Shown one piece after another: positions 1 through 48,060 of a stretch of 48,060 bases of DNA. How positions within the stretch are numbered: position 1 is the first letter of the stretch; the number at the start of each line of letters is the position of its first letter. The notes beneath the pieces were generated by a model. It saw nothing but the letters and a program-made list of their open reading frames with translations, did not search any database and was not told the origin of the DNA. The stretch is from positions 1 through 48,060 of IMG/VR virus record IMGVR_UViG_3300005663_000070; one strand, given 5' to 3'. Source of the stretch: a virus. The position numbers were made by a program, and so were the translations under genes.

Positions 1-135
1 AAGGAATCTGCAAGAGGTTGGGGCCTGGATATACTCGCAGTATATATAACAGATATAGGTCCTACACAGAATATAAGACTCTTAACGGATATAACGAATA
101 CGACAGTCATACCAGTTATAGGGAGTGAAGAATAA
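1..135 (+). CDS. C-terminal end of a gene cut by the window edge
   Basis: Frame 1 is open from the first base to a TAA at 133-135, giving the last 44 residues of a protein that begins left of the window. The TAA overlaps the next ATG by one base (TAATG), the junction style of this operon. The residues (…LDILAVYITDIG…) alternate hydrophobic and polar, as in a beta-rich structural protein, but no family is recognisable. Its position before the tail-fibre region suggests a virion protein; that is inference. Confidence 0.55.
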   Translation, partial: KESARGWGLDILAVYITDIGPTQNIRLLTDITNTTVIPVIGSEE

Positions 136-359
136 TGAGCGATGCAAAAACTGAGTTTGAATTAAAAACGTCTTTTGTGTTTAACTATCTTGTGGGATCT
201 GTTGAACAGAAAAAGATAACTCAAATGGAAATTGTTCGTTTACTTGATATGTTGAAAAGATATTTTATAGAACAGGCTGGTTGTAATTGTATAAGTACTA
301 TATCAGAGGAAGAAATAAATAAAGAACTTGAAACAATAAAATTACAGGTGGTAGAATAA
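135..359 (+). CDS. small hypothetical phage protein
   Basis: A 74-residue protein, mostly helical in appearance and ending in a Glu/Lys-rich helix. The start is supported by a GGAGTGAAG ribosome-binding site 5-8 bases upstream and by the one-base overlap with the preceding stop. Its stop is immediately followed by the next ATG at 360. I recognise no family; the tight spacing says it is co-translated with its neighbours in the virion operon. Confidence 0.6.
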   Translation: MSDAKTEFELKTSFVFNYLVGSVEQKKITQMEIVRLLDMLKRYFIEQAGCNCISTISEEEINKELETIKLQVVE

Positions 360-509
360 ATGGGTGAAAATGAACACCCAATAAAAACACGAATACCAAA
401 TGCTAAGACCATAGCTGCAATGGAAGAAACTGATGCTGGCGTTAATTTGCATAGATTTAATACTATAGAAGAAATGATCCATGAACTTGAAACTCCTGGA
501 GAAAAATAA
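360..509 (+). CDS. 49-aa protein resembling the C-terminal half of a RelB/DinJ-type antitoxin
   Basis: ATG at 360 directly after the previous stop, TAA at 507-509 overlapping the next ATG by one base. The protein contains IPNAKTIAAMEETDAG followed by a hydrophobic-acidic helix, FNTIEEMIHELE. This resembles the C-terminal part of RelB/DinJ antitoxins (PNAxTxAAMEEAxxG…F.SVEEL), which wraps around the RelE-type toxin. The N-terminal ribbon-helix-helix DNA-binding part of a full antitoxin is absent and no toxin gene lies beside it. It could be a stand-alone toxin-neutralising peptide or a coincidental resemblance. The gene itself is well supported by its junctions. Confidence 0.6.
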   Translation: MGENEHPIKTRIPNAKTIAAMEETDAGVNLHRFNTIEEMIHELETPGEK

Positions 510-700
510 TGGATAACGCAGCCATAAAAAAGATATGGGATGGGTTTGGACCAGAAGGACAAAATATGACTCTCGCAGAATTTAGTCAGGAAATGCACGC
601 ATTGACAGATCAGAATAAAATACGACAAGACCTGGCAGATATTGAATTGCTTAAAGCTCGTGAAAGATCGAATAAAATCAGGATAGACAGGACACGTTAA
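509..700 (+). CDS. small hypothetical phage protein
   Basis: 63 residues. It overlaps the upstream stop (TAATG) and its own TAA overlaps the ATG of the tail-fibre gene at 700. The N-terminal half has an amphipathic pattern; the C-terminal half (from about residue 35) is a strongly charged helix rich in Arg, Lys and Asp, possibly a coiled coil. Position suggests a small virion or assembly protein tied to the fibre gene, but no family is recognised. Confidence 0.55.
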   Translation: MDNAAIKKIWDGFGPEGQNMTLAEFSQEMHALTDQNKIRQDLADIELLKARERSNKIRIDRTR

Positions 701-3378
701 TGGGTTACGCTTCGCTGATAAAAGATAATAATTGGAACTCGATACGTTGGGCGATTAATAAACTGGACACTAAACTTGGTTCCAATTCTTCGCCGACTTT
801 TGTTGAAATAGCATTAACAGGAGCTACAGATCATGGGCTTCTTTTGGGAGCAGGTACAGACCCCCTTACTTCACTTGCAGTAGCTGCGAATGGGGAGATA
901 CCGATAGGCAGTGCTGGAGCAGATCCTATACTTGCTGCAATAACAGGTGGCTCTGGTATTGATGTTACTAATGGTGTTGGTTCCATTACACTTGATTTGG
1001 GAGATTTAACTACTAATTGGACAATAGTTACCAATAGTATCAGCTTGACCAACGGTGATATCAGCTTGACCAACGGTGGTATCAGCTTGACCAACGGTGG
1101 TATTAATATCTTTGGCCCTATTCTTTTAAACAACAATGACCTTATCCTTGGTCTTGGAGATATAGGATTAGGAACTGCTCCTTATCCTAATTCTTGGACT
1201 AATGCCGGTGTATTAACTGTCAGCAATTCCATTGGCCTTGATACTATTACAATAGATAGCACTGGTTATGTAGATACTGACGGTAAAATAGATATTCAAG
1301 GTGTCTCTTTTAACAATGCGGCAACAGATGCCCCTGATATTTTAACCGTAGTCGGTGCCGATGCCATCTCCCCAGCAGTAAGAGGTAGTGATATTTTGTT
1401 TATCGCCGGTGGTGGTGGGCTTGGTAGTGGCGGAAATATCGAATGTAAAACCAAAATTGGTGCTGGTGGTGTTTTTGGCGATGTTATATTAGCTGAAGAC
1501 GGTGGCAAAGTTGGAATTGGGACAAGTTCTCCAGACTCCGCATTTCATATTAAAGCAAATTTTCCAGGGATTGTTGGTAATGATTACGCAGGACAAATAA
1601 TTATTCAGAATCCTGCTAATGATGTAACGTCTAATGTAGTTATTACAGCTTATGAATCAGATGGTGATGGAAATCCTGACCAGCAACTTTGGTATCTTGG
1701 AAGTTCATCAACTGGCAATTCAGATATTATTTTTTTAAATCGAAGAAATGCTAAACTTCAACTGGGAACAAATGACAGTTACTATCTAACAATTTTAGGT
1801 AATGGCAACGTGGGCATCGGAGTAATAGACCCCGATGCTAAATTAGAAGTTGTAGGAACACTACACATTTCAGATGCTGCAACTTTTGATAGCACTCTCG
1901 GTGCAGGAGCGATAACGGGCACATCATTGACCGATGGCACAGCCACTCTTTCGGGCGGCAATCTTACGGGTATGGGCAATATCACAGGTTCGGATGTGGA
2001 TATTTCCGCAGGGACAGGCGATTATCTTAGTACAGGCGATATAAATTGTGCCACCTTAACTGTTGGCGATGGCGGGATAACTGATTATTTCTCTGTATCT
2101 GCCACTGGTGATGGTCAGTTTTTTGGTGCTGGTGATTTATTGGTTGGTAATAATATGTATTTCGCCAGGTCGGCAACAGCTTCAAATGTTGGGATTTTCT
2201 TTAATCAAACATCTACTCGAATTGAATTTAGGGATACTTCTGCTAATGTGTTAGCCTCTTTTGCTTACGCCGTAGGTGGCACAATTAATCTGAATAATTT
2301 CACGGTAGTAGGCGGCTTGCCGACAGAGGTTACACCAAACGTAACCAAAGATATGTTGGCGGTCTTTAAGGATGGTAGTGGTTCGGGAAATCGGCGGGCA
2401 GGATTATTTGTGATGGAAGTCGGTGGTGCTGGCACTATCAGTGGTCCGAAAATCGGCTTAAACGCATTTGCTTATACTGTTGACGACTCTACTATCGCTT
2501 TAACTAAAACCGACGCAGGTGGCGGTCTTGTCGGTGGCAGGTATGCAGCCAGAGTTCACGGCGATGGTACGGTGAGTTTGGGTGGTGGTGTTTCTGCATT
2601 TGCTGAAATACTTTCCGGCAGTCCCGCAGAATTTACAGATGCCTATTGTTTTCAGGCTGAGGGAATCATAGAGGCCGGTTCTGGTACTGGTATAGTTAAT
2701 GCTCACGCTGTCTGGATAAGGAATGGTTCCGGTAATATAGGCACTTATACTGGTTTGGATATTGATGATATAGATGCTGGCACAACGAACAATCCTATCC
2801 ACCAAAGAGGAACGACAGGGATAAATCTATTTAAGGCAGAGAGCCGATTTGGAAGTTCGACTGCTTACGAAGTAATAGAGATAGATGGTGATACATACTG
2901 GGTGGGTGCTGGAAGTGGATTACCTTTTGGAGAATGTCATCAAACTGACGATGCAACATTCACAGTAACTATGGCAACGCAGAATGTGTGGGTTGAGGTT
3001 GATGCCGCAACAACTAATATAAGTGCAATAGAACTAAACCTTGTTACATTCCCCGATGACCACTATTTATTATGTCAAGTAGTAGGAAAATATTTGGTAA
3101 CTTATAGTTTTACAGCAGAGATAAATAACGTTGCTGGTGGAGACCAGCATGTAGAAAGCGGGATTATGGTTAATGGTTCTATCCAAACAGATAAAGGAAT
3201 TGGACACGAACAATATGCAGCAATAAATAAACAGAGAAATCTACAAGGGCATAGTATTATAGATATTACTTCTGCAAATGACCAAATAAGTTTGGCGATA
3301 CAGAACACATCATCAGCAGGGAAGATATTAACAATAGACCACCTGAATGTAACAATTACACAATTGGGCGGAACTTAG
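700..3378 (+). CDS. tail fibre / receptor-binding protein
   Basis: 892 residues with the make-up of a trimeric phage fibre: an N-terminal attachment-like segment (1-60), then long Gly/Thr/Ser/Asn-rich beta-repeat regions. Two copies of the NVGIGT.SPD-type motif common in fibre shafts lie near residues 271 and 371. Three tandem 7-residue ISLTNGG repeats lie near 114-134. From about 743 the pattern changes to a compact beta domain with alternating hydrophobics (YLVTYSF, SGIMVNG, ISLAIQN) resembling a C1q/TNF-like jelly roll, a usual receptor-binding head. Probably surface-exposed and host-range determining. The start overlaps the stop of the preceding gene. Confidence 0.8.
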   Translation: MGYASLIKDNNWNSIRWAINKLDTKLGSNSSPTFVEIALTGATDHGLLLGAGTDPLTSLAVAANGEIPIGSAGADPILAAITGGSGIDVTNGVGSITLDLGDLTTNWTIVTNSISLTNGDISLTNGGISLTNGGINIFGPILLNNNDLILGLGDIGLGTAPYPNSWTNAGVLTVSNSIGLDTITIDSTGYVDTDGKIDIQGVSFNNAATDAPDILTVVGADAISPAVRGSDILFIAGGGGLGSGGNIECKTKIGAGGVFGDVILAEDGGKVGIGTSSPDSAFHIKANFPGIVGNDYAGQIIIQNPANDVTSNVVITAYESDGDGNPDQQLWYLGSSSTGNSDIIFLNRRNAKLQLGTNDSYYLTILGNGNVGIGVIDPDAKLEVVGTLHISDAATFDSTLGAGAITGTSLTDGTATLSGGNLTGMGNITGSDVDISAGTGDYLSTGDINCATLTVGDGGITDYFSVSATGDGQFFGAGDLLVGNNMYFARSATASNVGIFFNQTSTRIEFRDTSANVLASFAYAVGGTINLNNFTVVGGLPTEVTPNVTKDMLAVFKDGSGSGNRRAGLFVMEVGGAGTISGPKIGLNAFAYTVDDSTIALTKTDAGGGLVGGRYAARVHGDGTVSLGGGVSAFAEILSGSPAEFTDAYCFQAEGIIEAGSGTGIVNAHAVWIRNGSGNIGTYTGLDIDDIDAGTTNNPIHQRGTTGINLFKAESRFGSSTAYEVIEIDGDTYWVGAGSGLPFGECHQTDDATFTVTMATQNVWVEVDAATTNISAIELNLVTFPDDHYLLCQVVGKYLVTYSFTAEINNVAGGDQHVESGIMVNGSIQTDKGIGHEQYAAINKQRNLQGHSIIDITSANDQISLAIQNTSSAGKILTIDHLNVTITQLGGT
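1039..1101 (+). repeat. three tandem 21-bp repeats inside the tail-fibre gene
   Basis: Units at 1039-1059, 1060-1080 and 1081-1101. The second and third are identical and the first differs at one base. Each encodes the heptapeptide ISLTNG(G/D). An in-frame repeat of this kind can change copy number by slippage and alter fibre length without breaking the frame. Confidence 0.85.
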
Positions 3379-3437
3379 AATGACTGATATACCACTACTA
3401 CAACCTAAAATATTAAATTAATTAGAGGAGATACCAG

Positions 3438-3758
3438 ATGATAATTAAACTCAATACTGTTTTAGTTGATGAAAAAGGTGAACCTCTCAAAGATGGAGAT
3501 AAAGAAATTGTTACATTGGGTGTAGTCTGCACCAATGCTTTACTTGCACCTGATCCAGAAGAAAGAAATCTCGATAATAAAGTAAAAAAATACCATCTTC
3601 ACCTAAGAATGTTTGAGAAAGAGGAAGTGGAGATAACTGCTGATGAAATAGTGCTTCTTGAAAAATGTATTAATGTGGCTTATACGCAGCCCTTAATTGT
3701 AGGTCAGGTAAGGGATATATTAGAACAAAAAGTTTTAGAACAGAAAGAGGAAAACTGA
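3438..3758 (+). CDS. conserved small phage protein of unknown function
   Basis: 106 residues, preceded by an AGAGGAG ribosome-binding site. From memory it resembles a family of small phage proteins that begin with a short beta part (…GEPLKDGDKEIVTLG), carry a TNALLAPD-like segment and end with an acidic helical part (EVEITADEIVLL…PLIVGQ). These are widely seen in virion or accessory blocks and have no assigned role. Located between the fibre and the protease. Function unknown. Confidence 0.6.
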   Translation: MIIKLNTVLVDEKGEPLKDGDKEIVTLGVVCTNALLAPDPEERNLDNKVKKYHLHLRMFEKEEVEITADEIVLLEKCINVAYTQPLIVGQVRDILEQKVLEQKEEN

Positions 3759-3759
3759 T

Positions 3760-4266
3760 ATGTCTGAGAACGTAAGACAAGAAGTAATCGCTACTGGTTG
3801 GAGAGATGGTGGCACACCAATAACAATAGCTGATGTTGCGTGGGGTACTACTGAACTTGCAGTTGCTATAGTAGAAGCAATACCCACGACTACAGTATTA
3901 TTAGTAGAAATTCCATATGGTGCAGCTAATCTGGAGATGAGATTTTATGGCACTACAAGTAATGATGATGATGTTGTAGTAAATATTTATGGAAAAAGAG
4001 ATGGTGATGGATATTATCAGTTAATCGCCACACTAACAATGATACATGGCACAGCCCAAAAGGGTGCAGCAACAGAATTGTGGGTAGACACTATTGCTGA
4101 AACAGTAGATGCTACGCCTGAAGGAAGTGGTGCTATTATAAGCCCCGCTGATAATACTATAGCCAGATATTATTTCAAGCCAGGTGGTTATAAGCAACTT
4201 GCTATAATTGCTACAACTCTCGATGGTACAGATCTTGGTGTAGAATACGCAGCATACAGTGGATAA
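3760..4266 (+). CDS. hypothetical beta-rich virion protein
   Basis: 168 residues beginning one base after the previous stop. The sequence alternates strands and turns (LEMRFYGTTSNDDDVVVNIYGKRDGDGYYQL is broken by Asp/Asn turns) and has little helix or charge clustering, as in capsid-decoration or tail accessory beta-sandwich proteins. No signal peptide and no catalytic motif is visible. Assigned as structural by composition and position only. Confidence 0.5.
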   Translation: MSENVRQEVIATGWRDGGTPITIADVAWGTTELAVAIVEAIPTTTVLLVEIPYGAANLEMRFYGTTSNDDDVVVNIYGKRDGDGYYQLIATLTMIHGTAQKGAATELWVDTIAETVDATPEGSGAIISPADNTIARYYFKPGGYKQLAIIATTLDGTDLGVEYAAYSG

Positions 4267-4272
4267 TATTTT

Positions 4273-5037
4273 ATGAAGAAAAATAAAAAAATGTTGTTAC
4301 AGTGTGTGCTATGTTTGACAATACTCTTTTGTATGAGTCAGATTCTACCGATTATAAATTTCTATGAACCATCTGAAATAAATATCACTACAAATGTGAT
4401 AGAGAATATTACATTGCAGGAACAGATTTATTCTGTATTACCAAGTTGTGTTTATATCGAAGCTAAAGTGATATATGAAGGTTGGAATGGGGAATCAATA
4501 ACTTCAATACGATCCGGTTCAGGAGTTATAGTTTCTAAAGACGGATTAATAGTTACTGCTGGACACATGGTTGATAGAGCAATAAAAATAACTGTTAGAT
4601 TAAATGATGGTAGAGAATTTGAAGCTGTGGAATGGCAAAAAGAAAATTATACTGATTTAGGATTAATTAAAATTGATTCTAATAATTTACCAACAGTGCT
4701 ACTTGGTGATTCTGATAATGAGTTTTTAGGGAATCAAGTTTTCATAATCGGTTGCCCATTTGGAAAACAACTTTATAATACAGTAACTACAGGAATTGTA
4801 TCAGGGTTGAAACGAGATATAGATTTGTTTGGTGAAAAACTATTAATCCAAGTTGATAGCCAGGCTTGGCCCGGTAATAGTGGTGGCGGTTTATTTAATT
4901 CAAATGGTGAACTTATTGGTGTTCTTGTTGGTGCAATGAGTGGTTACGATGGGATTTCTGTGTGTATTCCTGGTAATATTGTTAAATTGATGCTCGATAA
5001 ATATAATTCTGAACAAGATATTGTAAAAGCCCAATGA
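4273..5037 (+). CDS. HtrA/Deg-like trypsin-fold serine protease, membrane-anchored or secreted
   Basis: 254 residues. A Lys-rich start followed by a hydrophobic stretch (about residues 8-30) forms a signal peptide or N-terminal anchor. The protease domain (about 55-240) shows the chymotrypsin-fold triad: His98 in TAGH, Asp128 in TDLGLIKI and Ser203 in GNSGGGL. The downstream IGVL and the oxyanion-loop context are as in HtrA/DegP. The C-terminal PDZ domains of DegP are missing, so it is a minimal catalytic unit. It sits in the virion operon and overlaps the next gene by four bases. Possible roles are processing a virion or surface protein, or acting in the host envelope. Complete HtrA-type proteases are uncommon in phage structural operons. 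Confidence 0.85.
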   Translation: MKKNKKMLLQCVLCLTILFCMSQILPIINFYEPSEINITTNVIENITLQEQIYSVLPSCVYIEAKVIYEGWNGESITSIRSGSGVIVSKDGLIVTAGHMVDRAIKITVRLNDGREFEAVEWQKENYTDLGLIKIDSNNLPTVLLGDSDNEFLGNQVFIIGCPFGKQLYNTVTTGIVSGLKRDIDLFGEKLLIQVDSQAWPGNSGGGLFNSNGELIGVLVGAMSGYDGISVCIPGNIVKLMLDKYNSEQDIVKAQ

Positions 5038-5237
5038 ATGTGAAGAAGGAAGAAATAACCAGTAAACATATTAAACTTCAGCTAAGAGGTTTAATAGATA
5101 AATCTGATGGGAAAATAAATATTCCGTCAACTGCTTCTATTGAAGAACTCTTTGAAATTTTAGAGGTATTTATTATATATACACAGTTTGATCTTGAGGC
5201 CACTCGTAGGGAATTGAGAAATGCCATTGGTAAGTGA
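5034..5237 (+). CDS. small hypothetical protein coupled to the protease gene
   Basis: 67 residues. ATG overlaps the protease stop (ATGA), so translation is probably coupled; no strong ribosome-binding site is seen. A Lys-rich beginning is followed by two predicted amphipathic helices (SIEELFEILEVF; LEATRRELRNAI). No family recognised. It lies immediately before the terminase genes. Confidence 0.55.
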   Translation: MNVKKEEITSKHIKLQLRGLIDKSDGKINIPSTASIEELFEILEVFIIYTQFDLEATRRELRNAIGK

Positions 5238-5243
5238 AAAATA

Positions 5244-5642
5244 ATGACAGTAAGACCAGATCACGGATTGCGTACTAAAGCAGGACAATTGTTGTCTCAG
5301 TATTTAAGGGAAATTTCTGAGGAAGAGACTGAATTAATACATGATCCTAATAGCGGTGAAGATAGAATGGCAACAAAAGCTGAGGCTCTTGCCCGTAGAA
5401 TTTGGCAAGATGCTCTTGGCTATACTGAACAGGCTAATAGTAAAGATGGTGTGCTTATTGATCTTGTACACCCACCCAATAGAGTAGCCCAATCTATATT
5501 GTTTGATCGTATAGAAGGTAGAGCACCAGCCAGTGTTAATGAAGGTGCTGAAAAAATAACTGCGGCAGAAAAAGTAAATGAGCAAAGTGCGAAACGTATT
5601 GCTAAAGCAGGAAATTTGAATAATGATGCTAACAGCAGTTGA
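5244..5642 (+). CDS. terS: probable terminase small subunit
   Basis: 132 residues whose last 20 bases overlap the start of the large terminase. The central part (MATKAEALARRIWQDALG … PNRVAQSILFDRIEGRAP) resembles small phage proteins encoded just before terL that are often called small terminase: a basic helix, then a segment ending in a resource-like IEGRAP motif. The C-terminus is Ala/Lys/Glu-rich. The small subunit recognises the packaging site on the DNA and recruits the large subunit. The call rests mainly on position and this resemblance. Confidence 0.55.
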   Translation: MTVRPDHGLRTKAGQLLSQYLREISEEETELIHDPNSGEDRMATKAEALARRIWQDALGYTEQANSKDGVLIDLVHPPNRVAQSILFDRIEGRAPASVNEGAEKITAAEKVNEQSAKRIAKAGNLNNDANSS

Positions 5643-7536
5643 GGAATTAAAACCAACACTTTCGGAGCCTTTTCCAAATGTCCCCCGACATTGGAAAGAT
5701 CCAAAAACTGATCTGATAATTCCTAAATTTGAAGTAGAGAATATTGAGTGGCGTGGAAACCTGCTGAAACAGGCTGAGAATGATTTAATTCTTAGGCGTG
5801 ATTTACTTACAGCCAGTAAACAGTCTTTGGAGTTCTGGACAAATACTTTTGTTTGGACATATCACCAGTTTGATGTGAATCCTGAAACTGGTGAACGGAT
5901 TGAAGCCAGGCAACCACACAATCCATTTATAACCTGGGAAATTCAGGATGAATTATTAAGTATATTCCTTAATTGTTTAAAAGTCGGCGAAGATATTCTT
6001 ATTGATAAGTGCCGTGATATGGGTGCAAGCTGGATATGTGTTTTATTTTTACATTGGCTGTGGTTATTTAGACCAGATAGCCAACTTCTCGAAATGTCTC
6101 GTACTCAGGATTATGTTGATCAAACTGGTAATATGAAAGCATTGTTTCAGAAACATGATTATATAAATAGCTGGCTCCCGGAATGGATGCTTCCTCCAAG
6201 TGTTAGTTTTGGTGAAAAGTATCGTACAAAGATGCACATGAAAAATATTATTAATGGTAGTGTTATTGATGGTGAATCAACTACTGAACATGCAGCATCT
6301 GGCGATAGACGTTTAATTGGTTTGCTTGATGAATTTGCTAAAGTGGAACATGGACAATTGATGCGATCGGCTACAAGGGATGCTTGTTATGTTCGTATTA
6401 TAAATTCTACACCCGCTGGTCCAGGGACTGAATACAGTAAGTGGAAAAAGAGTGCACAGATTAAAATTTTTGTTTTACCATTTCATGAACATCCAGAAAA
6501 AGGTAAAGATCGTTATGTAAGAAAGACAGAGACGGGAAATTATGAGATTAGATCTCCCTGGTTTGATCACGAAGAAACTGTACGATCTCCGCAGGAAATG
6601 GCACGAGAAATTTTGCGTCAGGATCTTGAATCTGGCAGTGTGTTTTTTACGATACCAAATATAGAAAAACATATAGCCTTGTTTGCAAAAGATGCGAGAA
6701 CACGTTATCACATACATTTTAAATCTGGTATACCTAATGATGCTGTGTTTGGAATTATCAGAAGGAGGGATATAAAAAAAGTTTCTATAAAACGTGGTAA
6801 GAATGGTCCGTTAAGAGTGTGGTGTAAATTAATAGCAGATCGACCAGACCAATCTAAAACATATATTTTTGGTATTGATCTTGGTAAAGGACAAGGAGCG
6901 TCAAATTCAGTTATTTCTATTAAATGTAAAGAAACTGGAGAGAAAATTGCTGAATGGCGTGATGCCAATACGCCACCTTATGATATGGCTCGAATTGCTG
7001 TGGCTTTGGCACTTTGGTGTGGTGGTAGGGCACCACGCAGATTGCCGTTTCTTAAATGGGAAAATAATGGTCCAGGTTGGGATTTTGGTAAAATTGTTGT
7101 AAGGATTTTTAAATATGCTTATTTTTACAAAAAAATTAAGCCAGGGCAAGTTGTAGATAAAAAAACCATGAGCTATGGATTTCATACAAACACGCAAAGT
7201 AAATTTGAATTGTTATCATTATATGATAGAGTTTTGGCTCACGGTGGGTATATTAATCATAGTAAACAGGGGTTGGAAGAAGCAAAATATTATGTTCATT
7301 TTAAAGATGGTGGCATAGGTCCAGCAATTTTGGTAGAAGAAAGTGCCTCTGCAAAAAAAACTCATGGTGATATAGTTATAGCTGATGCACTTACTCTTGA
7401 TGACAGCGATTTGCCCAAAATAAAACACACTGGCCCGAAGGCCCCATCTAATTCATTTGGTGCCCGTTATGAGAAAGCTATGGGAAAGAAAAAAGCCAAT
7501 GATGCAAAATCATGGAGACAATCATTTAGGTTTTAA
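5623..7536 (+). CDS. terL: terminase large subunit (packaging ATPase and nuclease)
   Basis: 637 residues. The N-terminal ATPase has a variant Walker A at 129-137 (KCRDMGASW, the K/R-containing form typical of large terminases), Walker B at 234-237 (LLDE) and a coupling motif with NSTP at 261-264. The C-terminal RNase H-like nuclease has its first acidic residue in FGIDLGKG (Asp419), a second candidate in the WENNGPG segment and a third in the GDIVIADAL segment. It cuts concatemeric DNA and drives it through the portal into the prohead. Two adjacent ATGs mark the start, with AGGA about 10 bases upstream. It overlaps the small-subunit gene. Confidence 0.92.
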   Translation: MMLTAVEELKPTLSEPFPNVPRHWKDPKTDLIIPKFEVENIEWRGNLLKQAENDLILRRDLLTASKQSLEFWTNTFVWTYHQFDVNPETGERIEARQPHNPFITWEIQDELLSIFLNCLKVGEDILIDKCRDMGASWICVLFLHWLWLFRPDSQLLEMSRTQDYVDQTGNMKALFQKHDYINSWLPEWMLPPSVSFGEKYRTKMHMKNIINGSVIDGESTTEHAASGDRRLIGLLDEFAKVEHGQLMRSATRDACYVRIINSTPAGPGTEYSKWKKSAQIKIFVLPFHEHPEKGKDRYVRKTETGNYEIRSPWFDHEETVRSPQEMAREILRQDLESGSVFFTIPNIEKHIALFAKDARTRYHIHFKSGIPNDAVFGIIRRRDIKKVSIKRGKNGPLRVWCKLIADRPDQSKTYIFGIDLGKGQGASNSVISIKCKETGEKIAEWRDANTPPYDMARIAVALALWCGGRAPRRLPFLKWENNGPGWDFGKIVVRIFKYAYFYKKIKPGQVVDKKTMSYGFHTNTQSKFELLSLYDRVLAHGGYINHSKQGLEEAKYYVHFKDGGIGPAILVEESASAKKTHGDIVIADALTLDDSDLPKIKHTGPKAPSNSFGARYEKAMGKKKANDAKSWRQSFRF

Positions 7537-7539
7537 AAA

Positions 7540-7707
7540 ATGAAATGCGTAACAGTTAAAATCCACTGTCCAATGTGTAATAAATTTGAAACAAAACATG
7601 AGATTAATGTTAATGAATACGGATATTATGTATTTCCAGTGGCTTTTTGTCCACACTGTCTTAGTATATTAATATGTGTTATCGAGAATGAGGAAAGAAA
7701 TGGCTGA
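7540..7707 (+). CDS. small zinc-ribbon protein
   Basis: 55 residues between terL and the portal gene. Two Cys pairs, CPMC near residue 10 and CPHC near residue 37, separated by about 25 residues, form a classic zinc ribbon. It starts four bases after the terL stop and its TGA overlaps the preferred portal start at 7700, so it fits the compact operon. Function is unknown; similar ribbons occur in this position as small accessory proteins. Confidence 0.6.
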   Translation: MKCVTVKIHCPMCNKFETKHEINVNEYGYYVFPVAFCPHCLSILICVIENEERNG

Positions 7708-9508
7708 AGAAATACAACCAATTAAATTTCAGATGGCTGTAAAACGTGGGTTTGAAAGAGGAAGGCGATATCGCCGAGCACGAGCCATGTTTGTTAGAGA
7801 ATTTGTGGGGCAATATTATACGAAACAGTTTGGTTTAACAGGGGATGAACCAATCAACCTGATCTTCCACACTATTAGGGCGATAGTTCCCAATTTAGTT
7901 ATGAAGAACCCAATTAATAAGCTTCAAACTAAAATAGTTGAACAGCGAGCATATGGTGAACTTTTAGGGTTGGGTATAGATCAGGTAGAACGAGACATTG
8001 ATTTAAAAGAAGTCCTTAGGGCTTGGATTGTATCCGCTCTTTTTGGTTGGGGGATTATTAAAGTCGGTCTATCCGCCAGTGGAGAAATGTTACAATTTGG
8101 TGATACTAAAATAGATCCAGGTCAGGTTTATGCCGAACTCGTAGATTTAGATGATTTTGTCATTGATCCAATTTGTACTAAACTTAGAAAAGCAGCCTTT
8201 ATGGGTAGCCGAGTACAGGTACCCCGTCAACTTCTTCTGGATACAGATGGCTATAATCATGATCTTGTGCGTAAATTACCTCATGCCAGGTATACTTCTG
8301 ATGGAAACAGAGTTGCTGATATTAGTAAACAAGGTATGTCAACTATGGAAATGAACACTTTACAAGATCTTGTCGACGTAATAGAATTGTGGGTTCCTGA
8401 AGCAACTGCTTTAGTAACTATTTCTGATCCGGCACAAGTTACATTTAATGAATATCTTCGATTGGCAGATTATAATGGCCCAAAAGAAGGGCCATATGTA
8501 GATTTATCTTTTACGCCTCCTGTAGAAAATAACCCATATCCAATAGCTCCTGTAAGTTTATGGTATGATATACATAGAATAGCAAATAGAATATTTAAAA
8601 AAGTAATGAATCAAGCTGATCGACAAAAAGATATATTGGTATACAACCCCGCACAGTCAGATGAGGCACAGGATATTATAGATGCTAAGGATGGTGATGC
8701 TATAGCATCTACAGATCCAAAAAGTATACAAGTAGTATCCTTTGGTGGTCAGAATCGTGGTAATGAGTTAATGCTACAAGAATTACAAATGTGGTATAAT
8801 TATATATCTGGTAATCCAGATCAAATGGCGGGTAATATTCCCCAAGCAGCAAAAGGAAAGGAAACTGCAACACGATCTCAGATTCTACAAGGAAATGCAC
8901 AGATTAATATAGAAGATGCCAGGAATATTTTATATGATAAGGCATCTAATGTGAGCAAAAGGATTGCGTGGTATTTACATACTGATCCGATGATTAAATT
9001 ACCAATATCCAAGCGAATAACTGGTGGGAAACAGATACAATTATGGTTAACACCTGAACAACGACAAGGTGATTTTTTATGGTTCACATTTAAACTTGTA
9101 GCCAGATCTATGTCACGATTAGATCCGGCTATTAGATCCAAACGAATTGTTGAATTTGCTACAAGTCTTGTACCAGCATTAATGGCTGCGGCTAATCAGG
9201 CTATACAAATGGGTGTCCAATTTAATGTCCAAAGGGCTATTACTGATCTTGCTAATGAAATGGATATTTTGGAAGATGTACAAGATTGGTTTGATGATCC
9301 AGAATTTCAACGTAAGATGGCTATGATAGCCAAATTGGGACCGCAAAATGCTGGTAAAGCGGGGACGGGTACAAATAGTATAGAGGGTGTTTTACAAAAT
9401 GGTGGATCTCCTGTAACTCGCAATATAGCGACCCCACAACAAGAATTTAATATGACTGCTCAGGATACTGCCGCAGAAAGCCAGTCAGCAAATCAAGGAG
9501 TATACTAA
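7700..9508 (+). CDS. portal protein
   Basis: 602 residues from the preferred ATG at 7700, which has GAGGAAAG at ideal spacing; an in-frame GTG (7676) and ATG (7688) lie upstream. The Arg-rich N-terminal part (VKRGFERGRRYRRARAMF) with the following INLIFHTIRAIVPNL segment and the large mixed alpha/beta body match portals of podovirus-like phages. Two further supports are the region with many polar residues around QMAGNIPQAAKGKETATRSQ and a Gln/Ala-rich C-terminus. The portal forms the dodecameric ring at one capsid vertex through which terminase pumps DNA. Its position between terL and the scaffold supports the call. Confidence 0.85.
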   Translation: MAEEIQPIKFQMAVKRGFERGRRYRRARAMFVREFVGQYYTKQFGLTGDEPINLIFHTIRAIVPNLVMKNPINKLQTKIVEQRAYGELLGLGIDQVERDIDLKEVLRAWIVSALFGWGIIKVGLSASGEMLQFGDTKIDPGQVYAELVDLDDFVIDPICTKLRKAAFMGSRVQVPRQLLLDTDGYNHDLVRKLPHARYTSDGNRVADISKQGMSTMEMNTLQDLVDVIELWVPEATALVTISDPAQVTFNEYLRLADYNGPKEGPYVDLSFTPPVENNPYPIAPVSLWYDIHRIANRIFKKVMNQADRQKDILVYNPAQSDEAQDIIDAKDGDAIASTDPKSIQVVSFGGQNRGNELMLQELQMWYNYISGNPDQMAGNIPQAAKGKETATRSQILQGNAQINIEDARNILYDKASNVSKRIAWYLHTDPMIKLPISKRITGGKQIQLWLTPEQRQGDFLWFTFKLVARSMSRLDPAIRSKRIVEFATSLVPALMAAANQAIQMGVQFNVQRAITDLANEMDILEDVQDWFDDPEFQRKMAMIAKLGPQNAGKAGTGTNSIEGVLQNGGSPVTRNIATPQQEFNMTAQDTAAESQSANQGVY

Positions 9509-9753
9509 TGGGATGTATAGGTGAGTCTGAAAAAAAGATAGATGGTTTTCATAAATATGAAATAGAAAATGCAGCACGCACCCTAATAGAAGCAATAGAA
9601 GTTAGGAAGAAACCAAAATTACTTGCTCTTGCTAAAAAGGAAGCAATGAAGCAAGCTAAGTTGGCTGAAGAAGCTGCATTAGAAAAAAAGGTTTCTGCTA
9701 AAATGGCACAAACATTTGGAAACCCTCGTCCCCACAAAGGAAAAAAAGAATGA
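9508..9753 (+). CDS. small charged protein between portal and scaffold
   Basis: 81 residues, starting on the base where the portal stop ends (TAATG). From residue 18 onward it is a continuous Lys/Glu/Ala-rich amphipathic helix (IEAIEVRKKPKLLALAKKEA…), ending with a basic tail (PRPHKGKKE). This could be a coiled coil or a DNA-binding head protein. Its TGA overlaps the next ATG. No family recognised. Confidence 0.6.
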   Translation: MGCIGESEKKIDGFHKYEIENAARTLIEAIEVRKKPKLLALAKKEAMKQAKLAEEAALEKKVSAKMAQTFGNPRPHKGKKE

Positions 9754-10097
9754 CTATACATTATTTTGTATGTGATGATTGTAAAATAACTATCAAAGAT
9801 ATAGATACAAAACATATTCATAAATGTCCCAAATGTGGTGGAGACATGCGGTGGGATCTTACTGGGATGGCTATTCATGGTAATTATAAACATCCTGTAC
9901 ATTCTGATGCCTTGGCAATACATCCTGATCAACGTGCAGAACATGAGCAAAGGTTTCCAAATATAGAAATAGACAAACAGAACAGACCTGTATTTAATAA
10001 CTATACAGATCACGAGAGTTATTTAAAGAAATGTAATCTTGTGAAAGTTCCTAAAAAAATTAAACCTAAAGGAAAGATAATAGCTAAAACTCCATAA
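9750..10097 (+). CDS. zinc-ribbon protein of the head module
   Basis: 115 residues. An N-terminal FmdB-like ribbon has CDDC at residues 8-11 and CPKCGG at 25-30. A His/Asp-rich middle follows (HSDALAIHPDQRAEHEQRFP), then a basic C-terminal tail (VPKKIKPKGKI). Small proteins of this kind are often found just before the scaffold in podovirus-like genomes; the role is unknown. Starts by ATGA overlap with the previous gene. Confidence 0.6.
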   Translation: MTIHYFVCDDCKITIKDIDTKHIHKCPKCGGDMRWDLTGMAIHGNYKHPVHSDALAIHPDQRAEHEQRFPNIEIDKQNRPVFNNYTDHESYLKKCNLVKVPKKIKPKGKIIAKTP

Positions 10098-10107
10098 ATA
10101 ACCGACC

Positions 10108-10124
10108 CTCGGTGTGTAACCGAG
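10108..10124 (+). promoter_or_regulatory. short hairpin upstream of the scaffold gene
   Basis: A perfect 6-bp stem, CTCGGT at 10108-10113 with ACCGAG at 10119-10124, and a 5-base loop, in the 52-base gap between the zinc-ribbon and scaffold genes. No U-tract follows, so it is probably an mRNA stability or translation element rather than a terminator. Confidence 0.4.
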
Positions 10125-10149
10125 CCGCTTAATTGAAAAGGAGATAAAA

Positions 10150-11400
10150 ATGTTAGATTCTGAAGTGCGACAAGCTGTTAATAGTATTGAAGCAGCAAAA
10201 CCCAATGAGACTGTTGCTGATAAAGATGTAGATGTTGTAGTTGATGGAGCAGCCGCAGTTGAATTGGAAGATAAGACAGAACAAAGATTAAATGATGTGT
10301 TTAGTGGTAAAGGTGTTCAGGAAGAAGCGGCAGAGAAATCTGAAAAATCAGATGATTCTACACTGGAAAAGTCAAAGGAAAAGCCAGAAGAAAAATCTGA
10401 TGTGAAAGTTGACTCTACCCCGGAAGAAAAACCTGACACAGAAGTGGTTGAAAAACCTGAAATAAAAGCGGTTGAAAAAGACACGGAAGTTGAATCACAA
10501 GCTACGGATGCGGATGCTGATAAAGGCAGTGAGAAGAAGAAAGATGTCACGCCACTTTCTGATGCCTATTATCGTGCGGCTATCCATAGGGGTTGGAAAC
10601 CAGAAGAAATTGAAGCCTTCTATGAGTCCAAACCCGATTTATGTGTTAAGACACTTGGTAACATCTATGAAGCAGTGAAACGATCCAATGAAGAATTTGC
10701 TACACTCGGTCGTGCGTATAAGGAACGCAGTACACAAGAGGCTACAGCGACAGTTACGGCTACCTCGCCTGAAGCCAAAAAGACTGAGTACAAAAGTATT
10801 GATTTTGAGGCTCTTGAAAAGACTGATATTGACCCTGACACTCTGGCTGCTCTTAAAGCCCAAGATGTACAGGGAAAAATTACGTTTGACATGCTCCAAG
10901 AAATACAAGGGGCTAAGTCTGTTCAAAGTCCTACACAGCCATCTTATGTTGCGGGACAAAGTCCTCGTGTAATTGCTCAGGAGACTGCTTTAATTCAACA
11001 GCAGATAGAAAATTTCTTTGATGCTGATGAATTAAAACTTTATAGCGGTTTTTATGGGGATATACCAAAGGACGCAAAAGATTGGGGTGCTCTCAGTCCT
11101 GGACAAAAAGCAAATCGTTGGGCTGTGATTGAAATGATGGATGATTTAATGGCAGGTGCTCACATGAATCACCGTGATATGGAAATAGATGAAGCTATGC
11201 AATTAGCCCATCTTAACATATCTGAATCGCAACGTGAAAAAGTAATACGTGAAAAATTAAAAGCTGATGTAACCAAAAGAGGTAATAGTCTTACACTGAA
11301 ACCTTCAGGTGCTGCTAAATCTGACTCTACTAATAAACCGCAGACACCGGAGGAATTAATAGAGACTACTCAGGAAAGACTGAATAAAGTTTTTAATTAA
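10150..11400 (+). CDS. scaffolding protein
   Basis: 416 residues. An extremely acidic, low-complexity N-terminal half (Glu/Lys/Asp/Ser, about residues 10-135) is followed by a helical middle (YYRAAIHRGWKPEEIEAFYE…) and a charged helical C-terminus (about 280-416). The length, composition and place directly before the major capsid gene match scaffolds of podovirus-like phages. These proteins guide coat assembly and leave the mature head. AAAAGGAGATAAAA before the ATG is a strong ribosome-binding site. No protease motif is visible within it. Confidence 0.75.
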   Translation: MLDSEVRQAVNSIEAAKPNETVADKDVDVVVDGAAAVELEDKTEQRLNDVFSGKGVQEEAAEKSEKSDDSTLEKSKEKPEEKSDVKVDSTPEEKPDTEVVEKPEIKAVEKDTEVESQATDADADKGSEKKKDVTPLSDAYYRAAIHRGWKPEEIEAFYESKPDLCVKTLGNIYEAVKRSNEEFATLGRAYKERSTQEATATVTATSPEAKKTEYKSIDFEALEKTDIDPDTLAALKAQDVQGKITFDMLQEIQGAKSVQSPTQPSYVAGQSPRVIAQETALIQQQIENFFDADELKLYSGFYGDIPKDAKDWGALSPGQKANRWAVIEMMDDLMAGAHMNHRDMEIDEAMQLAHLNISESQREKVIREKLKADVTKRGNSLTLKPSGAAKSDSTNKPQTPEELIETTQERLNKVFN

Positions 11401-11420
11401 TAGCGTAGGAAGGATTAGAA

Positions 11421-12509
11421 ATGGCTGTGAAAAATAGTGATTTAGCCGATCTTATTGCCATTACGATAAATGATTTACCAAAACAGGAATTTGAAGTAGG
11501 TTGGGATAGTCAAGACTTTGAAGCCTGTAGAATTTATCAAAATGAGCGTATGGTAATAGATGGTGGTAATCAGATCGAGCGAAAGATTATGCTCGATGAA
11601 TCTGGTAATGCGAGGTATCGTAGAGCTTATGATACTGATGAGCCGCAGGTTGGTGATGTAATGCACACCATTAAGGTTCCCTGGACCAGAATTGGTACAA
11701 ATTATTCTTGGGATGATTTTGAATTACTCCAGAATAAAAACAATGCCAAAGGTTTTATTGACCTTATGAAAGTTCGTAGAGTTGATGGCCTATGGTCATT
11801 GGCTGAATTAATTGAGGATAGATTCTGGAAAACTCCTGAGAGTTCAACAGATGATCTCTATCCCAATGGTGTACCATATTATATTACCATGTTTTCAGCG
11901 GATGGCACACTTAATACAAGTGCCGGTGCTTTTAATGGTATATTTATAAAGTACCAAGATGGAACATATGATTCTACATGTGCAAATATTAATAGTGCTA
12001 ATGAGGCAAAGTGGCGTAATTGGACTGCTGTATATACTGCTATTGACAATGCGTTTTTGAAAGCATTTCGTTTAGCATTTATGTACACCCGTTTTAAAGC
12101 ACCACTTATTGTTAATGATCCGCAGAATAAACGATCTGCTGCAAAGCGTGTTTATACTGATTTTGATACTGTGTCACAGATAATGGATCTTGCCGATCAG
12201 AAAGATGATAGGCATACTGGTAAGGACATTATGAGCAATTTGAAAATGGATGATACTGGCCTTGCTTATGTTAATAGACTGCCAGTGGTTCCAATTCCAC
12301 AACTGAATGGTGCATCGTATACTCCAGTTTATTGTATTGATTTTGCCAAATTCATTCCTTATGTACATGATGGTTATTGGATGAAGGAAGGCGAACCTGA
12401 GACAGATCGTGGTCAACACACTACGTTTACTGTGTATCTGGATGGTGCTCATAATAATCTGTGTCTCAACAGACGTACTGCTGGTTTTGTACTTCACAAA
12501 CCCAGTTAA
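11421..12509 (+). CDS. major capsid protein
   Basis: 362 residues, following the scaffold. The N-terminal part is helical (LADLIAITINDLPKQEF) and the middle contains features of an HK97-like coat: an elongated beta segment around residues 75-110, spine-helix-like stretches (LWSLAELIEDRFW; VYTAIDNAFLKAFRLA) and a final beta section ending AGFVLHKPS. Similar proteins are the coat of environmental podovirus-like phages. GTAGGAAGGA precedes the ATG, and a strong hairpin follows the gene, as expected for the most highly expressed virion gene. Confidence 0.8.
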   Translation: MAVKNSDLADLIAITINDLPKQEFEVGWDSQDFEACRIYQNERMVIDGGNQIERKIMLDESGNARYRRAYDTDEPQVGDVMHTIKVPWTRIGTNYSWDDFELLQNKNNAKGFIDLMKVRRVDGLWSLAELIEDRFWKTPESSTDDLYPNGVPYYITMFSADGTLNTSAGAFNGIFIKYQDGTYDSTCANINSANEAKWRNWTAVYTAIDNAFLKAFRLAFMYTRFKAPLIVNDPQNKRSAAKRVYTDFDTVSQIMDLADQKDDRHTGKDIMSNLKMDDTGLAYVNRLPVVPIPQLNGASYTPVYCIDFAKFIPYVHDGYWMKEGEPETDRGQHTTFTVYLDGAHNNLCLNRRTAGFVLHKPS

Positions 12510-12536
12510 TGTTAAATTAATATTTTATTAACTTTC

Positions 12537-12569
12537 GAGGGGCCAGGCAATCTGGCCTGTTTGCCCCTC
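12537..12569 (+). terminator. strong hairpin after the major capsid gene
   Basis: GAGGGGC at 12537-12543 pairs with GCCCCTC at 12563-12569, and the interior adds CAGGC (12544-12548) with GCCTG (12555-12559). Only a short T stretch follows (TCTTTG), so it is either a weak terminator that tapers expression downstream of the coat gene or an mRNA-stabilising 3' structure. Confidence 0.55.
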
Positions 12570-12588
12570 TTTGAAGGGAAAAATTGAA

Positions 12589-13416
12589 ATGGCAAAAGGA
12601 AAATGGAAAGCAACTCTTTTAGGGATTCAAGGTCTAATAGGCCATAGACAAGCACCAGATTGGGATTTTCTTTATGCACGCTCTACAACTATAAATCCAA
12701 ATTATGTAGTCGGTGATAGAGTTGTAACACCAGATGGTCGTGTATTTCGTTATGCAAAGGCAGGTGGAACACTACAGTGCGATTATGCCTGTAAATTTTC
12801 TTATAATGAGTATATTGAATATGCAACACTTGCTCAATCTGAAGTTGCCGGTGCAAAATCAGTAAAGATTACAGTATCGGCTGGTAGTGTTGGTAAAGCT
12901 GCTGATGGTGTTATAACTGTGGATGAACTTCGTGGTGGATATATTGCTATTTTTATGGCTGGTCTGGGTGATAATCAGAGCCGGGGTATAATTGGCAATA
13001 GTGCACTTGCTGCTGATGGTACCTCTATTATTGTTTACCTTGATGCTTCATTAGATCGTGCTGTTGATTCTTCGGATGCTGCTGAAGTTCTTGGCAGTCC
13101 ATATGATGGTGTACAAGATACACAAGCATCTGCTGATGCTTATGCTTCAAAAGCAGGTTTGCCGAATGTTCCAGCGACTGTTAATCAATATTGTTGGATT
13201 CAGACCGCAGGGCCACGTTGGATGTCCCCAACCGCTTCTGCCACTGGTGGGGCTTCACAAGAACGTGATGTGTATTTTGATAGCAATGGTGGTGTCAGCG
13301 AACACACATATAATTCCAGTACTGTTCTGAATAGACAACGTGCAGGATTTATTATTGATAAACAGACTGCTGGTGTTGATGGTGCACCATTTATTATGTT
13401 ACAGATTAGTTCGTAA
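12589..13416 (+). CDS. probable capsid accessory (decoration or head-fibre) protein
   Basis: 275 residues from the ATG at 12589, preferred over an in-frame TTG at 12571 because GAAGGGA lies at good spacing before the ATG. The protein is Gly/Ala/Ser/Thr-rich with alternating beta strands. It has a central segment rich in small residues (AADGVITVDELRGGYIAIF) and a Trp/Pro-containing segment (WIQTAGPRWMSPTASAT). In related phages the gene after the coat gene often encodes an exterior capsid protein. It is framed by two strong hairpins, suggesting separately tuned expression. No enzyme motif. Confidence 0.55.
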   Translation: MAKGKWKATLLGIQGLIGHRQAPDWDFLYARSTTINPNYVVGDRVVTPDGRVFRYAKAGGTLQCDYACKFSYNEYIEYATLAQSEVAGAKSVKITVSAGSVGKAADGVITVDELRGGYIAIFMAGLGDNQSRGIIGNSALAADGTSIIVYLDASLDRAVDSSDAAEVLGSPYDGVQDTQASADAYASKAGLPNVPATVNQYCWIQTAGPRWMSPTASATGGASQERDVYFDSNGGVSEHTYNSSTVLNRQRAGFIIDKQTAGVDGAPFIMLQISS

Positions 13417-13428
13417 TTAATTTTTAAT

Positions 13429-13468
13429 GCTGTCCTGTGTAGTATATATACTACACAGGATGGCTTTT
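13429..13468 (+). terminator. perfect 28-bp palindrome with flanking U-tract (probable terminator)
   Basis: 13433-13460 is identical to its own reverse complement (14 bp arms, TCCTGTGTAGTATA). Two G:C and two G:U pairs extend the stem to 13429-13464, followed by TTTT at 13465-13468. As RNA it is a long hairpin with an AU-rich tip and a short U-tract, consistent with a rho-independent terminator. As DNA, the symmetric core could also be a protein-binding site. Confidence 0.6.
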
Positions 13469-13481
13469 GGAGAAAAAGAAA

Positions 13482-13703
13482 ATGATATTAAAACATGCAA
13501 AGATAATAGTACAAAAGGCAGAATATGTAGAAGCACAAAGAGTAATTGCTGAGGCTGAAACCGAGGAGACCAACCAGCTTATTGCTGATGCTAATAACAT
13601 TGCTACTGAGCCTGAAACCCAAGTTGAAGTACCACAGCCGATAGAAGAAAACCCGACTGAGAATGAAGCACCAGTAGAAGAAACTGAGGATAGTAATGAG
13701 TGA
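13482..13703 (+). CDS. small acidic protein
   Basis: 73 residues from ATG 13482; GGAG lies nine bases upstream, so the in-frame TTG at 13467, inside the hairpin tail, is less likely. The first 25 residues are basic and helical; the remainder is Glu/Pro/Thr-rich and disordered, ending PVEETEDSNE. This composition resembles small scaffold-like or linker proteins. It overlaps the next gene. Confidence 0.5.
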   Translation: MILKHAKIIVQKAEYVEAQRVIAEAETEETNQLIADANNIATEPETQVEVPQPIEENPTENEAPVEETEDSNE

Positions 13704-13878
13704 CTTGAATATTGATAATGTAGAATTTTCTGTATTACCTAAAGATATAACATTTACAACGAAAGTTAATGGCGATGCAATTGCAATGGTAGGGATTGTA
13801 TTATCTGCGGATCAGGCTGCTCGACTGGCTTATTTGATAAACACACCTGGAGCTTTGCAAATAAAAATAGAGAAATGA
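13696..13878 (+). CDS. small hypothetical protein
   Basis: 60 residues starting within the end of the previous gene (ATG at 13696, eight-base overlap). It has a beta-strand-rich first half and a helix (SADQAARLAYLI), and ends LQIKIEK. No family recognised. Flanked by structural genes. Confidence 0.5.
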   Translation: MSDLNIDNVEFSVLPKDITFTTKVNGDAIAMVGIVLSADQAARLAYLINTPGALQIKIEK

Positions 13879-13887
13879 GGCTAACCA

Positions 13888-15216
13888 ATGTCTGAACCTA
13901 CAGGTGCTTTAACTTTTTATGGTTTGATTCTACGAGTGGCAAGAGAAGCTGGTATAGCTTATCATGGTGCTGATGGTGATGAACCTGCTATGATTCCAGT
14001 TGATTACCACGATTTTGAACTTTGTAAACGAGTTGTAAATGACGGAATTAGAATGTTCATAGCTGATGCTCCGCCTAAAGGATGGCGTTGGATGCGTAGA
14101 ATTATGAGTGTTTCTCTCACAGCTACTCGGATTACTGGTACTGCTGATTCAGCAAGTGCTACTACTATTGTCGATGCGACACTTGCTACAACGTATGATA
14201 GCAATGGTGATTTAGATGATTATTGGTGCTATATTCTTACTGGAACAGGTGCGGGTAGTTATGCTCAGATAGCAAGTTATACGGCTACTGGAACACCTGG
14301 AGAGTGTACTGTAGCTGATTGGCTTGATCAATATGGTAATCCCGGCGGTACAAACCCTGCTGCTGATTCTACATTTGCTATTACGCCAATAGAAACTGTA
14401 GGTGGGGATATAACTCGCTATCCTTTACCAGAAAATTTTGGTGGTGAAGTAGATGGACAGATTAAATACGAGGCAGATTCCACGCATGGCACTCATATTG
14501 AATGGCGTGATGAGTCACTAATACGAGCAAGGCAAACTGTTACTACATTTACAAATTATCCCCATCGTGCCGCTATTAGACCTCTTGAATATGGATCCAA
14601 TAGTTTTGGTCCGAAGCGTAGATTTGAATTTATTATTGATTACAAACCGTCTGCTGCTGAAGTTGTGGAATTTCCATATACACTGTTCTTTGATGAATTA
14701 AGAATGGTTGCCGGATTAGCTTCAGGTGGAAGTGCAACCACTTTAGTAGATTCCAGTTTTGCAAATTATTACCCCCTTGATTATTTTAAAGATGACTGGA
14801 AATGTTATGTTATAAGTGGAACTGGTAGAAACGCCAGAGGAATAGTTACTGGTTTTACTGGCACTTCGTTTACAGTTGCAGTGGCTGATTGGTTGGCTAT
14901 TGACGATAGTACAGCTTCTGCTACTGATGCTACTGATGGTGACGCATATTATTTAGAGCCACTTTCTAACCTGCATCCAGCAGGATTTAGATTTGATCAA
15001 GCTATATTAGCTGCATGTTTGGCTCAGGCAGAAACAGATATAGAAGATGTGGCTTCTAATTTTATGCAGAAATATATGCAAAAGGCTTTACTCAAAGCAT
15101 ATGCAATTGACACTCGCAGTGCTCCAAGAAAACTTGGTTCTATGAATGAGCCAACAGAAAGATCTTATGGTAGACAACATGGCCGATTGGATGCTACAAC
15201 TGATCATGACATATAA
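13888..15216 (+). CDS. neck / head-tail adaptor protein with a duplicated inserted beta domain
   Basis: 442 residues. The N-terminal helical part (YGLILRVAREAGIAYHG, then CKRVVNDGIRMFIADAPPKGWRWM) resembles head-tail adaptor proteins of podovirus-like phages. Two related beta modules interrupt it: about residues 84-168 and 276-358. Both carry SATT(I/L)VD, a DD.W.CY(I/V).(T/S)GTG core and VADWL. Such modules occur as insertions in many phage virion proteins and are probably exposed. The C-terminal helix (RFDQAILAACLAQAETDIED) probably completes the adaptor core. The duplication is visible directly in the sequence; the adaptor role is inferred. Confidence 0.65.
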   Translation: MSEPTGALTFYGLILRVAREAGIAYHGADGDEPAMIPVDYHDFELCKRVVNDGIRMFIADAPPKGWRWMRRIMSVSLTATRITGTADSASATTIVDATLATTYDSNGDLDDYWCYILTGTGAGSYAQIASYTATGTPGECTVADWLDQYGNPGGTNPAADSTFAITPIETVGGDITRYPLPENFGGEVDGQIKYEADSTHGTHIEWRDESLIRARQTVTTFTNYPHRAAIRPLEYGSNSFGPKRRFEFIIDYKPSAAEVVEFPYTLFFDELRMVAGLASGGSATTLVDSSFANYYPLDYFKDDWKCYVISGTGRNARGIVTGFTGTSFTVAVADWLAIDDSTASATDATDGDAYYLEPLSNLHPAGFRFDQAILAACLAQAETDIEDVASNFMQKYMQKALLKAYAIDTRSAPRKLGSMNEPTERSYGRQHGRLDATTDHDI

Positions 15217-15248
15217 AAATAAACACAATATAATAAGGAGTAAAAAAG

Positions 15249-15686
15249 ATGTCAGAAAAAAAATGGTTTAAAAATGTATGGGCTGGTGTTATACCGATTC
15301 AGTATAAATCGGTAAGGTTAACAAGTGCAGAAATTTTAGCCATGTATACTACACCAAAAGCACTTTTAGATGCACCAGGAGCAGGTAAAGTCATTGAATT
15401 TTTGTCAGCCGTATTTTTTCTTGATCACGGCGGAACAGACTATGCTGCTGGTGGTGCAGCAGTTATTCAAACAGTAACAGGAAATACAGCCGTGAGTGAT
15501 GCAATAGCTGCGGGTACTCTTGTAAACGCATCTGCTGATGTTTATGTAGTTGCACAAGCGTTATCTGCTGAAGTGGCATTAGACGTTAATGAGGGATTAG
15601 AATTAACTAATGCTTCAGCAGTTCATACAACTGGGAACGGTATATTGATAGTCGATATAGCATATCGTATCCATGATTTTAATTAA
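15249..15686 (+). CDS. conserved phage virion beta protein
   Basis: 145 residues, preceded by a strong AAGGAG site. It begins with a basic tail, then VRLTSAEILAMYTTPKALLD and APGAGKVIEFLSAVFFLDHGG, a pattern recurring in small structural proteins of podovirus-like and marine phages. It is mostly beta, with Ala/Gly/Val-rich strands. Probably a capsid- or tail-associated decoration protein. No catalytic residues. Confidence 0.55.
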   Translation: MSEKKWFKNVWAGVIPIQYKSVRLTSAEILAMYTTPKALLDAPGAGKVIEFLSAVFFLDHGGTDYAAGGAAVIQTVTGNTAVSDAIAAGTLVNASADVYVVAQALSAEVALDVNEGLELTNASAVHTTGNGILIVDIAYRIHDFN

Positions 15687-15703
15687 TATTGCGGGGAGAT
15701 ATG

Positions 15704-15904
15704 ATGGCGTATACTTACAGAAAATATAAAAAGGGAGTTAAGAAGTTAGGGGCTAAACAAGTTGCTACACCCGTAGAATTTAAACTTATCCAAAAAAGGA
15801 TGCAGAAAAGATATGGTAAGACTTTAAGAACAAGTTCGATAGAAAAATCCTTACGGAAGGCTGGTTTAACAGAAAAAGAAATAGCACGATTGCGAGGCAA
15901 ATAA
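15704..15904 (+). CDS. small basic hypothetical protein
   Basis: 66 residues, very basic (YRKYKKGVKKLGAK; IQKRMQKRYGK), ending in a helix-turn-helix-like segment (SSIEKSLRKAGLTEKEIARLRG). GGGGAG precedes two adjacent ATGs (15701 and 15704); 15704 has the better spacing. Its stop overlaps the next ATG. It may bind DNA or an acidic virion partner; function unknown. Confidence 0.55.
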   Translation: MAYTYRKYKKGVKKLGAKQVATPVEFKLIQKRMQKRYGKTLRTSSIEKSLRKAGLTEKEIARLRGK

Positions 15905-16125
15905 TGAGGAAACTATTTCCTTTACAAGGTATTGATAAAGGACGTGCTACACCTGAACAGCCAATAGCAACTTCACCTGATTTAAATAATGTGCGTCCAT
16001 ATGATACACTTGATAATCGAGCACGTGGCGGTCAACGTCCAGGATTAGATAAATTGTATGCCCAACAAATTGGCGGTACTGAAGCTCCTATTGTAGCGAT
16101 GTGTTCTGTAACGGTGGTGCGATAA
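15904..16125 (+). CDS. N-terminal fragment-like tail protein (split from the next gene)
   Basis: 73 residues. The sequence (MRKLFPLQGIDKGR…PDLNNVRPYD…RARGGQRPGLDK) is the usual beginning of a large tail/stopper protein of related phages, in which the same chain continues into the domain encoded by the next gene. Here a TAA at 16123-16125 ends it and the next gene starts one base later in another frame (TAATG). This is either a true two-gene arrangement with coupled translation or a frameshift of an ancestral single gene. Confidence 0.55.
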   Translation: MRKLFPLQGIDKGRATPEQPIATSPDLNNVRPYDTLDNRARGGQRPGLDKLYAQQIGGTEAPIVAMCSVTVVR

Positions 16126-18239
16126 TGGCAGAGACAAAATATGATTCCTGGGAAAACACTTCGACTCAATCGTCAAAAACATTTGATGATGGTACTGAGT
16201 TTTTACAAGGCATGGTTTTTACTGCTTCTGCTAATTATGCTATAACTTCTATAGAAGTGTTTATTACAGGTACTCTTGGAACAGCAGCAGTATTAACTGG
16301 TGAAATATATGCCATTGATGGTTCAGATCATCCAACTGGTTCAGCTTTAGCCTCTGGTACATTAGATGTTAGTGACTTAAATTCAGTTTTTGTGTGGAAA
16401 AAAGTAACTTTTAGTAGTTCATATAATTTAACATCCGGGACGAAATATGCTATTGTCCTTACACATAGTACAGCAGATAATTTACTATGGAGAAATGCTG
16501 CTGGTGGTGGTGGTTATCCTGATGGAAATAATGTGTATAGTAGTGATAGTGGTTCTTCTTGGATTACTCATACACCGGATCAGAATTTTAAAACTTATGG
16601 TACTGCATCAACACCCGTTGATATGACATATACTAAAAAATTAGTAGCCATTGCTAATGATGAAGTCTGGTATGAATCCTCAGCAGGTACAATGGCAGAA
16701 TTAACTGACGCAAATGGAAATATAAATATTGCTAATCCTTTGTCAATGTTTGAAGCATATGGAAAAATTTTTATAGTTAATCAGTCTAATTTAAAAATAG
16801 CTGATTTTACTAATAGTAAACTTCATACAACTGACATCTTACCTGCTGGAGTTTATCCTCGTCATGGAACTGTTATAGAAGCTACTGGTGGAACAGCCAG
16901 TGGTGCTAAAATGGTTGTGGATTATATCACTGATCTTGATGGTGATACTTATGTATATGGTCAGAGAATAACAACGGAAACTTTTCAAAGCGGGGATGTT
17001 TGTACAGCAACTATTGATGAAGGAGCAGTTTCATTTACATTAGATGCTGCCGAAGTAATAGGACCACATTGGTATAGTTGGACTACTTATGGTAATGCTG
17101 CTAAGGATGATACAACTTATGGGGCATTACCCAATAAAGCAACTATAGGTTGTCTTTATAGAGGTAGACCTACAATATCAGGCAATCCTGAATATCCGCA
17201 TCAGTGGTATATGATGAGACAGGGTAATCCCTTTGATGCTCTTTATGGAATTAATGATGCACAGTCAGCCGTAGCTGGTCATGATGCTGATGTTGGTGAA
17301 ATTGGAGATATTGTACGAGCGTTAATTCCATATAAAGATGACTACCTTGTTTTCGGGTGTGTAAATACAATGTGGCTCTTAACTGGAGATCCCGCTGAAG
17401 GTGGGTCATTAAATGAACTTGATCTTACTACAGGAATATTTGGAGCACAAAGTTGGTGTTTTGATGGAGAAGAAAATTTATGGTTCTGGGGAACAAATGG
17501 TATTTACAAAACTAAAATTCCGGGAAAACCAATTTGTATGTCAGAAATTAGATTGCCTAATTTGATTAAAGCTGAAGCAGTTAATCCATCAACACATCGT
17601 ATTTCATTGAATTACGATCGTAGGCGGGCAGGTATTGTGATTGCTATTACTACTTTATCTGATGGGTCTAATTCAAATTATTTCTATGATTTACGAACAG
17701 ATGGGTTTTTTCCAGAATCTTATCCAGAAGAATGTGGAGTTTTTTCAATGTATCATTATGAGGCTGTAGATCCTGATTATAGAAAATTAATGGTGGGTTG
17801 CCAAGATGGTTATATTCGGATTTTTGATGAGGATGCAGCAGATGATGATATTGGAGCATCAGATGAAGCCATTGATAGTTACGTAACATTTGCTCCGATG
17901 CCAATGTCATCAGATCCAAGATTAACAGGAAAATTAACTGGGTTAGATATTGTTTCTGCCGGTGGTGCTACTGGTGGAAGTCAATCAGATTCAGATGATA
18001 TATATTTTAAAGTTTTTACCGCTAATGTAGCGGAACAGATTATTGAAAAATTAAATGCAGATGTTAATCCAAATATATCAGGAACAATAAAAGCCCCCGG
18101 TCGTCAACGGGGTAGTAGTATAAAACGAAAAGTTAAAGGTATTTATGCAGGTATAAAAATTGGAAATAACACTGCTGCTGAAACATGGGCATTTGAACAA
18201 TTAATGCTGGACTTCAAACCAGCAGGGAGATTTAAATAA
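16125..18239 (+). CDS. large tail / stopper protein
   Basis: 704 residues from ATG 16125. The first ~160 residues form a carbohydrate-binding-like beta sandwich (SSKTFDDGTEFLQGMVFTA … LTSGTKYAIVLTH). The remainder looks like a beta-propeller-type tail protein, with repeated strands such as YTKKLVAIANDEVWYES, GKIFIVNQSNLKIADF, YLVFGCVNTMWLL and NLWFWGTNGIYKT. The end contains a Lys/Arg-rich strand (RGSSIKRKVKGIYAGIKI). This type follows the adaptor genes in podovirus-like phages and probably forms part of the tail nozzle. The binding-type domain at the N-terminus appears to be an insertion relative to the upstream fragment. Confidence 0.65.
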   Translation: MAETKYDSWENTSTQSSKTFDDGTEFLQGMVFTASANYAITSIEVFITGTLGTAAVLTGEIYAIDGSDHPTGSALASGTLDVSDLNSVFVWKKVTFSSSYNLTSGTKYAIVLTHSTADNLLWRNAAGGGGYPDGNNVYSSDSGSSWITHTPDQNFKTYGTASTPVDMTYTKKLVAIANDEVWYESSAGTMAELTDANGNINIANPLSMFEAYGKIFIVNQSNLKIADFTNSKLHTTDILPAGVYPRHGTVIEATGGTASGAKMVVDYITDLDGDTYVYGQRITTETFQSGDVCTATIDEGAVSFTLDAAEVIGPHWYSWTTYGNAAKDDTTYGALPNKATIGCLYRGRPTISGNPEYPHQWYMMRQGNPFDALYGINDAQSAVAGHDADVGEIGDIVRALIPYKDDYLVFGCVNTMWLLTGDPAEGGSLNELDLTTGIFGAQSWCFDGEENLWFWGTNGIYKTKIPGKPICMSEIRLPNLIKAEAVNPSTHRISLNYDRRRAGIVIAITTLSDGSNSNYFYDLRTDGFFPESYPEECGVFSMYHYEAVDPDYRKLMVGCQDGYIRIFDEDAADDDIGASDEAIDSYVTFAPMPMSSDPRLTGKLTGLDIVSAGGATGGSQSDSDDIYFKVFTANVAEQIIEKLNADVNPNISGTIKAPGRQRGSSIKRKVKGIYAGIKIGNNTAAETWAFEQLMLDFKPAGRFK

Positions 18240-19108
18240 TGGCAGAAAATATTGATGATATTATGAAAATAATTGGTACAGCTATTGAACGATATCGACC
18301 TGGTGGTGAATTTTCAGAAACACGAGCTTCTGAACTTGCAGAAAAAAAGAGGATAGCTATTCCACAGATGCAAGCTGGATTGGTTAGTCGTGGCCTTGCG
18401 GGTACAACTGTTGCAGCAGCTATACCATCACGATTTGAAATGGAAACGGCTAAACCCTGGCAAACTGAAACTGAAAAACTCCGATCATCTGCATTGATGG
18501 ATGCTATTTTAGCTAAAGCTGGTTTTATGGAACGTGAATCAGGCAGAGATTTACAGTTAAAATTAGCCAGAGAGGAAGCAGATTTGCGGCAAAGACTCCA
18601 AAATCAGCAAATTTCATCGCAACAATTTATAGCACTCTTGGAAAATGCACGAGCACGATCACGCAATGAAGCACTTGCAGAACGTAATCGCATTGATGCC
18701 GCTGGCGGTGGTGGCGGTGCAGGTGGTGACGGTGGGGGTACTACTGGTGGTTATGGAAGTAGCTATGGTGGTGTTGGTACTACTTATAGTGAAGTTTCTG
18801 GCGGTGCTGGTGGTGGTAGTTATGCAGATCCACTTGCAGGTCAACCTATGTTTACGGCTGAAGGTGGTGTAGGAATGTATCTTGGGGGCCAAAGATCTTT
18901 AAGTGGGGAACAAGTAGATTGGGGACAAAACTATGGTGATGTACCTAATTCTACAGCAGAAGCTACACAACGGATATCTTCTGGTGGTGCAGGTGATGTT
19001 TATAGCCCAGGTGATTTTTATGTTGGCGGATCAGATATCGGTGGAACAATAACATCAAAATACCGTACAAGTTCTGGAAAAATTGTTCCCGGACCGCTAC
19101 ATGCTTAA
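18239..19108 (+). CDS. internal virion (ejection) protein with Gly-rich tail
   Basis: 289 residues. The N-terminal half is helical and recognisable from podovirus-like internal proteins: DDIMKIIGTAIERYRPGGEF, GLVSRGLAGTT, PSRFEMETAKPWQTETEKLR, and a coiled coil to about residue 150. The second half (about 155-200) is Gly-rich low complexity, then a Ser/Gly/Tyr tail. Proteins of this kind are carried in the head and enter the host or form a conduit during DNA ejection. It starts on the last base of the previous stop. Confidence 0.6.
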   Translation: MAENIDDIMKIIGTAIERYRPGGEFSETRASELAEKKRIAIPQMQAGLVSRGLAGTTVAAAIPSRFEMETAKPWQTETEKLRSSALMDAILAKAGFMERESGRDLQLKLAREEADLRQRLQNQQISSQQFIALLENARARSRNEALAERNRIDAAGGGGGAGGDGGGTTGGYGSSYGGVGTTYSEVSGGAGGGSYADPLAGQPMFTAEGGVGMYLGGQRSLSGEQVDWGQNYGDVPNSTAEATQRISSGGAGDVYSPGDFYVGGSDIGGTITSKYRTSSGKIVPGPLHA

Positions 19109-19154
19109 TTAACTGATGAAATAATTATAATAATATTTATATGGAGGTTTTATA

Positions 19155-20006
19155 ATGCCAGGACTTCCTTTTGAAGATTTACCTGCTGCTCAGACAGATG
19201 AAATAAAAAATAAACTACATGGTCAATGGCAGATTGAAGCTAAAGCTTTAGATAAATCTTGGTTTCCAGATAAAAATAAATTTGCAACTGCAAGAGCAAA
19301 GTTAAATGCTAAATATCAGAGATTAGAACTTGATGCCTTTACAAAATTGCAGGAACAGCAAAAAGAACAGCAGCAAGTCCAGCAACTCATAGCTAATCCG
19401 CAACAACGTAGTCCTGAAGATGAAGCTCTATTGCGGATGCAGTTAAGACCAGAGGCTGAAAGTTTGGTGTTTCCTGAAGGTGGGCAGATTTCACCATCTT
19501 ATCTGAGGTCCAAAGGATTTATAGGTAATATGCAAGGATATGCTGGAGCAGCCGAGGATCCCTGGGGGCCTGGGGGAAAAGATAAACAGAGTCTTATAGA
19601 TCAATATCAAAGGTGGAGAGAATCAGAATTATATAGCACCAAAAGCATATCAGAACAACAACAGCTTGATCGAGAATGGGACATGCTAATGGCAAGCAGT
19701 CGTATTTTTAATAAATGGTGGTCAGATAAAACAAAACGAAAACAAGTGACGGAAGTAAAGGCTCTGCGTAGCACTGGTAAAATAGCTGGTGCAATGCGAG
19801 ATAAAGTAACACGTGTAACGCCACTTGGTATATCACTTGGAAAAGGTAAACATACTTTTGGAATTTTTGGTTCCACTGCGGCAAAGAAAGAACCAGAAGC
19901 ACAAGCGGTTACTACACAACAGAAACCAATTATCCAACAAAATAAACGCACGGGACAAAAACGGATTTCTAATGATGGTGGGAAAACATGGCGGATGATT
20001 GGGTAA
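19155..20006 (+). CDS. internal virion protein / partner of the large ejection protein
   Basis: 283 residues with a GGAGG ribosome-binding site. A helical, Lys/Gln-rich N-terminal part (about 10-90, including a Gln-rich stretch) is followed by a polar middle with YQRWRESELYSTKSISEQQQ, then a basic segment. The end (ISNDGGKTWRMIG) is a beta hairpin typical of C-terminal tags in phage proteins. It overlaps the next gene by 19 bases, so the two are likely co-translated and may act together. No catalytic motif seen. Confidence 0.55.
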   Translation: MPGLPFEDLPAAQTDEIKNKLHGQWQIEAKALDKSWFPDKNKFATARAKLNAKYQRLELDAFTKLQEQQKEQQQVQQLIANPQQRSPEDEALLRMQLRPEAESLVFPEGGQISPSYLRSKGFIGNMQGYAGAAEDPWGPGGKDKQSLIDQYQRWRESELYSTKSISEQQQLDREWDMLMASSRIFNKWWSDKTKRKQVTEVKALRSTGKIAGAMRDKVTRVTPLGISLGKGKHTFGIFGSTAAKKEPEAQAVTTQQKPIIQQNKRTGQKRISNDGGKTWRMIG

Positions 20007-23000
20007 CAATTTTAGGCACTACTTTTAATCCAGAAGGTTCCGGCTATGACTATGAAACAGCGGCACAATATGGGTTAAGTCCTGATGAAACTGGGCATTG
20101 GCCCAGTCGTGTACCTGAAACCGGTCAGATATTAAAGGGCCAAAAACATTCTACTTATAATAAAACTGTTGCTGGAGAAAAAGAAGCTGGATTTATTATA
20201 GAAAAAGGATTAGATGGTAAATATTATTCTTCTTCTGATACTGACTGGGAACCCATTACAGATACTGCTGTAGAGGATGAATGGGAACCAGTTGCTGATA
20301 TAGAACAAGCCCCACTTCTTACACGTGTGGGCGGTGCATTTGCTAAAGGTGGTATGCGACTTGGTGAAGCGTTAATAGATCTCCCTAAACATATTGTTGG
20401 TCAAGTAAAAAAATTGCCAATGGAACTTGCAGCCCATGAAATTCTCATAGCGAAAGATCCAAAAGATCGGGTAGTTAAATTAGAAAATTATGCCAAGGTA
20501 GAAAACTTTTTTAATAAAGTAATTTTTGAACTTAGCAGAGCCGGGGAAGCTCATAGAAGGGGTCAGGAAACAATACTTAAAAATCACCCTGAATGGGAGT
20601 CTGAACCACCTGAAAGTTTCATTGATTTAGTTTCCAGCCCTGATAAATTAGTGGTAGCATTGGCGGAGTCTACACCATTGTTACTTGGTGCTGGAATTTT
20701 AACAGCAGCCGGACAACCACAAATAGGTGTTATGATGATGTATGCTTCTGAAGGACAAGAAGCTTATGATCGTGCAAAAGCTGATGGAGCATCAGATGAT
20801 GTAGCAGAAACAGCTTATAATGTATATGGTATAGTAGCAGCAGCATTGGAACAGATGCAGTTACAAGGTATAATGAAAATTAGTAAGGGTTTGTTTAATA
20901 GGGTGCTGAATCGCACCGCCCAGAAAGTAAGTCGTATGGGAGCAAAGGCTCTCACTATGGAAGTTATTAAGATCGCTGCTAAAGAAGGTTTGGAAGAAGT
21001 TGCACAGGGTGAGTGGGGGGATATAACTGCAAAAATGATTCATGGTGAACCCTTTGGTCCTCTTGGAGCACACATAGATCGTAGAGCACAGGAATTTTAT
21101 ATAGGTGCAGCTATGGGTTTAATCCCCGGTGCTGGTGGTGCTACTGTTGGAAAAGTGAAGCAACAAAGTATGGTAAATAGATTTACTGGTAAAAACTCGC
21201 CGCTAAAGAACCAACAATTTGCAGTTCTAACGGCTGAGAATCCAGGAAACCAGCCGTTAAATGCCGAGGAAAACACAGCAAGAAATGTTAAATTAATCGC
21301 TGATCTTAAAGCTCTTGGTAAAATTGCCATCCCAGTTGAAGGACGATATGGTGGGCCAGTTGAAAATTCCTTTTTGGTGTTTGGTTTAACTAATGAACAG
21401 GCATTAGAACTCGGAAAAAAATATGGACAAGAATCAGTGCTAACTCCCAAAGGACTTATTTATCAGGATGGTACAGTAAATCCAGCAGATCTAAAGAATA
21501 TTAATTTTAAAGCAGATCAGGCTGATTTTTATAGTATTGTTGATGTGGGTGGCAGACCAGTTAAATTTAGTATTCCAATTAATTTTGAAACTAAAGAGCC
21601 TTTGGCTCCTACCAAAGAAGTAGCACAGCCAGTTATAGAGCCAGTTGCAGAAGTGGTTACAGATGAAATTAAACCTGTTACAGCAGATGAAGCTATAGGT
21701 AAACAGTTCGGTCTTACTCCTGAAGAAACTGATGAGCGTCTTGGTAAGGCTGAGTTACGATACCGAGAACTTAAAAATAAACCTGTTGCTGAACGCACAT
21801 ATACTGAGAAGAAGGAGCTTGCCTTTTTAAGTCGTAATAGAACAAACATTGAGGCCATATTAGATAGAGAAACCAGACCGGCAGAAAAGAAAATGAGCAG
21901 GAAAGAAGCCCTTGCTCTGGGTCATAGTATCCCGGAACAACTTGGTTGGACTGAGGAGCAGCGTAGGGCTTTTAATAAAAAGATAACAAACCAAAGATCT
22001 ATGAAGGGGATGACACCAGCCCAACGGCAACAAATTATAACTGCTCTAACAAAAGAGGCAGAGAAGGCGGGAATAGAAATAACGACCCCTGACATTTCTC
22101 CTATAGCTGAATTGATGCTTAAACTTCAAGAAAGAAAACAGAAACCTGCTCTAACCCAACGTGATAGACGTAATATGAAGAAGCTTCGTAAAATCTATTA
22201 TCAGATGAAATCTGGGACCAGTTTTTATTTTCTACATATGTCGAGAATAAAAAGACTCTCTGCGGCTTTAGATAACTATGAAACAAATGGGCCATTTACA
22301 CGGTATATTTATCAACCAGTAAAAGATGCTGATACTCAGGCCGCTGTTAATTTTAGTGCAGTGATGGAAGCCAGCAAGAAAACTTTTGAAGATTTGGGTA
22401 TTGATATACCTGGAATGTTCTCTGAAATAAAAGATATAGGCATAGAAGATAAACTTTCTACGTCTGAACGTATAGGTGTTTGGGCATTGGCACAGAATGA
22501 AAAAACGAAAAATCATTTACGTTCTGAGTTTACTGATAAAGAAATAGATAAGATTGTAGAATCAGTTGAAGATAATGAAAAAGAAATGCTGGTAGCTGCT
22601 GAGGTACAAACTTATTTTGAGACAGGTTGGGATGAACTAAAGGCCATAGCAGAAGCTCATGGTATTAAAGGTATAGTTAAAGAAGAAAACTATATTACTG
22701 CTTTTATTAAAAATAAAGAAGATGTTACTGATACTGAATTTATGGAAGGTTTAGTGCAACAATTCACACAAGGCAAATTTGTTCCCGGTGAACAACATAC
22801 AATTAAACGTAAGCCCGGAGCAAAACGTAATTTGGAATTAAATGTATTTATGATTCATGCTCGTGCAGCTAAAGCTATGGAACGATTTAAAGTAATGGCC
22901 CCTATCGCTGATAAAACTGGACAAATGTTGAAGCATAGTGGTTTTAAAGATGCTATTAATGCTACTACTTATGGGCATGGTTCACGACTATTCGACAAGT

Positions 23001-24169
23001 GGTTACAAGATAGTATACGTGGTCAATCTTCTTATGACAATAGTGCAATAGGTCAGGCTCTACGGTGGTTGCGGATGCGTAGTGTACATTATGTACTCGG
23101 TGCTAAAATTCTTACAGCTGCAAAACAGGGCATATCCCTGTTTCCAGCTATGGGTATACATCCAGGGATGGCTCCTTTAATATTAGCAAATATATCCCAT
23201 AATCCATTTGGGGCTAAATATAAAGCTATGGAAGCCGAGGTCCAATCTAAATCAGCCATGATGCGGCACAGAGATTGGGATAGAGATCTCCGGCAGACCT
23301 ATGATAAGAAAGCCGTTCAGAAAATGTATGCTGGTAAGAAGTTGTCTCCAGTTTTAATGCGAATGGCTACTTGGGTTGATCGTCACACTGCCAGTGCTGT
23401 GTGGTATTCAGCATATCAGTTGTCACAGAAACAGGGTATGGATGAAAAAGACTCTATTAAATTTGCTGATGGTGTAGTTGAAAAGACGCAACCAATGGGT
23501 AAAGCTGTAGATCTACCTGCATTTTTTAGAGGCAGTGAATTGGAAAAGAATTTTTCCATCTTCCAAAATCAGGTTAATCAGAATGGGAATATGCTTTGGT
23601 ATGATATACTCGGAGAAACTAAAGCAAGAAAAATTAGTTTACCAATGTTGGGATACCGTTTAATGATGCAGCAAGTTGCCCCAGCATTACTATTAGGTAT
23701 GGTAAGTAGAGGACATTTACCTGAAGATTTTAAAGAGATAGCCAAAGATCTGGCATTTTATCTGTTGTCACCATATTTTGTTATAGGCAGATTCCTTTAT
23801 AATACATTCATTGAGCGTGACTGGGGGCCTACGACTGGATTTATATGGGAGACACCCCTTACTGAAACATTCAGAGCCGTTGGTGCAGTTACAAAAGATA
23901 AGCCGGCGAGTTACGCCAGTTGGGGTGCAGCAAGACAAAAAGAATGGGACCAGAAGCGATTAAAAGATATAGCTAAATATGGGGCACGAGCAGTTGGGGC
24001 CTGGACAGGTGGTTATCCACCACTACAGGTAATTCAAACTATTGAGGGCGGTTGGAATCTGGCTATAGGTGAGACCGATGATTTTCGTGAATTGATTTGG
24101 AGTGAGTACGCATTGAAGAAGGGAAAAACTACTGATGGAAAGCCAGAAGCATACTACAAATACCAATGA
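19988..24169 (+). CDS. giant internal virion / ejection protein (polyvalent-protein-like)
   Basis: 1393 residues, the largest gene. It is mainly helical, with a hydrophobic stretch near residues 219-250 (STPLLLGAGILTAAGQPQIG) and further hydrophobic helices (LEQMQLQGIMKISKGLF; GAAMGLIPGAGGATVG). A distinct alpha/beta domain near 411-493 (VLTAENPGNQPLNAEENTA … NSFLVFGLTNEQALELGKKY) resembles DUF3293-like domains. The C-terminal ~350 residues (FSIFQNQVNQNGNMLWYD, ALLLGMVSRGHL) resemble the ends of large multi-domain phage proteins carried into the host. Place and size fit an ejected internal protein that helps DNA cross the envelope. No lytic transglycosylase motif was found. The domain comparisons are from memory. 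Confidence 0.6.
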   Translation: MADDWVTILGTTFNPEGSGYDYETAAQYGLSPDETGHWPSRVPETGQILKGQKHSTYNKTVAGEKEAGFIIEKGLDGKYYSSSDTDWEPITDTAVEDEWEPVADIEQAPLLTRVGGAFAKGGMRLGEALIDLPKHIVGQVKKLPMELAAHEILIAKDPKDRVVKLENYAKVENFFNKVIFELSRAGEAHRRGQETILKNHPEWESEPPESFIDLVSSPDKLVVALAESTPLLLGAGILTAAGQPQIGVMMMYASEGQEAYDRAKADGASDDVAETAYNVYGIVAAALEQMQLQGIMKISKGLFNRVLNRTAQKVSRMGAKALTMEVIKIAAKEGLEEVAQGEWGDITAKMIHGEPFGPLGAHIDRRAQEFYIGAAMGLIPGAGGATVGKVKQQSMVNRFTGKNSPLKNQQFAVLTAENPGNQPLNAEENTARNVKLIADLKALGKIAIPVEGRYGGPVENSFLVFGLTNEQALELGKKYGQESVLTPKGLIYQDGTVNPADLKNINFKADQADFYSIVDVGGRPVKFSIPINFETKEPLAPTKEVAQPVIEPVAEVVTDEIKPVTADEAIGKQFGLTPEETDERLGKAELRYRELKNKPVAERTYTEKKELAFLSRNRTNIEAILDRETRPAEKKMSRKEALALGHSIPEQLGWTEEQRRAFNKKITNQRSMKGMTPAQRQQIITALTKEAEKAGIEITTPDISPIAELMLKLQERKQKPALTQRDRRNMKKLRKIYYQMKSGTSFYFLHMSRIKRLSAALDNYETNGPFTRYIYQPVKDADTQAAVNFSAVMEASKKTFEDLGIDIPGMFSEIKDIGIEDKLSTSERIGVWALAQNEKTKNHLRSEFTDKEIDKIVESVEDNEKEMLVAAEVQTYFETGWDELKAIAEAHGIKGIVKEENYITAFIKNKEDVTDTEFMEGLVQQFTQGKFVPGEQHTIKRKPGAKRNLELNVFMIHARAAKAMERFKVMAPIADKTGQMLKHSGFKDAINATTYGHGSRLFDKWLQDSIRGQSSYDNSAIGQALRWLRMRSVHYVLGAKILTAAKQGISLFPAMGIHPGMAPLILANISHNPFGAKYKAMEAEVQSKSAMMRHRDWDRDLRQTYDKKAVQKMYAGKKLSPVLMRMATWVDRHTASAVWYSAYQLSQKQGMDEKDSIKFADGVVEKTQPMGKAVDLPAFFRGSELEKNFSIFQNQVNQNGNMLWYDILGETKARKISLPMLGYRLMMQQVAPALLLGMVSRGHLPEDFKEIAKDLAFYLLSPYFVIGRFLYNTFIERDWGPTTGFIWETPLTETFRAVGAVTKDKPASYASWGAARQKEWDQKRLKDIAKYGARAVGAWTGGYPPLQVIQTIEGGWNLAIGETDDFRELIWSEYALKKGKTTDGKPEAYYKYQ

Positions 24170-24311
24170 TCATGATTTACTTATAAGAATTGATGAGCGG
24201 ACTATGAAAATAGATACCTGCCTTAGTAACCATCTTAAACATCATTGGGCAATTACATTAGCTTTACTTGCGACTGTTTTAGGTCTGGTAGCTAAGATTT
24301 TGTTTCTTTAA
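24135..24311 (+). CDS. small membrane protein, holin-like (XhlA-type topology)
   Basis: 58 residues. The ATG at 24135 lies inside the end of the large gene, in another frame, and the stop is at 24309-24311. It has a soluble N-terminal part with LLIRIDERTMKID, then LKHHW, then one membrane segment (AITLALLATVLGLVAKILFL). This pattern (charged helix, His-rich join, single C-terminal TM) matches small XhlA-like membrane proteins that act with holins in many phages. It is the last gene of the virion block and overlaps the converging block by four bases. A role in lysis is inferred; no endolysin is beside it. Confidence 0.6.
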   Translation: MESQKHTTNTNDHDLLIRIDERTMKIDTCLSNHLKHHWAITLALLATVLGLVAKILFL

Positions 24312-24604
24312 TTTAATCTTTTTACTACCTGTACCATATCTTTATAATATTCTTCTATTTGCCACGCCATATTTTGTCTACGTATTTTTGCTAAAGTACG
24401 CAACTGATTTTTATTATTTCTATTAAATTCTTCTTGGTGAAAATTACACCAAAACACCACCCCATTCAAAAACTCCACTGTTATAGAAATTTCATTAAGT
24501 GTTTTACAGGTTCTACTTAGTTGAACTTGTACACAATATTTAGCTACACGTTTTTCCATGAGCGTTTTTACAGTTTCTACCCATTTGATAAATTCTTTGG
24601 TCAT
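24308..24604 (-). CDS. hypothetical protein at the end of the leftward block
   Basis: 98 residues with an AAGGAG site upstream. A helical start (FIKWVETVKTLMEKRVAKY) is followed by a beta-hairpin-like middle (ISITVEFLNGVVFWCNFH) and a basic helix (QLRTLAKIRRQN). No family recognised. It is the last gene of the leftward transcription unit and ends within the convergent holin-like gene. Confidence 0.55.
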   Translation of the reverse strand: MTKEFIKWVETVKTLMEKRVAKYCVQVQLSRTCKTLNEISITVEFLNGVVFWCNFHQEEFNRNNKNQLRTLAKIRRQNMAWQIEEYYKDMVQVVKRLN

Positions 24605-24615
24605 TTTATACTCCT

Positions 24616-24891
24616 TTAAGCAAGTAGTAGTCTGGCTATTTTCGGATCCAATTTCTCTACTTCATCCCAATGAAATATGCGGGTCAAAGGTTTTTTATCT
24701 AAAACTGGCAAATTCTCCTGGTCTTTTAATACATCACGCATATTTTCTATTTTTTCCTTGCAAATTATTCCGAACAACCCAGCATTACACCAGATTATAG
24801 GCATGATCCCCAAATGTAGATAATTGGAATTAACTTCTAATGCCGTGCATGTATTTTCTACATAATAAAATCTTCTGGTTTTACAAGTCAT
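24616..24891 (-). CDS. hypothetical protein
   Basis: 91 residues from ATG 24891, which has GAGG at eight-base spacing; an in-frame ATG at 24978 would add 29 residues but lacks a good site. Cys-containing beta segments (YYVENTCTALEVNSNYLHL; PIIWCNAGLFGIICK) precede a helical acidic end. No recognised domain. Confidence 0.5.
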   Translation of the reverse strand: MTCKTRRFYYVENTCTALEVNSNYLHLGIMPIIWCNAGLFGIICKEKIENMRDVLKDQENLPVLDKKPLTRIFHWDEVEKLDPKIARLLLA

Positions 24892-25012
24892 TTTTCTTTC
24901 CTCTCTATATTGGCTATCAAACACGCACAAATGTGGTAATAAAGATTTATTAAAAAGTTCCACATTTTCTGCCACCATTTTAAATTCATCGAAAATTTAT
25001 ACCTCAAATCTT

Positions 25013-25522
25013 TCATACTTTTTCTCGACCCCTCTTTAAATCAGCTAAGATTTCACTATTCAGATAAAAGAAAATATCTGCTATTAAACCAGTGTTACCA
25101 GAATCAGTTTTACTAAAAGAAGTACAGGCCCGTGTACCAAAGCGGGTATGATTAGACAGCAATTGACTGAATCTTTCTGCTGGGTGTGTAGACCACAATT
25201 CTTCTAAAGCACATAATAGATCCCTTTGGGCTTTACTTAAATTAGGTGCTTTGCTTTCTTCTTTTAGTTTTTCAACTTTGTCCTGGAGTTGTTCAATGTA
25301 TTCTTTGACACCAGAATCTTCTGTTAAATCCTCAAATTTTATACTAGAACATTGCAAAACAGATAGTTCGCAACACAAATCATCGTTCTCAGCCTGAAGC
25401 TGCTCGATTTTATCGAGTGCTTTTGTTCCAAATTCTATCAATTCTGTATCAAGGATTAAATTTGGTGGTTCATTGAATCGGGTTTGTATATTATCTATCC
25501 AATACTTTCTTGTTATATCCAT
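25013..25522 (-). CDS. coiled-coil protein with a conserved phage C-terminal domain
   Basis: 169 residues with GGAG before the ATG. A central coiled coil (about 30-90; ALDKIEQLQAEN, YIEQLQDKVEKLKEE) precedes a C-terminal domain of the form LEELWSTHPAERFSQLLSNHTR … DIFFYLNSEILADL. This resembles a small domain common in phage early proteins (xxWxxHPxxRFxQLL … D-F-x-D). Its role is unknown. Starts by overlap with the upstream gene. Confidence 0.6.
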   Translation of the reverse strand: MDITRKYWIDNIQTRFNEPPNLILDTELIEFGTKALDKIEQLQAENDDLCCELSVLQCSSIKFEDLTEDSGVKEYIEQLQDKVEKLKEESKAPNLSKAQRDLLCALEELWSTHPAERFSQLLSNHTRFGTRACTSFSKTDSGNTGLIADIFFYLNSEILADLKRGREKV

Positions 25523-25749
25523 TATGTCTCCAGCAATTCTTTAATAAACATTTTTACACAATTAACATCGCAAAACTTAGGTACTAAATCATCTTCTTTT
25601 AGGAATTTTAAGATTTCAGGCCAAAAGTGTAGGAATTGTACCCTTGAACCACAATAAGAACATCGGAGGATTTTCTTTTTATCTTTTGGTTGCGGCGGAT
25701 ATATTGTTCTAGTTCCATTAAAGTCCGTTATTTCTTTATACCAAACCAT
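25522..25749 (-). CDS. small zinc-ribbon protein
   Basis: 75 residues. CSYCGS (residues 30-35) and CDVNC (near 60-64) provide four Cys for one zinc; the segment between contains an aromatic hydrophobic helix (FWPEILKFL). No clear ribosome-binding site, but it lies two bases after the upstream gene and overlaps the next. Possible DNA- or protein-binding adaptor. Confidence 0.55.
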   Translation of the reverse strand: MVWYKEITDFNGTRTIYPPQPKDKKKILRCSYCGSRVQFLHFWPEILKFLKEDDLVPKFCDVNCVKMFIKELLET

Positions 25750-25750
25750 C

Positions 25751-25975
25751 TTACCCGAGCTCCTCTAAAAATTTTATAACAGCTACTTTGGTTGTATAGA
25801 TCTGGCCCAAACGTCTATACGAATGGAGTTTAACATTTTCTCCGTGAGCATTGATGCGACCATTCCTTATCCAATTATAAACTGTAACTCGTGAACGTGT
25901 TACTCCAGTGAGATCCCTGAGTATAGCAGGAACCAGATCGAGTTTTATTAAATCTGTTCTTTTAGGTTTAGGCAT
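25751..25975 (-). CDS. small helix-turn-helix DNA-binding protein (DUF1580-like)
   Basis: 74 residues with GGAG before the ATG. LDLVPAILRDLTGVTRSRVTVYNWIRNGRI is a MerR/excisionase-like winged helix; IYTTKVAVIKFLEEL closes it. The pattern (L.PA..R.LTG…TVYNWIR.G…L.S.RRLGQIYTT..A…FL..L) resembles DUF1580-type proteins common in Planctomycetes. It could act as an excisionase-like factor or a small transcription regulator; no integrase is present here. The host hint from this family is weak evidence. Confidence 0.65.
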   Translation of the reverse strand: MPKPKRTDLIKLDLVPAILRDLTGVTRSRVTVYNWIRNGRINAHGENVKLHSYRRLGQIYTTKVAVIKFLEELG

Positions 25976-26328
25976 CTTCGTATCTCCTTATTACGCAATA
26001 GTTTATATTCTTCTGGTCGATCTCCACGATACAGTAGATTCTCCGATTTGTCCCCTTCCCAAAATTTCCACGGCACACTATTAAATAATATCCATATCCT
26101 GTATTTAGAAGCCAGTGTTTTATCAGGTGCAACACCTATAAGCCACTGCCTATTAAACTTTGATGTTAGTCTTACAATCCATCCACTGCCATGATTAATG
26201 GATAATCTACTAAACCCCCCCAGATTTTCATTGTGGTTTAGTGCAGCACGCAGAACCCCTGTAAAGGGAGCATTGTCTTCAATGAATTTTATCAGATCAT
26301 TACGGGTATGTATTCTCATTGGATACAT
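25948..26328 (-). CDS. hypothetical protein
   Basis: 126 residues starting 13 bases inside the upstream gene, with GAGG just before the first ATG. A second ATG three codons on overlaps the upstream stop in ATGA style, so either may be used. A basic, Trp-rich beta domain (SGWIVRLTSKFNRQWLIGV; WILFNSVPWKFWEG) ends in an Arg/Lys-rich helix. No family recognised. Confidence 0.5.
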   Translation of the reverse strand: MYPMRIHTRNDLIKFIEDNAPFTGVLRAALNHNENLGGFSRLSINHGSGWIVRLTSKFNRQWLIGVAPDKTLASKYRIWILFNSVPWKFWEGDKSENLLYRGDRPEEYKLLRNKEIRRCLNLKEQI

Positions 26329-26876
26329 TTATCCTCTTTTATCTCTCTAATTATCCCTTGTGTAGAATTAGATTCAGCAAGCCATAATTCATGATCTAAA
26401 TTCGATTTATTGTCCGAAGGAACTGTAACAGTAGATGTGTGACCTGTCTTTCTTCTATAATTTTGTACACCTTTGATAATTTCCACCAATGCCTTTTTTC
26501 TTTTCAGAACGACTACCAGGCATACACCAGCGGATCCGATGAACCCAATTACTGCCATCCATGTAGGAAATCTATTAACTGCGAGTCCGAGAAATAGTGT
26601 CATAATACTTGCTATAATAATACTAATCCCAATCTTCTTAACATCCATAGCAACAGTAACTATCCCACTGAAAAACGCAAGTAGACAAAAAGTTACTATC
26701 CAGTCAGATTTAGCAACTACTTTCATTACAGATTCCCATCCTGAAGCTGGTATAACAGATGTGGCAGGTGAGACTGGGCCGAGTAATGCACAGCCACTTA
26801 ACAGTGTTCCTATTATTATAATAAAAATAATAAATAGGAATGTGCCTAAAATAGCTTTAAATATTTTCTCATTCAT
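26316..26876 (-). CDS. membrane lipoprotein with three further membrane segments
   Basis: 186 residues from ATG 26876, chosen because AAGGAGG stands six bases upstream; the open frame extends to 26948 without such support. The first 29 residues form a lipoprotein signal (hydrophobic core, lipobox LSGC with Cys29). Hydrophobic segments at about 53-73, 78-96 and 103-123 predict membrane insertion; the C-terminal ~60 residues are polar. It lies between the primase-helicase and unknown genes. Possible roles are superinfection exclusion or a lysis accessory (spanin- or holin-like); the sequence does not decide. Confidence 0.6.
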   Translation of the reverse strand: MNEKIFKAILGTFLFIIFIIIIGTLLSGCALLGPVSPATSVIPASGWESVMKVVAKSDWIVTFCLLAFFSGIVTVAMDVKKIGISIIIASIMTLFLGLAVNRFPTWMAVIGFIGSAGVCLVVVLKRKKALVEIIKGVQNYRRKTGHTSTVTVPSDNKSNLDHELWLAESNSTQGIIREIKEDKCIQ

Positions 26877-26944
26877 TGATTTCCTCCTTAAATAATTACG
26901 AAAACTTTCCATTTCTGGCGGAAGTTTTTTATTAAACATGTAAA

Positions 26945-29275
26945 TCATTTGTTTACTCCTAAATATTCTCCGAAAACCCAGTCAGCCAATTTAATTTTAC
27001 GGTAAATCCTGTGTCGTTTTGTCGCAGCTATGCGGCTACTTATACCATCAGGTAATCTTATTCTCGCAGGAACAGCAGATGGATAAGCAGCTAAAAACCA
27101 TTGTCCAAACTGTGCCTTGTGGCCTGGCCTACGACCACATTTTGAACACCAGTGTGTCCATGCTTCATATAAATGATCTGCAATTACATAATATTCCTTA
27201 TCTGGTGGTGTTCCAGGTGGTTCCATTACACAGCAATCTGCTATGAATGAAACAATAGGTGTAGTTATTTCCCTTAATTGATTTGCAATTACTGTTGATG
27301 ATTCTGGCACCACAAACTTCTGGGCCAAGCGGAGACTTCGCAATCCCTGTAAAGCAAAATTAATTATCTTCCCCTCCTTAGCATCGTTAGTCAGTTTACG
27401 TTTCAGACTTAAATCTTCTCTACCCTCATAGGAATTTCCGAAATATAATATATTGAGCTTTGGTTCTAAAGCATTAGCCTGATCAGGGATATTTGGCAGA
27501 TCGTTCATGGCAATTGTAAATCTGCATTTTGGATATATTTGCGGCAGGAAGGGTAAATACATACGCCTCACACCTATCGGATCCTGGCCCACAATTTGCA
27601 GAATCTTTTCCAAAGCCGCTTTGGCTTCACGTTCTCTGGGGATTTTCGCATCGCTGAGAAGCACAGCAAGTTTTCCCATGAGCGGTTGATAGCCAAATTC
27701 AGTGCATAGAGTTTGAAAAGAGGTAGAGACACATTGTTTTCGTCCGAGCATTGCTGCAAGAGTATTGAGGACAGTTCCTTTCCCACTTCTGGGTCGCCCA
27801 GTACATAGCATAAGTTTCTCATATGACATGTCCGGCACGCAGTTATACCCAAACCACTGTGCGAGGAGTTCAATTTGCTGTTCGTTGTCATTGAAAATCT
27901 CCTTATAAAATTGTTCCCAAAGATTAGACCAAGCATCTTCATTAAATTCATATGGCAATACGTTAAAACTGAATAGAGCAGGAGTAGGATCATAGAATTT
28001 TATTCGTCCCCGGATATATTCTTCTACATCAAGCAATCCATTTTTAAAGGCTATTAAATCAGCCGGGTTGGGTTTGCCAACATCTTTAAGCCATACTGGA
28101 GGATCTTCAATAAGGGGACACCATTGACTTAGAGCATCAATAATGTCACTAACCTTTGATCGTGTGGGTCTATAAGGGACAAGTGTAACTTCACCTTTGG
28201 TTCCCACTTTAGGATATACTTTCCCATCAAGAAATTTATATATACTTCCTCTGAACTCCTCTTTGTCACACTCAGAATAGTACCCAACATCGTAATTAAT
28301 CCACTGGCTATGATAGCATCGTATTGTTGGAAGTTCATCTTGTGTTTTCTCCTGATCTAACCATGTTTTTGCTATTGTTGATGGTGAATCATCGAGTAGA
28401 ATATTAGGATCACCACTACTTTCCCCACATTCTTGTACCCATTCTAAAAAAGATGCCTTTGTTAAGCTAACCTGATTTTTCCATTGTCGGAGGTCTTTAT
28501 ATTGGGACGGCGGCATAACTTTTATAACAGACCTGCATACTTTTATAAGTGTTTCAAATGTGGATTCCATTCCCCGTTTGCCAGCACCAGCATCATTGTC
28601 GCCAACTATAATTACGTCTTTTCCCCGGAGGAGTGCCGGAAGAAACTTGTTACCACCTTCCGCAGATGGCCTACCAACAGCAATGAAGCCGAGATCCACA
28701 GCCGCAGCGGTGTCTGAGTATCCTTCGATGATGATGATTGGTTCTTTAGTTTCAGGTAACACCCCCATGCCACTGTGCCTGAGATCTCCTTCTGGGTCAA
28801 GGATATGAAGATACCCAAGTTCAAGGGCTTTGGCTGATCCTTTGGATATATGAACACACACAACGGCTTTCGGATTGGGTGGATTTCCAATAGGCACGAG
28901 GCATCCATCACACTTTCCACAAATAGGACAGGAAATTTCGGCTCCGACTCTTTCCCAGTTATGTGCTCCTGAGACATAATGAACTCCTGTAAATTTAGGG
29001 TTTAGCGGATAGACTAATCCACGTTTTGATCCTGAATCTTTAACCACATATTTTTTGCCATCTGAAAAGCGTTGTAGCAGACCAATTATATTACCCTTAT
29101 CATCCCGTTCTGGAGAAACATATCCACCAGTTAAAGGATTAATGCCAATACCAAGTGTACGTATGGAATTAACACTAACCCCCAATTGATCTATTAGAGG
29201 CTGAAGCATTTCTAATGATATTATATTAGAAGAAAATTTTTCAAATAACTCGGCAACCTTTAGTTGCTTTGCCAT
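26945..29275 (-). CDS. TOPRIM primase - SF3 (D5-type) helicase
   Basis: 776 residues. A Cys cluster (C116, C119, C122, C125, with C140) forms a zinc-binding domain. A TOPRIM domain follows with Glu184 (IIIIEGYSD) and Asp226-x-Asp228 (VGDNDAGAGK). The C-terminal superfamily 3 helicase has Walker A G493-RPRSGKG (Lys499), a Walker B-like LLSDAK (Asp542) and a sensor-like FTIAMNDLPNIPD. It would lay RNA primers and unwind the fork, making the phage independent of host DnaG/DnaB. GGAG precedes the ATG, and a structured 60-base leader lies just upstream. It is the largest gene of the replication set besides the polymerase. Confidence 0.9.
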   Translation of the reverse strand: MAKQLKVAELFEKFSSNIISLEMLQPLIDQLGVSVNSIRTLGIGINPLTGGYVSPERDDKGNIIGLLQRFSDGKKYVVKDSGSKRGLVYPLNPKFTGVHYVSGAHNWERVGAEISCPICGKCDGCLVPIGNPPNPKAVVCVHISKGSAKALELGYLHILDPEGDLRHSGMGVLPETKEPIIIIEGYSDTAAAVDLGFIAVGRPSAEGGNKFLPALLRGKDVIIVGDNDAGAGKRGMESTFETLIKVCRSVIKVMPPSQYKDLRQWKNQVSLTKASFLEWVQECGESSGDPNILLDDSPSTIAKTWLDQEKTQDELPTIRCYHSQWINYDVGYYSECDKEEFRGSIYKFLDGKVYPKVGTKGEVTLVPYRPTRSKVSDIIDALSQWCPLIEDPPVWLKDVGKPNPADLIAFKNGLLDVEEYIRGRIKFYDPTPALFSFNVLPYEFNEDAWSNLWEQFYKEIFNDNEQQIELLAQWFGYNCVPDMSYEKLMLCTGRPRSGKGTVLNTLAAMLGRKQCVSTSFQTLCTEFGYQPLMGKLAVLLSDAKIPREREAKAALEKILQIVGQDPIGVRRMYLPFLPQIYPKCRFTIAMNDLPNIPDQANALEPKLNILYFGNSYEGREDLSLKRKLTNDAKEGKIINFALQGLRSLRLAQKFVVPESSTVIANQLREITTPIVSFIADCCVMEPPGTPPDKEYYVIADHLYEAWTHWCSKCGRRPGHKAQFGQWFLAAYPSAVPARIRLPDGISSRIAATKRHRIYRKIKLADWVFGEYLGVNK

Positions 29276-29288
29276 ATTATCTCCAAAA

Positions 29289-29346
29289 ACTGACGAGTGA
29301 GTTGCGGCCTCCTCCTTGGTCGGACTCCAACCAACCCACTGTCAGT
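29289..29346 (-). promoter_or_regulatory. structured RNA element or terminator between the ssDNA-binding gene and the primase
   Basis: On the minus strand ACTGACAGTGGG (from 29346) pairs with a matching arm ending GTCAGT (to 29289) with one bulge and one wobble, and TTGGTTGG pairs with CCGACCAA inside; U-rich TTTTT follows the outer arm. Part of the inner and outer arms compete for the same bases. This could be an intrinsic terminator or attenuator controlling primase expression. Confidence 0.5.
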
Positions 29347-29361
29347 TATAATTAAGCTATA

Positions 29362-30207
29362 TTAAAATGCTGCTGCTTTATCTAACACAACCTGTCTGAC
29401 TGCAAACCACTGCTCATCTGTTATATTTTCCTGTTCTACTCCAGGAGCTATCTTTTTTATGGCATCAGTCCAAATATTTGCTATCTTCTCATCACTAACA
29501 TCTTTAGCTTTCATATCATACACGGTTTCCCATGCTTCATCTTTGGTACAATGCCCAGTTGGTAAATTGGGATTAGCTGCTGGTGCAGGGGGTGTAGTTT
29601 TTGTCTCTGTTGGTGCTGCTGTCGTGGTTCCTGTTGGCGGTCCGAGTGGATCATTATTTTTCTTCGTTACTGGACCTTTTGGCTGTGTGGACTTAACATT
29701 TGTCTTTGTTATTTTACCTTTTGCTTTTGCCGGAGCAGCTTTCTTACCTGAACTTTTTAACAGACTCGCATACTCAGCATCCAAAGACTTCATTTCAGCA
29801 GCATCCAGTTTACACACTGTACGACCTGGCTCGGCATCATATTCATCTATCCAAGAAACTTGCAAATTAGTTTTTCCCTCGTAGGTGTTTTCCTCTACCC
29901 TAAACTGGATTTTAGTTTTAGAAAGATCCAAAGCTGCAAGTCCAGCGAAGGAAAGACCATCCCAACCTGTTACCTTTTTCACCTGTTGGCTGTTAAGTGT
30001 CTCACCCTTGCCACCAAACAACACAAGATACGCCTGAATTTCATTCACATCATACTCTGACCAATCTACCCAAGCTTGTTCGTCTACGTCATAAATTTCT
30101 GTTGCGACTAATTGAAGTATTAATTGCGGAAAGCCACCTGAAGATTTACTTACTCCGTGATCCGCAATACGACCTCTAAATGTACTGGCCCTATCTATTA
30201 AACTCAT
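29362..30207 (-). CDS. probable ssDNA-binding protein (functional SSB)
   Basis: 281 residues with GAGGAG upstream. An N-terminal OB-like beta domain (about 1-130) has TFRGRIADHG, PQLILQLVATEIYD, WVDWSEY and a YEGKTNLQVSWIDEYDA strand. It resembles proteins encoded beside Sak4-type recombinases that substitute for SSB. A disordered Lys/Pro/Thr-rich linker (about 150-215) joins a helical C-terminal domain. Its place three genes from the RecA-like ATPase and next to the primase fits ssDNA coating in replication and annealing. The SSB function is inferred from context and pattern. Confidence 0.6.
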   Translation of the reverse strand: MSLIDRASTFRGRIADHGVSKSSGGFPQLILQLVATEIYDVDEQAWVDWSEYDVNEIQAYLVLFGGKGETLNSQQVKKVTGWDGLSFAGLAALDLSKTKIQFRVEENTYEGKTNLQVSWIDEYDAEPGRTVCKLDAAEMKSLDAEYASLLKSSGKKAAPAKAKGKITKTNVKSTQPKGPVTKKNNDPLGPPTGTTTAAPTETKTTPPAPAANPNLPTGHCTKDEAWETVYDMKAKDVSDEKIANIWTDAIKKIAPGVEQENITDEQWFAVRQVVLDKAAAF

Positions 30208-30210
30208 AAT

Positions 30211-30513
30211 TTAGTTCTCCTCTAAAATGGTTTCATTTTCCTTTTTATCATAATGCCTATCAGCACATTTACCATTTCTGTCAATTGCCTCAATAGCAGC
30301 AACACAAATAGTAGCTGCTTTTACTAAAGCAATACGGAATTTTTCTACAGTATATTCCTCACTGCGACCATCATAGGCCCCCTGGGCTAAATAATTATTA
30401 ACATAGGCCACCCAGTCATTGGGCGTATTTTTATCATCAAAGTCATTGCCCCATAACCCATCTTGTCGATTTCTTTCTACACTAATCCCATTTAATATTT
30501 GTTCTCGGCTCAT
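30211..30513 (-). CDS. small phage protein of the ERxRQ..WG family
   Basis: 100 residues, GGGAG before the ATG. It begins ILNGISVERNRQDGLWG, then a helical part ending RIALVKAATICVAAIEAIDR. This is the signature of a widespread small phage family sometimes linked to MazG-like nucleotide hydrolases, but the EExxE metal-binding motif is missing here (the Glu-rich loop reads YLAQGAYDGRSEEY). So no catalysis can be claimed. Confidence 0.6.
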   Translation of the reverse strand: MSREQILNGISVERNRQDGLWGNDFDDKNTPNDWVAYVNNYLAQGAYDGRSEEYTVEKFRIALVKAATICVAAIEAIDRNGKCADRHYDKKENETILEEN

Positions 30514-30515
30514 AA

Positions 30516-30737
30516 TTAATCTCCCACTTTACAGTCCTTACAATGTTCTGTTTTTAATATCCCATGTTTACAAATTACTCCTTTTTTTATTCGTTCTTCT
30601 TGAATCATTTGACTCATAGCTAAATTTGCTATCTGTTTGGCATCTGCGGTTTTTATTATATCACCATGACAGTGTTTGTATTTTAACCCTGATTCACAAG
30701 GACAAGGTTCATTACGACCTATTTTATTCATTCCCAT
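30516..30737 (-). CDS. small SEC-C motif protein
   Basis: 73 residues from ATG 30737, placed eight bases after AAGGAG; an in-frame GTG at 30746 is closer to the site. The N-terminal [19 protein letters not shown] is a full SEC-C zinc motif (CxCx8CH type) as at the tail of SecA; a second Cys group (CKHG…HCKDCK) lies at the C-terminus. Probably a zinc-binding adaptor that bridges to another protein. Confidence 0.65.
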
Positions 30738-30994
30738 TGTAGACACTCCTTTAATGCTTCATTGCTTACCACTTCTATATATGCTCTCTGTTCATCAAAA
30801 TCATACCTTACTGGTACATCTAAAGTATGACTTAATAGAATAAGTTCTGACATCCCGACAGCATCATCCAATTTACAATTTATATGAGCAACTGAAAGTT
30901 GTTTTCGTGTGGTGCGTTTAAATCTTTCACCATGTTGATTACAAGAAACAAGTTCATATGTATATATACATGAAGATTTTTTATCCCAGTACAT
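30728..30994 (-). CDS. hypothetical protein
   Basis: 88 residues. The ATG at 30994 is preferred to the upstream in-frame start because GGAGGAG precedes it. It begins in an aromatic/Cys-containing strand ([17 protein letters not shown]) and contains a beta-rich middle; the end is an acidic helix. Two-base spacing from the RecA-like gene. No family recognised. Confidence 0.5.
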
Positions 30995-30995
30995 A

Positions 30996-31904
30996 TTATT
31001 CTCCTCCGAATATAAATTTCCAAATACTATCATCTGCTAAAGTCTCAAACGATACGGCTGATACTAATCTACCATCATCGTCATACCAGGGTGTTCGTGT
31101 CTTTGCTCTAAAATGAAGTTCTGGCTGTACAAAAACCGCACGATCTGTGCTACCACTAACCCGTTTACCTTTAACAAAAGTGTTGTAATAATCTATGCGA
31201 AGAATATAATCAGCCCATTCACAATATAGAGCTTCGATACTCCAACTTTTATCTGCGTGAAGTCGTGGTCCTGCCCTAAGATAATCTTCCCCGCCAGGAT
31301 TAGGAACATTGAATAATCCTGCCTGGGCTATTAGGATAACATTCTTGCCCCGCCTGATAAGTTCATCACAATCTTGTAATGGTTCCTTCATTACATTATA
31401 AAGATGTTTGTAGCCTTTGTTGTACCCATAGCCGATTAAATTTTTAACCATCGCATCTTTTTCAGTAGGGATAGTTTGAATAACGTGTGGCTCTGCCCAG
31501 TCCTGAAGAATGGTTACTGTATCTATAACCGCAGTTTCATGTGGATCAAATAAACTTGTGTCCTGTAAAACGGTACGTACATCAGTAAAATCTTCTATGC
31601 TTGGTATTCGTTTCGGTTTTTCACCAGTAACGGGATGTCGTAATTGACCGCCACCTTCATCCAGGCCCAGGAATACGGGCTTCGGAGCAAGCAAGGCCAA
31701 TGAAGATTTACCAATACCAGTATCGCCATAAAGGAGTATTCTTTTCCCCTCTTTTCCAGTTTCCCAGGATTCCACTTTAAACTTTTTGGTTGGAACAGCA
31801 GCTTTAGCAGTCTGCTTCGTTGTTGGGGGCGGCGGTGGTCGCTTCGTTGTTTTCGATGCAGGTGGTTTAGTTGATTTCCCTGATTTAGGTGGTGTAATCG
31901 CCAT
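30996..31904 (-). CDS. Sak4-like RecA-fold recombination ATPase
   Basis: 302 residues. A Pro/Lys/Thr-rich disordered N-terminus (to about 40) precedes an AAA/RecA-fold core with Walker A at 60-67 (GDTGIGKS) and Walker B at 124-128 (TAVID). A conserved IAQAG strand lies further on (VILIAQAG). This fold and gene neighbourhood (Cas4-type nuclease, SSB-like protein) match phage Sak4-type ATPases that promote single-strand annealing. A further possibility is a DNA-repair ATPase of the same AAA_24 group. The start directly overlaps the stop of the next upstream gene. Confidence 0.75.
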   Translation of the reverse strand: MAITPPKSGKSTKPPASKTTKRPPPPPTTKQTAKAAVPTKKFKVESWETGKEGKRILLYGDTGIGKSSLALLAPKPVFLGLDEGGGQLRHPVTGEKPKRIPSIEDFTDVRTVLQDTSLFDPHETAVIDTVTILQDWAEPHVIQTIPTEKDAMVKNLIGYGYNKGYKHLYNVMKEPLQDCDELIRRGKNVILIAQAGLFNVPNPGGEDYLRAGPRLHADKSWSIEALYCEWADYILRIDYYNTFVKGKRVSGSTDRAVFVQPELHFRAKTRTPWYDDDGRLVSAVSFETLADDSIWKFIFGGE

Positions 31905-32224
31905 TATAATGTCTCCTCTAAAAATACTCTTGCAAGTTTTTCAGCAATTATATTCTTAACGTGGGTAAATACTTGGTAAGCCGGTCTTTTTCTCTTTTGC
32001 ATAACAACTGTACTTTCATCCGCACCAATTTCGACAACATGTTTTTGTCCATTAAGTTTAAAAATAATACAATAGTGCTGACAGGGTGCATCATGTTTTA
32101 CTTCGAGCACTGTAAATGTATTATCTTTTAATAAATCAACATACTCACCCACTACAATTTCCGTAGCTTCTTTTCTTAGTTCAGAAAGAACCTTAAATTG
32201 TTCAGCAGTTATTCCCTCACTCAT
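31904..32224 (-). CDS. hypothetical protein
   Basis: 106 residues, starting by TAATG overlap with the 41-residue gene upstream and ending on the first base of the RecA-like gene. The N-terminal helix (ITAEQFKVLSELRKEAT) is followed by a beta-rich middle and a C-terminal helix with NIIAEKLARVFLEE. GAGGAG is well placed. No family recognised. Confidence 0.55.
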   Translation of the reverse strand: MSEGITAEQFKVLSELRKEATEIVVGEYVDLLKDNTFTVLEVKHDAPCQHYCIIFKLNGQKHVVEIGADESTVVMQKRKRPAYQVFTHVKNIIAEKLARVFLEETL

Positions 32225-32349
32225 TATTTAGTCTCCTCATATACTATTACTATTTTTTCACGTGGCGTACCTTTTCCAAATAAAATTATCTCTGCGTTAA
32301 GGTGTTTCGGAGATATATCCAACAATATAGCTTTAAGTTCCTCTAACAT
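32224..32349 (-). CDS. 41-aa small protein
   Basis: ATG at 32349 after GAGGAG (nine-base spacing); its TAA (32226-32224) overlaps the next ATG. The protein begins LEELKAILLDIS and continues with a beta segment (AEIILFGKGTPREKIVIVYEE). Both junctions are of the operon type, so a real gene is likely. No family recognised. Confidence 0.5.
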   Translation of the reverse strand: MLEELKAILLDISPKHLNAEIILFGKGTPREKIVIVYEETK

Positions 32350-32630
32350 TATTTAATCTCCTCTATACGTTTTATATCCTCACTTATTTTATTCTGTATA
32401 CATATTAGTGTATCAATCAGACGTGCTTTCATCAGGAGCTTTAATTTGGATTCTCCTTTGCCCAGTCGTGATATTTCTCGTGGGTCAAACGAAACGTCCG
32501 CACTCACAATACAATATGCCGTTAGTATAAGTTGCCCATATTCACATAAAAATTTATTAAATTCCAAGAAAGAGAAATGTTTGTCATATATTTCCTGTAG
32601 GGTAATTTGTGTTTCACTTAAATTTGACAT
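32349..32630 (-). CDS. small helical protein
   Basis: 93 residues with GGAGG before the ATG. Almost all helix by pattern (LQEIYDKHFSFLEFNKFLC…; LLMKARLIDTLICIQNKI), with one polar break. The stop overlaps the next gene. No recognised motif. Confidence 0.5.
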   Translation of the reverse strand: MSNLSETQITLQEIYDKHFSFLEFNKFLCEYGQLILTAYCIVSADVSFDPREISRLGKGESKLKLLMKARLIDTLICIQNKISEDIKRIEEIK

Positions 32631-32681
32631 GTTTCATCCTCCAAAATTTTCATTTTTTCAAATAAACAATTTTTACAGATT

Positions 32682-32849
32682 TTACAATCCTATTAGTTTA
32701 TATTCAAATTCAAAACAAAAAAGATCCTCACTTGCTGATACCAAGTTGGTACTTACTAAGCGTATTTTTCTCTTTTTACAGCGGCGATTTCGCCATCTAA
32801 CATCACCCCTATTGTGTTTACAATAAATTTCGCCACAAATTACTTTCAT
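32682..32849 (-). CDS. small basic Cys-containing protein
   Basis: 55 residues. ATG at 32849 lies inside the end of the nuclease gene after an A/G-rich site (AAAAGGAAAAGGAA). A basic beginning with CGEIYCKHNRGDVRWRNRRCKKRK (read in short pieces: Cys5, Cys10, Cys24) may bind zinc or nucleic acid; the end is hydrophobic. Moderate support. Confidence 0.4.
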   Translation of the reverse strand: MKVICGEIYCKHNRGDVRWRNRRCKKRKIRLVSTNLVSASEDLFCFEFEYKLIGL

Positions 32850-34093
32850 TTTTCCTTTTCCTTTTTAAAGATACATTTAAACCCATCGGGCACCGTGCCA
32901 TCGTCTACATTTACATTATTGTAACAGATCGGAATATATGAACATCTAAATTTTGCCTCACATTGTTGCTCATTTGTCCACCACGCATTACTTTTATACA
33001 TGAATTTAATAGTGTGATAGATATTATAAATATCCCAGGCCAATGCTTCGAGTTCCTTATCCGTTCTGGAAATTTCTCTACGGGCAAAATAAAACTCCTG
33101 GCGTTCTCCAATATCTGCTAACAATCGAGTACCAAACATTTCAGGAGTTTCTCGAATCGCACAGGTTCCCTCTTTTTTTCCAGGTTCCACTTCGGCTGAT
33201 TCACCATTGATTAAAATAATTTTTGGAGCCGCCCTATCATTTAATTCCTCAAACGCTTGTTCCACAGAATCACAACTTACTTCAATACTAAATTCCTCTC
33301 CCAAGTATTCCCCAGTTTCTACTAATTTTTGACTATCAGCCTGAGTGAGTTTTTTCGGACCAATTCCTGGCTTGTGCCACACATCATATCTGACACCACG
33401 AATCAGGGGATCAGTTGGTTTGATGCCATATTCTTCAAGATCTCCAGCTAATTGTAATCGCTGTGCAGCATAAGGATAAAGTTTGGTCTGTGTATCCAGG
33501 GTAAGATGACTCCAAAAAGTTGAATCAGAATCTATTGAACTACCAGTAGATTTATGCTCGTCTATATAATATACTCCATTCGGACTTCGTACAATTTTAT
33601 CTATCTTACCCCGTAAAGTTACATTCGGCAATGCTCGGCCAGTTGCAGGATTTAATACTGATAAATTAAATTCAATTTCCTCAGCCACAACTTCGTAATT
33701 ATCTTCGGCATATACCCAATTGTAACCGCATAAACTATAAAGTAAGATTGCTCGTTCTGTTAGCCATTCTGCTTTGGTCTTAGACATAGGCACAGTCTCA
33801 TAAGCTTTATTTAAGTGGCGTATCACAGCATCCATCATATCATCTGGTAAAATATCTGTGCCTTCACACAATGGACACTCTGGATTTTTCTTAGTATTGG
33901 AACATTCGGGGCAGACGGATCCAGGTTTCATCTTGGTAATCTCCAGAATGCTGTGCCAGTTCGTACCCATGCGTAAGCTATCAGTAGTTTTGATGGGGAC
34001 CAAACCCAAAACATATTTTAGTTTACACCGCATCGCACAGGCTTTAAATGCACTGAAAAACGATGCCGATAATCTCCATTTTTTCTTAGTCAT
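32846..34093 (-). CDS. RecB/Cas4-type PD-(D/E)XK nuclease
   Basis: 415 residues. SASFFSAFKACAMRCKLKY at the start is the usual first motif of this group; His47 follows. A zinc-binding insert with C61, C64, C73 and C76 precedes the nuclease core: Asp165 in LRGKID, then Glu179-x-Lys181 (IDEHKST), and a helix with the QTKLYPYA motif (Gln near 200). C-terminal Cys residues (QQCEAKFRCSYIPIC) may form an iron-sulfur-type cluster as in Cas4. It likely trims DNA ends to give single strands for the Sak4-like ATPase. Overlaps the upstream gene by four bases. Confidence 0.85.
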   Translation of the reverse strand: MTKKKWRLSASFFSAFKACAMRCKLKYVLGLVPIKTTDSLRMGTNWHSILEITKMKPGSVCPECSNTKKNPECPLCEGTDILPDDMMDAVIRHLNKAYETVPMSKTKAEWLTERAILLYSLCGYNWVYAEDNYEVVAEEIEFNLSVLNPATGRALPNVTLRGKIDKIVRSPNGVYYIDEHKSTGSSIDSDSTFWSHLTLDTQTKLYPYAAQRLQLAGDLEEYGIKPTDPLIRGVRYDVWHKPGIGPKKLTQADSQKLVETGEYLGEEFSIEVSCDSVEQAFEELNDRAAPKIILINGESAEVEPGKKEGTCAIRETPEMFGTRLLADIGERQEFYFARREISRTDKELEALAWDIYNIYHTIKFMYKSNAWWTNEQQCEAKFRCSYIPICYNNVNVDDGTVPDGFKCIFKKEKEK

Positions 34094-34434
34094 CGTTTAA
34101 TTCCTTTAAAATTAGGAAGATCAGTAAGATCAGTTCCAATATTTTCTTCTTCACTACATTCAGGACAATTTTCCTTTTCAGTTTCACTATACCATTCATG
34201 CCCACATTCATAACACTCGTTAGTGTATATTGCTATTTTTGTATCTGTACACCCCCATTTCCAAATTTCTAATGTAAGACCAAAGCATAAAATTTTCAAT
34301 GAAATATTAAATACTATGCCTGTAGTATGGTCATGTGGCCCATACCAATAAATACATATTGGTAAAGCCCAATAAGATAAGTCCGTAACTAACCATATTG
34401 TATATTCTGGATTTTTACCCAATTGAATTTCCAT
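34090..34434 (-). CDS. small protein with C-terminal zinc ribbon
   Basis: 114 residues from ATG 34434; GAGG six bases before it is ideal, whereas the in-frame GTG at 34446 merely overlaps the upstream stop. The first half resembles another small protein of this phage (39077-39298): a Trp-rich segment ending LKILCFGLTLEIW. The second half is a zinc ribbon, CYECGHEW … CPEC. Function unknown. Confidence 0.6.
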   Translation of the reverse strand: MEIQLGKNPEYTIWLVTDLSYWALPICIYWYGPHDHTTGIVFNISLKILCFGLTLEIWKWGCTDTKIAIYTNECYECGHEWYSETEKENCPECSEEENIGTDLTDLPNFKGIKR

Positions 34435-34442
34435 CTTTTGCC

Positions 34443-34898
34443 TCACAATAACATGTGCCCCAAATAATGTTCCAATTCCGGGATACCGTGTATCACTAAA
34501 TACATCCCATTACGATTTCTGATGTCCTGCATCCGTTTCTGCTGGCCTTCGCTCAGTCGCCCACCTGATCCCCTCTTTACTTCTATCTCAAAATGTTGAC
34601 CAGTTGCAAATAGTCCTACAATATCTCCTGCATTTTTTATTCCATATGTTCCCCATTGTCCACGATCATTCTGAAATGAACCAGAATCGTGACGGCTGGC
34701 AAAAATTCCATGAGCCTTTAACCATACTAAACATTGTTTCAATACAACAGATTCCAAGAGATTAGGAACCGGCACGATTGGCTGTGTAGGAATTGAACCA
34801 TCTTTGGCTCCCTGTCGTTTCACTGGCTGACCATCTCTCATGGCTTTAATGGCATCAGAGTAATCTTCATAGATCTTTTTGCGGGATCGTTTTTTCAT
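34443..34898 (-). CDS. VRR-NUC family nuclease
   Basis: 151 residues. A basic beginning leads to the VRR-NUC fold: ESVVLKQCLVWLKAHGI, then GIKNAGDIVGLF (Asp92), FEIEVKRG (Glu106-x-Lys108) and LSEGQQKRM (Gln119). Full-length for the family (usually about 100-150 residues for phage stand-alone members). VRR-NUC enzymes cleave branched or structured DNA, here probably resolving replication or recombination intermediates before packaging. It lies between the polymerase and Cas4-type nuclease. Confidence 0.85.
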   Translation of the reverse strand: MKKRSRKKIYEDYSDAIKAMRDGQPVKRQGAKDGSIPTQPIVPVPNLLESVVLKQCLVWLKAHGIFASRHDSGSFQNDRGQWGTYGIKNAGDIVGLFATGQHFEIEVKRGSGGRLSEGQQKRMQDIRNRNGMYLVIHGIPELEHYLGHMLL

Positions 34899-34920
34899 GG
34901 GTTATCTTTTACAAAAAATC

Positions 34921-35106
34921 CTAAAGTCTATATAAAGACCATTTATATATGATATTTCTTATTGCTTTGTTCTTTATTTTTCCAGCAACCCCAAAATCTA
35001 TTTTAACATATCTCCACATTCTTCCGAGTTCATCTGCATATCTGGTTCCTATTTTATATCTTCTAAAACGACTACTTTCATTTAAATCTGGCTTTTTCAT
35101 TATCAT
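34921..35106 (-). CDS. small basic protein
   Basis: 61 residues from ATG 35106, which overlaps the upstream stop (ATGA). The sequence is strongly basic (SSRFRRYKIGTRYADELGRMWRY), with a short beta core; a nucleic-acid-binding role is plausible. No family recognised. Confidence 0.5.
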   Translation of the reverse strand: MIMKKPDLNESSRFRRYKIGTRYADELGRMWRYVKIDFGVAGKIKNKAIRNIIYKWSLYRL

Positions 35107-35306
35107 AACAAATCCCCTATTCGGATTACTGTCGAGCATTTTCTACACACGAATTGGTGTGCGAGACTCCTATAATTACATACTTGACCTTCGGAAACAA
35201 GGACTCCATCACAATTGCTATTAGAAAAATGGTCATCTAAAGCTTTAGATAAACATATAGTTCCAAGATCTAATCCAAGAGGCTGATTACCCTGTATCTT
35301 TTTCAT
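35103..35306 (-). CDS. small Cys-containing protein downstream of the polymerase
   Basis: 67 residues from ATG 35306, overlapping the polymerase stop (ATGA); the open frame continues upstream but inside the polymerase end. Cys at about 18, 32, 43 and the CRKC pair (54-57) could bind zinc. Ends by ATGA overlap with the next gene. Function unknown. Confidence 0.55.
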   Translation of the reverse strand: MKKIQGNQPLGLDLGTICLSKALDDHFSNSNCDGVLVSEGQVCNYRSLAHQFVCRKCSTVIRIGDLL

Positions 35307-38116
35307 TTCTTGTAAACCTCGCTTAATTCCCCCTCGGCATCGAGTGGCAATCCGACTGCCCATTCCGGGCCAGTGCACATTATTTTCAACATATCATCAA
35401 GAGCACCCACATCATTTTTTTGTAACATACAAACTATTTCATCGTGGCTATGTAATACTATTGGAAGCTTGATAGCATCTATTTCCAAGATCCAATATGC
35501 TAACAGATCTCTTGCACACGCCTGTACAATATTTTCTGTGATACTTCCGCCCCACAAATGTCCATAATGCCATCTAATCTGTGAACCTCTGGTTGTTTGT
35601 TTTAAGGAACAGTGGCGATAGGTGAGTTCTCGTCCTGATGGGAGTTGAAGGTGAACTGTGCCTTTTCGATTGAAAATTTTTAACCGGAACCCTATTGCGT
35701 TGCCACCTTCATCATATTTCCGTGACACCTGAGTTTGTTCATGCGGGTATTTAATCACAAACTTAAATGCCTTTTCAACAGCAGACCAAAATTCAGGTAT
35801 TTGTTTATAGGTAGTACGATATGTTTTAATAAGCTGATCAATAAAATCCCAGTCATATTCACCACTATCGAATAGAGGTCGAAGATCAGAATTGGTTACA
35901 CAATTTTCATAGAATTTATTTGTACCCATTCCATATCCGCAATTAGACACAATCATGTTACCCGCTTGGAATCTATGATAGTCGCCCGAATATAGGATGT
36001 CTGCTGTTTCTAAGATTTTCGATCCTGGTGGTGAATCTAAGATTACCTGGTCTGTATCCAGCATTATTATTGATTCTGTCAATATCAAGCTGCGGATTAT
36101 CCCACCCTGGCAATGTTGCCAAATATTCAAGAAAATCAACTCTATCAGTGATCCATTTGGGCCACACTCTAATACCTCGTTGACCATAATGTCTATGAGG
36201 TCTGGTCTCGCATCTGCTAATAATTGCACAAATTCTATCAAGCAATCGTTCTTTATGTGGTAAAGGCACTGTTGTTTTATAAGCCTGAGTTTTACCGGAT
36301 GCCTTTTTAGCACAGACATTACAACGTGTAGAATTTCCGGCGACCAAGCTATCTCTTTCTGGAGTAGAGATTTTACCACAGGAGCAACGACATTTGACGG
36401 ACTTAATGCCCTTGCGTGGCCCAAACTTAATTTCGATAACTTCAAGTTCTCCATACATGTCTCCGAGAATTGGTTGCCTGTACTTAGGCTGATTGCCGGA
36501 AACCACACGCCCTTGTCTAAGATCTCGTGATCTGGAGTTACCCATATTCCTTTTACATTTACACATGATTTTTTACCTTTATGAACAACCCCTTTATGAT
36601 TTACCCACTGTCTACCGTCCCATAGTTTATCGAGTATATCAAGATCCTCGATTGATTTCCACCCACTATAAGTTAAAACTGGGGTTCCTAATGCCACGCA
36701 ACCAAGTATGGCATCCTTACCAAACCCCCTACGAATTTTGAGTAACTTTTTAACAGGAGGAATTTCATCTTCTTTTGGTTTATATACAGCACTATTAAAT
36801 AGCATAGTAGCAAATACACTATAAATATCTTCCCCATTTGCAAATCCATTTACTAAATCTTCTTGGTTCGCAAACCAAGCTAAAATTCTCGCTTCTATCT
36901 GTGCCGAATCAGCTATTCCTAAAATAACTCCGTCTGGACAACCCAGTAAACTTCTCATAGCAGCTATAAGTGGGTGTGTGCCTTGACCACCACGCCCTCT
37001 ACCGCCGAGATTCTGTAAGTTGATCCCACCACTCCCAGACCACCTTCCAGTATGAGCACCATAATAATTAAGAGGTACACGAAGTAACCCGCCAGAAGCA
37101 GTGGCTTGATTAGCCATATTATTTATTCGTTTAATATGCAGGGGCCAGGATTTAACAGCTTGCCGGGCAACACATAAATTTCGTATCGTTTTATCAGGGT
37201 GAACCAACAATTCTTGAAATCCACGATCATCTTTCGCAAAAGCTGGAATAACTCCAGGCGTACCCAGTAACTTTGTCATGTTCTTACCCGGTTTACCTAC
37301 TTTGACTGGAATTTGTTCATCTTCTGGCAGAGCCTCTTGGAGAAGTTTAACAAAAGACAGATTTCCACTGAGGTCTTTATCTTTGTGCTCAGTTTTATCT
37401 ACTATCTGTTTTACTTCTACTAACATTTTTAATTTGAGATCCGTAGCTTTTTTAAAATCGAATTTAATTTTCGGCCTGAGATAAAGGTCAAGAGTATGAC
37501 GAGCAACTGGTATTTCCACCTGGGGATTTGACATCTCCGGTAATAGTAACTGAAAGAGGGCTGTTTCGATTTCAATATCATTACAGCAATAGTCAGCAAG
37601 ATTATTTTTAAGATTATTATTAGTTTCAGCGTCCATATCTTCATAGTGAAGCCCCTTGAACTGTATCGTTTTACCTTTGTCCTTTAGCCCAAACATTTTA
37701 GTAACATCTTTCATGCGGTGACTCATACGAGCATCGTAATGTCGGAGCAGATCGTCAATATCTATTACGTACGGGGGTATGATACCGAACCTTACGGCTA
37801 AAATAGCCATATCAAATTTACAATTTTTTGCAACCACTGTACACCGTTCCAAGTTAAGACCATAAACATTTTGTACACATGCAATATGGTCATATATAAA
37901 TACAAGATCACCTTGACTTTTAGGACAAAAACGTGGGACAAAATCTGGTGACTCAGCGGTTCCAACCCCAGTGAAGTCGAACCTGGGATCTGTGATATAC
38001 TCTATAATAGACATCTTTTTCCCAAGAGAATAATCCTGATCATAGTAAGATTCAAAATCTATGATCAGAACTTTCTCTGGATACCCAACAGATTTTAATA
38101 TTTCCTGATAGCTCAT
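35303..38116 (-). CDS. polA: family A DNA polymerase with 3'-5' exonuclease, interrupted by an intein
   Basis: 937 residues including a 253-residue intein, so the mature enzyme would be 684. The exonuclease (about 15-195) is DEDDy: Asp20/Glu22 (LIIDFESYY), Asp102 (KFDMAIL) and Tyr176-x3-Asp180. Polymerase motif A has Asp403 (GIADSAQIEARI). Motif B begins RRGFGKDAILG (Lys467) and resumes after the intein with CGYGMG. Motif C has His891-Asp892-Glu893. Joining G472 to C726 restores the eight-residue Lys-to-Tyr spacing of the O helix. It would replicate the phage genome with the TOPRIM-helicase. Without splicing the enzyme should be inactive, because the intein cuts the active-site helix. Starts by ATGA overlap. 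Confidence 0.95.
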   Translation of the reverse strand: MSYQEILKSVGYPEKVLIIDFESYYDQDYSLGKKMSIIEYITDPRFDFTGVGTAESPDFVPRFCPKSQGDLVFIYDHIACVQNVYGLNLERCTVVAKNCKFDMAILAVRFGIIPPYVIDIDDLLRHYDARMSHRMKDVTKMFGLKDKGKTIQFKGLHYEDMDAETNNNLKNNLADYCCNDIEIETALFQLLLPEMSNPQVEIPVARHTLDLYLRPKIKFDFKKATDLKLKMLVEVKQIVDKTEHKDKDLSGNLSFVKLLQEALPEDEQIPVKVGKPGKNMTKLLGTPGVIPAFAKDDRGFQELLVHPDKTIRNLCVARQAVKSWPLHIKRINNMANQATASGGLLRVPLNYYGAHTGRWSGSGGINLQNLGGRGRGGQGTHPLIAAMRSLLGCPDGVILGIADSAQIEARILAWFANQEDLVNGFANGEDIYSVFATMLFNSAVYKPKEDEIPPVKKLLKIRRGFGKDAILGCVALGTPVLTYSGWKSIEDLDILDKLWDGRQWVNHKGVVHKGKKSCVNVKGIWVTPDHEILDKGVWFPAISLSTGNQFSETCMENLKLSKLSLGHARALSPSNVVAPVVKSLLQKEIAWSPEILHVVMSVLKRHPVKLRLIKQQCLYHIKNDCLIEFVQLLADARPDLIDIMVNEVLECGPNGSLIELIFLNIWQHCQGGIIRSLILTESIIMLDTDQVILDSPPGSKILETADILYSGDYHRFQAGNMIVSNCGYGMGTNKFYENCVTNSDLRPLFDSGEYDWDFIDQLIKTYRTTYKQIPEFWSAVEKAFKFVIKYPHEQTQVSRKYDEGGNAIGFRLKIFNRKGTVHLQLPSGRELTYRHCSLKQTTRGSQIRWHYGHLWGGSITENIVQACARDLLAYWILEIDAIKLPIVLHSHDEIVCMLQKNDVGALDDMLKIMCTGPEWAVGLPLDAEGELSEVYKK
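35942..36700 (-). other. intein in DNA polymerase (motif B)
   Basis: Residues 473-725 of the polymerase. Block A is CVALGTPVLTYSGWKSIEDL (473-492), starting with the nucleophilic Cys. Block B is VTPDHEIL (526-533, Thr and His present). Blocks F/G are ETADILYSGDYHRF and AGNMIVSN, ending in Asn725, followed by Cys726 as +1 residue. All residues for canonical splicing are present (penultimate Ser replaces the usual His). The centre (about 545-705) looks unlike an in-frame endonuclease; that region encodes an HNH enzyme in another frame. Confidence 0.92.
35973..36566 (-). CDS. HNH homing endonuclease nested out of frame inside the intein
   Basis: 197 residues, read two bases out of phase with the polymerase/intein frame and lying wholly inside the intein DNA. 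From about residue 29 it is a typical phage HNH enzyme: DMYGELEVIEIKFG, CRCSCGK (C59, C61, C63), CNVC (C82, C85), then RHYGQRGIRVWPKW and the HNH core LDIDRINNNAGY..GNLRF (Asp161, Asp163, Asn175). The ATG at 36566 has AAAGG nine bases upstream, so separate translation is possible. Both frames are open throughout. In ordinary inteins the endonuclease is in frame with the splicing halves; here it is not. Confidence 0.85.
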   Translation of the reverse strand: MCKCKRNMGNSRSRDLRQGRVVSGNQPKYRQPILGDMYGELEVIEIKFGPRKGIKSVKCRCSCGKISTPERDSLVAGNSTRCNVCAKKASGKTQAYKTTVPLPHKERLLDRICAIISRCETRPHRHYGQRGIRVWPKWITDRVDFLEYLATLPGWDNPQLDIDRINNNAGYRPGNLRFTTRIENLRNSRHPIFGRLS

Positions 38117-38412
38117 AAATCTAATAAACTTATATTCCCGTTAGCTTCCTTTTTCTTTTCCTCATAAGGCCCGACTATAGTGCGAAAAAATTCTTGCTTC
38201 GCACATTCCAGTATCCCCGCAGCATCATTAAAAGCATCGTAACATGGGCCACGTTTCTCGAAACGCTTGAACCGAGCAACATAGTTTATAATAAAATGGT
38301 GTATGAGTCGTGTGATTATGTAATTGTACTCACCTTTTTGGTGAATAAATATACACATAGCATCAATATGGTGATCGAGAATTTCACGTGCTTTTTTATC
38401 TATGTAGGGCAT
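38113..38412 (-). CDS. conserved small phage protein
   Basis: 99 residues with AAGGAG upstream. MPYIDKKAREIL, GEYNYIITRLIHHF, AAGILECAKQEFFRTIVGPYEEKK and ANGNI match a family of small proteins found widely in phages (pattern MPYI…GELNY-IT…ECAK-E-YR…PYE..K…NGD). It is usually encoded beside replication genes, and the function is unknown. Four-base overlap into the polymerase gene suggests coupled translation. Confidence 0.7.
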   Translation of the reverse strand: MPYIDKKAREILDHHIDAMCIFIHQKGEYNYIITRLIHHFIINYVARFKRFEKRGPCYDAFNDAAGILECAKQEFFRTIVGPYEEKKKEANGNISLLDL

Positions 38413-38825
38413 GGGTTACTCCTTCCTAAATAATATTCTGGAAATACTCCGATTATTTTATAAGCCTTTTTTCCATCTTTAGCATAATTTTCTAATCTGG
38501 TTAAATGTGCATCCACTGAATTTTCTAAATCGAGGTTGCCTTTATAAAGTTCCCAATACAATTTTGTTGTGTACGATAAAACGCATAACACACAGTTATC
38601 TTTATTTCTTATACGGGATGTGGCAACACTACTGAGAAATGGAAGCTGTGATTCGCCAAGAGCTTCATTAGGTTTCATACAGAGTCTAAATCGTTGAACC
38701 GTTTGTCTAAAAAATCCATTCGTGCTAAAACCCTGAAGATCAGTTAATAGCTGCTCGAAACGCTTTAGATATTTTTGTCTTGCAATTAAAAGTGGTGCAT
38801 TTTCAATCTGTTTTCTACCAGCCAT
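38400..38825 (-). CDS. hypothetical protein
   Basis: 141 residues with AGGAGA before the ATG. A helical start (RQKYLKRFEQLLTDLQG), a basic/aromatic middle and a Cys pair (NCVLCVLSY) precede a helical end. No recognised domain. Starts by overlap with the 53-residue gene upstream (TAATG). Confidence 0.5.
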   Translation of the reverse strand: MAGRKQIENAPLLIARQKYLKRFEQLLTDLQGFSTNGFFRQTVQRFRLCMKPNEALGESQLPFLSSVATSRIRNKDNCVLCVLSYTTKLYWELYKGNLDLENSVDAHLTRLENYAKDGKKAYKIIGVFPEYYLGRSNPCPT

Positions 38826-38986
38826 TATATTCTCCTACCGCTACGTGTAATTTTGCCTTGTTCTTTAAGCTTGTTATATTTTTCCCCGTATTCCTCGAAA
38901 GTTATTTTACCGAGAGCCAATTGCCAACGGATTTTATCTTCTTCCGGAGAGATTAAACACGGTCGTCTTGTTGATCCCTTACCCAA
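38825..38986 (-). CDS. 53-aa conserved small phage protein starting on TTG
   Basis: TTG at 38986 with AAGGGG five bases upstream gives MGKGSTRRPCLISPEEDKIR at the N-terminus. This is the signature of a small phage family that usually starts M(S/G)KGS.PRP..(V/I)S.EE…W. No ATG is available in this frame before the motif. The tail is basic (KEQGKITRSGRRI). Function unknown. Confidence 0.6.
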   Translation of the reverse strand: MGKGSTRRPCLISPEEDKIRWQLALGKITFEEYGEKYNKLKEQGKITRSGRRI

Positions 38987-38987
38987 A

Positions 38988-39080
38988 TTAGCCCCTTGGT
39001 TTCATAAGCCCCTTGTGTAGCTTGCGTCTTGCTACTTTACGGGTGTGTCTGTCTCGTTTGGATTTTGATTTAGCAGTCAC
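38988..39080 (-). CDS. 30-aa very basic peptide
   Basis: GTG at 39080 overlaps the stop of the upstream gene (GTGA); TAA at 38990-38988 is just before the next TTG start. Residues are nearly all basic (TAKSKSKRDRHTRKVARRKL). Possibly a nucleic-acid-binding micropeptide; supported only by its junctions and composition. Confidence 0.35.
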   Translation of the reverse strand: MTAKSKSKRDRHTRKVARRKLHKGLMKPRG

Positions 39081-39298
39081 GATCTTGTTTTTTCTATTAT
39101 TGTTTTAACCATATCATCAAGTTTAGCCGCATATTTATGTGATATTGCCATAAAAGATATACCAAAGCACAATATATGTAGATGTATTTCAGTATATTCT
39201 TTTGACACATACTCTCGCTCTAAACTAAATAGAAAAGTCCAACGCCATCGCCAACTAATATTCCCAGTTAAAGAAATTTCATAATTTTTAGTTTTCAT
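39077..39298 (-). CDS. small hypothetical protein, related to the N-terminal half of the 34.1-34.4 kb product
   Basis: 73 residues, Trp/Arg-rich (GNISWRWRWTFLFSLE) with HLHILCFGISFMAI, similar to LKILCFGLTLEIW in the protein at 34090-34434. It thus seems to be a paralogous small beta domain without the zinc ribbon. A membrane association is possible but the hydrophobic stretch is short. Confidence 0.5.
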   Translation of the reverse strand: MKTKNYEISLTGNISWRWRWTFLFSLEREYVSKEYTEIHLHILCFGISFMAISHKYAAKLDDMVKTIIEKTRS

Positions 39299-39301
39299 AA
39301 T

Positions 39302-39409
39302 TTACTCTGGTGTACAAAACCAATTATCACAATTTCTACAATGACAAAGATAAAAGCTAACTTGTGCTACTCCGCTTGAATCACATTCGGGACACACACA
39401 CATAATCAT
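39302..39409 (-). CDS. 35-aa zinc-ribbon micropeptide
   Basis: ATG 39409 (or 39403) to TAA 39304-39302. CVCPEC and CHCRNC / C-terminal Cys provide a compact zinc ribbon. No clear ribosome-binding site, and it overlaps the next upstream micro-ORF by 29 bases in another frame, so one of the two may not be expressed. Confidence 0.35.
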   Translation of the reverse strand: MIMCVCPECDSSGVAQVSFYLCHCRNCDNWFCTPE

Positions 39410-39488
39410 TATCAAGTATTTTTTGAGACTGCTCCAGTTCTCGTTTAAACAATTCAATACGTAATTTAGAATTAAATACACTTATCAT
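39381..39488 (-). CDS. 35-aa helical micropeptide
   Basis: ATG 39488 follows GGAG at about ten bases; two bases after the upstream stop. Sequence SVFNSKLRIELFKRELEQSQ forms one amphipathic helix. Low information; kept because of its site and the tight gene order. Confidence 0.35.
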   Translation of the reverse strand: MISVFNSKLRIELFKRELEQSQKILDNDYVCVSRM

Positions 39489-39489
39489 T

Positions 39490-39627
39490 TTATTTTACTC
39501 CACACTTACGCATCGTATTAAGCAAGTCTTTTACATCAGCAGGGAGATCTTTAGGTGGGTTATTTAAAAGTCCCTTTGCCTGTCTGATTGTTAAACTCCC
39601 AGTGGTATTTTTCCTTTTCCTTTTCAT
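39490..39627 (-). CDS. 45-aa small basic protein
   Basis: ATG 39627 overlaps the upstream stop (ATGA), with AGGA eight bases before it. N-terminus KRKRKNTTGSLTIRQAKGLL, then PPKDLPADVKDLLNTM. A basic tail plus a short helix; nucleic-acid contact is plausible. No family recognised. Confidence 0.45.
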   Translation of the reverse strand: MKRKRKNTTGSLTIRQAKGLLNNPPKDLPADVKDLLNTMRKCGVK

Positions 39628-39785
39628 TTTATTTTCCTAAACCTCTTGGTAGCTTTACACCGCTTACAGGTTACTTTATTTCTAATATCTGTAATTTTTA
39701 ATTGCACAAACCTCTTTCTCTCACAGCCACAAGCAGATATAATCCACCAGGGTAGCCATGAAAAATGTACTATTTCCTTTTTCAT
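39624..39785 (-). CDS. 53-aa zinc-ribbon-like protein
   Basis: ATG 39785 overlaps the stop of the phosphoesterase (ATGA). CGC (residues 19-21) and CKRC (40-43) give a four-Cys ribbon; the rest is basic (ATKRFRKIK). Ends by ATGA overlap with the next gene. Function unknown. Confidence 0.5.
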   Translation of the reverse strand: MKKEIVHFSWLPWWIISACGCERKRFVQLKITDIRNKVTCKRCKATKRFRKIK

Positions 39786-40480
39786 TTGAAATTCCCATCC
39801 CAATATTTTTCACCTTTTCCAACAGGCATTACTTCGTGATATGGTGTACCATCTATAATAACACCAGCACTAAGTATTGAACGTGTAACTTGCTCTTTAG
39901 CATAAACAAAAGCATATGCTTTATCATCTATGCCACAACCTACATCCATTCCAAACCAACGCCTAAGAGGATTAGCCGACCAGTTGATACCACCACGAGT
40001 ATGATAGTGCCCCATGACTACAGATATTCCCATTTTCTGAGATAGACCCCATGCCGGAGTTTTACCCCCGCCTTTACCATGTCCATGACAATAAAAGACA
40101 CCATCAATAATAGTTGACTGTACCCAATTCCATTTTGGTGTTTCCCACAATCCAGCATAATCACGAAGAAATTTAGCGGGTATATTTACTGATTCGGCTA
40201 CACGCTTTGGCCTTGCATCGTGATTTCCTATAACCACAGTGGCTTTCTTAAATAGTTTATACCATGTTTGAACCTCAGCCAGTGCTGTTTCATATTCATC
40301 TATCGGGCCAGGAGCTTCAGGATTGTTAGCATGGAAACTGATGGCTGACCAGTCAACAATATCACCGATAAATACCACTTTATTGCACCGCCATTTTTTG
40401 TAAAGGTCTTTACAGAATTTGGCATAACCTTTTCGTGTACATGGACTATGTACATCACCTATACAGAGGATTCGGCTCAT
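39782..40480 (-). CDS. calcineurin-like metallophosphoesterase
   Basis: 232 residues with all metal-binding motifs in order: GDVH (Asp9, His11), GDIVDW (Asp40), GNHD (Asn86, His87, Asp88), a CHGHGKGG loop (His132/134) and GHYHT (His158/160). Full-length single-domain enzyme. Such phage enzymes cleave phosphodiesters or nucleotides; the substrate cannot be read from sequence. GGGG is upstream, and the gene begins directly after the stop of the deoxyribosyltransferase-like gene, so they form one unit with nucleotide-pool genes. Confidence 0.88.
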   Translation of the reverse strand: MSRILCIGDVHSPCTRKGYAKFCKDLYKKWRCNKVVFIGDIVDWSAISFHANNPEAPGPIDEYETALAEVQTWYKLFKKATVVIGNHDARPKRVAESVNIPAKFLRDYAGLWETPKWNWVQSTIIDGVFYCHGHGKGGGKTPAWGLSQKMGISVVMGHYHTRGGINWSANPLRRWFGMDVGCGIDDKAYAFVYAKEQVTRSILSAGVIIDGTPYHEVMPVGKGEKYWDGNFK

Positions 40481-40885
40481 CTAAAAATCCCCCCGCATGA
40501 TAAAATGAGTTAGCCAGTTAATAGCTTCATCTGTTCTTTTAAACACGACTATGGGTATATTATTCTTAACAGCAAAATCATATTCTATTTTGCGACCACC
40601 CTGTAGCTCGTCCCCTTCCGGGACGCAGACTATTACAGCATCACAACCCTTATCAATAATTTTACAGTCTATTTCCAAAATTTCTTTCTCATTTAAATAG
40701 TGGTCATGAAAAGCTATATGTACAAAGTCCTCATGTTCAGCAGGAACGTAAAATTCAGCACCCTTGAAAGTTTCTCTAAGTCGCTTGGCTATTAATTTTA
40801 TAGCGTCACAATTCTGTGTCATCTGAGCTTCAGTGGCATCTTTTCCATACTTGCCACGTATACTGTGTGATATGTAAATTTTTAT
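40481..40885 (-). CDS. nucleoside 2-deoxyribosyltransferase-like protein, apparent ATA start
   Basis: 134 residues from 40885. The frame has an ATG only at 40822, which would remove the conserved first strand and loop. Upstream the frame reads (I)KIYISHSIRGKYGKDATEAQ, the expected N-terminus of this Rossmann-like family (…IYI.HSIRGK.G.DA…), and a perfect AAGGAGGT stands five bases before the codon ATA. The rest has AEFYVPAEHEDFV, EILEIDCKIIDKGCDAVIVC and GGRKIEYDFAVKNNIPIVVF, typical of the family that handles nucleosides or ADP-ribose-like ligands. Exact substrate unknown. The true start is inferred, not proven. Confidence 0.7.
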   Translation of the reverse strand: MKIYISHSIRGKYGKDATEAQMTQNCDAIKLIAKRLRETFKGAEFYVPAEHEDFVHIAFHDHYLNEKEILEIDCKIIDKGCDAVIVCVPEGDELQGGRKIEYDFAVKNNIPIVVFKRTDEAINWLTHFIMRGDF

Positions 40886-40896
40886 GATATACCTCC

Positions 40897-41538
40897 TTAT
40901 TTTTTTATATGTTCTTTCCTAAATTCCTTATGTTTCTGCTCTTTTCTTAAATACCTTTGGATACACGCATCTGCATCCCCTCTTGTATTAAAGTAACCAG
41001 TTAGCCCATCACTACCTTGCATCATTTCTTCATAAAATTGTAAATCTGAATGGAGGTATGTTCTACTAATACTCTCATATACATAAAAATAAGGAAAGCC
41101 ATTTATATACTGCATACAAATAGTAAAGTTAACCTCTTTCCTCTCTGTTTCTGTTTCTATTGGCTCTGGCTTTGCCTGTTCCCTATACGCTCCTTCGAGG
41201 TCATCAAGTTCTTTGGGTAAAACCTCGGCGGCAATTCGTAACTTAGTTGCAAGATAACAAATGGCACACCATGCAATAGCTCGGTCATGTGATTCATCTG
41301 TTAGACCCATCTTTTCTTGTGCGATATGACGTTCAAGACTGTTGATTAACTCTGATAATGGGATGCCCTTCTCCCAATTACGAGCAGAATAATGTTCTGC
41401 ACCTTCCTCAAAATGCTTACTAATTTCAAGATAAGCATCAGGGGGAAATAATACTGGTGTTCCCTTGCCTTTAGCTACTTGTTTTTTAGCCCCTGTACTA
41501 AACTCTCGTTTTTCCCCGGATTCTGTTTTAATCGTCAT
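40897..41538 (-). CDS. dATP/dGTP diphosphohydrolase-type (MazZ-like, DUF5664) protein with extra C-terminal domain
   Basis: 213 residues from ATG 41538 (GGAG upstream). The first ~110 residues follow the pattern of the dATP/dGTP diphosphohydrolase N-terminal family: STGAKKQVAKGKG, LFPPDAYLEISKHFEEGAEHY, RNWEKGIPL, LERHIAQE and DESHDRAIAW. These supply the Glu/His/Asp ligands of this all-helical fold. After a Glu/Pro linker, a separate beta-rich domain (about 145-205; FTICMQYINGFPYFYVYE) is attached. Related enzymes adjust dGTP/dATP pools, and the founding relative works with PurZ in 2-aminoadenine phages; no purZ is present here. Confidence 0.7.
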   Translation of the reverse strand: MTIKTESGEKREFSTGAKKQVAKGKGTPVLFPPDAYLEISKHFEEGAEHYSARNWEKGIPLSELINSLERHIAQEKMGLTDESHDRAIAWCAICYLATKLRIAAEVLPKELDDLEGAYREQAKPEPIETETERKEVNFTICMQYINGFPYFYVYESISRTYLHSDLQFYEEMMQGSDGLTGYFNTRGDADACIQRYLRKEQKHKEFRKEHIKK

Positions 41539-41540
41539 TT

Positions 41541-41783
41541 TTATTTTCTCCAGAAATGATTCTTTAGTCCACTGTACCAAACGTAACTATAGAGTAGAAT
41601 TGATGGGAGCATAAAATACTGTTTAAAATACAGGAATAGTGAAAGCCATAATACCTGACTGCACAGCCCCACAATATATCCGTACTTATACCATTGCTGT
41701 TTTCTACCAACTATAAAGACAGCACTTGCTCCCATTATTGCCGTAGCTAATTGTAAAATTATACCTGTCATTCCGCTAAACAT
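41541..41783 (-). CDS. small membrane protein, PnuC-like
   Basis: 80 residues with three predicted membrane segments (ILQLATAIMGASAVFIV; YIVGLCSQVLWLSLFLYF; MLPSILLYSYVWY), Trp/Tyr-rich in the manner of short PnuC-like phage proteins. Two starts are possible: 41783, or an ATG at 41771 overlapping the upstream stop. Could take up a nicotinamide nucleoside, which would fit its nucleotide-gene neighbours; this is tentative. Confidence 0.55.
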   Translation of the reverse strand: MFSGMTGIILQLATAIMGASAVFIVGRKQQWYKYGYIVGLCSQVLWLSLFLYFKQYFMLPSILLYSYVWYSGLKNHFWRK

Positions 41784-42013
41784 ACCTGCATCGGGCGTGG
41801 TTCGGGTACGACTTCAACGGTGTTGGCAAAAAACACTGCTAATCTGCCCATTTCTAAATCAAATGCCAGCGGAAATGACCGTAATTCTTTATCAATACCA
41901 CATTTAGCAATTTTTGGCTTCTGGTACAAAACCCCACCATACCAAAATAACCCACCTTCAGGTATGTTCCAGAGTGTTTGTCGTTCATTCTCTATTTTTA
42001 CATTTATCTGCAT
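41768..42013 (-). CDS. small beta-rich hypothetical protein
   Basis: 81 residues with GAGGA upstream. GGLFWYGGVLYQK and LEMGRLAVFFANTVEVVPE match a common small phage/bacterial beta-barrel-like pattern of unknown role. Overlaps the next gene. Confidence 0.55.
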   Translation of the reverse strand: MQINVKIENERQTLWNIPEGGLFWYGGVLYQKPKIAKCGIDKELRSFPLAFDLEMGRLAVFFANTVEVVPEPRPMQVCLAE

Positions 42014-42025
42014 TTCTTAATCCTC

Positions 42026-42094
42026 AAAAAAAGGTGGGCGAGGCCATCCAGCACTTTATAAAGTTATAGTATTTTCGCCTGACTAACTCGCCCA
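42026..42094 (-). terminator. stem-loop with U-tract between the HTH gene and the next unit
   Basis: On the minus strand TGGGCGAG (42094-42087) pairs exactly with CTCGCCCA (42042-42035), followed by ACC and seven T (42032-42026). The long loop holds a perfect 12-base palindrome, ACTTTATAAAGT (42053-42064). A terminator is likely, because it begins right at the stop of the HTH gene. Confidence 0.65.
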
Positions 42095-42475
42095 TTAAAA
42101 TCTATTCACGATTTGACCATCCATCCATTTTTGATATGATAAGGTCGGTTTCCGCTTTTCAAGATATATCCCCTTTGCTTTCAAGGCTTCCACCATATTG
42201 CCAACGGCGTGTATTGAAATGCCCGAAATCAACGCAATCTGTCTAAAATTACAACCCTCGTCATTTATCAATGATTGGATTTCTACCTGTCGCTTGGTCA
42301 AAACTGGAAACAATTGAGGGCATTTCTGTTCAACATTTTGAAGTAGCTGTTGGATTCTCCGCTGAGATATACCCATTTTCTCTGCTGCTTCTGCGGTTGT
42401 TAGGCCATCAAAATCCTGATGGCATAAACGATATGCTTGTTCTTCTGGGATTGTAAGTATGCGTTCCGTTTTCAT
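42095..42475 (-). CDS. DNA-binding regulator with two helix-turn-helix segments
   Basis: 126 residues. GLTTAEAAEKMGISQRRIQQ (about 24-43) and CNFRQIALISGISIHAVGNM (about 74-93) are two HTH units, as in sigma-4-like or LuxR-type regulators; the end is basic. It is a single gene between a terminator behind and a palindrome-bearing promoter region ahead, so autoregulation is plausible. A role in switching early and late expression is inferred. Confidence 0.65.
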   Translation of the reverse strand: MKTERILTIPEEQAYRLCHQDFDGLTTAEAAEKMGISQRRIQQLLQNVEQKCPQLFPVLTKRQVEIQSLINDEGCNFRQIALISGISIHAVGNMVEALKAKGIYLEKRKPTLSYQKWMDGQIVNRF

Positions 42476-42505
42476 ATTTACCCTTCTACTTATATGCCCA
42501 ACTCC

Positions 42506-42532
42506 CTACATATACGTAGCATAAAGATTATA
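42506..42532 (-). promoter_or_regulatory. candidate promoter -10 and operator palindrome for the HTH gene
   Basis: TATAAT (42532-42527) stands just upstream of the near-palindrome CTACGTATATGTAG (42519-42506), which would lie at the transcription start, a usual repressor site. The -35 region is poor (GTTTTT at 17-base spacing), so the promoter may need an activator. Confidence 0.4.
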
Positions 42533-42549
42533 AAATTTGAAAAATTCTT

Positions 42550-42572
42550 AAAAACCCACTAATTTACTGGGT
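42550..42572 (-). terminator. small intrinsic terminator
   Basis: On the minus strand ACCCA (42572-42568) pairs with TGGGT (42558-42554) around a 9-base loop, followed by TTTTT (42554-42550). It overlaps the stop codon of the gene at 42564-42770. Confidence 0.5.
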
Positions 42573-42770
42573 AATTATGCCGTTTGGAGCAATTGTAAGG
42601 CGTATGACATGTGGCTCATATGGTGCACCATGCGAATAGTGGTGTTGCCACATCACACCATAACGTGTCCTATTCCACCAATGTTTAGATATATATTCAA
42701 GAACCACGTACCCTCTTTTGTCCCTGACCGCAAGCTTTCTCGCACTTCTGATTGCTTCATAGTAGGTCAT
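42564..42770 (-). CDS. small basic hypothetical protein
   Basis: 68 residues starting from ATG 42770, with GAGGAGA well placed upstream. Helix (YYEAIRSARKLAVRDKRG) plus an aromatic beta part (WNRTRYGVMWQHHY…VIRLTIAPNG). No family recognised. Confidence 0.55.
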   Translation of the reverse strand: MTYYEAIRSARKLAVRDKRGYVVLEYISKHWWNRTRYGVMWQHHYSHGAPYEPHVIRLTIAPNGIITQ

Positions 42771-42772
42771 TT

Positions 42773-42952
42773 TTATCTCCTCAGAGAATTATAATAATCT
42801 TCCATTGTTCTAAATCCGTGTGTTTTTACAAAATGGTTCTTTATAGTTCTATCACGCAAATCTAAATCCTGAAATGCGGATAAGCTACCCTGTTTCCAAG
42901 CTGGACGTAACAGCGACAGCTTTTCATCAAAAGTCTGTGATTCTCTTAGCAT
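42773..42952 (-). CDS. 59-aa hypothetical protein
   Basis: ATG 42952 with AAGGAAGGA upstream; TAA at 42775-42773 next to the following gene. The pattern (FDEKLSLLRPAWKQGSLSAFQD, then a basic helix and MEDYYNSLRR) is well-formed and charged, but no family is recognised. Confidence 0.55.
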   Translation of the reverse strand: MLRESQTFDEKLSLLRPAWKQGSLSAFQDLDLRDRTIKNHFVKTHGFRTMEDYYNSLRR

Positions 42953-42969
42953 AATTTTATTCCTTCCTT

Positions 42970-43128
42970 TTAACCGTAGGCATGTTCCGCCGGGTTCGTT
43001 TTAAACTCTGCCTTGCAAGTTGGAGCTTCACAAATAACTGTCTCAGTAATTTCGATTTCTGTGTTAAATCTCTCACATTCAGGACAAATCCATTCGTACC
43101 CACTGGCAATTATATCAACTGTTTCCAT
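42970..43128 (-). CDS. 52-aa zinc-ribbon protein
   Basis: ATG 43128 after GAGGG at seven bases. CPEC (residues 15-18) and Cys33/Cys38 form a small ribbon; GYEWICPECERF is a typical first knuckle. Function unknown. Confidence 0.55.
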   Translation of the reverse strand: METVDIIASGYEWICPECERFNTEIEITETVICEAPTCKAEFKTNPAEHAYG

Positions 43129-43131
43129 AAT

Positions 43132-43467
43132 TTAACCCTCTAAAAGTTGCCGTTTCAGATTTTCAAATGACTCATCGGATATTTCGATTGTTTGCCCGTC
43201 AATAACAATTATACGTTTACATGGCCTTAGATATTCCATTCTTGTAAACCAATAATCCCCCTGACCATTTGTAACAAGAACGTCAGAACAGGTTTCATGA
43301 TTGGCTTCCCAACAATAATCCTTCAATACGCGAAGGCCAGTTGCAAGAATTGTTAGCCCGTTTCTTTCATATTTGTTACAACTGTTTGTAAATTCACCAC
43401 CTTTAATCCCAAAGGCATATCGCCCATCAACCAAATCTACTTTATCACCAATTTTTAAGTCCTGCAT
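43132..43467 (-). CDS. hypothetical beta-rich protein
   Basis: 111 residues from ATG 43467, preceded by AAGGAG; an in-frame ATG at 43515 also has a fair site and would add 16 hydrophobic residues. QDLKIGDKVDLVDGRYAFG suggests an SH3-like barrel start; the end is IIVIDGQTIEIS plus a helix. No family recognised. Confidence 0.5.
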   Translation of the reverse strand: MQDLKIGDKVDLVDGRYAFGIKGGEFTNSCNKYERNGLTILATGLRVLKDYCWEANHETCSDVLVTNGQGDYWFTRMEYLRPCKRIIVIDGQTIEISDESFENLKRQLLEG

Positions 43468-43518
43468 TTTTAGCTCCTTAATAATTAAAGTTCTTAAATA
43501 AATTAAAGGGTTCATTTT

Positions 43519-43659
43519 TTATTCCTCATCGCTTGTAGCAGTAAAAACGCAATCATTATACACTTCTCTCAACGTCTCGATACAATAATCCCTGTCGGAT
43601 TCGTGTTCAAAGCTTGCAATTATACCAATAGCCCCTGGCCTTTCTATGTGATATTTCAT
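43519..43659 (-). CDS. 46-aa hypothetical protein
   Basis: ATG 43659 after AAGGAG (six-base spacing), TAA at 43521-43519. Short beta-helix fold (YHIERPGAIGIIASFEH then DRDYCIETLREVYND), similar in size to ferredoxin-like halves. Strong ribosome-binding site. Confidence 0.55.
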   Translation of the reverse strand: MKYHIERPGAIGIIASFEHESDRDYCIETLREVYNDCVFTATSDEE

Positions 43660-43662
43660 AAT

Positions 43663-43824
43663 TTACTCCTTATTTGGACATTCTCTATTAGCACACACTA
43701 TCATACAGTTTAACGGACAACCATATTCTAACCTTTTACACTGTTTTGAATATATATCAAGGTCAACTTCACAAAGTAAATCCACAGCTATTTCTAACCG
43801 TTGTTCATCTGTTAGCTCTTTCAT
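43663..43824 (-). CDS. 53-aa Cys-rich protein
   Basis: ATG 43824 after GGAG (seven-base spacing); four-base overlap with the upstream gene. Helical first half, then Cys at about 29, 36, 40, 44 and 49 (CPLNC … C.NREC), a likely zinc- or cluster-binding motif. Confidence 0.5.
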   Translation of the reverse strand: MKELTDEQRLEIAVDLLCEVDLDIYSKQCKRLEYGCPLNCMIVCANRECPNKE

Positions 43825-44018
43825 AATTTATCTCCATATTTTTTTCGTAATCGTTCTCTACTTGCTCTTATTTTTTCAAGTATCTTAATAGCGAGTATTT
43901 CCGCATCAACGCTACCTTCACCAGCTATAAAACGAGCAGCAAAACTTTCAGCTTTCGAGTTCAAGTCTGACGTTGGTTTGGTTTTTGGTTTATTCTTACT
44001 TCCTTTGAGTCTTGCCAT
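43821..44018 (-). CDS. small basic protein (AT-hook-like start)
   Basis: 65 residues from ATG 44018 with AAAGGA upstream; the longer open frame begins inside the promoter and is rejected. RLKGSKNKPKTKP is a basic, AT-hook-like tail; the rest is helical (SFAARFIAGEGSVDAEI … RERLRKKYGDKL). First gene after the consensus promoter. Likely DNA-binding. Confidence 0.55.
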   Translation of the reverse strand: MARLKGSKNKPKTKPTSDLNSKAESFAARFIAGEGSVDAEILAIKILEKIRASRERLRKKYGDKL

Positions 44019-44043
44019 TTTTATTTCCTTTTCTGTTTTCAGT

Positions 44044-44072
44044 ATTATACCAAATCTATATTCCGGTGTCAA
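44044..44072 (-). promoter_or_regulatory. consensus sigma70-type promoter
   Basis: On the minus strand TTGACA (44072-44067), a 17-base spacer and TATAAT (44049-44044): perfect agreement with both hexamers and spacing. Transcription would begin near 44037, just ahead of the gene starting at 44018, and proceed into the leftward block. Confidence 0.85.
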
Positions 44073-44087
44073 GTAAAATCTGGCATT

Positions 44088-44729
44088 TTATCCCGTCCAC
44101 CATCCTCGTAATTCTTCACTAAATATATCGGGTTTACCCGTAGATAACGCCTTATGTCTTAAATTTCTGAGTTCATCCTGTTCGTATTCCTCTTTTTTAT
44201 ATTCGTAGCAATCGTTGCAAACATTATAATATCCTGCTTCGGCTAATTCTGCTCCGATGTCATCATCTCCATCGTCGTTACATCTATTTAATTCGTCAGG
44301 CCCGGAATATTCGTTACACACATCACACGTTCCTATCGATAGGCAATCACTACATATAATGTTATAATTATCCGTAGCTGTATCCCGCTCATAATCATCT
44401 GCCACAAAACTACATTCGCACTCAGTGCATTTTACTTCAAGGCTATAGCCGTGTTTATCATTCAATTGTTGAGCAATGCTCAAAACCAAATGTGCATTGT
44501 TATTCTCTTGGAATTTTTCAAAACATTTTTTGTCCATGAGTTTAACCACTTCTGCCTTATGCTCTAACGTTTCGACTATCTTTAGTGCTTCTATTTCTGT
44601 TTTTACTCCGGAACATCCAGTTGAAAATAAATTGTGCCATTTTCCATCAGCATCCCAAAAACAAAAATTCCATTCCCAGATGCAACCGCTATATCCACCA
44701 CCTTGATAATATAGTAGTCTGTCCTTCAT
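44088..44729 (-). CDS. Cys-rich zinc-binding protein
   Basis: 213 residues with GAGG before the ATG. The start (YYQGGGYSGCIWEWNFCFWD) resembles a small family in phages and plasmids. From about residue 100 there are several knuckles: CTECEC, CSDC, CDVCNEY, C near NRCND and CNDC, enough for two or three zinc sites. Acidic loops (DDGDDDIG) separate them. It ends just upstream of the consensus promoter. Function unknown. Confidence 0.6.
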   Translation of the reverse strand: MKDRLLYYQGGGYSGCIWEWNFCFWDADGKWHNLFSTGCSGVKTEIEALKIVETLEHKAEVVKLMDKKCFEKFQENNNAHLVLSIAQQLNDKHGYSLEVKCTECECSFVADDYERDTATDNYNIICSDCLSIGTCDVCNEYSGPDELNRCNDDGDDDIGAELAEAGYYNVCNDCYEYKKEEYEQDELRNLRHKALSTGKPDIFSEELRGWWTG

Positions 44730-44846
44730 AATTTACCTCTTTTCATTTTTAAGTTAAAAACCCATGTTTTTATTTATTGGACTAAAATTCGGCTTACGAG
44801 GATTGACTGTGTTGCGTTATCTCCGAGCCGGGTATACTAAACTGCC
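44730..44846 (-). other. non-coding gap
   Basis: 118 bases between two genes. Beside the small GCCT/AGGC hairpin near the following stop (about 44840-44856), AT-rich stretches are present but no promoter of good quality, RNA gene or ORF is seen. Confidence 0.4.
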
Positions 44847-45146
44847 TTAAAAACAGGCAATAAGAAAACTCTCGTCATCTATGCGAATAACTATTGTATC
44901 ATTCTCAATATCCTCAATTGTCTGGTAGTCGTCAGTATAGTCTTTTTGGAACTCAGCAAGGTTTTCGTATTCGCAGTATTCGCAGCATATAGCAATAATA
45001 TCAAGCTCTATCTCTAAACCGCATTCTTCCTCGTACTGCTCCAGATATTCAAAAAGAGCTTTTTTGCCACCATAGCTAAAATTATCGTTTCGGCCCATAC
45101 TTCTAAATCTATCACAAAAATGGTTAAAATTTATTAAGATTTTCAT
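44847..45146 (-). CDS. conserved phage protein of the EYLEEYEE..G.EIELD type
   Basis: 99 residues from ATG 45146 (GGGGAG eight bases before). FSYGGKKALFEYLEQYEEEC, IELDIIAICCEYCEYENLAE and TIVIRIDDESFLI match a family common in phages (…ALFDYLE..EE..G.EIELD-IA-CCE…EY). The role is unknown, possibly host take-over. Full length. Confidence 0.7.
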   Translation of the reverse strand: MKILINFNHFCDRFRSMGRNDNFSYGGKKALFEYLEQYEEECGLEIELDIIAICCEYCEYENLAEFQKDYTDDYQTIEDIENDTIVIRIDDESFLIACF

Positions 45147-45164
45147 AATAAAACTCCCCAATTC

Positions 45165-45410
45165 TTATGCTACGTTTATATTGCCCATTTTATACATAAC
45201 TTTTACGTATGTTTCTACGACGCTTCGATAAACATAATGTTTAAAGAATGTCCTGTTGGTGTTGCTCTGGTCTACGACTTGCACAATATATCCCTGATGG
45301 ATTCCATCTTTACTATGTCTCGAACAAGTTAAAACTGTAACAAGCTGTTCGTTGTGGTTAAAAGTGGCCTTGGCAATAGTGTCTTTGGGGTGCTTAAGCC
45401 AAGTTTCCAT
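45165..45410 (-). CDS. small hypothetical protein
   Basis: 81 residues with AGGGAG upstream. A beta domain (AKATFNHNEQLVTVLTC; GYIVQVVD) and a helix (VVETYVKVMYKM). Starts two bases before the upstream stop. No family recognised. Confidence 0.5.
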   Translation of the reverse strand: METWLKHPKDTIAKATFNHNEQLVTVLTCSRHSKDGIHQGYIVQVVDQSNTNRTFFKHYVYRSVVETYVKVMYKMGNINVA

Positions 45411-45411
45411 T

Positions 45412-45573
45412 TTAATACTCCCTGCTGATTAAAACACAATTTCCGTTTTTGAACTCCACGCTATCAACCGTATTTCCGGCAGAACCATACCCACAATCAT
45501 ATTCGGCTTCTATTTTTATAGAATGGTCAGGGTCAAAAGTTTCGAGTTTTTGGATTAATTCTTTAACGGTCAT
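45412..45573 (-). CDS. 53-aa conserved small phage protein
   Basis: ATG 45573 with GGGGA upstream. MTVKELIQKLETFDPDHSIK is the typical start of a family of small phage proteins (M.V.EL...L...DPD..V.), followed by a beta hairpin ending VLISREY. Full length; function unknown. Confidence 0.6.
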   Translation of the reverse strand: MTVKELIQKLETFDPDHSIKIEAEYDCGYGSAGNTVDSVEFKNGNCVLISREY

Positions 45574-45597
45574 TTTTATCCCCTTTCGTTTTTAATA

Positions 45598-45630
45598 TGT
45601 CCGGCTACCAGTTTATCCGATAGCCGGACA
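45598..45630. promoter_or_regulatory. perfect 10-bp stem hairpin in an intergenic gap
   Basis: TGTCCGGCTA (45598-45607) and TAGCCGGACA (45621-45630) are exact inverse copies around a 13-base loop. No U-tract follows on either strand, so it may be an RNA processing or regulatory structure, or a protein-binding inverted repeat. Confidence 0.5.
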
Positions 45631-45651
45631 GGGTGTGGAGAAAGTATGATG

Positions 45652-45867
45652 TCAATATACGTTATTATCAGCGGTCGATAATTTATTATAGCATACATCC
45701 CCGGCTTCGTCTATATAGCCATTGTCAATCAACGCTTTCGCTGTCCGTCCATAGTGTCCTTGCAATGTCCATGCCATCCCGGACTTGACTAACTGGGCGA
45801 ATAATTCAACTGTTTCAGTGTCGGATAATTCACCCTGCTCATACGCAATGATTTTATCAACTAACAT
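45652..45867 (-). CDS. conserved small phage protein (IIAYEQGEL family)
   Basis: 71 residues with GGAGG upstream. DKIIAYEQGELSDTETVELF, LVKSGMAWTLQGHYGRTAKA and LIDNGYI are the marks of a small, very widespread phage family, also often placed in the early region. Function unknown. Four residues overlap with the upstream gene. Confidence 0.75.
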   Translation of the reverse strand: MLVDKIIAYEQGELSDTETVELFAQLVKSGMAWTLQGHYGRTAKALIDNGYIDEAGDVCYNKLSTADNNVY

Positions 45868-46171
45868 TTTTAATCCTCCGAATTGGTCTATTAAAACTGG
45901 TTTTCACATCCCACTGTCCCCGGAATGATGTTATTAATTTAAATATATCATTTATGCGTAATATAGTGTTAATTTTATATCTCTGTTTGGGTGTCGGGAA
46001 ATCAAATCCTTCTATAGCTGCTTCATCTATATATACTTTAACCCGAATACCACCTGATTTAAGAAAATCAGATAACAGAGTATTAAGCACATCCCAACAA
46101 ACTGTGTTATGCGTTTGCCCGGCTTTACATTCTATTATCTTACCTGTTTTAGTTATTAAGCAACCGCTCAT
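45857..46171 (-). CDS. hypothetical protein
   Basis: 104 residues, starting in the stop of the peptidase gene (ATGA). SGCLITKTGKIIECKAGQTH is beta-like with two Cys; the remainder has a beta strand (GIRVKVYIDEA) and a basic end (NRPIRRIKNVS). No family recognised. Confidence 0.5.
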   Translation of the reverse strand: MSGCLITKTGKIIECKAGQTHNTVCWDVLNTLLSDFLKSGGIRVKVYIDEAAIEGFDFPTPKQRYKINTILRINDIFKLITSFRGQWDVKTSFNRPIRRIKNVS

Positions 46172-46569
46172 TTTATCCCTCTTTTCATACGTGCGTAAAC
46201 TACACTGCCATTTTCAGTTTTTAATTGTTTTATATATGCCCGGCTGTAAACTGGGATAAGCCCAAATTCAGCCAACAATTTACGTTCCGCTGTTCTAAAT
46301 GTTCCCTGATGTCCATATTGTCCACCACTGTCAATATTGATAAAATGACTAATTTCGTGTAACACATAAGCATATCGAAATTCTATAGGATATTCCCGAC
46401 TGCCATATCCTTTTGCTGATAAACTGAAAGCCCATAATGGTATTGCTAACACACGTGTGCCATAATTTGCATAACCGTGTGTGTTATCTACCATACGCAA
46501 TTTTACATTTGGTAGATTATACAAATCTATAATCTCTTGGCAAAATACTTTAGCTTCTGTTCTGTCCAT
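46168..46569 (-). CDS. SprT-like zinc metallopeptidase
   Basis: 133 residues with AAGG upstream. His71-Glu72-x2-His75 in YVLHEISHFIN, then His87 in GHQGTFRTAERKL as the third ligand, form the HExxH…H zinc site of the SprT/WLM group; the fold is minimal but complete. SprT-type enzymes remove DNA-bound protein crosslinks, and phage forms are of unknown target. In tight order with neighbours. Confidence 0.75.
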   Translation of the reverse strand: MDRTEAKVFCQEIIDLYNLPNVKLRMVDNTHGYANYGTRVLAIPLWAFSLSAKGYGSREYPIEFRYAYVLHEISHFINIDSGGQYGHQGTFRTAERKLLAEFGLIPVYSRAYIKQLKTENGSVVYARMKRGIK

Positions 46570-46578
46570 TGCATCACC

Positions 46579-46635
46579 TTACATCATAGCGATATACATC
46601 CAAAACGCTAATATCCAGATTTCACGTTCAAACAT
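46579..46635 (-). CDS. 18-aa hydrophobic micropeptide
   Basis: ATG 46635 to TAA 46581-46579, with AGGG about six bases before the start. MFEREIWILAFWMYIAMM could span a membrane. It overlaps the preceding small gene's end. Low support. Confidence 0.25.
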   Translation of the reverse strand: MFEREIWILAFWMYIAMM

Positions 46636-46753
46636 AAAATACCCTGTAATCTATAAATACTGATTGACTGCGAAGTTTATGCAACAATCGCTTTGCTTCC
46701 CGCTTAGTTCTAACAATCCAGTGGTCGCCATTTGTGCTGATTATCTTAATCAT
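46628..46753 (-). CDS. 41-aa small basic protein
   Basis: ATG 46753 overlaps the stop of the upstream gene (ATGA). KIISTNGDHWIVRTKREAKR then LLHKLRSQSVFIDYRVFYV gives a small beta-alpha-beta unit. Supported by junction style; no family recognised. Confidence 0.45.
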   Translation of the reverse strand: MIKIISTNGDHWIVRTKREAKRLLHKLRSQSVFIDYRVFYV

Positions 46754-47094
46754 TGCTCAAACCATTCCTTTAATGCTGTGGCAAGTAGCTTTTTTATTTC
46801 CGTTGGTGTTTTGTTTGTCGCTATCCAAGAAGCTTTAGTCAATTCATGTAAAATATCTGTTTTGCAATGTTTATATAAAGCTTTTTTGAACGCCTTGCTT
46901 GTTAATTTATCGGAATACATCAATTGATTCAACTCTAGAGCAATGGCTGCATACTTTGCAGCTTCTTTCTTATGGTAGGCAGCTAATTTATGCTCGCCAT
47001 TTTGCTTTAATTCAATAGCAGCTATTTCGTGCGAAGCAAATGCAACAAACACATCCTTTAGCTCTTTATATTTGATTGTAGCTAAACCATTCAC
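46750..47094 (-). CDS. small helical protein starting on GTG
   Basis: 114 residues; GTG at 47094 overlaps the upstream stop (GTGA). Ala/Lys/Glu-rich helices (FASHEIAAIELKQNGEHK; YHKKEAAKYAAIALEL; IKKLLATALKEWFEQ) suggest a helical bundle. No family recognised. Confidence 0.55.
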   Translation of the reverse strand: MNGLATIKYKELKDVFVAFASHEIAAIELKQNGEHKLAAYHKKEAAKYAAIALELNQLMYSDKLTSKAFKKALYKHCKTDILHELTKASWIATNKTPTEIKKLLATALKEWFEQ

Positions 47095-47186
47095 GTTTCA
47101 AATTCCTCTGGCAGTGTCTCGAGACCGCCTGATATACCACCGATTAGTAACAGCAAACTGCCTATGATAATCAGTGTCAATAACAT
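47091..47186 (-). CDS. 31-aa single-pass membrane peptide, first gene of the leftward block
   Basis: ATG 47186 after AAAGGA (six-base spacing), TGA at 47093-47091. MLLTLIIIGSLLLLIGGISG is a membrane segment; LETLPEEFET is an acidic tail. Lies 28 bases downstream of the -10 of the promoter at 47214-47242, so it is the first product of this operon. Confidence 0.5.
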   Translation of the reverse strand: MLLTLIIIGSLLLLIGGISGGLETLPEEFET

Positions 47187-47213
47187 AATTTATCCTTTCA
47201 TTTAACTATATAA

Positions 47214-47242
47214 ACTATACCACATACTCTATACGTATGCAA
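47214..47242 (-). promoter_or_regulatory. sigma70-type promoter for the leftward block
   Basis: On the minus strand TTGCAT (47242-47237), 17-base spacer, TATAGT (47219-47214). Transcription would start near 47207 and read the first small gene at 47186. It borders the repeat-rich region to the right. Confidence 0.75.
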
Positions 47243-47254
47243 GTATAAAATGTT

Positions 47255-47575
47255 CCGGGACAGATTATTAATTGCTATTGCAGGACTTATGGTGAAGTGT
47301 CCCGACTGGGACAAGCTAATAAATGGTAGCCGGGACAGATTATTACTGTGTGTATAAGGACTTATGTGATATTGTCCCGGTGTCCAGTGTTTTTATAAGT
47401 TCTTTCTAAGGAAATAAATATACCCTATAATAATAGTATATAGTAAAGAATAAAATAATAGTCTATATAAAGGGTACAGAAAAGCTGGGACGCTGGGACA
47501 AGGTAGGTTAAGTGTAGTAGTAGTAAGGAATAATCTGTCCCGAAGGGGTCGGGACAATCTGGGACGGCTGGGACA
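47255..47575. repeat. GGGAC-repeat region, candidate origin or regulatory locus
   Basis: Eleven GGGAC(A/G) hexamers in both orientations in 320 bases: + at 47257, 47308, 47332, 47487, 47495, 47551, 47561, 47570; - at 47298, 47373, 47536. Two similar ~50-bp units (47255-47304 and 47330-47380) start CCGGGACAGATTATTA, share GGACTTATG (47283, 47358) and end TGTCCCG. An inverted copy of CGGGACAGATTATT ends at 47541. The middle (47390-47480) is very AT-rich and is framed by TACCCT/AGGGTA. This iteron-plus-AT layout fits an origin or a cluster of regulator sites. Confidence 0.6.
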
Positions 47576-47836
47576 GTAAGATAATCTTATAGTAATATGA
47601 GTATATCGTATAGTATACGTTGTCCTCGACAGCCCAGACAGCCGTTACTATAGTAGCATAGCCATTTATATCCCTGATAATGGCTGATTATTGATGGATT
47701 GTATGAGTTGTGTGGGTCGTATCGAACTGGGGGGTAGTACCCTTGACATCTGGGTTCCGGAGTCCCATACCACCTTTCATGGACGGAATCTCTCACAGTA
47801 ATTTCCTACTTTTACAGTTTTTACAGTTTGTACACG
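47576..47836. other. stretch without convincing gene
   Basis: An open frame of 69 codons (minus, 47587-47796, GTG start) exists but its composition (Tyr/Arg/Cys/Gly-rich, no fold-like pattern) is unlike real neighbours, so it is not called. No RNA gene or clear terminator seen. Confidence 0.35.
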
Positions 47837-47890
47837 GTTATAACTACGGGTTTGAGCAGTTGTAACTACAGATTCGGGCAGTTATAACCC
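47837..47890. repeat. 22-bp tandem repeats
   Basis: GTTATAACTACGGGTTTGAG with CA (47837-47858) is followed directly by a second unit differing at 4 sites (47859-47880), and a third partial unit begins GTTATAACCC at 47881. Direct repeats of this size in a gene-free region can bind a replication or partition protein. Confidence 0.65.
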
Positions 47891-47905
47891 CCATTGTAAC
47901 TAAAG

Positions 47906-47952
47906 TCTACATATATATAGTAAAAATTTTAAAAAAATCTACATATATATGG
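47906..47952. repeat. two copies of a TCTACATATATAT(A/G)G element
   Basis: 15-bp copies at 47906-47920 and 47938-47952, 32 bp apart, separated by an A/T-only stretch. The core CTACATATA also occurs in the palindrome ahead of the HTH regulator (42506-42519), so both could be sites for the same protein. The remaining sequence to 48060 shows no gene. Confidence 0.5.
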
Positions 47953-48060
47953 ACAAATGTTTCGTATTCGTAGGTAGTTGGCAGTATATATAGAGGGCTG
48001 GGGAAATCTGGGGTCGGAAATAAGCCAAATACGGGTTTTATGCCAAACACCCCCTCTCCC

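Follow-up and report, generated by a model that had tools for sequence, protein, structure and literature searches.

Intein and HNH gene in the DNA polymerase locus

The DNA polymerase locus studied here raises the question of whether an intein can carry its homing endonuclease as a separate gene, read in another frame of the same DNA. Inteins are usually described as either harboring the endonuclease in the same chain or having lost it. In the analyzed window, i.e., the whole stretch of 48,060 bases of the IMG/VR virus record IMGVR_UViG_3300005663_000070, a family A DNA polymerase gene is interrupted by an intein, and an HNH reading frame overlaps this insertion on the same strand (Table 1). 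The polymerase precursor comprises 937 aa, leaving 684 aa once the predicted splicing is done. A first-pass annotation had located both splicing halves in the polymerase frame, from Cys473 to Asn725, and these coordinates hold, the motifs and the predicted Hint fold being in agreement with them. The HNH frame, previously described as being read out of phase, begins at position 3 of polymerase codon 517, confirming an offset of +2. As proposed, it fills the endonuclease region of the intein, but it extends beyond the linker, with ~30 codons at its start lying over splicing block B and the stop over block F, so that more than the spacer is common to both frames. Located 5' of the polymerase cluster, a region of ~950 bases (window positions 38826–39781) contains no ORF of at least 80 aa, and neither tRNA nor Rfam matches were found there.

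Table 1. Coordinates of the polymerase, intein and HNH features in the window; a slash marks the splice junction.
Feature	Position	Strand	Basis
Family A DNA polymerase ORF (host gene)	35303..38116	-	ORF; Pfam DNA_pol_A 1.8e-13; phrog_17 DNA polymerase 2.3e-61
N-extein, polymerase residues 1-472, end ...RRGFGKDAILG	36701..38116	-	Intein-free relatives: GFGKDAILG/CGYGMG
Intein, 253 residues, Cys1 to Asn253, then Cys; 759 nt	35942..36700	-	Polymerase codons 473-725 (Cys473-Asn725)
N-terminal splicing part, blocks A and B, intein residues 1-75	36476..36700	-	pLDDT; best Foldseek matches are solved inteins (probability 1.00)
Block B motif TPDHEIL (Thr55 and His58 invariant in 48 aligned inteins)	36518..36538	-	HNH codons overlap
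Overprinted linker of the intein frame, residues 76-225	36026..36475	-	Predicted unstructured; mostly pLDDT <50
C-terminal splicing part, blocks F and G, intein residues 226-253, end ...IVSN/C	35942..36025	-	pLDDT; Asp234 and Asn253 invariant
Overlapping putative HNH endonuclease gene, ATG start, 197 aa, offset +2 to polymerase frame	35973..36566	-	phrog_374; HNH-frame purifying selection
Ordered part of HNH protein, residues 31-190 (predicted)	35997..36476	-	pLDDT mostly >90; invariant columns
AAAGG, possible weak Shine-Dalgarno sequence, 9 nt 5' of HNH ATG	36576..36580	-	Sequence; -3.9 kcal/mol
C-extein, polymerase residues 726-937, first residues CGYGMG	35306..35941	-	Polymerase ORF

Predicted structures of the two overlapping products

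The insertion is in frame at a conserved polymerase site, and empty alleles of this site exist. Its termini are those of a class 1 type intein, with Cys1 and Asn253 being invariant among 48 aligned inteins and the +1 residue being Cys or, rarely, Ser. Block B (TxxH) and blocks F and G are present as well, Thr55, His58 and Asp234 likewise being invariant in the 48 sequences. An AlphaFold2 model computed from these 48 intein sequences reached pLDDT values of 95–98 at residues 1–70 and 94–96 at residues 231–253, while most of residues 76–223 remained below 50; accordingly modeled, the splicing parts (residues 1–75 and 226–253) form a confident Hint domain, and the ~150 residues between them are predicted to be unstructured. 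The best Foldseek matches of this model in the PDB were solved inteins (probability 1.00, best E 0.0019), and the 36 best fold matches were all inteins or intein-like domains; by sequence, PI-MtuI was the best solved relative. Polymerase codons 473–725 are an intein, for which autocatalytic splicing would be expected from the motifs and the predicted fold.

The HNH frame matched the PHROG profile phrog_374 (HNH endonuclease, 6.1e-32) and related profiles. Pfam and NCBIfam returned no matches to the window's HNH frame, a PDB sequence search with the HNH profile detected zinc-binding look-alikes and no specific HNH match, and Foldseek found no significant match to the HNH model (best, weakly, PacI with E 0.19). 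The HNH name is therefore based on the PHROG profiles, and no solved template is claimed. In the HNH alignment, Cys61, Cys63, Cys82 and Cys85 and the D163-R164...N175 region fall within the ordered part of the protein, and Asn175 is invariant. As no His is invariant and no strong template was found, we only infer nuclease activity and refer to the product as a putative HNH homing endonuclease.

In the model of the HNH protein, confidence is high between residue 31 and ~190, and the preceding residues are disordered. Residue 31 starts at position 36476, the exact end of intein residue 75, and the ordered regions of the two proteins share just ~10 codons, near the C-terminal blocks. In the models, order thus appears to be complementary across the frames (intein residues 1–75 and 226–253 versus HNH residues 31–190).

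Prevalence of the layout in related inteins

Relatives with the same layout, for which the first-pass annotation had suggested a search, were readily found. By tblastn, the HNH protein matched EBPR siphovirus 2 gp51 (42.5%) and many Salmonella phages (37%), mostly underneath features annotated as DNA polymerase. In the relatives examined among these matches, the HNH frame lies at offset +2 inside a polymerase intein, and none of the public records examined has an annotated CDS for it; in Streptococcus phage Javan101, the HNH is found at offset +1. The layout was seen in isolated phages, namely EBPR siphovirus 2, Salmonella jerseyviruses, a coliphage and a Streptococcus phage, as well as in bacterial genome contigs and many metagenomic viruses. 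Scans with the HNH alignment recovered at least 80 viral loci and 17 genome contigs. In 101 of 107 classified loci, a single open frame contains both intein blocks (N and C) around the HNH, the polymerase-frame linker thus being open (92 at offset +2, 9 at +1 and none in frame).

Among the matches listed for an intein-seeded scan, in which some contigs repeat those of the earlier scans, 73 loci possessed complete blocks and an out-of-frame HNH and none an in-frame HNH, two were cut by a contig end, and four were scored without HNH. A second HNH subfamily, termed type B and searched with a type-B alignment, was located inside inteins at offset +1 in 49 of the best 80 loci; 30 of the remaining 31 listed were devoid of any overlapping open frame. 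In total, 186 distinct related inteins were counted among the matches listed, five of them without and 181 with HNH (type A at +2, 117; type A at +1, 10; type B at +1, 54; in frame, 0), amounting to 117 at offset +2 and 64 at +1. The polymerase frame is open through each of the 186. The statement that the HNH is never in frame holds for this sample, i.e., scans of the best 80 loci each, with cases judged by their exteins being in family A polymerases; the profiles used to detect inteins and HNHs derive from the family's own members. Far from being peculiar to this phage, the layout is the usual one in a large intein family.

Several loci deserve separate mention. Many of the type B inteins L189–L250 and L334 are located near the polymerase motif GG..xEN/CxQA, not at the GK...LG motif, representing a second hot spot. 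Two inteins of the family per locus occur in L058, L020, L036, L057 and L086, the last four combining one type A and one type B HNH intein, each out of frame. In L008, the polymerase (ORF start at 1715) features an extra intein C-terminal half (VYDILNCGPRHRFMANGKLVHN) 5' of the HNH-bearing intein. L094 (NZ_JACVEL010000022.1, Taishania pollutisoli assembly) encodes a jerseyvirus-like polymerase whose C-extein is 99% identical to that of a Salmonella phage, and is probably a stray phage contig in this assembly. In L105, a Phycisphaerales MAG, the intein N and C blocks are in different ORFs, with the HNH ORF being intact, representing either a decayed intein or an assembly error.

Stop-free second frame and selection on both frames

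To evaluate the open second frame against chance, the HNH protein was kept fixed, synonymous codons were shuffled, and stops were counted in the polymerase frame. For the window, 3.4 stops were expected and none is present (P = 0.003), the third frame across the HNH region having 32 stops versus 27 expected. No stops were seen in 81 distinct offset +2 loci (3.1 expected each) or in eight offset +1 loci (7.7 expected each), and the third frame across these loci was not depleted (12.7 observed versus 12.5 expected); 54 type-B inteins likewise contained none (3.8 expected). Four free-standing HNH relatives from Enterococcus, Pseudanabaena, Pseudomonas and Klebsiella phages have 7–10 stops in one comparable frame and 11–20 in the other. 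The earlier view that two open frames are unlikely by chance is thus borne out across many loci, which together are decisive, but for the single window locus the evidence is suggestive and weaker than had been implied.

Substitutions between relatives track the codons of the HNH frame within the spacer, but those of the intein frame within the splicing blocks. In the linker core, they accumulate at intein codon position 2 for offset +2 and position 1 for offset +1, both corresponding to the HNH wobble position, and in the N-terminal splicing block at intein codon position 3. When the same substitutions were placed at random in 20 independent pairs of relatives, 533 amino-acid changes were observed in the HNH frame versus 1126.9 expected (ratio 0.47), with purifying selection at P = 0.005 or below in all 20 pairs. 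In the intein-frame linker, 1240 changes compared to 1126.2 expected (ratio 1.10) indicate that, save for the absence of stops, the linker is overall unconstrained as a protein. A comparison of selection in the two frames, as had been recommended, therefore clearly favors the HNH frame, and the description of the polymerase-frame linker as overprinted sequence agrees with both this ratio and its mostly low pLDDT. In the window's own subfamily, the linker is slightly constrained in two pairs (window/L007: 57 versus 67.1, P = 0.013; L004/L007: 59 versus 70.7) and without constraint in the two others tested.

Translation signals for the HNH gene

In the Streptococcus/Gardnerella/Tissierella group, the HNH ATG is located at intein nt 145, in several members, and in the majority of the Streptococcus/Gardnerella ones, behind a AAAGGAGG-type Shine–Dalgarno (SD) sequence, and duplex energies reach −12.9 kcal/mol; just 0.35% of the ATGs in these loci reach −12. 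Starts in the other type A groups are at nt 92 or 98 (−4 to −11.5), and those of type B mostly at nt 187–202 (mean about −7). The window and its close relatives share a start at intein nt 134, for which relatives achieve −5 to −12; the window's own value of −3.9 kcal/mol is weak and does not stand out in the window. Furthermore, HNH-frame stops often occur just 5' of the conserved ATG or GTG starts. Judging from the SD energies across the groups, internal initiation of the HNH gene is likely for the family in general and plausible for the window itself.

Mobility, loss and origin of the HNH-bearing inteins

The contigs L339 and L340 are 99.8% identical on either side of the junction, their sole difference there being a 759-nt insert at GFGKDAILG/C, which shows that a 759-nt unit inserts precisely; the intein of the window has the same length. 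In most close relatives of the window polymerase, the junction is empty and reads GFGKDAILGCGYGMG or a variant of this sequence. As deduced from the codon alignment, the inteins of L020 and L021 are 100% identical, compared to 85% and 72% for the exteins. The presence of almost the same intein in polymerases that have themselves diverged indicates that the inteins have spread horizontally. Contigs of Tissierella and Soehngenia (L107, L108) carry inteins that are 99.9% identical, with exteins at 88–92%.

Deletions of the HNH preserve the frame and leave in-frame mini-inteins. The polymerase genes of a natural plus/minus pair from one metagenome (3300001765; L160 and L161) are 99.5–99.8% identical besides a 531-nt block; where this block is missing, the HNH is lost and the intein stays in frame. 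Compared to its nearest HNH-bearing relatives, L169 has 432 nt fewer, and 297 nt are missing in L148, all three lengths being multiples of three; in L077 and L071, a stop lies inside the HNH while the intein is still open. Mini-inteins of 402–471 nt exist in the family.

In the HNH tree, the offset +2 HNHs form one clade (100/98). Type B intein HNHs are nested in a clade together with free-standing HNHs (100/100), and offset +1 type A HNHs cluster with a small number of free-standing genes found on polymerase-scan contigs (98/92). Together with the different start positions, this topology suggests at least two, probably three, captures of HNH genes by inteins.

Proposed mechanism and alternative explanations

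The explanation best supported by these results, to which we assign a probability of roughly 0.85, is that the homing endonuclease of a class-1-type mini-intein is encoded by a gene that overlaps the intein in another frame and would be translated on its own, with splicing and cleavage likewise being predicted from the features described above. Ribosomes translating the polymerase would pass through the HNH region, which in this frame encodes a linker free of stops and without meaning, and the intein would then be excised by its two splicing parts, as expected from motifs and predicted fold. Initiation by other ribosomes would take place inside the intein, at an ATG or GTG that is often preceded by an SD-like sequence, and yield the HNH protein separately, in keeping with the start position and the selection observed. 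This enzyme would be expected to cut intein-free polymerase genes at the splice junction, upon which the whole 759-nt unit could be copied into the cut gene; a frame-preserving deletion may later remove the HNH and leave an ordinary mini-intein.

With somewhat lower confidence, we also consider it probable that this represents a widespread class of phage inteins with the endonuclease as an alternative-frame gene, into which HNH genes were captured on no fewer than two and probably three occasions, the points of entry differing and both alternative frames being used. As the HNH would have entered repeatedly in both alternative frames and in none of the sampled cases in frame, selection or mechanism may keep the two chains separate. 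Some mini-inteins would then be deletion remnants.

Among the alternatives, an unlikely one that nevertheless fares best is that the HNH protein is expressed but acts elsewhere, or is no nuclease at all, and that the intein spreads by ordinary recombination. This would be consistent with the missing invariant His, but accounts poorly for insertion at conserved polymerase motifs, for the horizontal transfer and for the nesting of two HNH subfamilies in the same intein family. Less probable still is −1 programmed frameshifting, by which the HNH would be made without its own start as a fusion to the N-terminal part of polymerase and intein. Offset +2 is indeed the −1 frame, the codons before the window's HNH start are A-rich, and the relative L007 reads GGA AAA AAA C there; however, inspection of 33 start regions by eye revealed no common slippery heptamer, the offset +1 groups would need the opposite shift, and HNH-frame stops are frequently found just 5' of the conserved ATG or GTG starts.

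We give even less credence to the HNH frame being an untranslated relic or passenger. The strong purifying selection in each of the 20 pairs, the strong SDs in other groups and the recent mobility all argue against it, outweighing the weak SD of the window and the few relatives with broken or deleted HNH ORFs. The first-pass annotation had named compensating indels as the main alternative, i.e., two frameshifts by sequencing or assembly error that split an ordinary in-frame intein–HNH chain. Taken by itself, the window locus provides just P = 0.003 for its open second frame, but the layout is conserved among relatives: the same offset recurs in 117 distinct inteins, found in isolates as well as in assemblies that are independent of each other, which excludes such an error for practical purposes, 64 more inteins use the other alternative frame with none in frame, and the codon-position pattern of substitutions fits two frames. 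Neither of the two outcomes that the first-pass annotation had listed as refuting its reading was therefore obtained, the polymerase-frame linker being open in relatives and a frameshift error being excluded, and its interpretation is supported. Equally negligible is a group I intron with an incidental intein-like reading, since, frequent as HNH ORFs are in group I introns, including those of phage polymerase genes (PMC3428280), the window has no Rfam match at the gathering threshold, on which ground this candidate was rejected, and the splicing motifs conserved in 48 aligned inteins, the Hint fold and the polymerase frame open through all distinct inteins counted speak against it as well.

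Comparison with known systems

In large bifunctional inteins such as PI-SceI and PI-MtuI, the endonuclease resides within the same polypeptide and in the same frame. The inteins studied here resemble them in the Hint domain, in the insertion at a conserved motif and in the endonuclease region between blocks B and F, but differ in that the endonuclease was in frame in 0 of 181 sampled cases. The spliced polymerase-frame product is likewise comparable to a mini-intein without endonuclease, with a filler linker; unlike in such mini-inteins, this linker doubles as an alternative-frame gene that is under selection. Jerseyvirus "intein-containing DNA polymerase precursors" (e.g., of Salmonella phage vB_SpuP_Spp11) belong to the same intein family and have the same layout. 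Several jerseyvirus records annotate the insert as an intein, and those examined lack a CDS for the overlapping HNH. Group I introns with an HNH ORF, e.g., that of I-PfoP3I (PMC3428280), also nest an HNH gene in a splicing element of a polymerase gene. Their HNH is made as a separate protein, as is proposed here, whereas splicing of the window insert is predicted at the protein level, which requires the shared DNA to be readable in the frame of the polymerase as well.

In the open-access literature, no report of an intein with its endonuclease in another frame was found, preprints and most subscription journals lying outside the search. The layout described here would represent a third intein arrangement, common in phage DNA polymerases and absent from the annotation of the records examined. 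It makes several questions testable, namely the translation of an internal gene from within its host gene, the reason for the consistent lack of in-frame nucleases, the possible mobility of some inteins classed as "mini", and the partition of order and disorder between two overlapping proteins on one DNA.

The nearest known case is the out-of-frame HNH insertion in a methylase of mycobacteriophage ShiLan, in which no splicing domain was found, for which leaderless initiation was discussed, and which its authors expect to remain in the protein (PMC11855218); another such methylase is mentioned in PMC12613952. Both the ShiLan insertion and the one described here comprise an alternative-frame HNH ORF, a host frame without stops and a disjunct, homing-like distribution. 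The ShiLan HNH frame showed no convincing similarity to our HNH profiles (best E 0.008, 6.4 bits, among the gene's own ORFs). In ShiLan gp65 (L349, 6786–9668), the methylase frame weakly matches the intein N-block profile (E about 1e-4), and a separate intein in gp65 was reported (PMC11855218). Whereas the ShiLan insertion is devoid of intein or intron splicing domains, the window insert possesses intein splicing domains and a predicted Hint fold, and this type of intein may thus be regarded as the counterpart, splicing-competent as predicted, to the puzzling ShiLan element.
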